From positions 2,852,001 through 2,916,000 of the forward strand of contig NC_135244.1 of the NCBI RefSeq assembly GCF_947623445.1: a stretch of DNA of 64,000 nucleotides, given 5' to 3'. Source of the stretch: Clavelina lepadiformis. Lineage: Eukaryota; Chordata; Ascidiacea; Aplousobranchia; Clavelinidae. The position numbers were made by a program, and so were the translations under genes. The notes under the pieces are model-generated. The model was not told the DNA's origin. It searched no databases and was given only the letters and a program-made list of their open reading frames with translations. The stretch's first letter is position 1. Each line of letters begins with the position of its first letter. Shown here piece by piece: positions 1 through 64,000 of this stretch.

Positions 1-1764
1 TGGTGTATGCCAAGACAGCCACAGTGCGCTAAATAAATTATATATCAAAAGCGCAACCTAGAGCACACTAGTCGCTAAAACGTGAATCGGTCCCAAAATT
101 GTTTTCGAGTTGACATATGCAACGTATGTTGACTGCCTCTCGCTCTGCTATCGTGTTACAACTTCCGTTTTTCGCGTTGAATTCTTGTAAACAACTTGTG
201 CACTCCAGCGCCTGAGCGATTTCGAAACGCTCTTAATGCCTTTTTTCTGGTTAAATTGGACCGCACGCGGTACCAGCCAACGTAAGACGTAATAATTGCA
301 GTAACGCCCTTCTAATAAAATAGCACTTTAAGCATGTATTGCGTTATTTTGATGTGCGTTACGGCGCGGTGATGAAAATTGTTAACTTCTGGTGTTATTG
401 TAAGACCAGCTGTGGAACCAATCCGCTGTTTTATAAGCCCATTTAACAAAATTTCGGATGGTGGGGTTTTGTTTTAGTTACGGTACTCTGTCGTTCGAAA
501 AAGGAAGGCTGAAAGAATTAAGCAAAATAAGATCACCCTTACGAGCGCGAAAAATGAAGTGCCGGCGCTTCAAGTGGATTGACTAGCTCGGACAATAAGG
601 GTACGACTTAGAAATTTGGCGAATAATATTTACGCCTACGAATAAAGGTACTCGGGCTTAAACTCACATCGGTTGACACAACGACTTGGTCTGAAACGCC
701 GTAACGTGCCCAGAAAAGCGGGAAAAGGCTTACTGGCACTGACATGAAAGGGTTTTGAGAGGAAAAACAACTATTGTTAGGTCTCGAAAACCGAGACCTC
801 GTCAAGATGGCAACAAGACGGCTAGAATAAACAAAGTGCCTTTAAACGGAAAATGCTTTTCAGTCGGTGGGGAAACGAAATACCACAGCGAGCAAATAAA
901 GCTCTTAACACAGGCACAAAGGCAGCCGCATTTAAAGTATATTATTTTACAAACAAAACATTGCTATTGATTCACAGCATTCTAAGCGCACTTCACAGCA
1001 AATGATAACAACGTTATACAACAGCAGCGGCCTTACCGTGCTCTGACAAAACTCAACTCACTGGCTAACGTAAACCTAGTTACCACGGACAAATTCATAA
1101 CAATCAAACTGCTAATGTCAATAAAGTCAGCCCACGGCCAAATACACCCTGTACCGTTTGCTAACTAGATGTTATAGTTTGTTATAGTTTAGTTTGATGT
1201 AACTAGATATAACCAGGCAACAAAACAATGCGCGGGAAAGACGTACAAACTAGGCCTATAACTTTACTTGTTAACGGCACATAAACATGTCGAAATACTC
1301 ACGGTTGCGAAACTTTGCAACATGTTTATAACTATCTGCACCTGCTGCGCGCAGTACTGTTCAAGTCTGGCACCAACCTACTGCATGCCATACATCATCC
1401 AATGACGTGTACTTGTTTAATACTAATAAGGCTTGTCATAACAACAAAAATGATTTATGTGGTCACAAATCAACATGTCATGCAGGTCTCAAAAGAGTCA
1501 CCTGCTGTTCTAAAAATGTTGTACGTCAATAAGTACATTGCAACACAGGTCGTGTGTAGTAGGTCGCGAAATCCTGTCAACGAGCGCCATTACTCACTTT
1601 TCTTAGCGTCTTCCTTATGAAATGCAACCTCAATTTATCAACTTTACCCTAACCTAGTTTACATCTGACGAAATGGCTAAGTTATAGTACTATGAAAGCT
1701 ACGAAACGTCTCCTAATGAACAACAACTCGATCCTTCGCTTATAATCTTGACATATTTTGATCA
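1..1764. other. No gene recognised
   Basis: The stretch holds only short open frames, most lacking an ATG start and none resembling a known family. I see no convincing exon, RNA gene or repeat in it. It could be intergenic sequence or part of a long intron of a gene outside the window. Confidence 0.4.
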
Positions 1765-2012
1765 GTATAAACCAGTGGTTTTCAACCTGGAGGTCATTAG
1801 CCTTTTTTTAGGGGTCGCGAGAGCTTTCAATGAGTATAAAGTTAATACATGAGTCTTTGTTTAACAGCAATATCATTTACTCGTTTTTATTTTGCTATTG
1901 TGAATGCACAACAACATTACATATGTTTAGCTGGAAATTTTAGGAAGTCTGATTATATTGTGTTGCAAAATGGGTCGCTGAATGAAAAAGGTTGAAAACC
2001 ACTGGTATAAAC
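1765..2012. mobile_element. hAT-type MITE (232 bp) with 8-bp target duplication
   Basis: The element spans 1773-2004. It starts CAGTGGTTTTCAACCT and ends with the inverse complement, AGGTTGAAAACCACTG. It is flanked on both sides by the 8-bp direct repeat GTATAAAC (1765-1772 and 2005-2012). An 8-bp duplication with CAG...CTG termini is diagnostic of hAT elements. It carries no coding capacity, so it must have been mobilised by a transposase encoded elsewhere. Confidence 0.9.
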
Positions 2013-5000
2013 AAAAAGCTTATTAAAAAACCTTTACGCCTACATAGTTCCTTCTTACACTTGTATACCGCAAAAAAGCAGTTGCGTAATACTTGTGTAA
2101 GCTTACAGTCACATGATCTTATATAGTCCAAAGAGTAAATGATGATAAATTTCTAATTTTTTATCACGAAAACACAGACACGGGAATTTCTCCCAAATCC
2201 CAGTGCGTCGTTATAAGCAAATATTATCGAAGAAACTAAGTTTGTTAAATGGGTTCAACTCAGGAAATTTCAGTCTTTTGCGGGGACTTGGGAATTCCAC
2301 AACGGCTTTGAATTGGCGAAATTTGACCTTTAACCTCTTCGAAAAACAACCTGAAAATTTCGGGGTGTCAGGAGTTGCTTTGAGTACCTAGTCCCCTAGT
2401 CCCTAGTCCCCTTTCTAACTCTAACCCCTTCCGGGATCCTTGTAAAGTGACCACAGTTAGAATGAGAGTAGTCTGATTAACAATGAGTCACAAAATGTTC
2501 AGTTTCTATCCAAAGAACTACTCTTTCCACTTCAAAAGATGCTAATTAAAAATTGATACTAGTTTTTTACAAGCTTCCCCTCCGCACTTGTGCTTGTCAA
2601 TCTTACATCGTGTACCACGTTGCACGCGCTCGTGTTTACACTAACACGGTCTTTTTTCCCTGACGCACAGTCGTCTCTGTTTTATAAGGCTGCTTTTTTC
2701 TCGCCGCCGCAGGCCACGTACAAGAGTCACGTTTTTTTTATTAAAATAAAATAAAAAAAATCCCAACGTTGCGTGCTACGTATACGGCTATATGCGCTGA
2801 GATGAAGCCGTGCGTAAGACAATCAACGTCACAAGGGCAAAGGTTGTTATGAATATGCATATAGCCATTACAAGTTAGTCGCCGTTAAAACGTAATAATC
2901 GCATGTTATCGTTTCCTCTGCGTCTAAAATAAAAATGTGGGAAAGATTTTCGATATTTCCAGCAGTCCATGCGTAACGGAAATACGGTAAAAACTTAATT
3001 AACTTTCAATCTGCTTAATAACAGTTCCTATTTCGACAGATGCTTGCTTTCCGGTTAAGCTTTTTAAAGGAAATTCCCCTCTGACCACAGACACTTGTTT
3101 ATCAGGACGACAGCTAATATCGTTTTAAAGATTTATGTTTCCCGTAACACGAAACTAAGTTTTTTGCCAACTACTATACAGGCCTCACGTGCGGTATGTA
3201 GGCATGAATTTTGCACTTGTACACAACCTAAAACGTACATTTACTGGCAGCAATGGACTATGTATCTGGTACAACTGCAAGTAGGCCCTAATGACTTCCC
3301 AAACTGCTTCACCAAGAAACCACGAAACTTTATGTTGCTGTGTATGATAGCGTATGGTTTCTTAACCTACGTTTTTGGCTGGCAAGCGATATTACGAAAG
3401 GTAGTCATTGTTCCAATTGCCGGTATTCTGCAATAACAGCGGATGAAATAATTGGTAACGCCTTGCCCACGCCAAGCTTAACCACCTTTGTTTGCTAAAT
3501 ACGGCTTGAAAAAAAGACAGCAAGCTTATGCGAAAGGTCTTTTCATATGTCGTCTTCCAAGATTTCCCAAGGTAAATAATGCTTAAGAAATTCAGATCAG
3601 TTAGACTAACTAACCCGGAAATCGTGCCAGTACAAGTAGCAAACCAAATAGTAAATTGCAAAAATAAAACATGAATCAATAATGACGATAGTTGTGTATG
3701 TAATCTGTTGCTTAAAGGAAGTTGTGATTACAAATAGGGTCAAAATGATTTTCAGCATAAAATAAAGGTTTACTACTTCCGGGTTAATCAAGGAAGTTTG
3801 GTTTCTTAACAACCAGGAAACAAAAACTAGTGGAATCAACACAAGCAATTATTCCTGGAATATAGAAACAGTTAAAAAGTCAAAGAATTATTATTTTTGC
3901 CCAATGGAGGCCTGGGCAAGCAATGCTTTCCGTACATAAAATTAATAGTCAACAGCAAATGAGCATAGACATTTCATTGTACATATAAACCGAACCAAAT
4001 ATCGGTTACAGTGCATTATCACTTTGCCCAAAAACGTCTTCGTCGAATGACGTCACGTTATCAATACGTCACAGCTACATACGTAAGAGATGGATATGTG
4101 TGAGCATGGTGTAAAACTTTGGTGGGAATAATTGTGATGTCACTCACTTTTGAAGGTTTTGCCATTTGAGATTGGCTAAGTGTCTATGATTCCAGTGACG
4201 TTTATTGTTTAGCATGCGCCGACGGATGTCCTGTGTTAATATCACGACGGTCATAAATCCTAGAGGCCATACTCAAAATAAGCGAAACTAAACACGGACT
4301 TGCGAATGTTTCAGGATACCAATTAGCCGGCATGTCTATTGAACTGTCATCATTTGCCAAGGCGTCAAAATGCGGCCCACAAGTGTACTAATTAGGTGAA
4401 AATGTGCTCGCCAATGCGACGTCTACATCAGAAAACGTTTAATACTTAAGAAAAAAAAGATTTATAGTAGCATGTAACGTAGTAGCCTATAGTTACCTTT
4501 CTCTCTTTCTCGGCTTTCCTCTTTGTCCAAGGCTGGCACAGGCTGGCAAGGCATCTCCATAACTTGTTTTCTGCGGACATAAACATGCAATTTTACACGT
4601 ACTTAACCTGAACAGTCATTTCCCCAATTCTTGTTTTTAGTCGTGACAAAGGAGGTCATTTCTTGCGTCATAATGGGCAAACAAAAGCGCTAACGAATAC
4701 GCGGTTTTTCCATTGGTTCGAATCGGGCCAGTTTGTTTGGTTTTCGGGGACAATTTATTGTTGTAGGATATGGTTGGAGATGAATTATTTTGCTCATAAA
4801 ACAACAGTTCCCGAAATATTTTTCTAAATAGACTTTTGATGTGTTGTTTTCTTGAAACTGAAGTGACGTTAATTCTGGAAAACCGCCCATTCGACGCGGA
4901 ACGAATTTCCAATGAAAATCACGAATCCCGGCAAAGGTTCAAATTTTAGTAACTTTTAAAACACGAATTTAGTCGCCGGCACGCAATATAAGTCATCAGT

Positions 5001-8000
5001 CATCCCTAAAAAGGTTTGAAATATGAGCGAATAATGGCATGCGAGAAACCGAGTGTCATAATCCTAGTCTAACAGAGATGCACGCGTAAACTCTAATCAC
5101 CACAACAACACTACTCTTTGTCAAGTCAAAAGTGAATTGCTTTCATTCAAAATAAAGTTTTCTACCAGGGTATGCTGCCGAACATAAATTATTTGAAGCG
5201 GTTGCGTTCAATTTCTAAATGTTTTTAACCCTACAGTGTGTTACAAGGCAAATGCCCTATTAATATGTCTTTATTGGAGTCATTATTGCAGGCGTATGTT
5301 GCACCGTCATTCAACTTTGTTTATTGTTATCATTATCCATCGCTTATTAACCGCACGAAGCCAAATAATCAACACACCGTAAACTACCTGCTGTTCAGCC
5401 TATTATCGTTTGATTGACACAATCACGACGTTTATAGGCTATACAGCCTCCTGCATTTTGCAAAGGTTTATTGTAAACAAATAAGCAGTGAATATCCTTA
5501 ATTCAGTGCAGTTTGGATTGGAGGCGTCGGAAATAGCCTCGATACTCGATGACACGCCTACAACCCTGTATCTAGATGTTGTTTTTTAATACCAGGTCTG
5601 CCATTTTTGCTCAAGTCTTTAGAAAAACATCATACCCGATGGCAGGTCATTCTTTTGTGAGGCAACACGGTTTTATTATGACGTAAATTTTGGCGCCTAG
5701 ACTAAGAACACAGTCTCATTCCGTATATTACGTGATAAACGGAGTTTCTAAAAATTGCATGACATTTCCGTCAAACATGAAATTGTAACGTTCGTGTGCA
5801 AATTTGTAAAGGGCAAATAAAACGTAATGAATAAAATGGGGGTATTTTTAGCAAAAGTACCAATAAAACGCTCATAAAATTGCATTACAGCTTTATTTTT
5901 AAATTTAAGTTTGAATTTATCTAAAGTACGGTTTTGGCCATATAGGGTAAGTTTCGCGTTAATTGCTGATCTACTGAACGCCAGTACACAGCATAGATGA
6001 CGGAACAAAAACATACTAAATCGCAAGCCGGCTCAAAGAGCAGTTATCCTGTATAGGTGTACAAAACTGAAAACTGAATAAAACAGGGATAACAGCGACG
6101 TTTACGTGTTTCGTGACGTGAGACGCCATTGTATTTCAGAACAAACAAGGGTACTGGAAAAGGCTTTGTCGGCTTTCTTACCGTTCAAAGGTTTTGTCGC
6201 TTTTTGCCTCTCGGTAGGTTTGTATTTGTGACTGTGTGTGTGCTTGTTTTCATTTTCTTCCATTGTCTCCGAACAATTGTTGTTTGTTGGACGATGTTGT
6301 CATAATAACATTATTTCAAAACCCAAACAACTTGAAGCTAACAATAACAGATGGATGCTCTAAGTGGGCAATTCTTGTTATTCGTCCAGAAATAATGTCA
6401 TGGCGATCGCCGTATTCATCATAGATCGGTCACTGGTGCAGGACGTACGCCAATCGAAGGCAGTATGTATAATGATGATGTAATACAATTAACACATCCG
6501 ATATTATTGTTGATTACTGAAACGCCATAAGTCAACAAAGATCGTATAACATTGCTGAAACTTATTCTATTTTTAAGTAAAATTCTTTCGCCATTTCTGT
6601 CAAGTCATCGGTGATTTAATGGCCAATGACCACGCTAGAAACATTTCCAAGAACGCTGAGTACCATTTAAACACGATTTAAAATGCTATTCATATATCAT
6701 GGTTTAGTTATGCAACCGCGTTTACATAATCTTTCAATTGATGGACCTACGTTGTTTCCTGTCTGAAATCGATTGAACATTTACTCCAAACAACGGCGTT
6801 TGCATGCAGCTGACAGTAACCACTTTCTAATTTTAGAACTGAAGTGTTGTAACTTTGAATGGCACAGTAGGCTGTTGCACTTTATCATCATCTAGCGGTG
6901 GAAATTAAATGCACCAGAGCAAGAGCCAATAAGTTTGGATGTTATCTTTTTGTTGGACATTTATTGCTAGGCGTTGGCATTTATGAAGGTGACAGTTTTA
7001 CGACCACCTATTATGCAAATACAATCATTTCACTTTTACTTTGTTGTGGGTCTGCAATGGTCCTTAGGTAAACAACGTAACAGCATAAAAGTCTGGAAAT
7101 TTCAAACGCTTCCAAAATATCATGTCTATATTAAATCATGCGCAGTTTGCTATTTACATAATAGCGATAAACACTTCATAAAGGTCACGTTGTAAGCCAG
7201 ACATGCAACAACTACTTATATCGAGCCATCGTGCAAAGTTCGATTTGGACAAAACGTGACATGATATTAAATTGGCCTCTTTAACAGAACTCACGTTAAA
7301 ATGCTCAAGTCAAGTGTTTTGGACCTATTGCCGTCTTCTTGGCAAGGTGGGTAAGTCTCGGATTTCAAAAAATTACAGATTCTTGCTAAGTTTGCGAAGT
7401 ACTTGACAAAAAAACAAGGTTCCATCAGTCGCAAACAAAAAGCGTATTTGACTCATTGTTTATTTTACGGGTAGGTCCGGTTTAAGCCAACACAAACCAG
7501 ATTAAACCGGTCGTCGTTGTTCTCTCAGCCATAACAACTGTAACAGGCGTTTTGGAATTGTTTGTTTCGTCGGTGTGACGTAATAAAAGAAAGAGGAAGG
7601 CCAAACAAACAAGAGCGGCAAGGTAAACATAGGTTTAAAATTTAACTAACATTCCCGCCCAAACGAACGTGTTCAACGGTCTTAGATTTAAAAAGAAACA
7701 AAAATCTTTTTCGATAAGTATTTACAGTAAGCCTCCTAAAAACAACATAAGCAATTTACAGTCATTCTGACGTAACAGTTACCCGTCCCAGTACAACAGC
7801 GGTATGGGAGCAGTGAAATGCGTCATTCCCGTTCCAAAACTGACATTTCGTTGATTAAGAACTCTTGAAACATTCGGTTTATTGAACCGAGTGACATTTT
7901 TATGGTTAATAACTATTAGATATTAAACTATTCTCCGTCAAATCAACAGACTCCGACGTTCGCCTCGAGCCGGGCGAAACGGAAATTTTTTATCCGCAAA

Positions 8001-11000
8001 TCCACCGCAAGAATTGTCAGCCTTAAGCAAGTCGAAATATACAAGAACTGAACGAAAAAAAAATGTTTTTAAACGTTGGTACGTTTATGCTTAAATCTTA
8101 TACTGCTTGTTATTATTATTGTTACTTATTATTGTGAAAACGGGATAATTCTTTCAGCATTATACTAACTCAAATTCCGTTTCTTTAATATTTATCATAA
8201 AAAGTAAGTAAAGTATTGTTATAATTCTCAACACTAGGTACTTACTGTATTGACAACAAGTATGTGTTGTTTATTCTTCGCGTATACAACTGTCGCTTAT
8301 TGTTTAGTGCGGTGCATTTGGAGGTGTAGTTAACGCTTGGAGATTGCATTGCACGTAGCGAACATGTCTTTACGAACTCGAATTCATAATTAAATATTTT
8401 GTGCATGCCAATAAATTTTTGACACAGTTCGATTACAAAGAAGACTTTTACTAAAAATAAAACCCTTTTACTGCGTCAATCATGCATTTCATTTTGTCAT
8501 TTTGCGGTATCTGTGGACGATATATATAGTAAATTCGTTTGCTTATAGAGCGGTTTTGTACGTTGTTCAAATTAAATGGAATTTTTAGCCCAAGAACAAT
8601 TAAAACCTTAATGAATGAAGCAACCGTGACGCACATTCCTGTATAATAAGGTCTAATACCAAATGCGATCTTCAAAATCAGAGCAATGTAGAACAAATGT
8701 AAAAACACTTTGAAATCATACCGTTTGCCGTATTAGCGACCTTTATACTACACAACACCGTAATAACAAAGCAATATTGTAAACGAGACAAGTGTGCATG
8801 TCAACCAACAGCGAATGCGATAGCCTGACATTTGAGGCTGTATCCGACGCGTTAAAAAGAATCCTCTTTGTGGGGTAACTTACGGTCATCGCGTGCTGAC
8901 GGAACTCTTAAAGTTCATTATCACGTACCCTTGACGAAGGTAGCATTTTGAATGCCTATGTTTGGTAAAAGTTGGCAGAAAAAGCCTCCAAATTTAGCCG
9001 CCAGAGGTCGCGTGTTTATGGTGTACGGTTTAAAATAACTCGATGTATGTGCGCAGTGATGCTACATAAACCGGGGCTTTGTTGATATCTCGTTTCTACT
9101 CGCACGCTATTCTGTTTTTGGTCAAGTGCATACGAAACCGCGTAACTACGCGCAGATGAAACGGGAGACAAAACGCTGAAATGTATCTTTTCTGGGCTCA
9201 TTTTGTGACGAACATCGGTCTTTCAAAATACAACGGCGATAAAAGGTTGAAAGTCGATGATAATGATCTTTTACACATAGTTTACTATTTTTTGTTTCTA
9301 TGATTGGCGGCGTTTGCGTGTGCGAAATCAGTTAACTTATCAAAGCAATCTGGGTCGCGTGCATTCACAGGGCAGGCGCTGCAGCAAATATGGGGTGAAG
9401 GGCAAAAATAGGGCCCTATCTCTGTAAATATCTTTCACTCAAAAGGGTATTTTTTATGAAGGCGGATTCATATTATTGCCGCAATGCACGCAAACCACTC
9501 GCTCTTTCGTAAAATACTTTACCAGGAAATGCCAAATGCGTCATTAGCTAAACTTTTCGCCAACGGCAAATGTAAACTTGGAGTGGATTTTTTCGAAGCC
9601 TCAACATACCCAAGTCTGCAAATTATCAGCCGACCGTCGATACGGCAATCAGATTCTTATCTCAAAGAAAAACAATAAACAATTGCTGCAGGTTTTCGGC
9701 GTGAGAACGATACAGATTAAACGCCCCACGACCATTTGCCTCCCTTGTTTGCTAATATGTATGCTCCTTATCATATCGAAACAGTTGGACGTTTCAGAGA
9801 AGCAAACTTGTTTCCATTTCAGAGAATTACGTCTGGAGTTATAAAACCTGGAAACTGTCAACACGGAGAGAAGTCAATAACTTGTGTAAGAGGTCAACTC
9901 CCGTCGCTAAAGTTTACCACTGAGTGTTTCGAAGTGATTACGTGTTTCCGGTTTAAATGGATTTTTGGATCATTTCTCTTAAGAGATTAGATATCCGCTA
10001 TAGATATGAAATCTTGCGTTGGAAGAAGTTAAAGCATTATCGATCATCTTCTTACGAATTTGAATTGTTGAAAGCACGTGTCGTATTTCGGGCAAAGCGT
10101 GGAAAGAGAAAAACATAGCCACATGTTATATTAGCCCGCACCATGAGACACTGAATTTAACTACTTATTTCATCGAGTTGCGTTGCGTCATTTCATTGGA
10201 ATAAAAGAGTAGTTTTAACCCAATCCAGAGCTTAGAAACGCGCATACTTTGCTTATAACTCAAGCACAGTTCTACGACACGTGTTTTGCCGACAGCACGT
10301 GGTCCCACACCAAAACGGTCACGCAAGAGTAAATCCACATTTTCCATTTTAATAGTCAATACATGTAGTAAGATAAAAAAGTTCACGGGTCGTTTATAAA
10401 TTGATATCAAAATAAAGTAAACAAAATAAAAAGAGCCATGACGACTTTGTCTAAAGTGAAAGCATAATAATAGCAAATTTTTACTTACATCTGTTTCCCA
10501 AGAATTCCGGAATAGGTTGTTTATTGCACTCGCCTGTCTTCTTATAATAAGCTTGACGAAGCTGAATCCGTTGTACGTTTACAGCCAAACAAAAGGTTAT
10601 GGTTACCGATAATAGGTCTGGTAATATTCCACTGACTTGGCCCTTGTGTACACATGTCGGCCCTAACAACAATAAAACATGGTTGCAGTTCTCTTCGTTT
10701 TGGACCCGTATTAAAAGCTCTCTAGCCTGTGTAGGCCCAACTAAACTAACAGTCGCAAAATAAACATCCTCAGTGCAGTTTGTTGAGCCTAGCACGGCGC
10801 GCAGAGCACAAACAAAACGCTTTTTCCAAGAGCTTTTAGCCCTCTGCAAAAGTAAACACGAGGTCCCCCGTTCATTCGTGTTTCCAGGGCCAGAGCAGCT
10901 CAAAGACACACAAACAAAGTTTGTTATAGTCTTGAGTAGCATTCTGGTATCAGCTATTACTTGGTTTTATTATCTGCGTTTACAAGCTTCTATAGCGATC

Positions 11001-13196
11001 CATTTTCTGTTAGATACAAAAACATAAACATATATTCGCAATGTACCAAGTTGTATTAGATTAAGTTCATGTGGATTGCATGCTGGTCATATATATGTTT
11101 CATTGCTAAATAAACAGTCCTGACCTTAACCACAACGGATTCTTACCAAACGATTTTAGCAGTTTTTCAAAATTTATTAGATGCTAAAAACAAAAATCAC
11201 GCGAACTCCCAAAATAATTTAAAAAAATTGTGAGAAGGTTATCGAAAAATTGCTATTTTTGACCTGATGTTATTTCTCGTGCAGTGGAATTATTCCGGTT
11301 TAAGTAGAATTACGTGTTTATATTGTCTGACATTTTGCGAGCTTTTTATTGTTTACTTGACCCATCAGCTCCACCAATCAGTGTTTATCACGTTAACATT
11401 GCTCGTTGCCTTTTTGCCAAAGTAAACGCTTGGATGATGTTTTGTTTTATGATAATCCCTACATTGAGTTTACCAACTGCTGCCCTTAACAAAGCTGTGA
11501 AGAAATGCATTTGCACACATACAGTATGTTTTTTGTCTGATGTGCATTGAATATCCGTTAGAATTCCGTTTTCCAAATCAAACGCTAACTAATAAAAACA
11601 TCGGAAATTTTGTTATTTTGCTAGATATCTCAGACTGATTACAAACCACCTTAAAAAATCACCGTCAGCCATCATTGTTTTAATATTTGTTTCGTTTTTA
11701 TGATCGATAGCATTGACTGCGGGGTCAAAAAACAAACCTTTCAAATTCGTATAATTATTATTTTTCCAGCAAACTTTTAAATAAACTTTAAATAATTCAG
11801 ACCCTTGTTGTACTGATACTGAGACGTTTGTCATTGAAGTAATGGAGAGCAATTTGAGACCTCCCCTTATTGTGGTCCTGTCCTACCCAACAGACGACGA
11901 CCTATAAATTATTCATCGCTTAAAACAAGCATGACGTCAGAGGGAAAACTAAGGATAAATACATAAATTAATGGCGGTAAAATTTATAGCTGTTTACAGT
12001 GGGTGGGCGAAATGTTTGGCTTAGCTTTCGAAGAAAACACCATGTTGTCTTTATACGCAAGCGTAGAACGTCAAGCAACTTCTGTTGTCATTTAACTGAA
12101 ACAAGGGGTGTTTGATATTTTCACTTACCGTCAGTGACAACAGCAGTGTTTTTAATACTTTTTATACAGTGTTTGAACAAGGATGGACGATTTTAAATCT
12201 TGTCGGATTGTAGAGCCATACACTGGAAAGAAAACACACAAAACTGCGACGATAACACAAGGTTTCCTCTTAAAAAATAGTCTCTTTTTATTGTTTGTCG
12301 ATTGACGTGGCAGCGTTAGCAACCAGACAGGAACGCGGGGTGTGTCACACATAGTGCAAGTTATCATAGCGTCGCAGTAAACATTTTGACTTCCCTGAGT
12401 TGGTCTTGTGATACAAAACTACTCTTGAGCGCTGCATCAAAGAAACTGCAGAAGTGTTTTATTTTATACGGTCACTAAATGGCGCAAAACCACAGTCTAA
12501 CTCGCAAGATGAGTAAACAAATCAGAAATGAAAAGGTCGTTAAAACATCTTCAATCATTCTTTGGCTTTAAGGTTATGGTAAATGTAAGTTATTTTAAGA
12601 AAGTATCACTGAGTACATGTATTGAAAAAAATAAAGTTAAAGTCACACAAAAGTCATGTCTGCAAAAAGATTCGTGCAGGCCACGCAAATCAACCATTTG
12701 CGTTTGGTTTGGGTAACTACACCGCCCCCAAACAGTAACAGCAACTAACGCAAAATCGCATCGTTGTCATTTGACTGCACAGCGAAACATGTTCCGAATA
12801 TTTTAGACGATAATTAAACGATAACAGCATGATGATACAAGCGTATTTAAAATGACGGAGAACATTTAACATCTTGGCATTAACAAAAATCAAGATCAAA
12901 ATAATCGTATAATGCTTAGTTCCTTTTGCAACAGTCATTAGGTTACTTTTAAATTACATAAGATTAAAACCTATTTTTTTGTGGAGCTCATCACCGTTGC
13001 TTTCACAAAAGATTGAAAAGACACTTCTGTAACAAACCTTGGCAACGTAAACTTGTTGTTAAAACACTACGCTTATGGTGGATTAAAATTCCAAATGGTC
13101 TGGCTGTATCTGGCAACCAAGGTTCAAATAAAAACAACGTACTAATAAACGGGTTTCGTTTGTTTTCAGCAGATTTCCAAAATTTTATCGTCAAGC
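2013..13196. other. Long stretch without a supported gene
   Basis: Only unconvincing open frames occur here. The longest (minus strand, 10942-10481, 153 codons) has a possible splice donor near 10490 but matches no family I know. A minus-strand frame at 12365-12152 starts with a true ATG and reads like a signal anchor (basic KKRLFFKRK followed by a hydrophobic run), but no partner exon is evident. Around 2384-2415 there is a short run of tandem CCCTAGT-like units, and an A/T-only run lies near 2735-2760. Nothing else supportable was seen. Confidence 0.35.
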
Positions 13197-13202
13197 TTTA
13201 TT
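13197..13202 (-). terminator. Polyadenylation signal AATAAA of the small secreted-peptide gene
   Basis: Reading the minus strand, AATAAA follows the stop codon of the 13826-13233 gene by about 30 bases. This is a tight but usual distance for a short 3' untranslated region. Confidence 0.5.
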
Positions 13203-13232
13203 AAAAGGCGATCTACAAATCCAATGTAACCG

Positions 13233-13826
13233 CTAGCGGACGCCACGGAACGCAGGCACCGGTGTCGCTTTACTGTTTCCATTTTTTACATTTTGTTCAT
13301 GCACTGTAGGCACAGATTCATTGAAGGTATTTTCACGTTGCAAGAAGTAACAGCGCTTCCGGCACAAGGTATATCCCAAAGAAAACAAATCCATTGACCA
13401 GGAGAGCATTTGACGTTGGGGCTGATTCTGTATAAAAAAGTGTAATTAACTCAAGCAAGATGACGCTTTAAATAATGCTGTTAACTTAATTAGTCGTTTC
13501 CACTCCCTTTAGTGTTCATTAGTATTTCGTTTAAAACATTGGATCATATAAAAGCTTGTATGTGAAGACTGTAAAGCGTACAGATCACTTTTCACCAAGA
13601 ATAATGTCGGTTAAGCAAACCTTCCAGCATAGGTAACGTAGATTACTAAGTTGTATTGTGTTTGAGTTAAAATACTTACACATCTGACGATTCTGAGTGT
13701 TTTGCTAAACCTGGACTCTTTTGAAACATTTTGAATTGAAATTATTTTTGTTCTCCGTATGGGGGCGGCCGAGATCACAAGCAAAAACAACCCAATGGCA
13801 AGAAACAGGATGATTGCTTTTGTCAT
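13233..13826 (-). CDS. Candidate two-exon gene for a small secreted protein (113 aa), family unknown
   Basis: Exon 1 (13826-13680) encodes 49 residues beginning MTKAIILFLAIGLFLLVISA, a textbook signal peptide with likely cleavage before APIRRTK. It ends at a strong donor (TGT|GTAAGT). A good acceptor (TTTTTTATACAG) opens exon 2 (13427-13233) in the same phase, adding 64 residues and a TAG stop. A TATA box lies about 100 bp upstream and AATAAA about 30 bp downstream, so all parts of a small gene are present in order. The mature part has three cysteines, in ...RC and ...LCRKRC..., and basic clusters that could be processing sites. A secreted peptide or hormone precursor is possible, but no family is recognised. 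Oddity: the +1 frame of exon 2 is also open for about 41 codons and encodes six spaced cysteines, but no splice phase I see reaches it. Confidence 0.5.
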
Positions 13827-13926
13827 CTGCTAGATTGAGTCCTGCGGAAATCAGACTTGACGCCGTAGAACTTTGCATGTAAACACTGTAAGCAATTGTC
13901 ATCATAAATCAGAAATGATGGCCCTG

Positions 13927-13936
13927 TTTTTATATA
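13927..13936 (-). promoter_or_regulatory. TATA box (TATATAAAAA)
   Basis: On the minus strand TATATAAAAA precedes the signal-peptide ATG at 13826 by about 100 bases. That would give a start site near 13900 and a short leader. It supports the small secreted-protein gene being real. Confidence 0.45.
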
Positions 13937-13944
13937 CATACCAG

Positions 13945-15455
13945 TTATTTGAGAGCTCATTATACTGGGGAGTGCTAGGGAATGCACCAAGTAGAACAAA
14001 ATATTACCCCACAATGCTGGAGGTATAAATTGTGCCATAGCCATGAAGTAATTAACACGGCGTATCTATAAACAAAATATGTGTCATTATTGCCTTATTA
14101 TAAATTAATCACAAAAGTATGCTGGAATGTATAGTTCCCACGCAATGAAACGCGACACCCTATTCGCACCAATCTTTTGTGATGTAATAAAGCGCTTGAG
14201 TCACGTCATAAGGACTGGCAGTAACACCACCGAGGCAAACAGTCCCGAGTTTCTTTTTCAGCGATGATCTGATATGACAAGTACGTGTTATGGCGCAACG
14301 GTGTATTTTCATGCTTTTGTGCAATCGTCCAGACTCAACAAAATGCAAGTTTTTATAAAAAGTTTCAAAAGACAACGGTAAGTTGAAGGTGAAGTTGACG
14401 ACACGAGCACTGTTCATCTACACATCGTGTTAGAGCTTAACAAACCCTTGGTGATGCATAAAGCTGTAATTAATCACACAAAAATCAGCAATTTCAAAAT
14501 TCACATAAATCAGCTTCGGCCGCCTTGGGCTTGTTATCGGAAGCTATAAATAACATTTATCGGTCTCACTTTTGGTATTATATGCAAATTTATGCAAATA
14601 TATCTTGTGTAAATTTTATGGTTTCCTGGATTACCTGTGACAGTTAAACTTTTGTTTACTTAAGTTTATTGGTCAAAACGTAGGTACAAAGTGGCATACA
14701 ATTGCTACAAGGCACTGAAAGTAGGGTTTCCAAGTATAACCGAAATGTCGCGTGTTTTGGAAATCGAAAAAATCTGAACGACATCACAAAAAGTATTTCA
14801 TGTGCCAACTACAACTACAAGACAACAACAAGTAGCCTACTACACAACAACTACACTACACAGCGTACAGTAAACAGACAAGCCAATACTCAACAGTATA
14901 ACACTATAACACTTTAGATGTGGGCATAATAGAACGGTGGTGGTGACAAAACATCTACGATAAGGCTTTGGAGTATCAACTTAGAAGTAAAATCACTAAC
15001 TGTATGTTAATAAGTGGTACAGATACCTACGTAGCATGAACACAAGAATAAATCCAAAAGAGCGAACGAAAGTGGTGAGAGTGTAATGAATATATTATGT
15101 TTTAACAGGTGCATCTATCCGCACAGTGTAGACTGTAGAGTATATGCTGTAAAATAGACAGTACACAGTGTACCATTTGTCACAGTTGTTGACTATACAT
15201 GCAACGTGCGATTATTCCTGAGGTTTTTCCTACATTTATCAAAGTATAAAACATTTTAGGTGCTTTAATGTATAATACAGATTAGACACACCATAAAGAC
15301 ATCTTAAATTTATAAAAATGAACAGTTAATAAATATTCCGACGCTTCTTCTTGGAAGGTACAACATCACAATATTCTCTCATCGTGGTAAATGGAATGTA
15401 CGTTCGCTGCTTTGATGAATAGCACACTTGGTGTTCATATTCTGCAAAAAATTGG
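13945..15455. other. No gene recognised; low-complexity tracts
   Basis: Between the two small minus-strand genes there are only short frames. Around 14805-14890 the plus strand is rich in AAC/ACA triplets (CAACTACAACTACAAG and similar), which makes a spurious open frame. A minus frame at 14417-14160 has an ATG but no recognisable motif. Confidence 0.35.
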
Positions 15456-15459
15456 AACT

Positions 15460-15465
15460 TTTATT
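15460..15465 (-). terminator. Possible polyadenylation signal AATAAA
   Basis: On the minus strand AATAAA lies about 120 bases past the TAA stop of the 16011-15586 open frame. It would serve that gene if the stop is the real end. Confidence 0.35.
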
Positions 15466-15585
15466 GCAAAGAAATGAAAAGTTTACTGAAAATTGAAAGC
15501 CCGTTTGCTTTCTGGGATAACGATGAAATGTGTTCAGGAGTTCTTTAATATTCAACTTTGCTTTCAACTGGCCATTGCGTTTAGT

Positions 15586-16011
15586 TTAAGTTGATACCCT
15601 GATGTTGCTTTTAACTAAAACGTCAACGACACTTTTACTGTTGTTAATGGATCTAGTGCTGCCCAGTAGCCTACCACAACCAAAACGTTTTAAAAAATGA
15701 TCAAAAAACGTCTTCCTGAAGAACTCGACGTCAATCTCAGTCATTTTCTCTGATCTACTGATCCAGATTTTACCCAAATCACTGCGATCATTAATTAAGT
15801 TCAACTGCTTACTTCTTGGAAGATGATCTTTGTAACTTGTGTAAGGACAATTCATCTGCCACTTCATTACTTCGTCGACTGGCGTTTCATCAATAACCGG
15901 TTTTAGTGGTACCAGCAACTGGTCTATCGTATCCAAAAGATACAAGACAAAAAACAGCAAGCATAGCAGCTGAAGCCACAAAGCAAGACTTCTCATTAGA
16001 CCTACATACAT
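15586..16011 (-). CDS. Candidate single-exon type II membrane protein (141 aa), function unknown
   Basis: The first ATG (16011) opens MYVGLMRSLALWLQLLCLLF and a hydrophobic run of about 22 residues preceded by one arginine. This looks like a signal anchor or uncleaved signal peptide placing the rest in the Golgi lumen or outside the cell. The remainder is charged (PRSKQLNLINDRSDLGKIW, FFRKTFFDHFLKRFGCGRLL) and matches no family I know; a Golgi enzyme stem would look similar. A TATATA box lies about 75 bp upstream. Oddity: after the TAA at 15586-15588 the same frame stays open to 15379, adding about 69 codons. The frame may therefore be a longer gene broken by one nonsense codon, or the tail may be chance. 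Confidence 0.4.
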   Translation of the reverse strand: MYVGLMRSLALWLQLLCLLFFVLYLLDTIDQLLVPLKPVIDETPVDEVMKWQMNCPYTSYKDHLPRSKQLNLINDRSDLGKIWISRSEKMTEIDVEFFRKTFFDHFLKRFGCGRLLGSTRSINNSKSVVDVLVKSNIRVST

Positions 16012-16083
16012 AAATACAACTTCAAAGGTAGCTGTCACGGCGATTTATAAATTTAATACCGCGATTGATACAGCTCTTGCTCA

Positions 16084-16089
16084 TATATA
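16084..16089 (-). promoter_or_regulatory. TATA box (TATATA)
   Basis: On the minus strand GGCTATATATGAG lies about 75 bases upstream of the ATG at 16011. This is the position expected for a TATA-driven gene with a leader of roughly 45 bases. Confidence 0.35.
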
Positions 16090-16355
16090 GCCTGTTCCGT
16101 CTCGCGATTGTATGATTGTGGCGAAATATCACCGTTTGAAAAACGCGTGCATAATACTACAAGACATGGAAGAACAATTCCCCCGGGGAAAAAACTGGGG
16201 ACGTTTAAGAACCTGTAGCCAAATTGAGCAAATACTTTAAAAATAGTTATGTATTGTTATATTGATTACGTCAATAAATCGTATACGTTCAAAATATATT
16301 TCTCGGGTAATGTAACCTACAATTGGTTTCAATGTTACAAACACAGGGCTTCTTT

Positions 16356-16762
16356 GTCTAGGCCAGTGGTGGGCAAACTGTGGCTCGCCGCCATGTTTTT
16401 TGTGGCTCTTCTAGTCGAATCGTAAAATTCCAAAAAAATTGAAAGGCTACCAAGAGTACGGTTTATGAACGTTTCTCTCTTTTTCTTTTCTTTATTTAGG
16501 CCAGCATTTCGTTTATGACGTAACAATAGACACACAATCCGAAGCGTTAGTTAACAGCAAGTCAACGCAATTTCATTGCTAAGACAGTAAGGTTTAGCTC
16601 AGTTTAGTCAACTTAAATACACTGCAAAACGAAAACGATGACATATAATGCTAATGCATTATTTACCGTTTTTGTATTGAAATAATTTTGAGACTCTCTG
16701 GTACTTGTAGTTTCTGCAAATAGCTCTTCCATTGAATACATTTGCCCACCTCTGGTCTAGGC
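16356..16762. mobile_element. hAT-type MITE (391 bp) with 8-bp target duplication
   Basis: The element spans 16364-16754, opening CAGTGGTGGGCAAACTGTGG and closing TTTGCCCACCTCTG. It is flanked by GTCTAGGC on both sides (16356-16363, 16755-16762). Terminal sequence and duplication length both say hAT. The open frames inside are not transposase-like, so it is a non-autonomous copy. Confidence 0.9.
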
Positions 16763-19700
16763 CATAAAAAGGCTTTCAAATATGGGTGGCGAACATTCAA
16801 ATATAAAGCAATTTATGGACAAATAACAACCTTTGTTTGGTTAAGTTTCGATTCTTTTGTGCATGTTTTTGTGATACAGTTGAAACCTGATTCGTTTCAT
16901 GAACGTGATTGATTTCAGCGAACAAAATTATTAGCAAATAGATTTAAAAAAGCAATAAAAGCAAAAACTAAAGGTAAAGTTCGATTCCGTTTATTTTTTG
17001 CCCTGTGCAAGTAATTTATTCTGGGACTTTAGTGCAATATTATTAGCAAACTATACCAAAATATTTTTGTTGCGTTGCCCAATTTTTCTAGTAATAAGAA
17101 ATTAGATGATTGCTACAGAATAGAAAAATTTATTTATAAAAATTTAAAGAACTTTACGAAAAGGGTCACGCACTGAATAACGACTGAAGAGTTAAAATAG
17201 CTTTGGAACACGCCACAAGGTTATCATGGCTTATGACATCAAACCCGATCACGTCTTAGGCCTCACACCTATATTGAATGAGACACGAATTTACAAAAGG
17301 CTAGCCAGCAAGTTGAGTTGGGTGGACAAACGTCAAGTAACATGAGTAAAAAGATCTAAACAAAAGTAAACGATTGTAGCGTCTACCTTCCATCCGTTGT
17401 ATGACGACAGAGCACCACGTTTTAACTTGCTGACACAAAGTCATTGCGTTTTTCGTTCTTTCCGGTTTGCATTTCGAATCAGTTGTAGTTTAGTTTAGGC
17501 GACGCACAAAACCTCTTCAGAGGCGTTTCTTCACATAAAGTTACATCTGTGCTTTGGCAGATGTTGTTTGTCACTATATTCCTGTTAACGTCAATTGTGG
17601 ACTTGGAGCAGCTAAAAAATACAGCATTGCCTTTTTAGGCTACTGTGTGTACTACATAGCGCAATATTTATTAAAGCTATTTGTTATACCTAGTGTATAT
17701 CTTGGTACCCTTAAGCTTAAAAAAAAATATTCGAGTGGAGTCAGTTTAACAACCGTTTCTTTCAGCAGCAGTACACCCTATGGTCTCTATAATGATGGAA
17801 AACACCATTGTGTTTAGAACAAGGATGTGAGATAATCTGTAGCTATTGCTATTTTTAAGCAATGTCAGACTCTTTCTTGTTGTTGCAACGAGAGAAAACT
17901 TTCGACAATCATCTTCGTTCGTTCGCTGAGTGGAGTGGAGTCGCATCGAATAAAAGTGACTTATTTGAGGTCTTGGGCTAGTTCACAACGAATTGATACG
18001 CAAACGTCGATGTTAAGCTTACAGGTAAAGAGCCTTCGGAAAAGCATTAAATATATAAGTTTAATCGTCTAAGCTTACTCAGTTTGTCTCACGGGACGTC
18101 GTGAAGCCCTTTTCGCTGTTATACTTTGTTTTCGCAAGTCTTTGTGCCTGTGTTTGTGGTACTTGTCCTGGCAGTATAGAGCCTTAATCCGCTATTCTGC
18201 ACTGAAAGGCCAGAAATTAGGCTATGCACATAAAGAACTTAAAGCAAAAGATAAAAAACGACTATCCAACATTCTTTGGTAATTTATTGTAGAAGGAGTG
18301 GTCGTGTAATAAGTATATTTTAATTTAATATAAACTTCCTACAATTTCTGCTTCTTTCACAAACGTCAAAATCGGTATTTTTATTTGCGACCAGCCAACC
18401 ATGGCAGTTATATAATCAAAGTGTTTCCAATTCAAGAAATATAGTTTTATTTGGCGAAAAACTACACAGCACTCAAATGTATGTCCATTGACTCCTTGGC
18501 AGACTCGATAAGTTTCTACTTTATATCGTTAAAATTTATTTAATACAAATAATAGTCTAATAACGGTAAAAATAACAATGTAAAAGACTCTTTGTAAGAA
18601 CCAACATCTTTTGGATGAATGATCACCACGACAGGAAAAATACAACATTATGACAGCGATTGTAGTTCATTAATCATTGCGAGCCGCGACACTACCGGTG
18701 TAGACTCTGTATGAAAGGATTGCGCAGGTTAGCATAGAATTTTATCACACTGAAAAGCTTTATCTGTGTATAGGCTAAGCATTCGCCCAGCTATTTCAGT
18801 ATTTAGTCAGTTTAAATTAGCACTGAACAGGGGCAAGTTACCTTGGCTACTGTAACGTCCGATGAGCGGTGGTAGTGAATGGTGAGTTGTATTTCGATGC
18901 TTAGCGAGGTTGTTGTCAAAATATCACGTGAATCGAAATACCGATGGATTCATGCTGAAATCAACCCGACTGGAATGTACGGCAGTTTTCGACCCAAAAT
19001 TGTTCGTACAAAGACGTCAAGTCTTGTCCTGTGGGCGTCCACTAAAGACTCAGTTCTTTGTTTATTTTAACTTGTCGTCCAAACAACAGTTTTTCTTTGT
19101 TTGCTTATTATAAATTGGCTTGAAGATAAAAAGTTTAGCGTGCATTTCGATAAATCTCCTTGCTGTAGTGTCCGTACAATGTTCGTATTAGCGTCACCAT
19201 GTGTTTGTTGAGGTGTTATGTTGGAAACACTGCGATCATGTTCACAATTGACATTGGCAAATAAAGTCATTCTTTTGCAGCTTGTAAGCGAAGAAATGTT
19301 GCACTTACAGCTGCCACATTTTTCTCAAGAGAGTCCAGTTGGTGATTGCTGTTTATTTAACTCAATATCTACTATCGTATACGGTTATACGGCCTATATC
19401 GTTTGTTTTATGCAAATGCCTGACAAGCGAAACCGTAATGTGTTTATAGTCTAGGTCTCTAGGACAATATTATGATTATAGCCCAATAAAGCATAAGCAT
19501 AGCCTGTTGGCTACTAACAGGCAATGAGTAACTAGTTTGCATTTTGAGTTTCATTTTAGGACAGCCAAACTTAAGACATGCAAACATAATATTGGTATAA
19601 AGAAATTAAACCAACGCAGAACAATACCGGTAGATTTCAGGATTTAGGATAGCAATTTCTGTTTTAGTTGCTTTCAGTTATTTCCTTATTATTTACTTAT

Positions 19701-19796
19701 TTCACTTATTCTACTAGTGCCTTGTTCACTTATTAGGTGTTGTTGTTGATTTTTTGAATTCATCTTTGGATTTTGACTCTGCCTGAAAACCTTACA
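16763..19796. other. Intergenic stretch upstream of cytochrome b561 gene A
   Basis: No exon could be supported. It contains the diverged repeat at about 17410-17580 listed separately. The regulatory region of gene A should lie in its right part, but I see no clear TATA box near the ATG at 19797. Confidence 0.35.
17410..17580 (+). repeat. Diverged dispersed repeat, copy 1
   Basis: The stretch from GCACCACGTTTTAAC to CAGATGTTGTTTGTCA aligns by eye, with many substitutions and small gaps, to 33245-33395. Shared blocks include GCACCACGTTT, TTTCGnATCAGTTG and TGCTTnGGCAnATGTT. It is an old repeat of unknown class, in the same orientation at both sites, on either side of the cytochrome b561 pair. 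Confidence 0.45.
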
Positions 19797-22700
19797 ATGC
19801 CCGGTTTAAACTCGTTAGAAGACAGCGGCAACCTTCGTGGATTGCCCTGGATGTTAGCTATATCTCAGGTTGGTGAAGAAATTTTTATCAAGTTACATAG
19901 AAATTTGGGGTCTAGTGCAGAAGTGCACCACCAAAGGATGTCATATTTTGTTCAGCATGTGTCTATTATACAAGTGTGACATGTGGTTGTGCACTTCCAC
20001 ACCGGACTTGAATTTTTTAATTTAAGTCACATCTGTTTTAATGTCTGTTGTTATTTCACTGGAAAGGAATCGTACCAACATTGTATAAAAGAACCTAACA
20101 TTAAAACTTGAAACGTATACGACACAAATGTAACCCAAAAATTTTCTACTACAACTAAAAATTAACCTGATTTGGATGAGCATAAATAACTTTTTGGCCT
20201 TGATAGGCGATCCTTTTTCCTACCTAGATGTAACTTTGTCACCTAATATATTTTTAACAACACATTTTGTGACCTAAATACTTTGGGTGAAATCATCAGT
20301 TCAGATTACCATAGTCCAAATACTGTAATTGCTTTGTTCGTCATCAAGCTTGTGTGCTTAGAAGCTATGGCTTAGTTTAGTATTTTTCTGTAGGCTTACT
20401 TTTTGCACATTTTCTTCAGTCACGCTATGAAAGTGTGAGGTAGCACAAATGTCTTAAATCAGTTTAATCACATTCACTTCAGGTGGCTGGTATCGCAATG
20501 GTCGTGATGATTGGAGTTTGGCTTAACACTTATCTGGGTGGATTTGCCTGGGATGGCGGCCCAAAGGAATTTAATTTACATCCATTATGCATGATCTGTG
20601 GCATGGTTTTCTTGTACGGAGAGGGTAAGATTATTCTAAACATACAATATTATCTATGAGTCATTCCATGTATAATCAACCGGGCACTGTAACCACTACT
20701 CTTGGATTTTGATAATTTCAATATATGTTAGACCTTGGAAAATCACGAAGATTAAAAAAAAAATTTTGAAAATATCTCCAGGCGTTTTCGAGTTATTCAA
20801 ATTTGAATTTTTCGCCACACGATGGCTTTTGGTTAGTGAGCACTGGTCACGCTTCATGATTTTGTTTAATATCTTTATTTCTGAAGGTAGAATAATGAAA
20901 CAAATGTCAAATTCACCATTTTTGGGGTCAAGGAATTCATTTAAGCACATAAAAAACCTATATCACACCTCCTTCATGGAGTAAATTAAGTTTTTTCATT
21001 AATGTCAAAGTTCAAGTTTACGATGCAATTACAAAAATAGCAATCGCATTGGAAACATAATTTTTGCACTTTTGTGTAGCATGGTTCATGTATTTTCATA
21101 TATCCAAAAATTGGAAACTTGTTTTTTGTGCTTTAGGAGTAAAGTTGGTTTTAACAGCAAGCACTATTTTTAGGATTCTTATAAGATATAAAATGCATAT
21201 TTGAGCAATATCGTATAACTGGTCATGAATATATGCAAGGTTGCAATTCCAAGGCACCAACTGCTAGTGTTTAAAGATTATTCACCAAAAAAATTAATTA
21301 CTGCCTGCTAATGGTGCACTCTGAGAGAGGTTACAGTAAATTAGAGTTACTTTTTGAACTTCAATTTGGCCTACTCCTATTTTGATTCTTGACCTTATTG
21401 TCATTCTCTATCGGTGTAGGCTTTCATCACTGTTTTTAAAGCTTCTGCAGTGATACTGTACGATCTTCCAGTTGTTGTAATCGGTGCAGCAACTTTGCAT
21501 AGAATTTGCTGGAAAGGAACCCAGCATACATCGTCCTTTGATGGCCAAAAAAATGTATTTGTAGGACCTGGTGGGTGCATAAACTTCACTTGGGCATGTA
21601 ACTGAGCAGTGTCGACTTCGTCGATTAATCCCATCCACCCCACCACTTTCCATCATAGTTGCAAGCTACATAGTCATTCACAGTAACTTGCAAATCATCT
21701 CTGTTGCAATGTGAAAAGTAATGAATACCTGTGAATTTGTTATCATCACTTGTTCGCTTGTATCCTATTGAAGATTTCGAAAGGGGTTGAAAATGGTGGA
21801 AAGATCGTGTTCCAGGTATTGTGCTTCCTAATAAAAACCTTGATGCCATTACAAGCCTGTCCTTTTGTAAACCTTCTGAATGCAAAAACTCGAATTTAAT
21901 TCCATTGATGTTGTCACAGCAATATTTATAGAATGCTTGTGTGGTTGTAATCTGGTCAGATGTAGGTCTTTGTAAGCTAGCTGTCTTAACCAATCGTTTA
22001 ACAGTACCTCCAACACCATCACATGGAGATTTCCCGTGACTGGTTGCAAAAAAGGACCAACACGCTTCCAGGTTGAAATCACACTTGTGATGGCACAAAT
22101 TCAGCATATTTTTATACTGTCCAGCGCAACCGTCCGAGAAATATTCAACTTTAGTAATGGTGCTGGACAAGCTTGGAATCAATGCAGTGAGTTTGTACAA
22201 AAGCCCATGTACAAAAGCTGTGTCATGTGTTAAGTCATCTGAAACAAAGCAAAATGACTGCTGCATCAAGATGTGATCTTGCATGTAATACACAACAGCA
22301 GGGTGGATTGTACATTGCTGCTGGTTCCAGTGATAGCTTTGTACTTCATCTTGGATTGTAAAAGTGTAATTCTCGGCGAAATCCAGCAAAATCACACAAG
22401 TATCATCTGTTAAAGAACTCTTTCTGGAGTTTAAGTATCTAGATTGGCATTTAGCTATGAATGAATGCTTTGTAAGATCATCCAAAACTCTTGCAATTTC
22501 TTGAATCCACTCATGTCTCGTCATTAACACTGTGATAAGATCCATCCTGTCTGTAGACTTCCATTGTTGGCATTGGACTTCATCATCAAGTTCCTCATCA
22601 TACTGTGCAAACAAAAGGCCTTCTAGTGCTTGAGACCCAGGACATTGTTCACAACGATGCAACATGCACATTTTGTTCTCCGTGCTGCACACTATTTTGT

Positions 22701-25700
22701 CAATCAATGTTTTGTATGTTTCATTGTTGTTGGCAGCAGCAACCAGAAGAATTGCATTTTGATGTTGGATGCACACACAGACAGAATGAATGCCTTTGGA
22801 CGATACGGGGACACACCATTTGGGACGGAGTGAACAAAACGTTGAGAATCCAATCTTCAGCTCAGGATATTTTTCGCAAAATGTGGCATATAATTCCTTC
22901 AAATTGCACAAAATGAGCCTCTTTTGCTTATGAACATTTTTGGAAACACTTACATAATCTTTAATTCCAGGCATTAAACGGGTAAATTCATCATTTTCAT
23001 ACATAGATGTAACTGCAGCTTTTGTGGCATCAGATATTTTGTTTCTTCCTGGAATAGTTGGTTTGGACAAAATCCCATCAGATTCTTTTTCTTTCATTGC
23101 TCGTTTAATCAAATACTCAGATTCACCAAAATTGATTGATTTGATTCACCTTAATTGACCAGGATTGGGGTTTCAGTGTGAGGAGCATTACTTTTTCATT
23201 ATATGAACTTGCACCAGCAATCTTTGTTTTGACATGTTCCATTAACAGATCTTGGTCATTTGCTTTTTTCTGCAGCAACTTGATCTCATTTGAAGTGAAG
23301 ATAGTGTTTTCATGAATTGTAATATTTTCTTCTTCCGTGCCAATAACAGTTGCAAAAGAGTTTTCTAATTTTCGTGCCACCTTTGATACTTTATCTTTTG
23401 CTTTTAGAATACGCTGTCGTTTTGGTAGACTATGTGAAGGTCCAACTGGAGACACGCCAACAGATTGAAAAGTTTCATTTAACGTTTCTTTTGCTAAATC
23501 TTGGTGAAACTGCGATTTTGGATTACAATCAAAGCTGAACTTTAAGCTGTCAGAATCACTTGTAGATGGATTTGAACTTGTTTCTGAATCACCCAAACAA
23601 TTATTATCTGTTTGAAATCTTTTGTAGCATGTCGCACAAACGCGCCATCCAGGTTTAACGCACATTGAGAGTTTTTCCATCTTTTTGGCAATTCCAAGTG
23701 TAATTACAATGCTACCTTTGGCTTTCTTCTTGTGAGATTTATAAATGTCACAACAATTTTTGAACCTGTGCTCAAATCTTGGCGCCAAAAATATCTCTTT
23801 GTGGTGCATGCATAAATTGGCTACTTGCTCTGCTTTGTCTTTCAAAGCAGTTCTCCATAACAGTAACTCTCGGTCTGCGGAACATAAACTTCCCAAAGGT
23901 ATCAATTCAATTTTTGCTGTGTATAAGGTTTTATGACAGTCTTGCTGCAACAAAACACCAATACTACAACACTCCATTTATAACAGATAAATGCTTTATT
24001 ATCATTCTAAATCTAAACAGAGTATTGTTAGTTAAAAGGAGGAGGCTAGAACTATTATAGGCCTATAGTTGCTATTTTCCCCGTAATCAGGTAGACCAAT
24101 CCAATACCTGTATTTCTCTTTTTTTATCTCTACAAATCTACTGCAGATGCTAGTTCTGACAATAATGCAAGGCTACTATTGCACTAATATCTGCTCAAAA
24201 TTGAGCCTATGGTAAATGATAAAACACTTCAAATAAACTTTTGAATTAAAAAAACTAGAACCAATAGACTAAACATTTAGATTCTTGCTGGGCTTTGAAA
24301 TTGAAACAAAAATCAAAACTCTTAAGTATTTTCCAATGATTGTTAAAGGTCAGGCAATTGCAATACAGTACTGATATACTAAAAGTATTAGGTTTTGCCA
24401 GATTGCCATAGGCTAGCCAAATTGCTCATTGGTCCCTTATATCATTTTCAATTTGCAGAAAAATATCTAAGCCATTTCATCAAAATCAAGTTGACTCAAA
24501 CTTGATATCATAAAAATAGTGCTTGCTGTTAAAACCAACCAAACCAAAAAACAAGTTTCCAATTGTTGGATATATGAAAATACATGAACCATGCTACACA
24601 AAAGTGCAAAAATTATGTTTCCAATGCGATTGCTATTTTTGTAATTGCATCGTAAACTTGAACTTTGACATTAATGAAAAAACTTAATTTACTCCATGAA
24701 GGAGGTGTGATATAGGTTTTTTATGTGCTTAAATGAATTCCTTGACCCCAAAAATGGTGAATTTGACATTTGTTTCATTATTCTACCTTCAGAAATAAAG
24801 ATATTAAAGAAAATCATGAAGCGTGACCAGTGCTCACTAACCAAAAGCCATCGTGTGGCGAAAAATTCAAATTTGATTAACTCGAAAACGCCTGGAGATA
24901 TTTTCAAAATTTTTTTTTTAATCTTCGTGATTTTCCAAGGTCTATATAACATATATTGAAATTATCAAAATCCAAGAGTAGTGGTTACAAATTTTTAAAA
25001 AATTGGTTGATTATACATGGAATAACTCCTATGTTAAGTTCGGTGAATTGTTTTCATTGGTTTCTGTTGTGAAAAATATTCCTATACCATATTCAATTGA
25101 ATTAATTAATTATTTATAAGAAAGAATTATATATATTCTTTTATGTATTGGTACAGTATTTAGTTGGTTTGTATTTGTTTTTAGTGAACATTTAGAACTC
25201 TTGGAAAGCTGTTAGTTACATGCTTATGATCATTGCAATGCCATCGAATCAATAAATACTTTTCTTTTCAGCCGCCCTGGTTTACAGAGTCTTTCGCAAC
25301 AGTCGAAAGCTGAAAGTCAAGTTAATCCATGCTGGATTATTATTTTTGGCATTTTTCGCAATCATAATAGGTGCGTTACTTCTGTAGTTACTTGGTCTAT
25401 AGACTATATCATAGTTACAACCCAATACCTAAACTTGTTAATTAATTTTATTTTATTTAACTGTATAAATTTTATATTGTGCAAATATTGTGTTATTAGT
25501 GTGTTGTTGGTCATGTCATGTTGTAACCAGTACTCAGCAATACAATACTTGCATCATTTTCAGGACTTGTAGCAGTGTTCAGTTTTCACAGAGCAAATAA
25601 CATAGCTAATTTATACAGCCTGCACAGTTGGTGTGGAATTACGACGGTGATAATGTTTTGTTTTCAGGTAACTGTTTTTCTATTTTTTGCAATACTTGGT

Positions 25701-27551
25701 ATAAACTCGCAAATGCTTTGCGGCTGACTTAATTTTATTTCTGTTTTACTGAGTAGTACTTAGTAGCAGAATAGGGATAGCTTTTGCTTGATCAAAACTT
25801 TGCTGTTTGCTAACTGTAACTTATAATTGGAGTTTTCTACGTTTCCTCTAACTCAAGGATCAGACGTTATAATTATGCTGTGATTTTGTTCACTTTTAGC
25901 TGCTGCTCGGTTTTCTTACTTTCCTCTTTCCTGGTGCACGCTCGAGTTTAAGGAGCACTTATCTTCCTATCCATCAATTCTTCGGAGGTGCTATCCTGGT
26001 TTTAGCTGCAATCAGCTCAATTTCTGGCATAAATGAGAAGCTTTTTTTCGTTTATGCGTAAGTGGGTTATTGATTTTTTATTTTCAAGTTTTAATTTACT
26101 GAAGTTACTGCTTTTGTTTTTAAATCATTCCTTTGCAGTTTTAGTTACTCCAGCCTGGTTGTTTCAGAATGCCATTATGTCTTCTACAGATATAGGCCTA
26201 CATAGAGTTTTCATTGAGCATAAACTCTTAGTAAATTGCATTAGTTTGTTTTATCTTATCTTAAAATTGCAGTAAATGACAAAAATGTCATTGTAGTGTA
26301 AATGCTTGATAAATATTTGTATGATTTGTGATAAAATTCATTGAATGGTTTTTGTTACGCACATTAAAATAATTACTTATGTATTGGGTACTATAACATT
26401 TTTAAAGTTCTAAAATCATAGTTATAGCTGTGGAAGTATTAATTGATGCATCACTAGTTACCAGTTGTAAAAGCGCGATGATTTCCTAAACCAAAATACT
26501 TCCTGTCGCAACCAAAATGTTTGGTGCAGCATTATGAATGAATCACGTTGTAATTCTGTGACATTTCCTTTAAAATTAATGGTTCTTGTTGAATTGGGAT
26601 TCTAATTTCATTCAGAATCTATTTTTAGGTTTCGTGGTCTTTGACGTTTAAGTGTTTTAGAACTAATTTAATAACATTTAATGAAGGCGAAACATGTTAA
26701 ATTTGTTGTATGTGCAATGTCCTTTGATTAGCTTTGTGTATGTTTTATCAAGATTATTTTGCATCATGTATTGATCAATGTGACGATTTATTTTCATGCC
26801 TTTTGCGAATTTTGTATAAATTATTCATCATTTTGATCATCCTTTATCCCATGGAGAGCATTGAAAACGTGCTGATTGCCCGTGTGATACAAATCTGCTG
26901 AATATACTTATAAATGCAGTTTTCATTAGAAAACAAAAATATTAAAGAGCGTTGACAAATTTCAGAGGCTGGTTACAAAGCTGATTCAACCTAAATTGAA
27001 TTAAGTCTTTAGATGCGTGACGTGCACAAAAAGCATTCCGTTAAATATTGATTTATTGTGCGTCATAAGCGCCTACTGTGCTTTGTATTGATTTTATATA
27101 AACCGAAGCCATGTGATGTCATACTAATGCAGAGTCCTTATCTGGCGCTCCACCTGCTTACTGCGGCAGGGCACTGCAGTACTATAAGGGTGGCCTGTGC
27201 CTACTAAGCACTGCAGATCATAAAACTCGTGTCCCCTGCGTAATATATACAGCATGTTATACATTTTGGTACCCCTTCATACGGACATACTATTCACTGA
27301 AAAATCTCAACGACGTTTCATCTTTCGATTACAGGAAAGACCCCAAGAACCCGGATAAAGTCACTTATCCTCAGCTTCCTGGGGGAGCGGTATTTGGGAA
27401 CGTCTGCGGGCTTGTTGTGGTTGCTTTCGTCTTCCTTATTCTCTTCATCATCCAGAGGTCAGAGTGGAAGAGACCGACAGACCCCGAGGAGGAGGCTCTT
27501 AGTATTCACTTTCGAAGAGTCGTCTCCCAAGGATCAGAAGACTCGGGTTAA
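19797..27551 (+). CDS. Cytochrome b561 family ferric/ascorbate reductase, gene A (263 aa, 6 exons)
   Basis: Members of this family are six-helix di-haem membrane proteins that move electrons from ascorbate across vesicle, lysosomal or plasma membranes to ferric iron or monodehydroascorbate. Exons: 19797-19868, 20483-20624, 25272-25370, 25564-25667, 25900-26057, 27335-27551; coding phase closes at every junction. The four family haem-ligand histidines are present: H57 (FNLHPLCM), H91 (KLIHAGLL), H125 (YSLHSWCG) and H164 (LPIHQFFGG). Helices alternate with these, and the tail is acidic and cytosolic. Length is normal. The start is the ATG at 19797, matching MPG... of the neighbouring paralogue. 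Intron 2 is swollen from about 270 bp to 4.6 kb by a transposon at 20658-25028. The closest vertebrate types are CYB561A3 or CYBRD1; I cannot choose between them. Confidence 0.93.
20658..21172 (+). repeat. Left terminal inverted repeat of the intronic transposon
   Basis: About 515 bp, matching the inverse complement of 24511-25028. It is nearly identical over most of its length; one indel near 20678-20690 separates it from the right copy. It includes a chance open frame that appears on both copies. Confidence 0.9.
21401..23977 (-). pseudogene. Broken transposase of the intronic transposon (about 850 codons in three frames)
   Basis: Three open pieces follow each other on the minus strand: 23977-23123 (284 aa), 23112-21625 (495 aa) and about 21646-21401. 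They are separated by single-frame shifts at an A4 run (23128-23131) and a C4 run (21638-21641). Piece 1 has a Cys-rich N-terminal part (RVCATCYKRF). Piece 2 carries an RNase-H-like catalytic core, with candidate acidic residues in LLDFAENY (~22375), SDGCAGQYKN (~22125) and SPCDGVGG (~22010). Piece 3 ends with FMHPPGP and CWVPFQQIL, a tail typical of this transposase family. Both breaks fall in short homopolymers, so they are either recent inactivating indels or sequencing errors. Such a protein would cut and paste the element. Confidence 0.85.
24511..25028 (-). repeat. Right terminal inverted repeat of the intronic transposon
   Basis: Inverse complement of 20658-21172. The two copies differ by very few substitutions in the compared 300 bases next to the 24690-24950 segment, which suggests recent insertion or conversion between ends. 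Confidence 0.9.
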
Positions 27552-30500
27552 AGATGATTTTGAATTAACTTCGAGTGAACAGAATAATTCAAGTAGTGTT
27601 CATTAGAAAGCAATTGTTACATACAAGACCAGCACGGGTTAAGCACATCAACGTTGTCTGTAATGTCAATAACTTCATGATAAATATCTAAAATTTCTTT
27701 TGTAACATTTCATGATATTTCTGATGGCCTCGGCTGTTTTTCGAAAAATGTGTCGGTAAATCTCTGTTATACCTTTGCCATATCCTTTATCTTTAATTTG
27801 ACTCTAATTTTCTTCTTAAAGCATGGCTAATTGAGCAAGACCTGTATACAGCGTGAAATGCCAACTATATTCTGGCTTCATATTTGTTTGATCTTAACAT
27901 TACTCTTCCTGTTCACACATCATGAGATTTTTTCATTTTGCGCTTAATTTCATGTTTTTCCCACACTTGGTTAGGAGAGCCATTGATATCATTTCTATAG
28001 CAAAGATTTGCCCGTAGGATTTAACGCGGAATATACATAGTTGGCGGTATATTATTGCTATCTATTTGTTATCACTTAAAAAAATGAACTTCACTTATAT
28101 TCTGCCACTAATGAAGCTAGACCACCACAAATGCGACATATCTTATAATATAGACAACGGGAATTTAACGGGAATATATTGCTGTTCGTAAGTGCTGGCT
28201 TTTGTGGCATGTGATATCTTTTCCGTCATAAAGGGTGTGTTTTGCTTATTTACTTGTTTTATATGTTGCATCTATTATGTCTTCGTTGTGTAATGCAGTG
28301 TCCCACTTCGCCATGCAGGTTTCATGTCTGTGAACATTTGTCGTTTGTGTCGTGTTTTGTTTATTGTCTTTACCGGTTATGCGAATCGGGTGAAAGATTA
28401 TGAAATCTCGAAGAAGTTTAAATTTAAGAAACGTTTCTGCGTTTGAGGTTGCTTTTGTGCCTAATACATTTACCATGTGCATTACCAGGAAGAATAAGTT
28501 CTTAAAATTGATTCCTAGTTTAGTGGTCGAAGGGCGTGCTTACAAATTACCAGCTGATTCCAATAACTTTATGCAACGTTGCTCGTCTACTTAGACATAG
28601 ATGCTGACTAAGGTTATTCAAATACTGTAAGAGCAATTTAAACACGTTTTACTCAGCGCTTTTTGGGTCAGTTCCTGAAGTTTCAATGGGACGCGCTTGG
28701 TTGCCAACAATAAAAACAAAGTAACGTCATCCCAGCAGTAAGTTTCTTAAAGTAGTAATATCACTCAAATGATATTTTAAATTATAATTTACTGTCGGTT
28801 TTTACCAAGAATTTTCGATTGTGATTTTTTCCTTTTTAAAGAGTTGGAATGGAATGGGAACTTACAAATCAATACGTATATCGGCTCTCATTGGCTTGAG
28901 TGCAAAGCAGTAGGAGAGTTTGCATGCTATTGTTACATTAGCAACACCATTGTGACATTGCTCATGTAACTTACATTGGAAACAGGCTCGTACGGCCAAA
29001 TGGTCAAGTCTAGTTTTACAAATTTACTTTCAAACCCTGAAATTCATGTTTGGATAAACTAGTCAAAGAAAAACAAAAAGGACTCCAAAACCGCGTTGGA
29101 TTGATATTATTTAACGAATGACACTGGAAAGATACTTCAGCAGTTAGAAATAAAAACAGCAGTGAAGGGGAATGATTTGTACAGGACATGATAGTCGCGA
29201 ACAGATGAACAGATAATGTCGGTCGACTTTTACACGAGTGGGCGCTCGTAGATCAACTCTGGTGTGCATGAAGAGAAAAAATATTTTGCTCACTTGACAC
29301 TTGATTAATTTTGCATGTTTCACTGACTTCTTGTCCAGCCCAGTTTATACGTTATTCAACTATTCCAGGCCTTACGCCAGTTTGTTTTAAAATTTCAATC
29401 CAGTGTAATAGTTGTCAAAAGCGAAGGCAATCAAACATACGACAACCTTATAAGGGAATTTTTAGCTGTTGCTGTACGCTCAATTTTCCATAAGAAATTT
29501 TGGCGTTGGAAATTCTCAAAACTTGAATTTTAGTTGCTAAAGTTTGGGTTAAACTTTGCAGGAGCCTATATATGAGTTTTCTTATTTTTCAAAACATTAA
29601 CTTGTTTTTAACCAAAGTTTATTAAGCAAAGGGTGAATTAGCCTAATCGTTTTTGATCACAAAAAATACGACAGTACCGGAGTTTACTGTGAAGTTTTTG
29701 ATATGCAGCGTATTCGTATAAGCTTATATTCGTACAATTTGTTACACATCACATCCGAAAATCGGGAAATGTTTTGAAATCAACCTATAGCCTACTGTAC
29801 TTTGAATTGGCCCAATAGACGACGTTTTTAGCTTTCCGAAAAAAGCCGTTGCAGTTTTTGCAAAGCTTTTTTTATAAAAAAAAAAAAAGTCTATAGGAAG
29901 CAATTAAGTGTGGCTAAAACGGCTGGCCGCGTCCATAAGGAACACTGTGGCATATCGTCTCGTCTAAACATGTTAGCCTAGAATTCTGTGACGTTGTTAG
30001 TCGTGCTTATAGTATAGGCCTACTCCGACCCGTTCTTAACAAATACGGTTCGACCGTTTGAATTAAGTTAATTTTAATTTTTGTTATTTTTTATGAGTGC
30101 AAAATCTAAAATCGGGCAAGTTTATAGTGCAGACAAGTTATTATGGGTTCCAAATCGAATATTATCAAAGATTTTGCGTTGGTGACTAAGATTATAGCTG
30201 GTCTTCTTTTTCACCAAACGACTAATTTGTTTTTGAAAGATTTGCCTAACAACGTTTGTTAAAAGCGCGTTTATGCTCTGATCGGCTTTTGTGACTTTGT
30301 AATAAAGAATTTGCACATCAAAAACGGTTCCAATTATGCGTTGGATTATAACGTCATAATGATAACTCACTGATGTTTGTTCCGAGTTTTTCTGATTTTC
30401 AGGCTTGCTCGACGGCCCTCCCAAAATTGTTAGTTAAATATTTAAGGAATTTCAATTAGAGTCTTTTATAAAAAACTACTTGCCTATTCACAGACAACTT

Positions 30501-30564
30501 TTCAGCCTGAATTGCTTTTATACATTCTGTATCGAGTTATATTCTTTGCTAAAACCTTTCCAAA
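27552..30564. other. Intergenic region between the two cytochrome b561 genes
   Basis: It holds the 3' untranslated region of gene A and the promoter of gene B. I found no supported exon. A minus-strand frame at 30424-30122 is open for 100 codons but lacks an ATG and has no recognised motif. An A-rich tract lies at about 29875-29888. Confidence 0.35.
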
Positions 30565-32280
30565 ATGCCTGGCAACAACTTTTTGGAAGATAGCGACCTT
30601 CGCGGATTTCCATGGATAGTTGCCATATCTCAGGTTTTACAAGAAATTTTAGTAAAAATGATTAAATACTTTTGGTCTAGTTCCTCTAATTTGTAAGATA
30701 TTCGATAAGAATTATGCTCTCAAATGGATTTATTGTTACGTAATGTACAGCATTACAAAGTTTTAGTCCATTGATTTTTATAGGTGATTGGCATTGTAAT
30801 GCTGGCAATGGTGATTGTGTGGTTGAAAGCTTATCTCGGTGGTTTTGCGTGGAACGGAGGGTTACAAGAGTTCAACGTGCATCCGCTATGCATGATTTTA
30901 GGAATGATTTTCTTATACGCAGAAGGTACTCTAGTGATAATTTCAATATTGACGATGCCAAATATATGTTTACGTTATGTGCCACTAACTAACTAATCGT
31001 ATCACCGTTATTATTCACCGTTTTCAAGAAGCAACTCGTGTTGTTTCCTCAAAACACTTGCATGAAAGCGAACGCTGGCAAATTCATTTGTTTGTTTAGC
31101 CACCCTGGTCTACAGAGTCTTACGCAATTGCGAAAAGCTCAAAGTCAAGTTGATCCACGCTGGCTTGTTATGCTTTGCATTGATAGCCATGATAGTAGGT
31201 ATGCACTGTTGTGGTCTTGTGCTGTTTTGTCAACTGCATTTTTATGTTCTTTCCTGTGATTTTAAACTTAACGTTTTATTAACTTTTTTAGGTCTTGTTG
31301 CTGTATTTACTTTTCATAACGACAGCCATATTTCAAACTTGTACAGCTTGCACAGTTGGTGCGGGATCGCAACAATTTCGATGTTTTGTGCTCAGGTATC
31401 TAAGGCTATAGAACACAACACTCTATAACTTAATAATTTATAACAACTCTTTCCGGTTTGCTTTTCTGGTCGGTTTAAATGTTTTTATAGTTTGTTCTTG
31501 GGTTTTTGATCTTCCTTTTTCCCGAAGCCAACTCAGATATAAAGAGCACTTATCTTTCTCTTCATCAATTCTTCGGAGGTGCTATCCTGGTTTTAGCTGC
31601 GATCAGCACAATTTCTGGGATAAATGAGAAGCTTTTTTTCGTTTACGCGTAAGTCGGTTTTGAATTTTTCGCTCTCAAGTAGCAGTTCACTGTAGTGTTT
31701 AAATTATTTCAATAAATTTTTAATTACTCCAACCTGATTACATGACGTGTTGTTTGGTTTTGGTTCCAACCTGATGTTTCGTTTGGTAGGCTATATCGTT
31801 TCTCGTGGATAGCCTTGCCGTGCTTATGGTTTTCAAATTAATTTTTTTCATCCGTATATCGATTATTATTTTTTATATCCTCACATAATCTATGTCTTTT
31901 TACATCGCTTTGAAGTTGCCGATCTTTCAATCTTTTAAACTTGAGTTAATCAAATTTAAGTAATTGTGAATGCGAATGCGTATAAGCTAATTAACAAAAC
32001 ACAAATGTTTATGGTCAACTGGCATTCAATAGACCTATGCCTATGGCCTACTTATTGTTGAAAGAGAATTAACAACCATGTTATGTCGTCTTTTAGAAAA
32101 AAACCCAAAAGCTATTCGCAACTTCCCGGCGGAGCAGTGTTCGGCAACGTGCTCGGTATTGTCGTCGTTATATTTGTTTGTTTCATCCTCTTCATACTTC
32201 AGAAAACTGAATGGAAGAGGCCAAAAGAAGAAGATCTATTCTTTGAACCTATCCTATCTGAAGGCTCGGACAACGAATGA
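30565..32280 (+). CDS. Cytochrome b561 family ferric/ascorbate reductase, gene B (251 aa, 6 exons)
   Basis: A tandem paralogue of the gene just upstream, with the same predicted role in transmembrane electron transfer from ascorbate. Exons: 30565-30633, 30784-30925, 31100-31198, 31292-31395, 31491-31648, 32097-32280. Exons 2 to 5 have exactly the same lengths (142, 99, 104, 158) and phases as gene A. The haem histidines are H56, H90, H124 and H163. The introns are short and contain no transposon. The protein begins MPGNNFLEDSDLRGFPW, parallel to gene A, and ends with an acidic tail. AATAAA at 32722-32727 or ATTAAA at 32619-32624 could end the transcript. The 3' half of exon 5 is much closer to gene A than the other exons are. 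Confidence 0.93.
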
Positions 32281-34201
32281 TGACGCTCTTTTGTACATTT
32301 TGCTGGTTCGAGAAAAGCTTAGATTGCAGCTTGTTATGCGTTGAAGCCTAGGTTTAAACATTTGTTGTTTTAAAACTTTTTACATTTGTCCTAACAATAC
32401 GTGTTGCACAAACACATTTTCAGCAGCCTAAAAGCGACAGTTCGACTGTTAATAATTAAGAATACTAGTCTAGAAACTATGTATGCTTAACCTTTACTTG
32501 TCACGTAGTTCAGCCTTTTCATTGAGACTGTGTGTGCAATTTTCGTGTTTTTGTGCAGCTTGGCGTCGATATGTTTGCTTGTTGTTGTCTTTTGAATTAT
32601 TTCAATTTTCCTTGGTTAATTAAAGAACTCTTGATGATAAATAGACTCATTGGTGAGCGCATTCGTTCCATTGGGGCACACTAATGTAGGCTACTGTATT
32701 TCCAGACAACATACCATTTTGAATAAAAAAGCTATAGCCTGTAGAGTTTAATTTGTAAGAATATTGTAAAAAATTAACTTTTTATATCTATACAAACCTT
32801 GAAACTATAACCTACAGGTCATATAGTTACACACAGTTTTTATGTGAAGAACATATGTTTCAGCTTGGTAGAAAAGTTGTGTTTTCTAGCTGCTATCGAT
32901 GCCTTTATTGCTTATAGATTAGACCAATTTTAACCCTAATTTCCTTCCGATGAATTTCATATGTAATTTTTATAATCTTGCACTGTCGTGGCCCGTGGGC
33001 TTGTGCCGTTAGGCCTACTATAACTATTAGGCTACTATAAAAACTATATTACTACTACTATAAAAATATTTGTTTTGGCTGTCTAATGTTTAAATTTTTG
33101 CTGTAAAATAAACATAGCCTAATGTGACTCGAGTTTACATTATCCCAGCACTGTAGTATAGGCCTATAAGTGTTTTAGTATTATTAAACTGAATTTAACC
33201 TCTGTGTAATTTGTAGCGTTCGTTATCTTGTCCACTAGAAAGCGGCAAGGCACCACGTTTATATGTTTTTTATTTTTCAAAGTTTGTATTTCGTATCAGT
33301 TGGTTTATAGACTAGGATCACACAGACGTTCTTAGGAGACGTCTCTCCACATCAAGCTATGCCCGTGCTTCGGCATATGTTTGCTTGTCAATTACATAAA
33401 TTCAAGTTGACCTTGACCAGTTGAAGACTAGCAGAAACTGATCAACTTTATGTGTAGCGTAGTAACCAAGTATAGGGCCAGAGTAACCAAATGGAGAGCC
33501 TGTGATAAATTGTCTGCAGGCCTTGAAATTGTTTACTTCTAAGTAGCGATTTAACTTGTTTTGAAAAATTGACAAACACTATAGTTTAGCTATAGTGTCT
33601 ACTTGCAAAAGTTCTCTATAAATTCCCCAAATTAAAAAAAAGCTTTGTAAATAAATTATTTTATAAAGGAGTTAATACAATAAAACAATTTTTTACTTGA
33701 ATTAAAAATGATATTAATTTGCTCGGAGCCGATGGCAACTGCCACAGTTGTCACTGCGTTAATCTTGTCGAAGCTTGTATTGCCTTGGTCCTGACTATAT
33801 TCTGTTAATAAAGGACCAAGGCACTATTTCATAATTTACGATAATAATCAGAGTAACACACACAACATCATATCATAAAAATCTACAAACATCAATAGCT
33901 GGTAGTCTGGCTTCAAAACTCGAAAAGGCCCCAAGTCTGTAGCAACAAAACGCCACCTCACGCTTTATCTGCAAACTTTCTAGTTTTTGGGATTTTTGGT
34001 AGTAAGGTATGCAGACCTATAGCCGTCGATGCCATAGGCGGCACCGCCTAACGGTATGCGCCTATCCCGTGTGGCGGTACCTAACAATGAAAATGATCAA
34101 ATTTGAAATTTAGTAGTAAATATAAAGTTTGATCGTTTTCTTAAGAACCATTAGCGGGTCTAGGCCTAGTATACAAGTATACAACCACAGGATGCCTTAT
34201 A
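32281..34201. other. Intergenic; 3' UTR of gene B and a diverged repeat
   Basis: No exon was recognised. It contains the second copy of the dispersed repeat (about 33245-33395) and several copies of the palindrome TAGGCCTA. A short imperfect hairpin lies near 34030-34080. Confidence 0.35.
33245..33395 (+). repeat. Diverged dispersed repeat, copy 2
   Basis: Partner of 17410-17580, same orientation. See that entry for shared blocks. Neither copy shows clear terminal repeats or a target duplication. Confidence 0.45.
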
Positions 34202-36231
34202 TGCTAGACCAGTGGTTCCCAACACGTTTTTAAGGCGACCCATTTTTAAAAAAAATTCAGATTTATAAAATCTTGCGACCCAAGTAAATTGTCGTATGAT
34301 TTTAAAAGTTACACAAGATTGCGTTGCAAATACACAGCACTTCAAAAGCAGCAACTTTTTCTGAAAATAATATGTTTATCAATTCATATATCACACCAAT
34401 GAGATAACTGTGCTCGCTTGCTGTGAGTGAGTTTTTGAAATCGAGGCTTATTTTACTTTAGCATAGCCGCAAATCGGCTTCAACTTTCAGACGGTTTCGC
34501 TGTTTAGTTTTCAATGCACACATGGCGCTAAATCCAGTTTCACAAAGCCAAGTTGTTGTAATTGAATCAGTTTTTGAATCACAAATTTTGAAACTATGGG
34601 ATACACTTTGTGCATGGAAGCAGAATATTTGGGTTATTTGTCTTTGAAGGACGCAAAAAGAATACGATTTGCTGCTTCTGTCGTCATGTCCATAAACTGT
34701 TCTGCTACATGGATGGGAAGTTGAGACAGGTCCTTTCCTGCAAATGGATCAATTATCAAATCATTTTGGCTATTAGGTGTTGGAGATTCACCATAGTAGT
34801 GCACAAACTTTTGGGCAAGTTGTTCCAAGTGTCCAATTATAGTTTGCTTGATATCAACTTCCTTGCCACAAATATATTGCGTTAGCTCAGGAAACATATC
34901 GTACTCATTTCTAGTGACAAAACTTTTCCAGAGTACGAGTTTTTTGTTGTAAGCAGAAACTTTGGCGGCGTGATCAATCACCGTAAAACAATTTCCTTGC
35001 AAAGATAAATTTCGAGAATTCATTCAGTCAAATACAGTATGTCGGCAAGGTAAGCAACTTTTGCGTTGAAATTTTCTTCCCAAAAACTTCTCGGCTAATC
35101 CTACATAGTTGTGTTGCTTCAGGAAGATAGCAATCTCCTCCCGGAAACCACAAACTCGCTTTAAGACACGACCTCGTGACAACCATCGCACTTCCGTGTG
35201 CAGCAGCAGAGCTTGATAATCCGAATCCGTGTCAGTGCACAAAAAGGAAAACAAACGCTGATTTAGTGGCCTTGCTTTGATGAAGTTTACACACTGCACA
35301 ACATTATTCAACACTTCGTGCGGCTCCCAAGACATATTTTTTGCAGCAACGGCCTTTCTGTGGAGAAAGCAATGAGTCCACAAAACATTTGAGGCTTTGT
35401 CTTTGATTCGTTTTACCACACCAGACTTGATGCCAGTACAAGCTGCTGCGCCATCGGTGCAAATGACAGCACATTTATCCCAAGGAATGGAATACTCCGT
35501 AAAGAAATAATCCAACAATTGAAAAATATCTTTACCTTTGGTGTGCAGTTTTAGTGGTTTGCAAAATAGCATATCTTCATTCATACAGCTTCATTGTTGA
35601 TAAAGCTGATAAAGACGGAAAGTTGGGGCAAACATTCAATGTCGGCAGATTCACCCAATTGAATGGAATAAAAGGATGAAGAAATTTCATTTAACTCTTC
35701 ACTTTCTCTCTCACCAATCATTATTTTTACTACTTCTTTCATAACTGGCATTATCAACTTCTCACCATCTGTAGTTTTTCTGCTTAGCAATTTGATAGGC
35801 CGCAACATACGAAGAGTAAACAGCAACGGTTGTTTTATCACTACTTTTTTGATCTTGAATCGATTTCAACTTGCTCTTAAAAAATTCAACAGGCTTATTC
35901 ACACAGTTTGGATCATTTGCGGATTGCATGAAATAAGTTCACACGACGCGCTTAAAACTTTTTCACTGCGGGAGCTCTTTGTACCACAAAATGCAACTGA
36001 TGCGAAATTACTCAAGCGTCACGCAGAACAGCTTTCTCATTTCACGACATAAAATGCTTCATGTCTTGGAGTTTATATTTTCAAGTTTTGTGATCTCTTC
36101 AAGTTTTCAATTTTTTTATTGTAATTTTTCGCTCAAGATACAATATGCCTAAAAAGCAAGCGACCCAAAACAATAACCTGGCGACCCAACTTTGGGTCGC
36201 GACCCATGCGTTGGGAACCACGGTGCTAGAC
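34202..36231. mobile_element. Decayed hAT transposon (2014 bp) with 8-bp target duplication
   Basis: The element spans 34210-36223. It opens CAGTGGTTCCCAAC, and the right end is GTTGGGAACCACGG. TGCTAGAC flanks it on both sides (34202-34209, 36224-36231). Subterminal GGCGACCCA motifs are also inverted. It encodes a broken transposase on the minus strand. The perfect duplication shows it inserted as one unit here. Confidence 0.92.
34400..36050 (-). pseudogene. Remnant hAT transposase (ZBED5/FAM200/GTF2IRD2-tail type)
   Basis: Read right to left, the fragments are: a degenerate N-terminal part (36050-35850, with NKPVEFFKSKLKS-like sequence and stops); 35841-35581 (EKLIMPVMKEVVKIMIGE, then an internal loss); 35584-35024 (CAVICTDGAAACTG, THCFLHRKAVAAK, HTEVRWLSRGRVLKRV); 35023-34634 (YDMFPELTQYI); and a C-terminal hATC piece in another frame near 34560-34400 (LCETGFSAMCALKTK). 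This is the domain order of the hAT transposases that gave rise to ZBED5- and FAM200-like genes. Several stops and frame changes, and no single frame above 190 codons, show it is dead. Its job would have been excision and insertion of the surrounding element. Confidence 0.9.
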
Positions 36232-36625
36232 CTACCTACTCGAATTGTGACGTCATCTGGTTGTGCACTTGTATAATTAATAGACCCCCATTAGCGTCCT
36301 TAAGGTGCCTTTATTGCACAAAATCATTATATGTGGTTAAAATAAAATTCAATCAGTCAAGTGATCAAGTGATAGCCATACACAAATAACACAATAGGTT
36401 ATCTTCCTGATAATAAAAGACTATGAAAGAGGCACACTACAAATCTAACTGTACAAATAAGGAAAATTAGCGAAAAGTAACTATCCGCTCACCAATACGT
36501 GTGTGATATAATTATATACTGTGCAGTATATTAGCACAATAGGTTGGTCAGAAGAAATCATTGCACCGTTGTACGGCAATGTAAAAATAACAAACATTAC
36601 CAAAACGAAACTGGCAAATGATGTA

Positions 36626-36902
36626 CTGTATTTTACGGACCATAAGGCGCATCGGACTATAAGGCGCATTGTCAATAAATTGCTTTGATTAGTTTTTTGT
36701 TCATACATAAGGCGTATCGGACTATAAGGGCATATGGCTATAAGGCACATGTGTTACCGTATAAAGCTCATTAGAATACGTTGTGAGCATGCGCATACGC
36801 ATTATGATCCATACATTAGGCGCACCGGCTTATAAGGCGCACGATCAATCTATGAGGAGAAAAAAGGATTTAAAGTGCGCCTTATGGTCCGTAAAATACG
36901 GG
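36626..36902. mobile_element. Unclassified MITE with repeated ATAAGGCGCA units
   Basis: It opens CTGTATTTTACGGACCATAA and closes with the inverse complement, TTATGGTCCGTAAAATACGG. Inside there are further copies of a GGACTATAAGGCGCA-like unit in direct and near-direct order. I cannot see a clean target duplication, so the superfamily is open. It lies just past the stop codon of the minus-strand gene ending at 36945, so it may be in that gene's 3' untranslated region. Confidence 0.7.
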
Positions 36903-36944
36903 AATTTTTACTCGTTATACATATAACACTGAATCACGAACAAA

Positions 36945-39900
36945 TTACCAATCTACTGTTCTATGTGTTGGTTCAGCAAAGTGCAAATGTTCCTCATTTT
37001 CACATTTTTCCGTTGTCACCAAAAGAACTAAATTGTTTTCTGCCAGCTCCAAATTACTATAAAGAGCAACAAGTATAACAGAAAGCGCACAGCGTAAAAT
37101 TTGCAATGTAATCCTTTTATGCATGCAAAGATTACAGAAATCCCATCACTTACCCCCTTTTCATAATTATAATATTTTCTTGCTCATCTATAATTTTCTG
37201 GCAATCGACTGGACCATAACTGCCGGGATTTCGAAAGGGGATTCCACAAGGCATTCCAGTGATGCTGAACTCGTTAATTTTAGCATACGGCATACGTCCA
37301 TTGGATTTGTGCGTTGTCTCACCTGTAAAGCACCAGAGCAAAGATACCAAGGCATGCACAAACACAACTTAATATAATTAAGATGAAACAATTAGCATCA
37401 ATTCTATTGTATTACATTCTATTGCTTGGAAAAATACGCAACACTAATAATAAAATTTTTTATTTCACACCGTTAGGCTAAAGCAGGCATGCACAACTCA
37501 AAACAGTACACGGGCCGTTTTAGGGAAAAAAAATTTTCGCGGGCCGCGTGCTAACATTGTTGTAACTAACGTGTAGCCTACTTTATATAATGTGACCGAT
37601 TAACCGTCGAATAAGAGATATTATTGAGAAGATGGTTACTGTCAAGAGACGGTTGCCTCTCGCACTACAGTATGTAGTTGTTTTTAACGCTTATCGGCGG
37701 TAAAGCATCGGATTCGTTGATTATGTAACTGTAACCGAAATCACGGAATATTTCGTGGGCCGTATGTTGTGCATGCCTGGGCTAAAGAAAGACAATTTGT
37801 TGGCATAAAAAGACTTACAATATTTCTTATTAAAAATTTTTCGAACTTTCATTTGCAATTCGGTGTTTTTTTGTCTTGAAGTACTGCAAGCTGTATACAA
37901 ATATATAGCATACGTTACTTCTAATGAAAATTTTTTCATACTTTATGATTAACATGATTCATAATGACACTAATATCATTCAGGTTCATATGCAAAAAAA
38001 ATCTTCAATGAATTAAAGTTAAAAAATAAGTGCTATAAAAGTTCCTTTTAATATATGCTTGCAGTAAATGTAACTGTAGTTAATCATGTTCTTGCAAATG
38101 TTTAGAAATATCACAGTAAATTACATAAAATTACCTTTTCCGCAATGTAATATCTCAATAAAGCCACTTTCAACACTTGGCTCCAAGAAATATGGCCTTA
38201 CATCCCTGCTTCCGAATGCATTGAATGTATCGTTAACAAATGCCATTCCACCAACGGCCACACCAATTTCCTCAAGTTCACCACACTAAAACAGGAACAA
38301 GTTACCTTTGTTTCGTGTACAGCACGGTTACACCATAGTATAATATGAACAGCAACATACAGCTTGAATTATTCGAGCAATGGCATTTTGTCTAAGTTTT
38401 TTTTTTCATATTTCCATCCATTTCATTTGGTGGCATGGAACTTTCAGAATTGAAGGTCTTTGCTTTCTCTTTCCAAACTTGTTTCGTTTGCTTCGGAAGT
38501 TCTCTCCACCTGCTACCCCAGAGTTTGAAATCTTGAAAAACAGCAATTAAAAATTAGTACAGGACATTTGAAAGCTTTATAAAAAAATGAACATAAATTG
38601 AAAGTAAGAAACACTGAAAACAGGCAAGACCTTACTTCATGCAAAACACTTTGATAACTTGTCTAAACTAGTACTTTCATTGTTCAGCTGTTAACATAGT
38701 GAAACCTTCATTTATGTAAATTTTGAAGTTGAGTAGAAGCTTACACCTCTCAAGATTTAACAGCGTCAATCAATGTTAACATCTTCGATATCTAAGGCTT
38801 TCTAATAACCAACATAACAGTAAACACATTTTTGGAAATTCATTACACACGTATCATGTGAGGTCACAAATAGCATGCACTTCAAGTCTATCATGCTCTT
38901 CACTAATCGAACTAACACTGTGACACAAGTTTCACAATCAAACCGAGAAAAAAAAAATTACGACATGCAAATTTAGTAACGAACACAGTAAGCATGAAAT
39001 CAATGAATGCAATTTATCAGGTGAAAAACAATGAAAATTATTTTCAGTGAGAACTACATTTGTGCATTTAACGACATAATGCTAATGACTCAATGAAGCA
39101 AGCGATCAAGCAAACCAGCCAGAATATCAGACCTTGTACATATCTTAAAGGAAACACATGTGATGCTGTCTAGAAGCTTCTCCCTTGAAAATTTGGGAAG
39201 AAATCATGCAACTGTATTAAAAATACCAATATTCTGTTTCTTAATGGAAGAACAAAATAGATTGTAGCCTGTGAATCTTCGTTTTCGAAAAGGTTTAACT
39301 TTTTGAACCCTTGGCCTTATTGATGCATTGTAATTGTAAATCCAGCGCTAAAACACAGCAGTTGGCAAAACGCTAGTAAACAAGCGTCAAAAGTATTTAG
39401 TAGTGGCAGTTTAACATACCATCATACAAGAGATCTGAGAAAGGGACAAACTTTAATCATTTTGTAAGATCATGCAATAAACATGCAATAACTACTTTAA
39501 GTTGGAGAGTTGTCCCGGACAAGGAACGAAGCTTTTTGTCAGCCAACAAGATTATTTTGGAGAAGACAACTGTTACAACTGACAAACTTAAAGTACGTAA
39601 TGGCATCTTTCAACCTTGATTTGGTTTTTACTTAAACCAGTATTAATGGTTGCTTCATTGAGGTGCTCTGACTTTGCAGTTCTCATACCTTTTGTTTCCC
39701 ACAAAGATATAAGCATATCCCGTTGGCTTTGTGAAATGTCCTTACTGAACAATGCAAATCAAATTATTAATAAGTGAGACACAAAAATTTTTTTTTTTAA
39801 ATTGAAAATACAGGTTGTCTGTATCTACACGAAATATCTTACGTCCATCTGGACGGCAATTTAGAATAGCGTTTTATTAACACTTTTAGTGACTTGTATG

Positions 39901-40777
39901 CAAATAAACAGAGTGACATGAAAAAAATGCCATACTAACAATTACTTATTTATGACCAAAGATCGAATTAAACATACAACAGATATATACATATAAGTTA
40001 GCTATTATACATGAAGAACTAACCGAGATCTTCTAGTGCTTGCCATGTTACTCAGAAAAGAGCAAATAGTACAACAAAATTTTAACAATTTTACAAAAAT
40101 TAAAACATGCAATAAACTAAACTGTTTGGATAAAAATGGATAGTTTTGTAAGAAGTAATCACCACTCAATATGAATTAAGAATAGAACATACACTCATAA
40201 AGATAGTCATCCTAATAAATAATATAACTTAGGGCACATGTTGCAATAAAAGCAAACGCTCAACACTAAAGTCTTACAGATGTCAAAAATTTACTGTGCA
40301 CAGATATGATTTTCTTGGTGCTTGGTAATCAACAGTAAGCGCCATATTTCAACTGCAACTCCTTTTCAAATCATAAAGGCTTTAAAGATTATCAAGAAGT
40401 TTGGCCAACCCTTTTATGTATATGGTACACGTAAGTCTTTTCCTACAGCACTATAGTATTACAATATCACAATGTTCTTTAGGCTAATAGCTTATATGCA
40501 CATACTTTGATGTGAATTAAACACTTAATCTGTGAGGTCATTGTCTGTCTCAGCAAAACAAAGTTATGGGCATTGATGCTATAAAAATGTAAAAATATAA
40601 GCGATAGTAGCTGTGACATGAAATGACAAATGTTCCAAATCAATATACTTGATATTTGTTTGTAATAAGCGATTGTTTTTCGGAGTAAATAGCCATTTAT
40701 CTGCACAACTTCTTTGACCAGATTTTTGTTTAAATAGGCCATTCTTGAATGCAGTTGAGAATAAATTGCCAACATTA
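36945..40777 (-). CDS. Homeodomain-like / HMG-box-like / TFII-I-repeat protein, 5' end unresolved
   Basis: A predicted nuclear DNA-binding protein. Exons on the minus strand: 39744-39615, 39347-39227, 38531-38361, 38285-38135, 37322-37154, 37056-36945 (stop TAA); an earlier exon at 40777-40649 fits in phase but is tentative. Order of domains: a homeodomain-like segment (SQSQRDMLISLWETKG ... TGLSKNQIK, joined to RWIYNYNASIR as recognition helix); an HMG-box-like segment (RRFTGYNLFCSSIKK joined to LWGSRWRELPKQTKQVWKEK); a linker; then a GTF2I-type repeat (MPYAKINEF, GMPCGIPFRNPGSYG, KIIDEQENIIIMKR). Phases agree at every junction except inside exon 38531-38361, where a run of ten A's puts the frame off by one. 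The 39615 donor is weak (AAG|GTTGAA). A hAT MITE lies in the intron between 37322 and 38135. No start codon was found. I cannot name an orthologue. Confidence 0.65.
37476..37787. mobile_element. hAT-type MITE (296 bp) in an intron of the minus-strand gene
   Basis: The element spans 37484-37779, opening CAGGCATGCACAACTC and closing GTTGTGCATGCCTG. GGCTAAAG is duplicated on both sides (37476-37483, 37780-37787). Internal GGGCCG motifs near both ends are inverted. It is non-coding. Confidence 0.9.
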
Positions 40778-42202
40778 CTGTTCAAAGTGGATGGCTTTTA
40801 AGAGGTGGCAAGTTGTTTACAAGCACTTTTAAGAGGATGTTTTAACTAAAATCCATTATATCATATATATTGTAGTAACCGGTGCCCTTCAAAAACTTTG
40901 CTAATCGTAACTTTCTTAATTGAAATGTTTGGTCTGAAAAGCATACAAAGTAGGTGGCTTCAGGAAGAAATTGAGTTTTATTTTGAAAACGTTACACCAA
41001 AATGAAGTGCTGTTTTCAATCCTCGCAGAAAAGCAATCGTTTAGACAACAACAACCTTTTATTTGTCGTAATTTTGATGGCAGCCACTTGAGATGGTTGC
41101 TTTCGCATGGACTAAGATTCAAATCAAGAGCACTAGAGCCAAAGTACACATTTCAGTAATAACTCTAAACATTCTCTTGGAAAGGTAGAACAAATCTTAC
41201 TGACACTTTTTAGTCGGAGGTAGTGGTATATTTTGAAATAATTTGAAGAATATGTAAAACAGATGATAAAAAAGTCAAGACAGGCTTCAGAATTTCATGG
41301 TCCCAAACTAGGGTAAAGTTGGTACAACAACAACAAAGGTCAGTAAAGGGGTACACATGAAAAAACGTTTCCAAATTAAACAACTTCATGCATTATGTAT
41401 TTACTTCCAAGTAAAGTTTCTCCCAAAATAGCCAAGTTTCAGTCATTCACAATGTGCATCAAACAGAAGATTTCAGCTGGCAAACAATGTTTGGTGGTGG
41501 ATAATGTTGCATTCCAAACAAATTAAAAAATTTAAATAGTTTTAATTTAAGAATTTAAAATACGAAATCAAATCAAAATATTCTACTGTTGACAATAATT
41601 ATTACCATCAAAAAAACTCTGCATAATCTAACAAAACCTTATTTTGTCTTAAGTTAAAAAGCAATGAAGCACATTCAAAAGTAATCAATTTCGCTAAGCG
41701 CAGCATCTTACATCGATCAGCAGAAAAATTCTCGGACAGCAGTTTTTGCCACAGCGTGTGCTCTGACTTACTCTGACTGCTGGTTGGTCACTATGTTTTG
41801 TTGTCTCTCTTTAAATTATTTTCTCCTAATCTCACTTGATGCCACTACTAACAGCATGATCTGCATATCAACAAGCACTTCCCAAATGTCTGCGTTGATG
41901 CCTGTCCTTTTTGGGTACGTTTGAAAACATCCCTGATGTGTAGTGCGGTACGAACTACACAGTATCGCTTAGTGGCTTGTTTACCATAGAAGGTCTTGAA
42001 GTATATCAGCATTCTTGCTGTGACTCACATGACTGAGTAAGCGCAAACAATGTCAACAGAGCAAGTTATGTATGCTGAGCGAGTCCCCGGCAGATATGGA
42101 CCTTGCCTCATGACACATGACTGTGATAATGACAGCATCTTTGCCAATAGACTAATTGTTCTTAATGAATTGAGATAAATAATTATTATTAATTACCCAT
42201 CA

Positions 42203-42290
42203 CAGTTGAGCCAAGTGGTGAGTGAACTTAAATAACGACCCACCAAGAGATCGGGTACTCGGCCAAAAATTGGGAAACAGTGAGCTGACC
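42203..42290 (+). repeat. tRNA-derived SINE-like remnant
   Basis: TTGAGCCAAGTGGTGAGTG resembles a pol III A box, and GATCGGGTACTCGGCC about 45 bases later resembles a B box. No intact cloverleaf can be drawn, so it is a remnant at best. Confidence 0.3.
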
Positions 42291-43204
42291 CTTGGCCAAT
42301 GCATATATCCAAAATTGGAGAATAAAGCTACCAATGAGTGTTAGCATCCATTTACCCTAACACCAAGGTAGCAAAACGTGAGCTTAAAGCTAACATCAAC
42401 AGCTCACCTTGTGACACCTTGCAGAAAATTTAAATCTTTGGTCAAAAAATGACTAATGGGCATTGGGCACCAAATCTACACTGTTATAGTAAACAGCGTC
42501 CTGTGACTGGATGTAGACCTATAGGACCCCACAGCATGACAATTTTTCTGTTTTTGTGAGCATTGAACCTGCTGGGCTTCAGTGCGATAGAGTCACTCCT
42601 TACCTTGCACATTATGAAACGGAGCCACTCTGATTGCTCCTCCCGAAACTATTTGCCTCAGCAAAAAAGCAAGCCGGATAAATAAAATCAAGATACCCAT
42701 TGCTCACTGGCTCTACACTGCTAAGGATGGCGTGGGGGACTTAATTGCCTGCTATCTGGAGATGGTTGTTTAGTTTGTGTTGCCTTGTGTGCCTTTAGTT
42801 TGTGTTGTCTTGTTTCAAACATCTAGTTTGTGTTGCCAAATAACATCTTGCTCAGAGGAAGCAGGCTGATGGTAAAACAGGGATATTTTTACACAAGACA
42901 TTTATTTTCTAGAGGCCGTTTATTATCATTTTTAATTTGTAATAATCTGCAAACTCATGAATGCATATAATCGACAAATAGCACTCTTTGAGAACGATTG
43001 AAACCTTCGTTTGTTGAAAGTCAAGACAAATTAAATGATTGCCTTTTGCTTATGATCTGCATATCAGATGGATTTCCTTTTTGGAATACTACAATGTTAA
43101 GTTGCTCATTCACTCCACTCAGGATTTCGAAGTTCTCTGACAATCACACAAGATCACTGTACTCTGCAAGCTCGTTATGTAAGAAAGCAGCAATGTTGAG
43201 TAGT

Positions 43205-43330
43205 AGCCAGCTTTGTAGCCGAATGGTTAGAGCTGGCAATTAGGCAGTGTTCACTACCCAGTAGCACTATCATTGTTATGCCCTTGGGGTATTACCAATG
43301 CTTGCTCCAGTTCAGTGCTTCTGATAAACA
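43205..43330 (+). repeat. tRNA-derived SINE-like remnant
   Basis: TTTGTAGCCGAATGGTTAGAGC is a good A-box context. A weak B-box-like GTTCAGTGC follows further on. A related piece lies near 43690-43790 (GCCAGTTCAAAACACC). The region looks built from old pol III retroposons. Confidence 0.3.
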
Positions 43331-45047
43331 TACCTAAATTCAAGCAATTAAAAACATATGTGTATCATTCCAAACTTGCTTGAGAGCTAGCCAGATAAGT
43401 GGGGCTGGAGCAATTAAAGATTACCACAAAGGTTAATGGAAGCGAACTAAAATGACATATGAAGTTATACTTCTATCCTAGCCACCAAATAAAGAAAATC
43501 ATGTTGATTGCTGTGAAACGCTTTGACCTTATGCCACAGCAGTGGTATGCCACGTGTATATAATTGATGCAATCAGACCAGCTTGAAGGCAAAACTATTT
43601 CAACCTGATGCTGAATAAAAGCACCATGCAATTACCACAATTCAATTTAATACATTGCATGACCACTGCAAACCCGAAAAAGTGACTTTTGGCTACTAGA
43701 GTACCGGTCTATCGTTGGCTGGATTGCCAGTTCAAAACACCATTGTGCATTGCACTGTGCAACAATTAAGCAGTCTTTAGAACTTGCTTGGATTCTACAT
43801 TCAGTAAGTAAGCATGCAGCTATTCCAGTGCCTAGAAGCCCGAGGTAGATAACCTATATCTTGTCTACGAAACAGGACCAATTAAGCAGCGTTAATGCCA
43901 GACACACCAAACGCATGAAAGAACTGAAATCGAAAACTAGGCTATTTTGTTCATTTCAGCCTTTTCAGATTTTTAGTGAGATCCGTTTATAGTTTGTGCA
44001 AGGCATTCCAACGTGCATCAATCACTATACAAACCTTATCCATACATACCGGTATAGATCTCAGTAGTCTTCAACAGTAGCCTAACAGTAGCCTAAGCCA
44101 TCCAATCGTACCGTACGATGACCAGCCACAGCAGTTCGACTGGATTACTTATTCGACCTATCGCTCGGTTGGATTACTCATACCAACACGATTAGCCTTC
44201 CAATAATTATTTTAAGAGATGGAAATATTCTTTTTAGCCCATACGAATGGGTAATCCGTGCAATCTTTTTTCCCTTTCCTATGAGCTAATCCTTGACGAA
44301 GCGGGTGGCTATAACTATTTGCGAAGAAAATTCAAAAGTTTCCTTTTTTTAAAACCACTTAACACTAAATAATCTTAAGTTTAAATTAAACATAAGGTTA
44401 TAAAAAATATGTACAAAATTTTCAGTATAACACCTTATGATTATTCTTGCAATGAAAGGATATTTAAGATTCAGTTGCATATATATATTTTTTTATGTAT
44501 TTGAACTCTATTTATTATATACAATTATTCAAGTTTAACTTGACAATCAACATAATAATCAAATTTTAAAATGTTTTATTTCTTTTTAACTGTGGCTTAA
44601 CTTGTTACTGAAATTAGTTGTATGATATTTGTCTTATTAATTTAAAAAAAAATCTTTTTGATAGGTTTTTTCAACCGTTATACATTCCTGTAAAATACCT
44701 TTTAAGTTGTGATGAAAAGTGTTAAGTCTTTTAAGTGTTTTATTTGATGAACATTGGCAATATTGCAAAAAAACAATTAATTTTTTGATGGAAACACTGC
44801 AGGGTGTCTCAGAATTTAATTTCCACTATGACTGTATGATGTGAATTTTTCAGATTTCTGTAGTTACCGGTACCGGTAACCAGCGTATCCTAATTTACTC
44901 ACTTCGACGAAAGCCTATACCAACTGTTATCAGTTTTCACAAGGCTAGTCAGTAGTCTAGGCTATAGGCCAAGTTAACTGTGCTTTAGGCGTGTTCACAG
45001 TCTTGTTCAATCAAATCTTGGCGTTTGTAACCCACAAGCCAAATACA

Positions 45048-48000
45048 ATGGTTGCATCTGCTTTATATATCCTTGATCTGAAGGGAAAGGTAATTTAGTT
45101 TTAATATATACGCTTTTATACGGTTCTTTTTCTTAAGTTAAATTTAAAAGCATTTCAATTTTAGGACAGTTTTTTTTTGCAGTCATAAGCATTCTGATTT
45201 CATAGAGCAACAGAAGTTGCTTGACAATTGCAAATTTGTGTTGTTGTGCTTCATGTTAACATAATAATGTTTTTTTAATGATTTGTTTAACTGTTACATG
45301 GATGATTTTTTGAGCAGTGTACAACACCCTTGTATCCCTGATTAGAAAGTTAGCAAACTTCTATTTGATGGCATGCCTTCAATCTTAGTGAATTGTACCC
45401 TCCAAAATGGAAATCTAGCTCATTTATTTTTAAACCCGCTCAATTTTAATTTACATAAGCTAAATGTTTAAAAACTACATCAGTTTTATGGTTGCATTCA
45501 GAAAAAATGTGTTTTTCAAAAGGTCCTCATATCACGTAATTATCGCGGGGATATTCCAATGAATGCAATTGACTCTTTTCCAAAGTTGATTATGGAGCAA
45601 GAGGAGGTGAAATGTTGTTCTTAGCCTTTGAATTAATCATGTTCAATTCATTCAAGCTAAACTAGGGCTATTTCATTCCGTTGTTGTTAATTATGTGTGG
45701 TATGTTATTTGCAGGAAGGTACGATGAATCCAATATTACAATATGGAGATGTAACTTATGTCTTCATTCGTTTCAGCAACTTGTATATGGTTGCCATTAC
45801 TAATAAAAATTCTAATGTAATGATGATCACTTCATTCATGCATAAGTTGTGTCAGGTAATATTTGTTGGTTATTTTCTTGGAAATAATTTCATTCTTGTA
45901 ATTAGGGATGTGAGAAATTGAAAAAGATTCAGATTCATGAAAATATGAATAAAAAATTTTGATATTCTTGCAAATTAAAATTAATGGACTTTGCTCATTT
46001 TCCTCAATCAAAGTACCTTTGAGCAATTGAAAGATGCTCAAACTTGTCACCTTGTCGATGAGTGAAAGAAATCAATCTGTTTTATTTTTTTGCACCAAAT
46101 TACCTGATTTTCTTTCAACCACTTTTTTGTCTTTATCATTGATCTAAAAACTTGAACGTTTTGCTCCTGGTGTTTTTATGAAGGATTTGGAAAATCTGTT
46201 TGCTTGACTTGAGTTCATAAGATTGCCGAAATTGTTTTAATTCATTCATGTGCAATATTTGAATTCGTTTTCAATTCGGTGCTGTCTTGCTTATAATTAC
46301 TCTTAATTGAGGAGCAATTGTAATATCTAGCTTATATTTCATCTGGTTATAGTGCCATATGTCATATATATGCTGATTGAGATAATGTAACTTTAGAAGT
46401 GTATGAAATTGTTAAATGTTACCTAAGTCTCATGTAAATAATTTAATTTTTTACAAATTTTTAACTTAGATTTTCTCGCATTACTTCAAAGAATTGGAGG
46501 AAGAGAGCATAAAGGATAATTTTGTGATTGTTTATGAATTATTTGATGAAGTCATGGACTTTGGTTATCCTCAGTTTAGTGATCCTAAAATTTTACAAGA
46601 GTAAGTTTTTTTTCGTATGTGTGGTACAAGTTGTCATAACACAGTAATTTTTCCTCTTGTACAAAAAAGTTTGCGCCTGGTTAAGTTAACTCAACTTTTG
46701 AATTCTCGTGTCAACAAATAGAAGTTACCTTACTTGGCCGTTGCTTTTATTTTTCTATTGAGTTTTTCACGCTACTACTTCTTCCATCAGCTGTATTCTT
46801 GTCATGTTTTGTTATTGACAATAATTTCCTTGAAGATATATAACACAAGAAAGTCATAAACTGGAAATTCAAGTGAGACCTCCATCCACTGTGACAAATG
46901 CGGTGTCCTGGCGCTCGGAAGGTTTGAAATACAGGAAAAATGAGGTGAGAGTTGGCGATGAAGGAAAATTAAATTCCATAATTTTATCTATTATATTATA
47001 TTGACATATATGCTCCGAATCGACATAATTTTTATAAATTTATAATATACATTTATTCATTAGAAAGATTGTGAAAAATATCAAATTGAGATTTTATATC
47101 TAACAATGTATTTTGAAATTGGGTAAATTTTTCTACGGGTTTGTTGCAGAAAACAAGTATATTTGTAAGCGAGCAGATGGTTGAAAAGTTGTAACAAACT
47201 CATTGAAAAGGTTTAATGTGGCCTGAAGGCTGCACTTTCCTCGCCCTGCTTAGTGCTTTTAAACTTATTCAGTAACTCTGTTTCCACTTTTACTTCATTA
47301 GATTGACATTGCATTTTATTAAAGGTCTTTTTGGATGTTATTGAATCGGTGAACTTACTGGTGAGTGCAAACGGCAATGTATTGAGATCAGAGATAGTGG
47401 GAAGTGTAAAAATGAGAGTTTTTCTGTCTGGAATGCCTGAACTAAGACTGGGACTAAATGACAAAATCCTCTTTGAAAATACTGGAAGTAGGTCAAATTT
47501 AAAACTTTCTGATTTTGATAAATTGGAAAAAGTCACTATTTAAGTAAATTAGAATTTACAAATAGTGCAAGTAATTATTCAATATAATAAGAAATGTTAA
47601 TTGTGAATTGATTGTACTTCTGCCTTCTAGACCAAATAAAACTTTGCTGTTAAGGTTTTTACAAAGTGTTACGTTTGTTTAAGTTGCCCAGAAGGAGCAA
47701 ATATATCTTTTCACTGTCGATTTTTTACTCACTTCAAAGGGACAAAGAGCAAAGCGGTTGAAATGGAAGATGTGAAGTTCCATCAGTGTGTTCGCTTGTC
47801 ACGGTTTGAAAACGATAGAACAATATCTTTTATACCGCCAGACGGTGAATTCGAACTCATGTCATACAGACTTAATACTCACGTGAGTAAATGGTCACTA
47901 TTATAGATTGCATGTGCTTTGTTTTGTAATTAGTGGTCTTCTAATATAATAATAACATTAAGTAAAACTATGACTCCAGCTTAAAAATCCATTATTTTAG

Positions 48001-49332
48001 CAGAAGAATCATCAGGATTGTTTAACTACTGTTACTTCTATTATATTATCATTAACTCAGTCTGACTAAACTAAACCGAAATAAATTTTTAGGTGAAGCC
48101 TCTTATATGGATTGAATCTGTCATAGAACGTCATTCACACAGCAGGGTTGAGATCATGGTGAAGGTTGGTAGTTTAGACCTCATTTACGAGATCTACTTT
48201 TTATACGCTTATGAGCCGGATATGTAGTAAAATACATGTGACGTACCTATTGGCTATCGTTGAAACAGGCGTATCTTTTCCATAAAGATAAACATTTCAT
48301 ATTTTTGGTCGAGTTTGTTATGTGCTAACACGATTGTGTACTGTCAGGCAAAAAGTCAGTTTAAACGCCGATCCACTGCAAACAACGTCGAGATCCAAGT
48401 CCCTGTGCCAAACGATGCCGACTCACCAAAGTTTAAGACCTCTGTGGGCAGTGTGAAGTGGGTACCTGAGACTGGGAATCTTGTCTGGACCATCAAGTCC
48501 TTTCCGGTATGTTTGTTTGTGTGTTTGTTTGTGTGTAATGCTACTTGTTGTTTTTCTTTGTGAAGTCACTTTCACATTCCAGTTATAAACTTGTTTTTGT
48601 TATAACTTGCTGAGTTTCTTAAACTTTAATCAAACTGTGACATATCACGGCATGATGGACATGGTACAGTATGTCATATCATGGTAGGGTATGTTTTTAA
48701 TGCATACATGTTTTGATGATCAATGGTGTAAGAATTTTTGTTTTAAATGATTCTTGTAGGGTGGTAAGGAATATCTGATGCGAGCTCACTTTGGGCTTCC
48801 GAGTGTTGAAAGCGAAGAGCTGGAAGGAAAGCCACCGATAAACGTCAAGTTCGAGATTCCCTATTTTACCACTTCCGGAATTCAGGTGACGACAGCATTC
48901 AACTAGAGTAAAAATAAGCTTTAAATCAAGCAGTGACTGATTCAGACAACTGGAATGCCGAAACACAAAATTAGTGTTTACTGAAAATATCCATTTTCAC
49001 AGGTGAGATATTTAAAAATAATTGAGAAAAGCGGTTATCAAGCACTTCCATGGGTACGATACATCACTCAAAACGGAGGTAAAATTTTTCTGACATTGTC
49101 GAATAGATACTACTCTTGTCTTATAAAGCTTTTTCTCTGAGCATATTATTTGCAAAAATTATCAAAAATAATTTCCACCTTAGAAGTAGCATTAACAACG
49201 ACAATTGAAACAATTTTAAACCTCATAATCATCAGTTCAGATTATCTGAGGGTGAGAATTTGTATTTCGTTATGTAGTCACCATATTGATGCTTTATTTT
49301 TTATCACAGACTACCAACTACGAACTAACTGA
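45048..49332 (+). CDS. AP1M1: AP-1 complex subunit mu (clathrin adaptor medium chain), 422 aa, 12 exons
   Basis: The medium chain of the AP-1 clathrin adaptor, which binds YxxPhi sorting signals on cargo at the trans-Golgi network and endosomes. Exons: 45048-45089, 45523-45606, 45715-45855, 46470-46600, 46836-46944, 47325-47487, 47740-47882, 48093-48164, 48348-48506, 48760-48885, 49003-49078, 49310-49332; all phases close. Residues 1-140 form the longin-like domain ([14 protein letters not shown]...), and about 168-422 the mu-homology domain. The YxxPhi pocket residues are present as D173 (FLDVIES) and W407 (PWVRYITQ), one less than in the human chain of 423 residues. The protein ends DYQLRTN. 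Vertebrates have two copies (AP1M1/AP1M2); the symbol stands for the family. Nothing suggests damage. Confidence 0.97.
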
Positions 49333-49649
49333 GGCGAGACTTGCAAGCCCCTTGCCTGTACGAGCCGAAAGTCAAAAGCTCGTTCATTTTAACGAGCAAA
49401 ACGCTAAAGATATGTGCAACGGTGGCTCTTTTAACATAGATACAACCTTCGCCGTTTTGCCAATTGAAACTTTATCTTGTATAGTTTTATATAACTTAAA
49501 ACATTGTGCTCTTAAGTCCAGTTTCTATATATATTTAGCAAATTTGTTCTTTGCCCGCATAGGCTAAATCTTGGTTGCACTGAAAATTAAGTAAGGCCAT
49601 TCCACATATGATTTATACTCTAAACATGTCAATTACCGGTACCACTCTG

Positions 49650-49655
49650 AATAAA
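49650..49655 (+). terminator. Polyadenylation signal AATAAA of the AP-1 mu gene
   Basis: CTGAATAAAATTGC lies about 320 bases past the stop codon at 49332 and is a clear AATAAA in that tail. Confidence 0.5.
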
Positions 49656-52157
49656 ATTGCTAACAGACCGAGGCTTATGTACGTCTGGCAGTTTGGTTGT
49701 TGATCGTAATTTATTTGCTGTAACCCTATCAATCTTGCATAGCTTAGTGAGAATGAAATCTTGTAAATGCATAAAATACACCAATGTGTGCAATATGCCT
49801 GCTTCGGTTGGTTTTTGTCGTGTATCTTCTTTGGTGAGATAATATTTAGTGCAGCTGCCATAGAAAGATGTTTAAATTTAAATGGGAAAAAAAGAGTTAA
49901 AAACATTAAACGAAAAGTGAAAACGGCAACAGGTTGAGACATTTTTGTAAATATCAGAGTCGCCATGGAAAATTTTTTTTATATGTTGTCTGATGAAAAG
50001 CCAGCCTTCATCGGTCTGTTCGAAAGAAGTTTTTTCATTAATAAACTGCTCTGTGACTTTGAGCGAACGCGTTTATTCTTATGCGGTTACCGGATTAATA
50101 CTTACCATGAATCTATAATTTTCATAAGGTTAGTGAAATAAGAAAGCTTTGCAATGTTCCACACTTCAAGCATAACTTGATTTACACTATTATTTAGATG
50201 TTGGTGTCATAGAAATCAGGTGTAACGTCATATGACTCTTTGACGTCATACTGGAATTTTGTTTGGGCATTCCCCTTTGAAAATCCCGAGCCGAAGCCAG
50301 CAACAAGGCTAGGAAACTAAACTCGGTTTAACTGAACATTTTCCTATTTAAAAATCAAAACCAGCCTTGGAATGAAGTGACAGTATTCCTAATTGCCACT
50401 GTGAACTGTGTGCATTTATTGCGCTGCAGTCTGCCTTGCAGTTAACTTAAGACTGCACGTCAACCAAATCCAGCAAGTATAAGATGTTAGCCCAAATTAA
50501 TTATTTATGTAACCTGATAGGCTAGAATAGCTTATAGATAGATATTGTTTGGATAAATGCCGTTGTTGTTGTTTACTTTGAAATTGCTTTAGCCTTGTGT
50601 GCTACCATTAGCTTATAATTAATTTATAGTAACCTAATGCATTAATTCTATAATTAGGCTAGTTAAATGGGTCCGTCGTTTGTGCAATTTTTTGGAACCT
50701 ATTCATGGAATACATCGTTTTAGTTGGTTTACCACATGCTGTCGTCCATGTGCTTAACTAATGTAAAGATGTTGCCCACCCTGGGTATTCCCCTAGGTAC
50801 ATTTGTCCTCACACCACTTAACCTTTCATCATTTCATATTTGATTTTGACAGTCAGAAAAATATTATGTTAGTTTGGTAATTTAGTTTCAAACGTTTGCT
50901 ATTACTGAAAGAAAATGAAATATGATTTACATGACATTTTTTAGTATATAATAAATTATGATACAGGGCATAAGTTATCATAAGTGAGTAGTTAATCCTG
51001 TTTGTGCTGCTGTTAACATCAGAGTCTGGTTTGGTTATAGCTTACTTTTTGTTGTTGCTGACTTAACTACCTGATGTCGTAATCATTTTATTGTCACTGA
51101 AAAATTTTGCACAGTTATATAAGTTAAATGTTTTGAAACCCGACCTCTTTTCTATCCTTTCACTCAAAATTCCAATCCAAACTAGCCTAGCCAAGATAAT
51201 ATAACCAGCCAAACTTCCATTTTTTAGATTTGCACTTTCTCTGACAGTTCGTAGCAAAAATTTTTTATTATAAAATTATTACAATTACAAAATTTTTATT
51301 TTAAAATATGTTTGGATTATATTATCATTGTGCAATGAAACTTTGTATTTATAACGGACTTCATTTGATTTTTTTGCTCAAAAGTTATATATTGGTAGCA
51401 TTTATTTTCACTCTTGATTTAGCGGTTGCGTGTCATACATTTCTATAGTTTCATTATGATAGTTATCTTTCAAGTTGTTGTATACCCTACTTCTCAGAAA
51501 ATTGTAAACTTTTGTAGAAGTATCGGTGTTATGGACTATTTTCAGTTTTTATAGCGTTTATCTTTCCAATCGTAGTTCCAATAGTTGTCAATACACAAGA
51601 AAACCATGATCGTTTCACTTCAACGTGTACTCAGCTGGTGGAGAAAAAATTGTTAATGGGTTATGTTATAAACCGTTACATCTCAAAAACTTTTTTATAC
51701 TCCATGGCGCAAATGGTTTTCTGGAAAATGATTGAGAGATAATTTAGTAATAATAAAATAAGAAAACTTTAAAATATGAAATAAACAGAAGTAAAACCTC
51801 CACCCTTTGTACGAAATGACCGGTTAAAACCGGTTTAGTTCATCATTTTCAGGATAAAAGCCTTTAATTTCGCACCGTTGTACTACTTTGTTGTGTGGAT
51901 TCACACAAATATACAACTATTACAAGTTTCTAAGTGGTCCAGTAAACTTCACCTCTTTCTAAATGTAGATATATTTATAACTATTGGCTTTGAACTCAAA
52001 CCAATCAGTTTTTCCTGACTGCAGGTGCTTGAATATTTTCTTATTTGTAGAGTGTAAGACAACTTTTAATCTGTCATGGCTTAAAGTGTTAGACTCCACT
52101 ATTTTGTGAATGCGCTTTTGTTTCGGAAGGAAGTGTTAAAGCGGTCCGCGTAACACG
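49656..52157. other. Intergenic region before the caspase gene
   Basis: AT-rich sequence with no supported exon. It should hold the caspase promoter and leader. I see no strong TATA box close to the ATG at 52158. Confidence 0.4.
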
Positions 52158-54422
52158 ATGGATCAAGACATGAGTTTCCGCTTTTTGATTCAAAAGCTTG
52201 CTGAAGGTTTGACCGATGAGAACATTCAGATGATGCAGTACCTCTGCATGGATGCTATCCCACGTGGAATGAACCTGAAAACTGCTATTGATTTCTTCGG
52301 TTACTTTGAAACAAAAGGCTGGATTAATCACGTCGATATGAGCTTCTTAGCTGAAGTATTGTACCGAATCAATCGGCATGACCTTTTGAAAAAGCTTCCT
52401 GGTGTTAAAAATCGTCGTGACTACGAAGAAAATTACCTCATGTCACAGAACAACCAAAACTTTACGCCGTTCAGGGTGGCTTGCTTTCATTTGATTGAAG
52501 AGCTGACAAAATCAGATTTTTACACTTTAAAGAATCTCTGCAGAAACAAACTGAGCGCTCGCAACTATCAGCGCTCCTCTGACATCATGTCACTGCTAAT
52601 TTGTTTAGAGGAAGAAGATTATATGTCTGATGGTGACTTGGATTTTATGCTTCAAAATCTTCGTCATCTTGACAACCAAACTCCTTATCAGATCTTCCAA
52701 CGACTGAGCCAGGGAGACACCACCATCACGCTTCCGAAAAGGCACCAGAGCTCATCATCCCTTTCCACGAGCAAACCACTCCCTTTTGGTGGTATGGGTC
52801 ATTCGCAAAGTCTTCCTCAATTTCGCTCGGACTACGTACAAGGTCCTAGTACCTCCTACCTATCAATGCAACCAGCAGTGTACAACCATGGCATTCATAA
52901 TTATGATCAGCAGCAGTTTCAAGCAAGTAGTAACTTAACTGGCTTTGCGTTGAAGAACGCTGATTATCAACCTGATGGAAAGCTGTTTGTTGAAGTCAGC
53001 AATCGAGCTTTCTCCAATATTGAATCTTCTGCTAAAACATGGCAAACAACTTACGAGGATGAACAATGTGCCAATGCTTATCATCCTTTCACGGCATACC
53101 AGCCCCGTGGTCCAAATTCTAATCTCAACAGCCAAGCATACCAGACTGGTCTTCCTTATCCCAGCAATCGAGCATATCAGCCCTGTGATCCTAATCTTAA
53201 TCCCAGCTGTCAAGTGCCTTGTGACGACTGGCTGGATGATCAAACTGATGCGAAGACATTGCAGCCTGGTAGCAATAAGCTGCCAGCGCCACGGGCACAG
53301 CCTGTAGAAATGTCTGAGCCAGCCGTTAATATTATGCGTTCATTCGAAGAGATGCAGATAGTCCCTGACGATAGCCGACAGTCTCCAAGCGTTGAAATTT
53401 CATCCGAGTTATATGATGTCGACAGTTGTGGTTACCACCCCACCAATGCTGACATGCCAAAGAATGAAACATCAATCGAGGATCACGGCATCAGTGTTTG
53501 TTGCGCCGACGGTGGTGACAGCTCAGTGGAATGCACCAGTGATAATTTTGAAGGTTTGGAAAGCTATCTGATGGACCGTCGCCCTGTAGGCCTTTGTCTT
53601 ATCATCAACAATTACTGTTTCGAGGACGCGTTTGATCAGCATGAGGCGGAAAGGAGGATGAATCTGCGCGGGAATTCATTGCCAGTGCCCAATGTCGGAC
53701 TGAAAGACAGAAGTGGAAGCAGAAAAGATGTCGAGCGAATCCAGGAATTGTTTGAGAGCTTTGGATTTGAGGTAGACGTTGAATCGAACCTCGATTCAAG
53801 GAACCTCAAAAAAATAGTGAGAGAGTATGCGCGAAAGAGCTACATTGACTACGACTGTCTAGTGGTGTTTGTCATGTCACATGGCTTGGAAGGGAGTGTC
53901 TATGGCATAGATGGCTTCCCAGTGCATTGCACCTGGATTCATAAATGCTTTAGGCCGCAATCAACCCCATCTCTTCTGGACAAGCCCAAGATGTTTTTTT
54001 TTCAAGCATGCCAGGGTGACAATCGCATGAGTGGCCACTATTTTACGCCGGCCCCTGCCTGTGAAGATGACATAGACATTGAAACAGAAGCAATTGAATC
54101 AGATTCGGCTCATACTGTCATCGCCACCCCAGTTGAAGCTGACTTTTTGATTGGCCATTCCACTGTCCCGGGCTATTTATCGTACAGAGACAAGCAAGAG
54201 GGTAGTTGGTACATTGAAACTCTCATCAAGAATTTGGAGAAATATCACGAAAAAGAAGATCTCCTGAGTATTTTGGTCAAAGTGAATCACGAGATGTCGT
54301 CAAAACCTTTCAAGCAGATGCCGATGCCAATCGCCACCCTTAGAAAGAAGATCTACTTTCGTAAAATGAGCAACAGTGCCACCATTGCAAAGGCCCTGAA
54401 TAATGAAACCGAGTATGAGTAA
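52158..54422 (+). CDS. Caspase-8-like initiator caspase with tandem death-effector domains (754 aa, intronless)
   Basis: A cysteine protease of the apoptosis pathway that would be recruited through death-effector domains to an adaptor such as FADD and cleave after aspartate. Two DED-like helical domains occupy about residues 5-85 and 102-182. A linker of nearly 290 residues follows, rich in Ser, Pro, Gln, Asn and Tyr, with loose AYQP repeats (HPFTAYQPRGP, NRAYQPCDP). The caspase domain starts near 474 (RRPVGLCLIINNYCF). Catalytic His575 (MSHG) and Cys618 (QACQG) are intact, and the substrate-pocket stretch EGSWYIETL is present. Aspartates in DIETEAIESDS are likely p20/p10 cleavage sites. Human caspase-8 is 479 residues, so the linker makes this one much longer. 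The whole reading frame lies in one exon. A gene of the caspase-8/10 group is certain; orthology to one of them is not. Confidence 0.95.
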   Translation: MDQDMSFRFLIQKLAEGLTDENIQMMQYLCMDAIPRGMNLKTAIDFFGYFETKGWINHVDMSFLAEVLYRINRHDLLKKLPGVKNRRDYEENYLMSQNNQNFTPFRVACFHLIEELTKSDFYTLKNLCRNKLSARNYQRSSDIMSLLICLEEEDYMSDGDLDFMLQNLRHLDNQTPYQIFQRLSQGDTTITLPKRHQSSSSLSTSKPLPFGGMGHSQSLPQFRSDYVQGPSTSYLSMQPAVYNHGIHNYDQQQFQASSNLTGFALKNADYQPDGKLFVEVSNRAFSNIESSAKTWQTTYEDEQCANAYHPFTAYQPRGPNSNLNSQAYQTGLPYPSNRAYQPCDPNLNPSCQVPCDDWLDDQTDAKTLQPGSNKLPAPRAQPVEMSEPAVNIMRSFEEMQIVPDDSRQSPSVEISSELYDVDSCGYHPTNADMPKNETSIEDHGISVCCADGGDSSVECTSDNFEGLESYLMDRRPVGLCLIINNYCFEDAFDQHEAERRMNLRGNSLPVPNVGLKDRSGSRKDVERIQELFESFGFEVDVESNLDSRNLKKIVREYARKSYIDYDCLVVFVMSHGLEGSVYGIDGFPVHCTWIHKCFRPQSTPSLLDKPKMFFFQACQGDNRMSGHYFTPAPACEDDIDIETEAIESDSAHTVIATPVEADFLIGHSTVPGYLSYRDKQEGSWYIETLIKNLEKYHEKEDLLSILVKVNHEMSSKPFKQMPMPIATLRKKIYFRKMSNSATIAKALNNETEYE

Positions 54423-56602
54423 TAATGGGCACGATCACTCTATTGATGCAATATGCGGAATGGAAAGATGATGCACATTGATTGCTGTTTAACTGCAGTG
54501 AATTGGTATTTCCCTTGTACATACTGTTACATCATTTTTTTTGTATGTTGGTTTTTGTAGCTTATAAGCTCAAACATAATTTGTAACTGTTCAAATATTG
54601 AGTCTCTGTCATAAAACTGCACATACGTTGAGCATTCGTTGTTATTTCCTGCTATTTCTATCCAGATGACTTGTGTGATTAACTTTGTAACTTTTATCAT
54701 CACGTACGTATGAGTCATTAAATCAGTAAATTGATAACGACAGACTGAAAAAAATAACTCCCATTATTTGTAACATTTCGCAAAAAAATAACTCATTTTC
54801 AAAATTTTGAGCTTTTTCCATATTGTCATGTTTGTATGTTTTCTATAAACTTAGAAGTTGTACATGAAATTTGACGCAGATTTTTTGTTATTGGTTTTTG
54901 TGAATATTTTAATTTTGCTTGAGTTAAGATAACCTGCTGGGATATCCAAACATGTTTTACATGTTGTTGCTTTTGTTTGTAGTTGTTTTACTTTTAATAA
55001 TTTGTGCATCAGCCAAAACTGATGGCGTATTGTGAACCATTCATGTTCAGATTATGTTTAGTAGAACTTGTTTCATTTACTCATAGAACATTAAAACCTT
55101 GGATACGGAATGAAACAATTGATAATTTCCAGTCATCATCGTCTTCCCATACTGTTTCTATGATAATAATCTGGATGTGATTGCATCATGATAAAGGATT
55201 ATGGGCAGATATGAACGGCTAGATGTGTTTTCTTTTTGCTATCGCTGTTGGTACGCTGATATCATTGGTTGCTACTTTAAATCATCAGATGACTTGTTAT
55301 TACATAATAGCTGCACAATGCTTTTCCACTTTTATTTTATGTACGTTAAGGCTATTATGCATGTCATCGTTTTGCATTGACGTTCTGAACGTAATTGTTT
55401 TGCCTGAAGTTTGTAAAATTATTTAAATTTTGCTGTGGCATTGTTCTTGAGTTAGTATTTTCAATCAATCTAAAGGATTTATTTAAAAAAGGAAGTATCG
55501 TGATGTAATTTTTTTAGGTATAAACGTGTGCCGACGATAACTGAAAAACAAGTTTTTTGTGCTTTTACAAACTCACATATTGTGCTAAATGTATATTTAT
55601 TAAAATTCAGACAAAGTTCTTTTCATATTTTGCTTTAAATTGTCAATTAATTCTTCAGTTTATATATCACGCAGATGCATGCTTGGCAGAAAGTTTTTAT
55701 TATATATAAAAAACACGTCACATGCTTCCTGTCTTTAAGTTGCCACGTCGCTGTACGAACTTTGCTTTAGTAAACATGACAGAGCTTAGTCTGTGATATC
55801 GTAATTAATAACTGTGCAAACTTGCAGGTGTCTAGGTAGACTTTAGATTTCACCAGTGGTAATTACAACATAAAATTGTCAATGTTTTGTGTGATATTAA
55901 ATACAGAAGTTTAGTTTTATTTCACCTGTAGAAGCAAGAAGCAAAGAAGGGTAACTATTTTTGTCTCAAAATTTTCACAGTTCAGTGGTTGTGAAAAGAA
56001 TTAAATGGAATTGATGGTTTAAATTACACATGCCAAAAAGATCCGGAATAACGGTAACAAAACTTTTGCTTTCCTGACTTATTCTAACTTGTCATAATAT
56101 TTCACATGATATTATCATTTAAAAATATGATATAATTTGAAATGATAACATAAAGTATTACATTTGGCAATGAAATTGTAGGGGTACTATAAGTTTCATG
56201 TTACAGTTGTGCCTTACAACATTTCTAGTTAATTATTTATTACATACTTATGTACACCTGACCCTCTTATGGCATATGCTATTGTTACGTAAAATGTTTG
56301 AAAGGTTACTGTGTAATGTAGTCAGATCACTTCTATTTATACCGGGTTGGATGCCTTTTTTCTATATGAAACATGATATTATTCTCTCATGTGCTGATTC
56401 ATTGCCTTCTAGGCTTCTTGTTTGGTGTTTAAGTATTAGCTGTCTAAGCATTTGTTCCAAATGTCAAGCTTAATTATATAACTGTTGTTTTTACATTAAA
56501 CAATAATTTATATAAAAAAGAGTTTTTGTAATTGTTTTACTTCAGGTTACTTGAACATAATAAATAGGAGTTAAGTTGCAACTGGTATTATTAATTAACT
56601 AA
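54423..56602. other. Intergenic: caspase 3' UTR and ABCA promoter region
   Basis: No exon recognised. ATTAAA at 54717-54722 may serve the caspase transcript. Several long T/A runs give chance open frames such as 55223-55426 and 56198-56473. Confidence 0.4.
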
Positions 56603-59600
56603 ATGTTTTGGAGGCAGCTTAGCCTTCTGTTATGGAAGAATTTTATTTTAAGAAAACGTCATTGGGTATGTACTTAAGGTTGCGTCGAAAGCTACATGTT
56701 ATCTGCATAGTGTGTAGCACTTGGTTGATTACTCAGCTGAGTTGCTTATTTACATGCAAGTTAATTGTTGGTTTTTCATAAACAGTTGAGAACCTTACTT
56801 GAAGTGATATGGCCATTGTTTCTCTTTGCTATTTTGATCGCCATCCGAAAAACGCAGCCTGTAGAAACCAAACAAGAATGTAAGTTTTACATATTTTTGT
56901 GCAACCTATAGAATATGTCATCTTCTATATCATGTATGTTGTTGCTAACCTATATGCTTTTACACTAATATACAACGAAACAACACTTATGTTTTTTTTC
57001 GTTCGGTTGATTGCAGTGTAAGTTTTACAGCAGTGTCTTTATGAATTTACGTCTGCTTAGGCCACTATCCAGCAAGGGCCATGCCGTCAGCTGGAGTCTA
57101 CCCATGGTTCAAGAGCATTCTGTGTGACATTCAGAATCCGTGTTTTAACACAATGGTACCATCGGAAACGCCCGGACAAGTTAATGATCCACTCACAAAT
57201 AACTCAAAGTAAATGATATTTTTAATTTTTGGATTAGGTTGTTCTCTTTCAAGTGATTCAAATATTAAATCTGGTCTTATCAATTTTGCCATACCGTGCT
57301 CTTTGGTTTTTTTATTTGTTTATGCACCAGAGTTCAAAACGAGTTCTGCTTGAAGATTTAGTGTTACAACATGATATGTTTATGTACAGATGTTTGTTTG
57401 AGTTAAATTCTTGCAATATTATTCAATAAGAGTAGAAACCGTTTTTATAGTTTAAAGTTGCTTACTTGTGTTCTTAATAACCAATTTCATGGAATTTCAG
57501 CATCATTACCAGCTTTACCGCCTTGTTTACCTTGCTCAATCAAAACACATCAATTGTTTCCAATGCTTCGCAAATAATCAACGACTTACAAGCTTTGCAG
57601 AATCTGACCCAGCAAGTTTTTAATGAAACAAGTGGAACTGGTAAGTTTAAGGGCAATGTAGATATCCAAATAGACATTGCGAACATGCACGATGCTTTTG
57701 TATCAGGTGTTTCATAGCGGCTTGTTTGTATGTTATTGTTTGTATATTGTTGTATGTTATGTTACTGACAATAAAACCAACTGGCTACGGTATTCCGTTT
57801 CACACACGAAATAAGCAGTTGTTCTATATTATTATTGGTGGATATATGACGAATTCTTGTCTTTATGTCAGCAAACCCAAGCTGTGTAGAACACTGTTGT
57901 GTGGTCAGTACATTAATAATTGACTCATACATAGTTGGTTCCATTTTTAAACAAACTTATTTCTTATGTGCTTTGTGTTTGGATGACTCAGCGAAAACCT
58001 ATGGTTGAATGTCATATATTCTTAATTAAAACATAAAATTTATTGGTTTTTCCTTCAAGAATAACAAATTATTTCTGAATTACATGTCATTATTTACACC
58101 ACTCTATAATTTCTATGTGCTTAAAATAGTCACAATGAATACGCTATGAAACGGAAAGATTTTTAATGTTTTTCAATTTAACATTTGTTTTTTTATTTAT
58201 TAATCCACCATATCACCTATTCTTATTTAGGGCTACATCTTTCGTTTGATAATTTCGACTTAACCTTTCAAATTCATAGACATTATAAAGCGTAGACCTA
58301 ATAGAAGTACAGCACAGACCGTATAGACAGAGCACATAAAACAAACGTAATAAAAATTACTCACTTATATAATGTCTTAAGACTTGTGAAAAGTAGTAAA
58401 ATAAGGAAATGTTTGTTTAATTTCAGTTCCCTTGTCAAGTGTGGTTACAGATGAAGTCGCCTATCGTAACTTTTTATTCGTCAACCTTTCACTTTCATCT
58501 GAGGTTGTGGACTCTCTTTTATCGGCAAATGTTTCATTTGCGCAAGTAAGTAGGCTGTAAAATCCTTTGCAATTCTAATGCTCTGAAGTAACCTCAATCT
58601 GAGGTTACAATGAAGCAAATTTACAGGTTACTGTAGGTTAAAGTAAAGTGGGTCAAACTTGGAAGTCTCTTAAAGCACCTTAAATTTTAAATGGCGAAGT
58701 TTCCACTTTGTTATTTGCGATGTCAGAAATGCCAATTTGTAATTTGAATAACTGTTATTTTATACTATTTTATGCGTGCAATGGTGACTAATTTCTGATC
58801 AAACGACAGCAAACGGTATTAGTTTACCATTTCAATTTTCAGGCACTTGGCATATCGGCAGTCTTGGGCCAAAGGGTTCTTGTTTGCAACGAAACTTCTC
58901 TATCTACATTCCTCACACTTCCAAGCTCCCCCAGTAGTCCCGCTAACGTATCAGCTGAATTGTGTGCTTTAAGTGATGCACAGCTGTCTGAACTCTCTCA
59001 GTACACTAATAGCAGCATAACCCTTGCTACCATAAACACAGCCTTTCAGGTATTTGCTATGAGAAAGCCGCAATTCGAAAACAGCTATTTATTTGTTGAA
59101 GTAACCTGAGTACACAACGTTTTTAGCTAAAAAGTTTTCAGAAATTCATTTTAATTCTCTAGGCTGGGACAGTTAATGCTGCGGATTATATAACCATCGC
59201 AAATCGTCTTGCCGGTTATGTGCAAGAACTGCAGGGTGTTCAAGGTCAAGTGATGGACATAACCAACAGTCTTCAGTCTCTAAATTCTCTTTCTGACTTC
59301 AATAGTTCGACATTTTTTAATGTAAGTATTGTTGTGAAGAACATTGTCAACTTTTAGTATTATTTTGACAGCAGCACTGACTGATTTTATCTCAGGATTT
59401 CTGTGGCCATCCGGTTGTCAAAAACACTGGTTTTTCAAGTTTCTTCTCTGGATCTTCATCTGTAGACACCAACTCGAGCTCACTGGATCTTACCCAACTG
59501 CTGAATTACGCTTCGTACAATAGGTACAGTAACTAGTCAAATATATTTAGACTTTTTCATTACTATAGTTTTATGAATTTAATAATTCTTATACCATACT

Positions 59601-62600
59601 TAGAGGACATTTTGCAATTAATGCATGACCGATAAAGCTGTGAGTTCTGTAGGTTTTTTGAAATTTTTGCATAAGTTCCATTTATAATTGTGTTTAGTTA
59701 TTGAATATTAATTTTCTCTTTTGTTTCAACATATCTATTTTCATTCCAGTTCTTACTTCTGCACTAATCTTATTGGGACTTTGGAAGGCAATTCTCAGTT
59801 CACCTTCTTTTGGGATACAGTGAAGCCTCTACTTTTAGGTTTGTTTGTCTGTAAAACAACAAAAGCTTAAACAAACGCAAAATAACACTTTCTTCCAGAA
59901 GTGAAAATATAAATCAATAAATAAATGTAAAATCTTTTTCACGAAACTGATGAGAAATGTTTAACGTCAACTTTAAGCTAAGAATGGTTTAAACTATGAT
60001 TTAAGACACTATAATTTAAACCATGAAAAGTCTTGAAAACCTTCTTTCAAAGGTAAAATCCCATACTCTCCCAACACACCATTGGTTCGGGACATCATCC
60101 AATATGCCAACTCAACATTTGAAACTTTGGCGCTGGTGCAGTCGTTTGGTGAAAATTGGGAGTCCAACGTTGGCCCCACACTTTACTCTGCACTGGAATA
60201 TGGCCCATTGGCAACTCAGTTGAGGGTTAGCATTAACTTTTTTTTGTCAATTAAAGAAACTGTACATCCATGGACATACTCATTAAGTACAAATGGTATT
60301 TTAACCGGATAAAATGCAGTGAAGAAGCTCGGAATTTAGCAGTATTAAATATTACAACAGTGGCAAATGTTAGCACAAATTTTGAACTTTGTAGAACAAC
60401 CCTGATTCTTTTGTGTATTAGAGTCTTCTGAGTTCCAGTGCGACTTTGGAGCCTTTGGCAAACCAACTAGGCGTGTCTCTTGAGCAACTGGAACAACTAC
60501 GAACATTTCTTTCCAATGACGACAACCCAGCTGATTCAGTCACCACTTGGAAGGACGTGTACAGATTATTTAATGGCGGGATTCTTTTAGTTACGAGGGT
60601 AAGAGTTTCAAGGCTTAATAGCAAACCTGTTTCTGTAAAACTTCTTTATATTGGACATAATTGTATGAGATAAACGCTACTTGTTTGGTAATGCGTTACG
60701 ATTACTACCCTACACAGCATTACATAGATATGTACGGCAGTGACTTAAGTTTTTCAAGTTTAATGTTGGTCTGTTATCTAATTCGTTCATAGTTCAGGAA
60801 ATGCATACACATGTCACATAGCTAACTCTCGTTTTTTATCTCAGCCACAACAGTCCTCTGCAGTAGTCAGTAATGTTAATGAAACGCTTCAGGCAATTTA
60901 AGGTTTCGAAACTTGATTTACTTCATTTAACACCAATTGAGGCGTATCACATGATTAATGTTAAAACCACGTTGAGGAACTTTTGCTCATTTATATTACT
61001 GTTTGAAAATAAATTTTGGTGAAACCCAAGTGTTATTTCACGGTTATAAACTCTTTGTACACTTAAATTTTTACAGTTTTCCTATCCCCTAGTTGTTGTA
61101 ATAGGAGTTCAAATAAACTTCAGTATTTTGATCTGTGATTAACGCACGTTAAGTATACAGGATGTATTTTATATTTTAGATCATCGGATGCATTGAACTG
61201 GATAAATTCGAAGGTTATGATCATGAGTATGAGTTGGTTGATCATTCTATTACCCTGGTGAATAACAACAGCCTCTGGGGAAGTGAGTAGAATGCAGGAA
61301 GTTGTAAACATAATTAAATTCTTGGTATTTGTTACAATAGCTTATCTGTCACGTCTGGGGGAACCTACTTATATTTTTGTAACGCACAACATGTAAAATA
61401 TGACATCACATCACCACAGTTTCCGATTGCTGTATGTTGCGTAAACTTTGGCTGTGTTTTCGTTTTCTGAAACGTTTTGGAAACAACCTTACCAATCACT
61501 TAAAACGTCATAATTTTATTCATTGTGTTAGTTAATGTAAATCATGCAATTAGGCACGAACAGTTTATTACTATCATGATCTATTTTAAGGTATCGTTTT
61601 CGAGAATCTCAGCTCAGCAGGGTCATACTTACCACCTGTGGTGAAGTATAAGATTCGGCAGGATGCTGCCTCAGTTACTCGCACAACTGATGTACAACGA
61701 TAGTAAGTTAGTCTTCTTATATTTTATGAAACCCTACAAATATTTTATCGAATGTTGTACAAATATTTGAGGTACTGGCCATTGTTTACTATAAGTTATT
61801 TAGATTAAGTGATAAGGGTTTAGAATAGAATTTAAGTCTTTAATGTGCATTTCTACCACATTATAGCGAATGTATTTTACATAGTAAAATGTCAAACTGA
61901 CCACTGTATATTCATGACTGGGACTACAGTGTGTTATCATGTCATATTCCAACGACAGATGGAATTGGCTAGAACCAAATACATTGAACAAACCCAGTAA
62001 ATGTCAAGTCTAAGTATGTGTACAAACTGAAATTAAGTAATTGCACAACCATGATGTGTGCTTGAAGTAATAATTACAATAATTTCATTCCAACAAAATG
62101 AGCAAATACCATCTGAATTGTATTGCTTGGTAATTTTCACATACAATTGTTTTTGATAACAAAGTACAACTGAGTACCTGTCATCAATTTGAGGCCGGTA
62201 ATTATTTACCAGAACATGCTTATGTGCTGCTGCTGCTGTATGTATGTAGTGGTCGCATTTTATCGTGTTGGCATGTTTGTGCAATTTATTAATACTCGTA
62301 ATTAATCTTTTGTGTTTAAAATTTTTGTCTGCTATGTATTTTCACACCGGTAATTACTGCTAAATACCAGCGATTGTTATAATGGTTAATTAATTATAAG
62401 TTTATAACTAATAATTAGAAAATGTATGTTTTGAATAAAAATTTAAGTGTCATGTTTAACAATTATTCTTTTATTAATTTTTCAAAAATTTTGCATATTT
62501 ATACTCAAAAGTTATTCAAAAATTAATGCCTATTCAGTATCATAACAAAGTAATTTCATTACAATTTCTGCAATATCCTGTTTGGAAATTTATTTGGTTC

Positions 62601-63409
62601 TCATGATTTGTTTCATCACAAATATGTTGTTTAAAAGCAGTGAAAATCTAATTCTCCGTTCAATATAATATTAGTAAGTTTGTGGTAATTCCTGCATGCT
62701 AATGTTTCTTTGTAATCCACCACAAACAGCTTTTGGAGACCAGGTGCTGAAGCTGGTATCGGACGTGTGCGATATTTTGTGAGCGGGTTTGTACACTTAC
62801 AAGACATTATTGAAAATGCCATCATCCAAGCATCAATTAACAGCAACGATTCAACAAATTCAATTTATAATTTGACCCTGGGCAAATATCTTCAACAAAT
62901 GCCTTACCCTTGCTATACTAGTGACAGGTGGGAATAGGAACTTAAATTTAAGATTAATAAATGGTGGCCCAAAAAGTCTCACAGTACAATGCAAGACAAA
63001 TCCTGGCTTGTTGTTGTTGAATTTGGAAAACTTGCTATGTTTTGCTGCAGAGCAAAATAAGCAATTGTTTTTGGACCACCATTTATCCCACAATGATAAC
63101 GATACCCAGAGTGGGTTGTTGCCTGCGTGGGTTGTGTACTTGCATGCTGAATATTAATATGTGTTTCTTGTTCTTTTTTTATGGACGTACGTATAGTTAT
63201 TGGAAACCAGACGCAAATGCCGACGCCTCATCTGACATGTTATATTACACTGGCAACTTCTTGTTTTTGCAAGACATTGTAGAACGGGCAACTATTGCCA
63301 AAATTCTTTCTGGTTTTTCTACCAGCACACCACCGCCTGTATGGAATGTTAACTCTTACATGGGAGTATACCTACAAGAGTTCCCATATCCGTGTTACAC
63401 ATACGATGA
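56603..63409 (+). CDS. ABCA-family lipid transporter, N-terminal part (ABCA1/ABCA4-type), continues past the window
   Basis: ABCA proteins are full ABC transporters that flip or export phospholipid, sterol or retinoid. Exons seen: 56603-56665, 56786-56879, 57061-57208, 57501-57640, 58427-58545, 58843-59049, 59163-59321, 59396-59523, 59750-59838, 60053-60225, 60422-60598, 61180-61282, 61591-61702, then 62730-62927 and/or 63197-63409. Phases agree throughout. Residues 1-21 give the family N-terminus (MFWRQLSLLLWKN), followed by the first membrane helix (EVIWPLFLFAIL), then CHYPARAMPSAG and NPCF. A large, Asn-X-Ser/Thr-rich extracellular domain ends in PYPCY just before helix 2. Counting to PYPCY gives about 640 residues, like human ABCA1. 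The nucleotide-binding domains lie outside the window. The last two exons are duplicates (see separate entries). Confidence 0.93.
60845..60901 (+). other. Possible alternative terminal exon of the ABCA gene
   Basis: A good acceptor (TTTTTTATCTCAG) opens an 18-codon frame in the phase left by the preceding exon (60422-60598), ending in TAA, with AATAAA at 61008-61013. The main transcript can skip it because exon 61180 continues in the same phase. If used, the protein would stop inside the first extracellular domain, or the transcript would be degraded. It could also be chance. Confidence 0.35.
61008..61013 (+). terminator. AATAAA inside an ABCA intron
   Basis: Located 107 bases after the stop of the possible alternative terminal exon; see that entry. 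Confidence 0.35.
62730..62927 (+). other. ABCA duplicated exon, copy 1 (66 codons)
   Basis: It encodes the end of the first extracellular domain: FWRPGAEAGIGRV, SGFVHLQDIIENAII, and LQQMPYPCYTSD. It enters and leaves in phase 2, exactly as copy 2 does. Either copy joined to exon 61591-61702 gives a normal protein, which is the layout of mutually exclusive exons. The middle part (SINSNDSTNSIYNLTL) differs from copy 2. Confidence 0.8.
63197..63409 (+). other. ABCA duplicated exon, copy 2 (71 codons)
   Basis: Homologous to copy 1: YWKPDANADASSDM, NFLFLQDIVERATI, and LQEFPYPCYTYDE. It is closer than copy 1 to the usual ABCA1 pattern (YWDPG...ADP...DM). The acceptor (GTATAG) and donor (GATGA|GTGAG) are good, and its 213 bases keep phase 2 at both ends. 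Confidence 0.8.
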
Positions 63410-63412
63410 GTG

Positions 63413-64000
63413 AGAAACGTTTAATAGAAGTCCTGCCTAATCGTTTCAATGATGGTTGCCGCAATTACTGTTTTCTTGCCGAATTTTTCAGAAGTGTATT
63501 ATTAATCAGATCTGGCATTTAGCACACATTTGTAGTTACAGTGCAGTCAATTAAATATTGTTGGAGTCTTCTTTCAAACTGCATGTTATAATTCAAGTGC
63601 ATTATCCATCCTGAAACTAAATAATTAGTGTTTGATGTTACATTGTTCTTAAATCACAAACAACACTTCGTTTTTAAACTTTTCTTCAGTTTAATTTAAT
63701 GCAATTCACTATTTCATTTCAAGTTTTTGATTTTCGGTAAAAAGTTAAAAGACTTTCTTGTCCCGGAACAAGTCAGTTATTTCATGTAATTTGACTACCC
63801 TGTTCTTACAATGAAGTTTGCCATTTAATTTATCATGTGTAAACTTTCTGCTTTAAGTTTGAAATAATTCCAATGTTCTAATTCTAAGATTAGCATAAAT
63901 AACGACAGAATGGATGCACACTTGTCTGAGTTCTGTAAAATTAATTTGCTGTTGCAATCTGTTCAATGTTTCACATTTATTCAAAGGTTCCTGGAATATC
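63413..64000. other. Intron of the ABCA gene running to the window edge
   Basis: No further exon was recognised. The second membrane helix should be encoded by the next exon, outside the window. Confidence 0.5.

Follow-up and report, generated by a model that had tools for sequence, protein, structure and literature searches.

The 64,000-nucleotide stretch of the Clavelina lepadiformis genome analysed here (the window) carries on its minus strand, between 36945 and 40046, an intron-rich spliced gene for which splice sites and reading phases define eight coding exons (Table 1). The original prediction had joined six exons in this region into a single gene with homeodomain-like, HMG-box-like and TFII-I-repeat segments, and the peptides it quoted are all encoded by the minus strand, follow the order given and have consensus splice sites. 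Those six exons are real, but exon 1 and exon 6 (37890-37819) had been missed, and the six-exon model is rejected, as exon 6 completes a GTF2I repeat. Because exon 6 is 72 nt long, omitting it leaves the frame intact. An open frame is also present between exon 1 and position 40777, and nothing marked it as coding. The full protein, taken from an open J-type copy of the gene, is 307 aa long. This gene structure is more than a chance assembly of open frames, since a second family, F2, whose protein row is 33% identical, repeats the exon order, the phases and the short basic first exon. The F2 counterpart of the first exon (MPKRQ plus a split codon, donor GTAAGC, same phase) occurs at 4 of 4 F2 loci, each of which also has one to three other candidate first exons listed.

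Table 1. Exons of the gene and associated features of the element fragment in the window.
Feature	Position	Strand	Description
KDZ element fragment	36410..44307	-	at 36410 joins unrelated sequence, where other copies continue
exon 8	36945..37056	-	C-terminal tail and stop
exon 7	37154..37322	-	remainder of GTF2I repeat (GMPCGIPFRNPGSYG)
296-bp insertion, intron 6	37484..37779		ends CAGGCATGCACAA.../...TTGTGCATGCCTG, 8-bp duplication CTTTAGCC
exon 6	37819..37890	-	72 nt; first part of GTF2I repeat (KVRKIFNKKY)
exon 5	38135..38285	-	conserved linker, unknown fold; no Pfam match above cut-off
exon 4	38361..38531	-	remaining HMG-like part; A10 run shifting the frame in the window copy
exon 3	39227..39347	-	end of homeodomain-like helix (RWIYNYN) and start of HMG-like part (RRFTGYNLFC)
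exon 2	39615..39744	-	most of homeodomain-like part, ends GLSKNQIK
exon 1	40024..40046	-	MASTRRS plus split codon, donor GT, phase 2
right terminal inverted repeat	44169..44307		element end ...GAAGCGGGTG at 44307; GGATTA/TAATCC in terminal 200 bp

Two other features of the window were recorded. On the plus strand at 52158-54422, a single-exon open frame of 754 aa matches the death effector domain twice and contains a caspase domain (Pfam E 2.4e-28 and 1.6e-53, respectively), and by these matches is a caspase-8/10-like host gene. On the minus strand at 21625-23977, two adjoining open frames of 495 and 284 aa have no Pfam match above cut-off; by eye, they look like an unclassified mobile element.

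Profile comparison identifies the part of the protein encoded by exons 6 and 7 as a GTF2I repeat. With exon 6 included, the open J-type copy matched the GTF2I family (PF02946) at 40.2 bits (E 4.5e-10, profile positions 1-70 of 75), and the F2 row matched it at 46.9 bits (E 3.5e-12, positions 1-75 of 75), giving a full-length match above the curated cut-off of 27 bits in both families and bearing out the GTF2I component of the original prediction. The score without exon 6 is 26.0 bits, below that cut-off. In a phmmer search of the PDB with the repeat, all 8 hits at E up to 1 were TFII-I and GTF2IRD1 repeats (lowest E 6.4e-7), and of the 12 hits to a profile of the GTF2I part built from four rows, 10 were structures of TFII-I type (lowest E 2.7e-10). 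An AlphaFold model of exon 7 alone was uninformative (mean pLDDT 48.4). A single GTF2I stretch was matched in the 307-aa protein, as against the several repeats that characterize the TFII-I protein family.

The remaining two segments are likely homeodomain-like and HMG-like, identities that do not reach Pfam cut-offs. The Homeodomain family (PF00046) matched the F2 row at 21.0 bits against a cut-off of 22.9, and the Pfam search gave no Homeodomain match in the window's own family; HMG_box (PF00505) scored 12.2-16.4 bits, with the F2 rows at 14.6, against a cut-off of 25.4. When four-row profiles were compared with the PDB, the N-terminal part found homeodomains in 21 of 21 hits, the top one having a whole-chain E of 0.0037 that sums two domains at E 9.5 each and the next an E of 0.021. 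The middle part found proteins that are HMG-box proteins by name in 14 of 17 hits (best whole-chain E 0.0078, best single domain 0.33). The proposal of one gene with three segments is thus upheld strongly for GTF2I, while the profile searches that the original prediction had suggested for the other two segments give matches that all fall below the curated cut-offs.

A search of the genome (209 Mb, 95 contigs) with exon-joined proteins as queries revealed that the gene is one of many. Nine contigs (C1-C8 and C12) carry 24 closely similar copies. Another four, older, are 67-72% identical in their best exons, and nine loci belong to F2, a distant family with about 40% identity over the GTF2I part. 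The copies compared are about 96-99% identical to the window at the DNA level, introns included, and since identity continues through introns, they must have spread as DNA. One C1 and one C2 copy show 100% identity across 4,767 bp on the upstream side and 3,685 bp on the downstream side, as do one C1 and one C4 copy across 5,919 bp; identity over kilobases argues that movement was recent. When nine other copies were checked exon by exon, three were open through exons 2-8, the extent that these loci covered, and the gene was broken in the other six in four different ways. Seven of the 24 copies, the window among them, have an exon-4 frame of 53 aa where 74 aa is usual, and the shift in the exon-4 A run was confirmed directly in the window and one other copy. 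Copies with the 53-aa frame occur on C5, C1, C2, C4 and C8, and some are 100% identical over kilobases.

A GTF2I family search of the genome with E up to 10 gave 31 matches, 30 of them in the two transposon families and one elsewhere (C3:14652749). The last is a GTF2I-like exon (L094, G000:C3:14651801-14653400, positions 919-1095, plus strand) that scores 27.5 bits on its own frame against the cut-off of 27; it lies outside both families, no KDZ exon was detected within 15 kb of it, and it could be part of a host gene, a member of a third family or a remnant. A scan of viral contigs with A1 gave 336 pattern matches and no relatives.

The boundaries and remaining content of these copies are those of a DNA transposon. 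The terminal 121 bp of the window copy (44189-44309) matched 40 scored places among 138 candidates. Thirty of the 40 form 15 inverted pairs spanning 19,879-21,323 bp, and the other 10, the window among them, are unpaired. Complete units are therefore 19.9-21.3 kb long, with ends CACCC...GGGTG and inverted repeats of about 139 bp that are 95-97% identical over that length in the two pairs aligned; the length given for the window's right repeat is that of two other copies. Of the 8 pairs examined at both ends, 7 are flanked by a perfect 7-bp target-site duplication; the remaining pair, C8:7635779/7655683, has none. On the opposite strand of complete copies, one exon matches the KDZ transposase domain (PF18758) at 39.1 bits against a cut-off of 26.6, and two further KDZ exon pieces score 26.1 and 18.5 bits, below it. 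CxC2 (40.1 bits) and CxC1 (34.5 bits) modules, both above cut-off, also lie opposite to the GTF2I-containing gene. The transposase domain, CxC module and defined ends with target-site duplications that mark the KDZ superfamily are all found here, and we conclude that the gene is very probably the second gene of a two-gene KDZ (Kyakuja-Dileera-Zisupton) DNA transposon of about 20 kb, encoding an accessory protein. Between the two genes of one complete copy (L071, about 6574-7034, minus strand) are short frames that by eye resemble reverse transcriptase, perhaps an old nested retroelement.

The window itself holds an incomplete unit. The KDZ transposase domain is absent from it, and there is no window counterpart to any of the 9.1 kb compared from L071's other part, which lie inside its outermost 3.5 kb. 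The A10 run makes window exon 4 171 nt long instead of 170 and shifts the frame, so that the joined protein is not encoded by the window copy. The 296-bp insertion in intron 6 is absent from the other aligned copies and presumably represents a hAT-type miniature element. Truncated and frameshifted, the window copy is a fragment that probably has no function. Just beyond the point at which it breaks off, further frames on the minus strand, at 35024-35584 and upstream to about 36250, are by eye a candidate hAT-type transposase; in Pfam they gave only a sub-threshold, unrelated match.

The transposase and accessory genes travel together. A KDZ exon lies within 15 kb of 31 of the 38 GTF2I loci, in every one of the 31 on the opposite strand and downstream, in a table that merges several exon hits of one copy into one row. 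The seven loci lacking such an exon are the window copy, C2:15130171 (beside a 200-N gap), four F2 loci and C3:14652749; conversely, 4 of 35 KDZ loci lack a neighbouring GTF2I locus. The 31 paired loci are related copies rather than 31 independent events, and on sequence comparison the weight of the pairing lies in its recurrence across three degrees of divergence, represented by the main family, the older copies related to it and F2. In F2, the C-terminal KDZ exons hold the same tail-to-tail position and are 29-43% identical to those of the window's family. Between copies, dN/dS over exons 2-5 comes to 0.24, 0.34 and 0.30 within the main family and to 0.21 within F2 (Fisher P 0.018, 0.015 and 0.002 for the three pairs tested), values that come from related copies and small counts (6-9.5 synonymous and 6-13.5 non-synonymous changes) and that indicate that the accessory protein evolves under constraint. 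Comparison of the main family with F2 is saturated at synonymous sites.

We weighed this assignment against other readings of the gene. The likenesses to GTF2I, homeodomain and HMG parts could be fortuitous, and the sub-threshold homeodomain and HMG scores and poor single-domain E-values of their top structural hits lean that way; however, the exclusive recovery of homeodomains in one profile search, the predominance of HMG-box proteins in the other, and the GTF2I matches in two families and in structures make chance extremely improbable, and for the GTF2I part the E-values of 4.5e-10 and 3.5e-12 together with the 10 of 12 structural hits refute it. A single host gene for a novel kind of transcription factor, as the original prediction proposed, would fit the good splice sites and the copies that stay open through exons 2-8. 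It is practically excluded by the dozens of dispersed copies, their inverted repeats and target-site duplications, and the frameshifted and truncated state of the window copy; at the window locus, the 15 inverted pairs, the 7-bp duplications and the KDZ pairing at 31 of 38 loci rule it out. The suggestion of an independent transcription factor thus gives way to an accessory gene of a multicopy KDZ transposon, broken in the window. It is also very unlikely that a host transcription factor gene was captured recently, and in this genome only, as a passenger of a KDZ element. The GTF2I, homeodomain and HMG parts are of a kind usual in host regulators, and one GTF2I locus, L094, is without a detected KDZ neighbour, yet the gene pair persists in two families with only 29-43% identity between their transposase pieces, so any capture would have to be old. 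Moreover, the 31 genome-wide GTF2I matches form no cluster resembling a multi-repeat TFII-I gene, although introns could hide one.

If the gene is the KDZ element's own second gene, the element termini offer a clue to its role. The most enriched hexamer in the terminal 200 bp is GGATTA/TAATCC, which has four sites there, compared with three across about 13.6 kb of the element that lie outside the gene (Poisson P 2.5e-7, uncorrected, among fewer than 200 hexamers). TAATCC is a target of Bicoid-type homeodomains, and homeodomains that bind it have Lys at residue 50. By eye count, F2 has Lys at this position of the homeodomain-like part and the window family Tyr, and because of this Tyr the fit to TAATCC is imperfect. 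A DNA-binding helper of transposition could work as follows: the homeodomain-like helix-turn-helix would read the repeated GGATTA/TAATCC sites in the termini, the HMG-like part would bend DNA, and the GTF2I repeat would contact DNA or the transposase, so that the accessory protein would bring the transposase to both element ends. Myb/SANT-type second proteins are thought to act as helpers for Harbinger-type elements. We give a helper role about an even chance; the broken accessory genes in 6 of 9 copies and the short exon-4 frame in 7 of 24, several of them recent insertions, count against it. Because several copies with the 53-aa frame are recent insertions, their state suggests recent movement with the protein either supplied in trans or dispensable. 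The protein might instead regulate transcription of the element or counter its silencing and take no part in cutting and joining, a role that we consider possible but incline against. TFII-I proteins act in transcription, which favours such a regulator. So does the presence in other KDZ elements of TET/JBP genes thought to counter silencing (PMC12730594). The enriched sites sit in the terminal repeats, a placement compatible with either role.

Placed beside known systems, the element combines familiar and new parts. Excerpts of the paper by Kojima (PMC12730594) describe fungal Kyakuja as having 7-bp duplications and CA...TG ends without terminal inverted repeats, and Zisupton as making 8-bp duplications. 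Judged by these excerpts, our element shares with Kyakuja-type KDZ elements the KDZ domain, the CxC module, the 7-bp duplications and the CA...TG ends, but has terminal inverted repeats of about 139 bp where fungal Kyakuja has none, and differs from other KDZ elements in that its second gene encodes GTF2I, homeodomain-like and HMG-like parts instead of TET/JBP (PMC12730594). With Harbinger-type two-gene elements (Nuwa, in the same excerpts; PMC12730594) it has in common the plan of a transposase and a separate, probably DNA-binding protein, whereas the transposase superfamily differs and the DNA-binding modules are unrelated. KDZ transposons are already known; searches of open-licence PMC papers yielded no accessory gene in which a GTF2I repeat is joined to homeodomain-like and HMG-like parts, and such a gene is apparently undescribed there.

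A link between TFII-I gene names and DNA transposons has been reported in another form. DNA transposons have been misannotated as GTF2IRD2 on account of the hAT transposase fused to mammalian GTF2IRD2, and non-mammalian GTF2IRD2 matches align only at the hAT part, as stated in excerpts of PMC10641963. Both cases connect a TFII-I gene name with a DNA transposon, but here the GTF2I repeat itself sits in a KDZ element. An excerpted table of human genes with tunicate orthologues lists GTF2IRD2 and GTF2IRD2B (PMC11203038), and these entries may reflect the hAT part.

With the TFII-I family (GTF2I, GTF2IRD1 and GTF2IRD2) the accessory protein has a full-length GTF2I repeat in common; it differs in having a single repeat, linked to homeodomain-like and HMG-like parts, and in being borne by a transposon. 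TFII-I proteins have an N-terminal leucine zipper. That the gene might be an early relative of GTF2I, as first proposed, holds at the level of the domain (E 4.5e-10), which may have passed from host to transposon or from transposon to host. The latter direction would have the vertebrate TFII-I family descend from a KDZ accessory protein that was adopted by the host early in vertebrates and whose repeat was later duplicated in tandem, a course of events that we consider unlikely but that provides a testable hypothesis for the origin of the family.

GTF2I and its kin are deleted in Williams-Beuren syndrome, and the repeat they carry is best known from vertebrate TFII-I regulators. Here a complete GTF2I repeat is found within a mobile element of an invertebrate chordate, which raises the question of the domain's history in mobile DNA. 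The finding also indicates that a KDZ transposon can include a second gene that is conserved and probably encodes a DNA-binding protein, and it cautions that a GTF2I hit in an invertebrate genome may belong to a transposon. With copies that are partly identical and recently moved, the C. lepadiformis elements would offer a tractable system.
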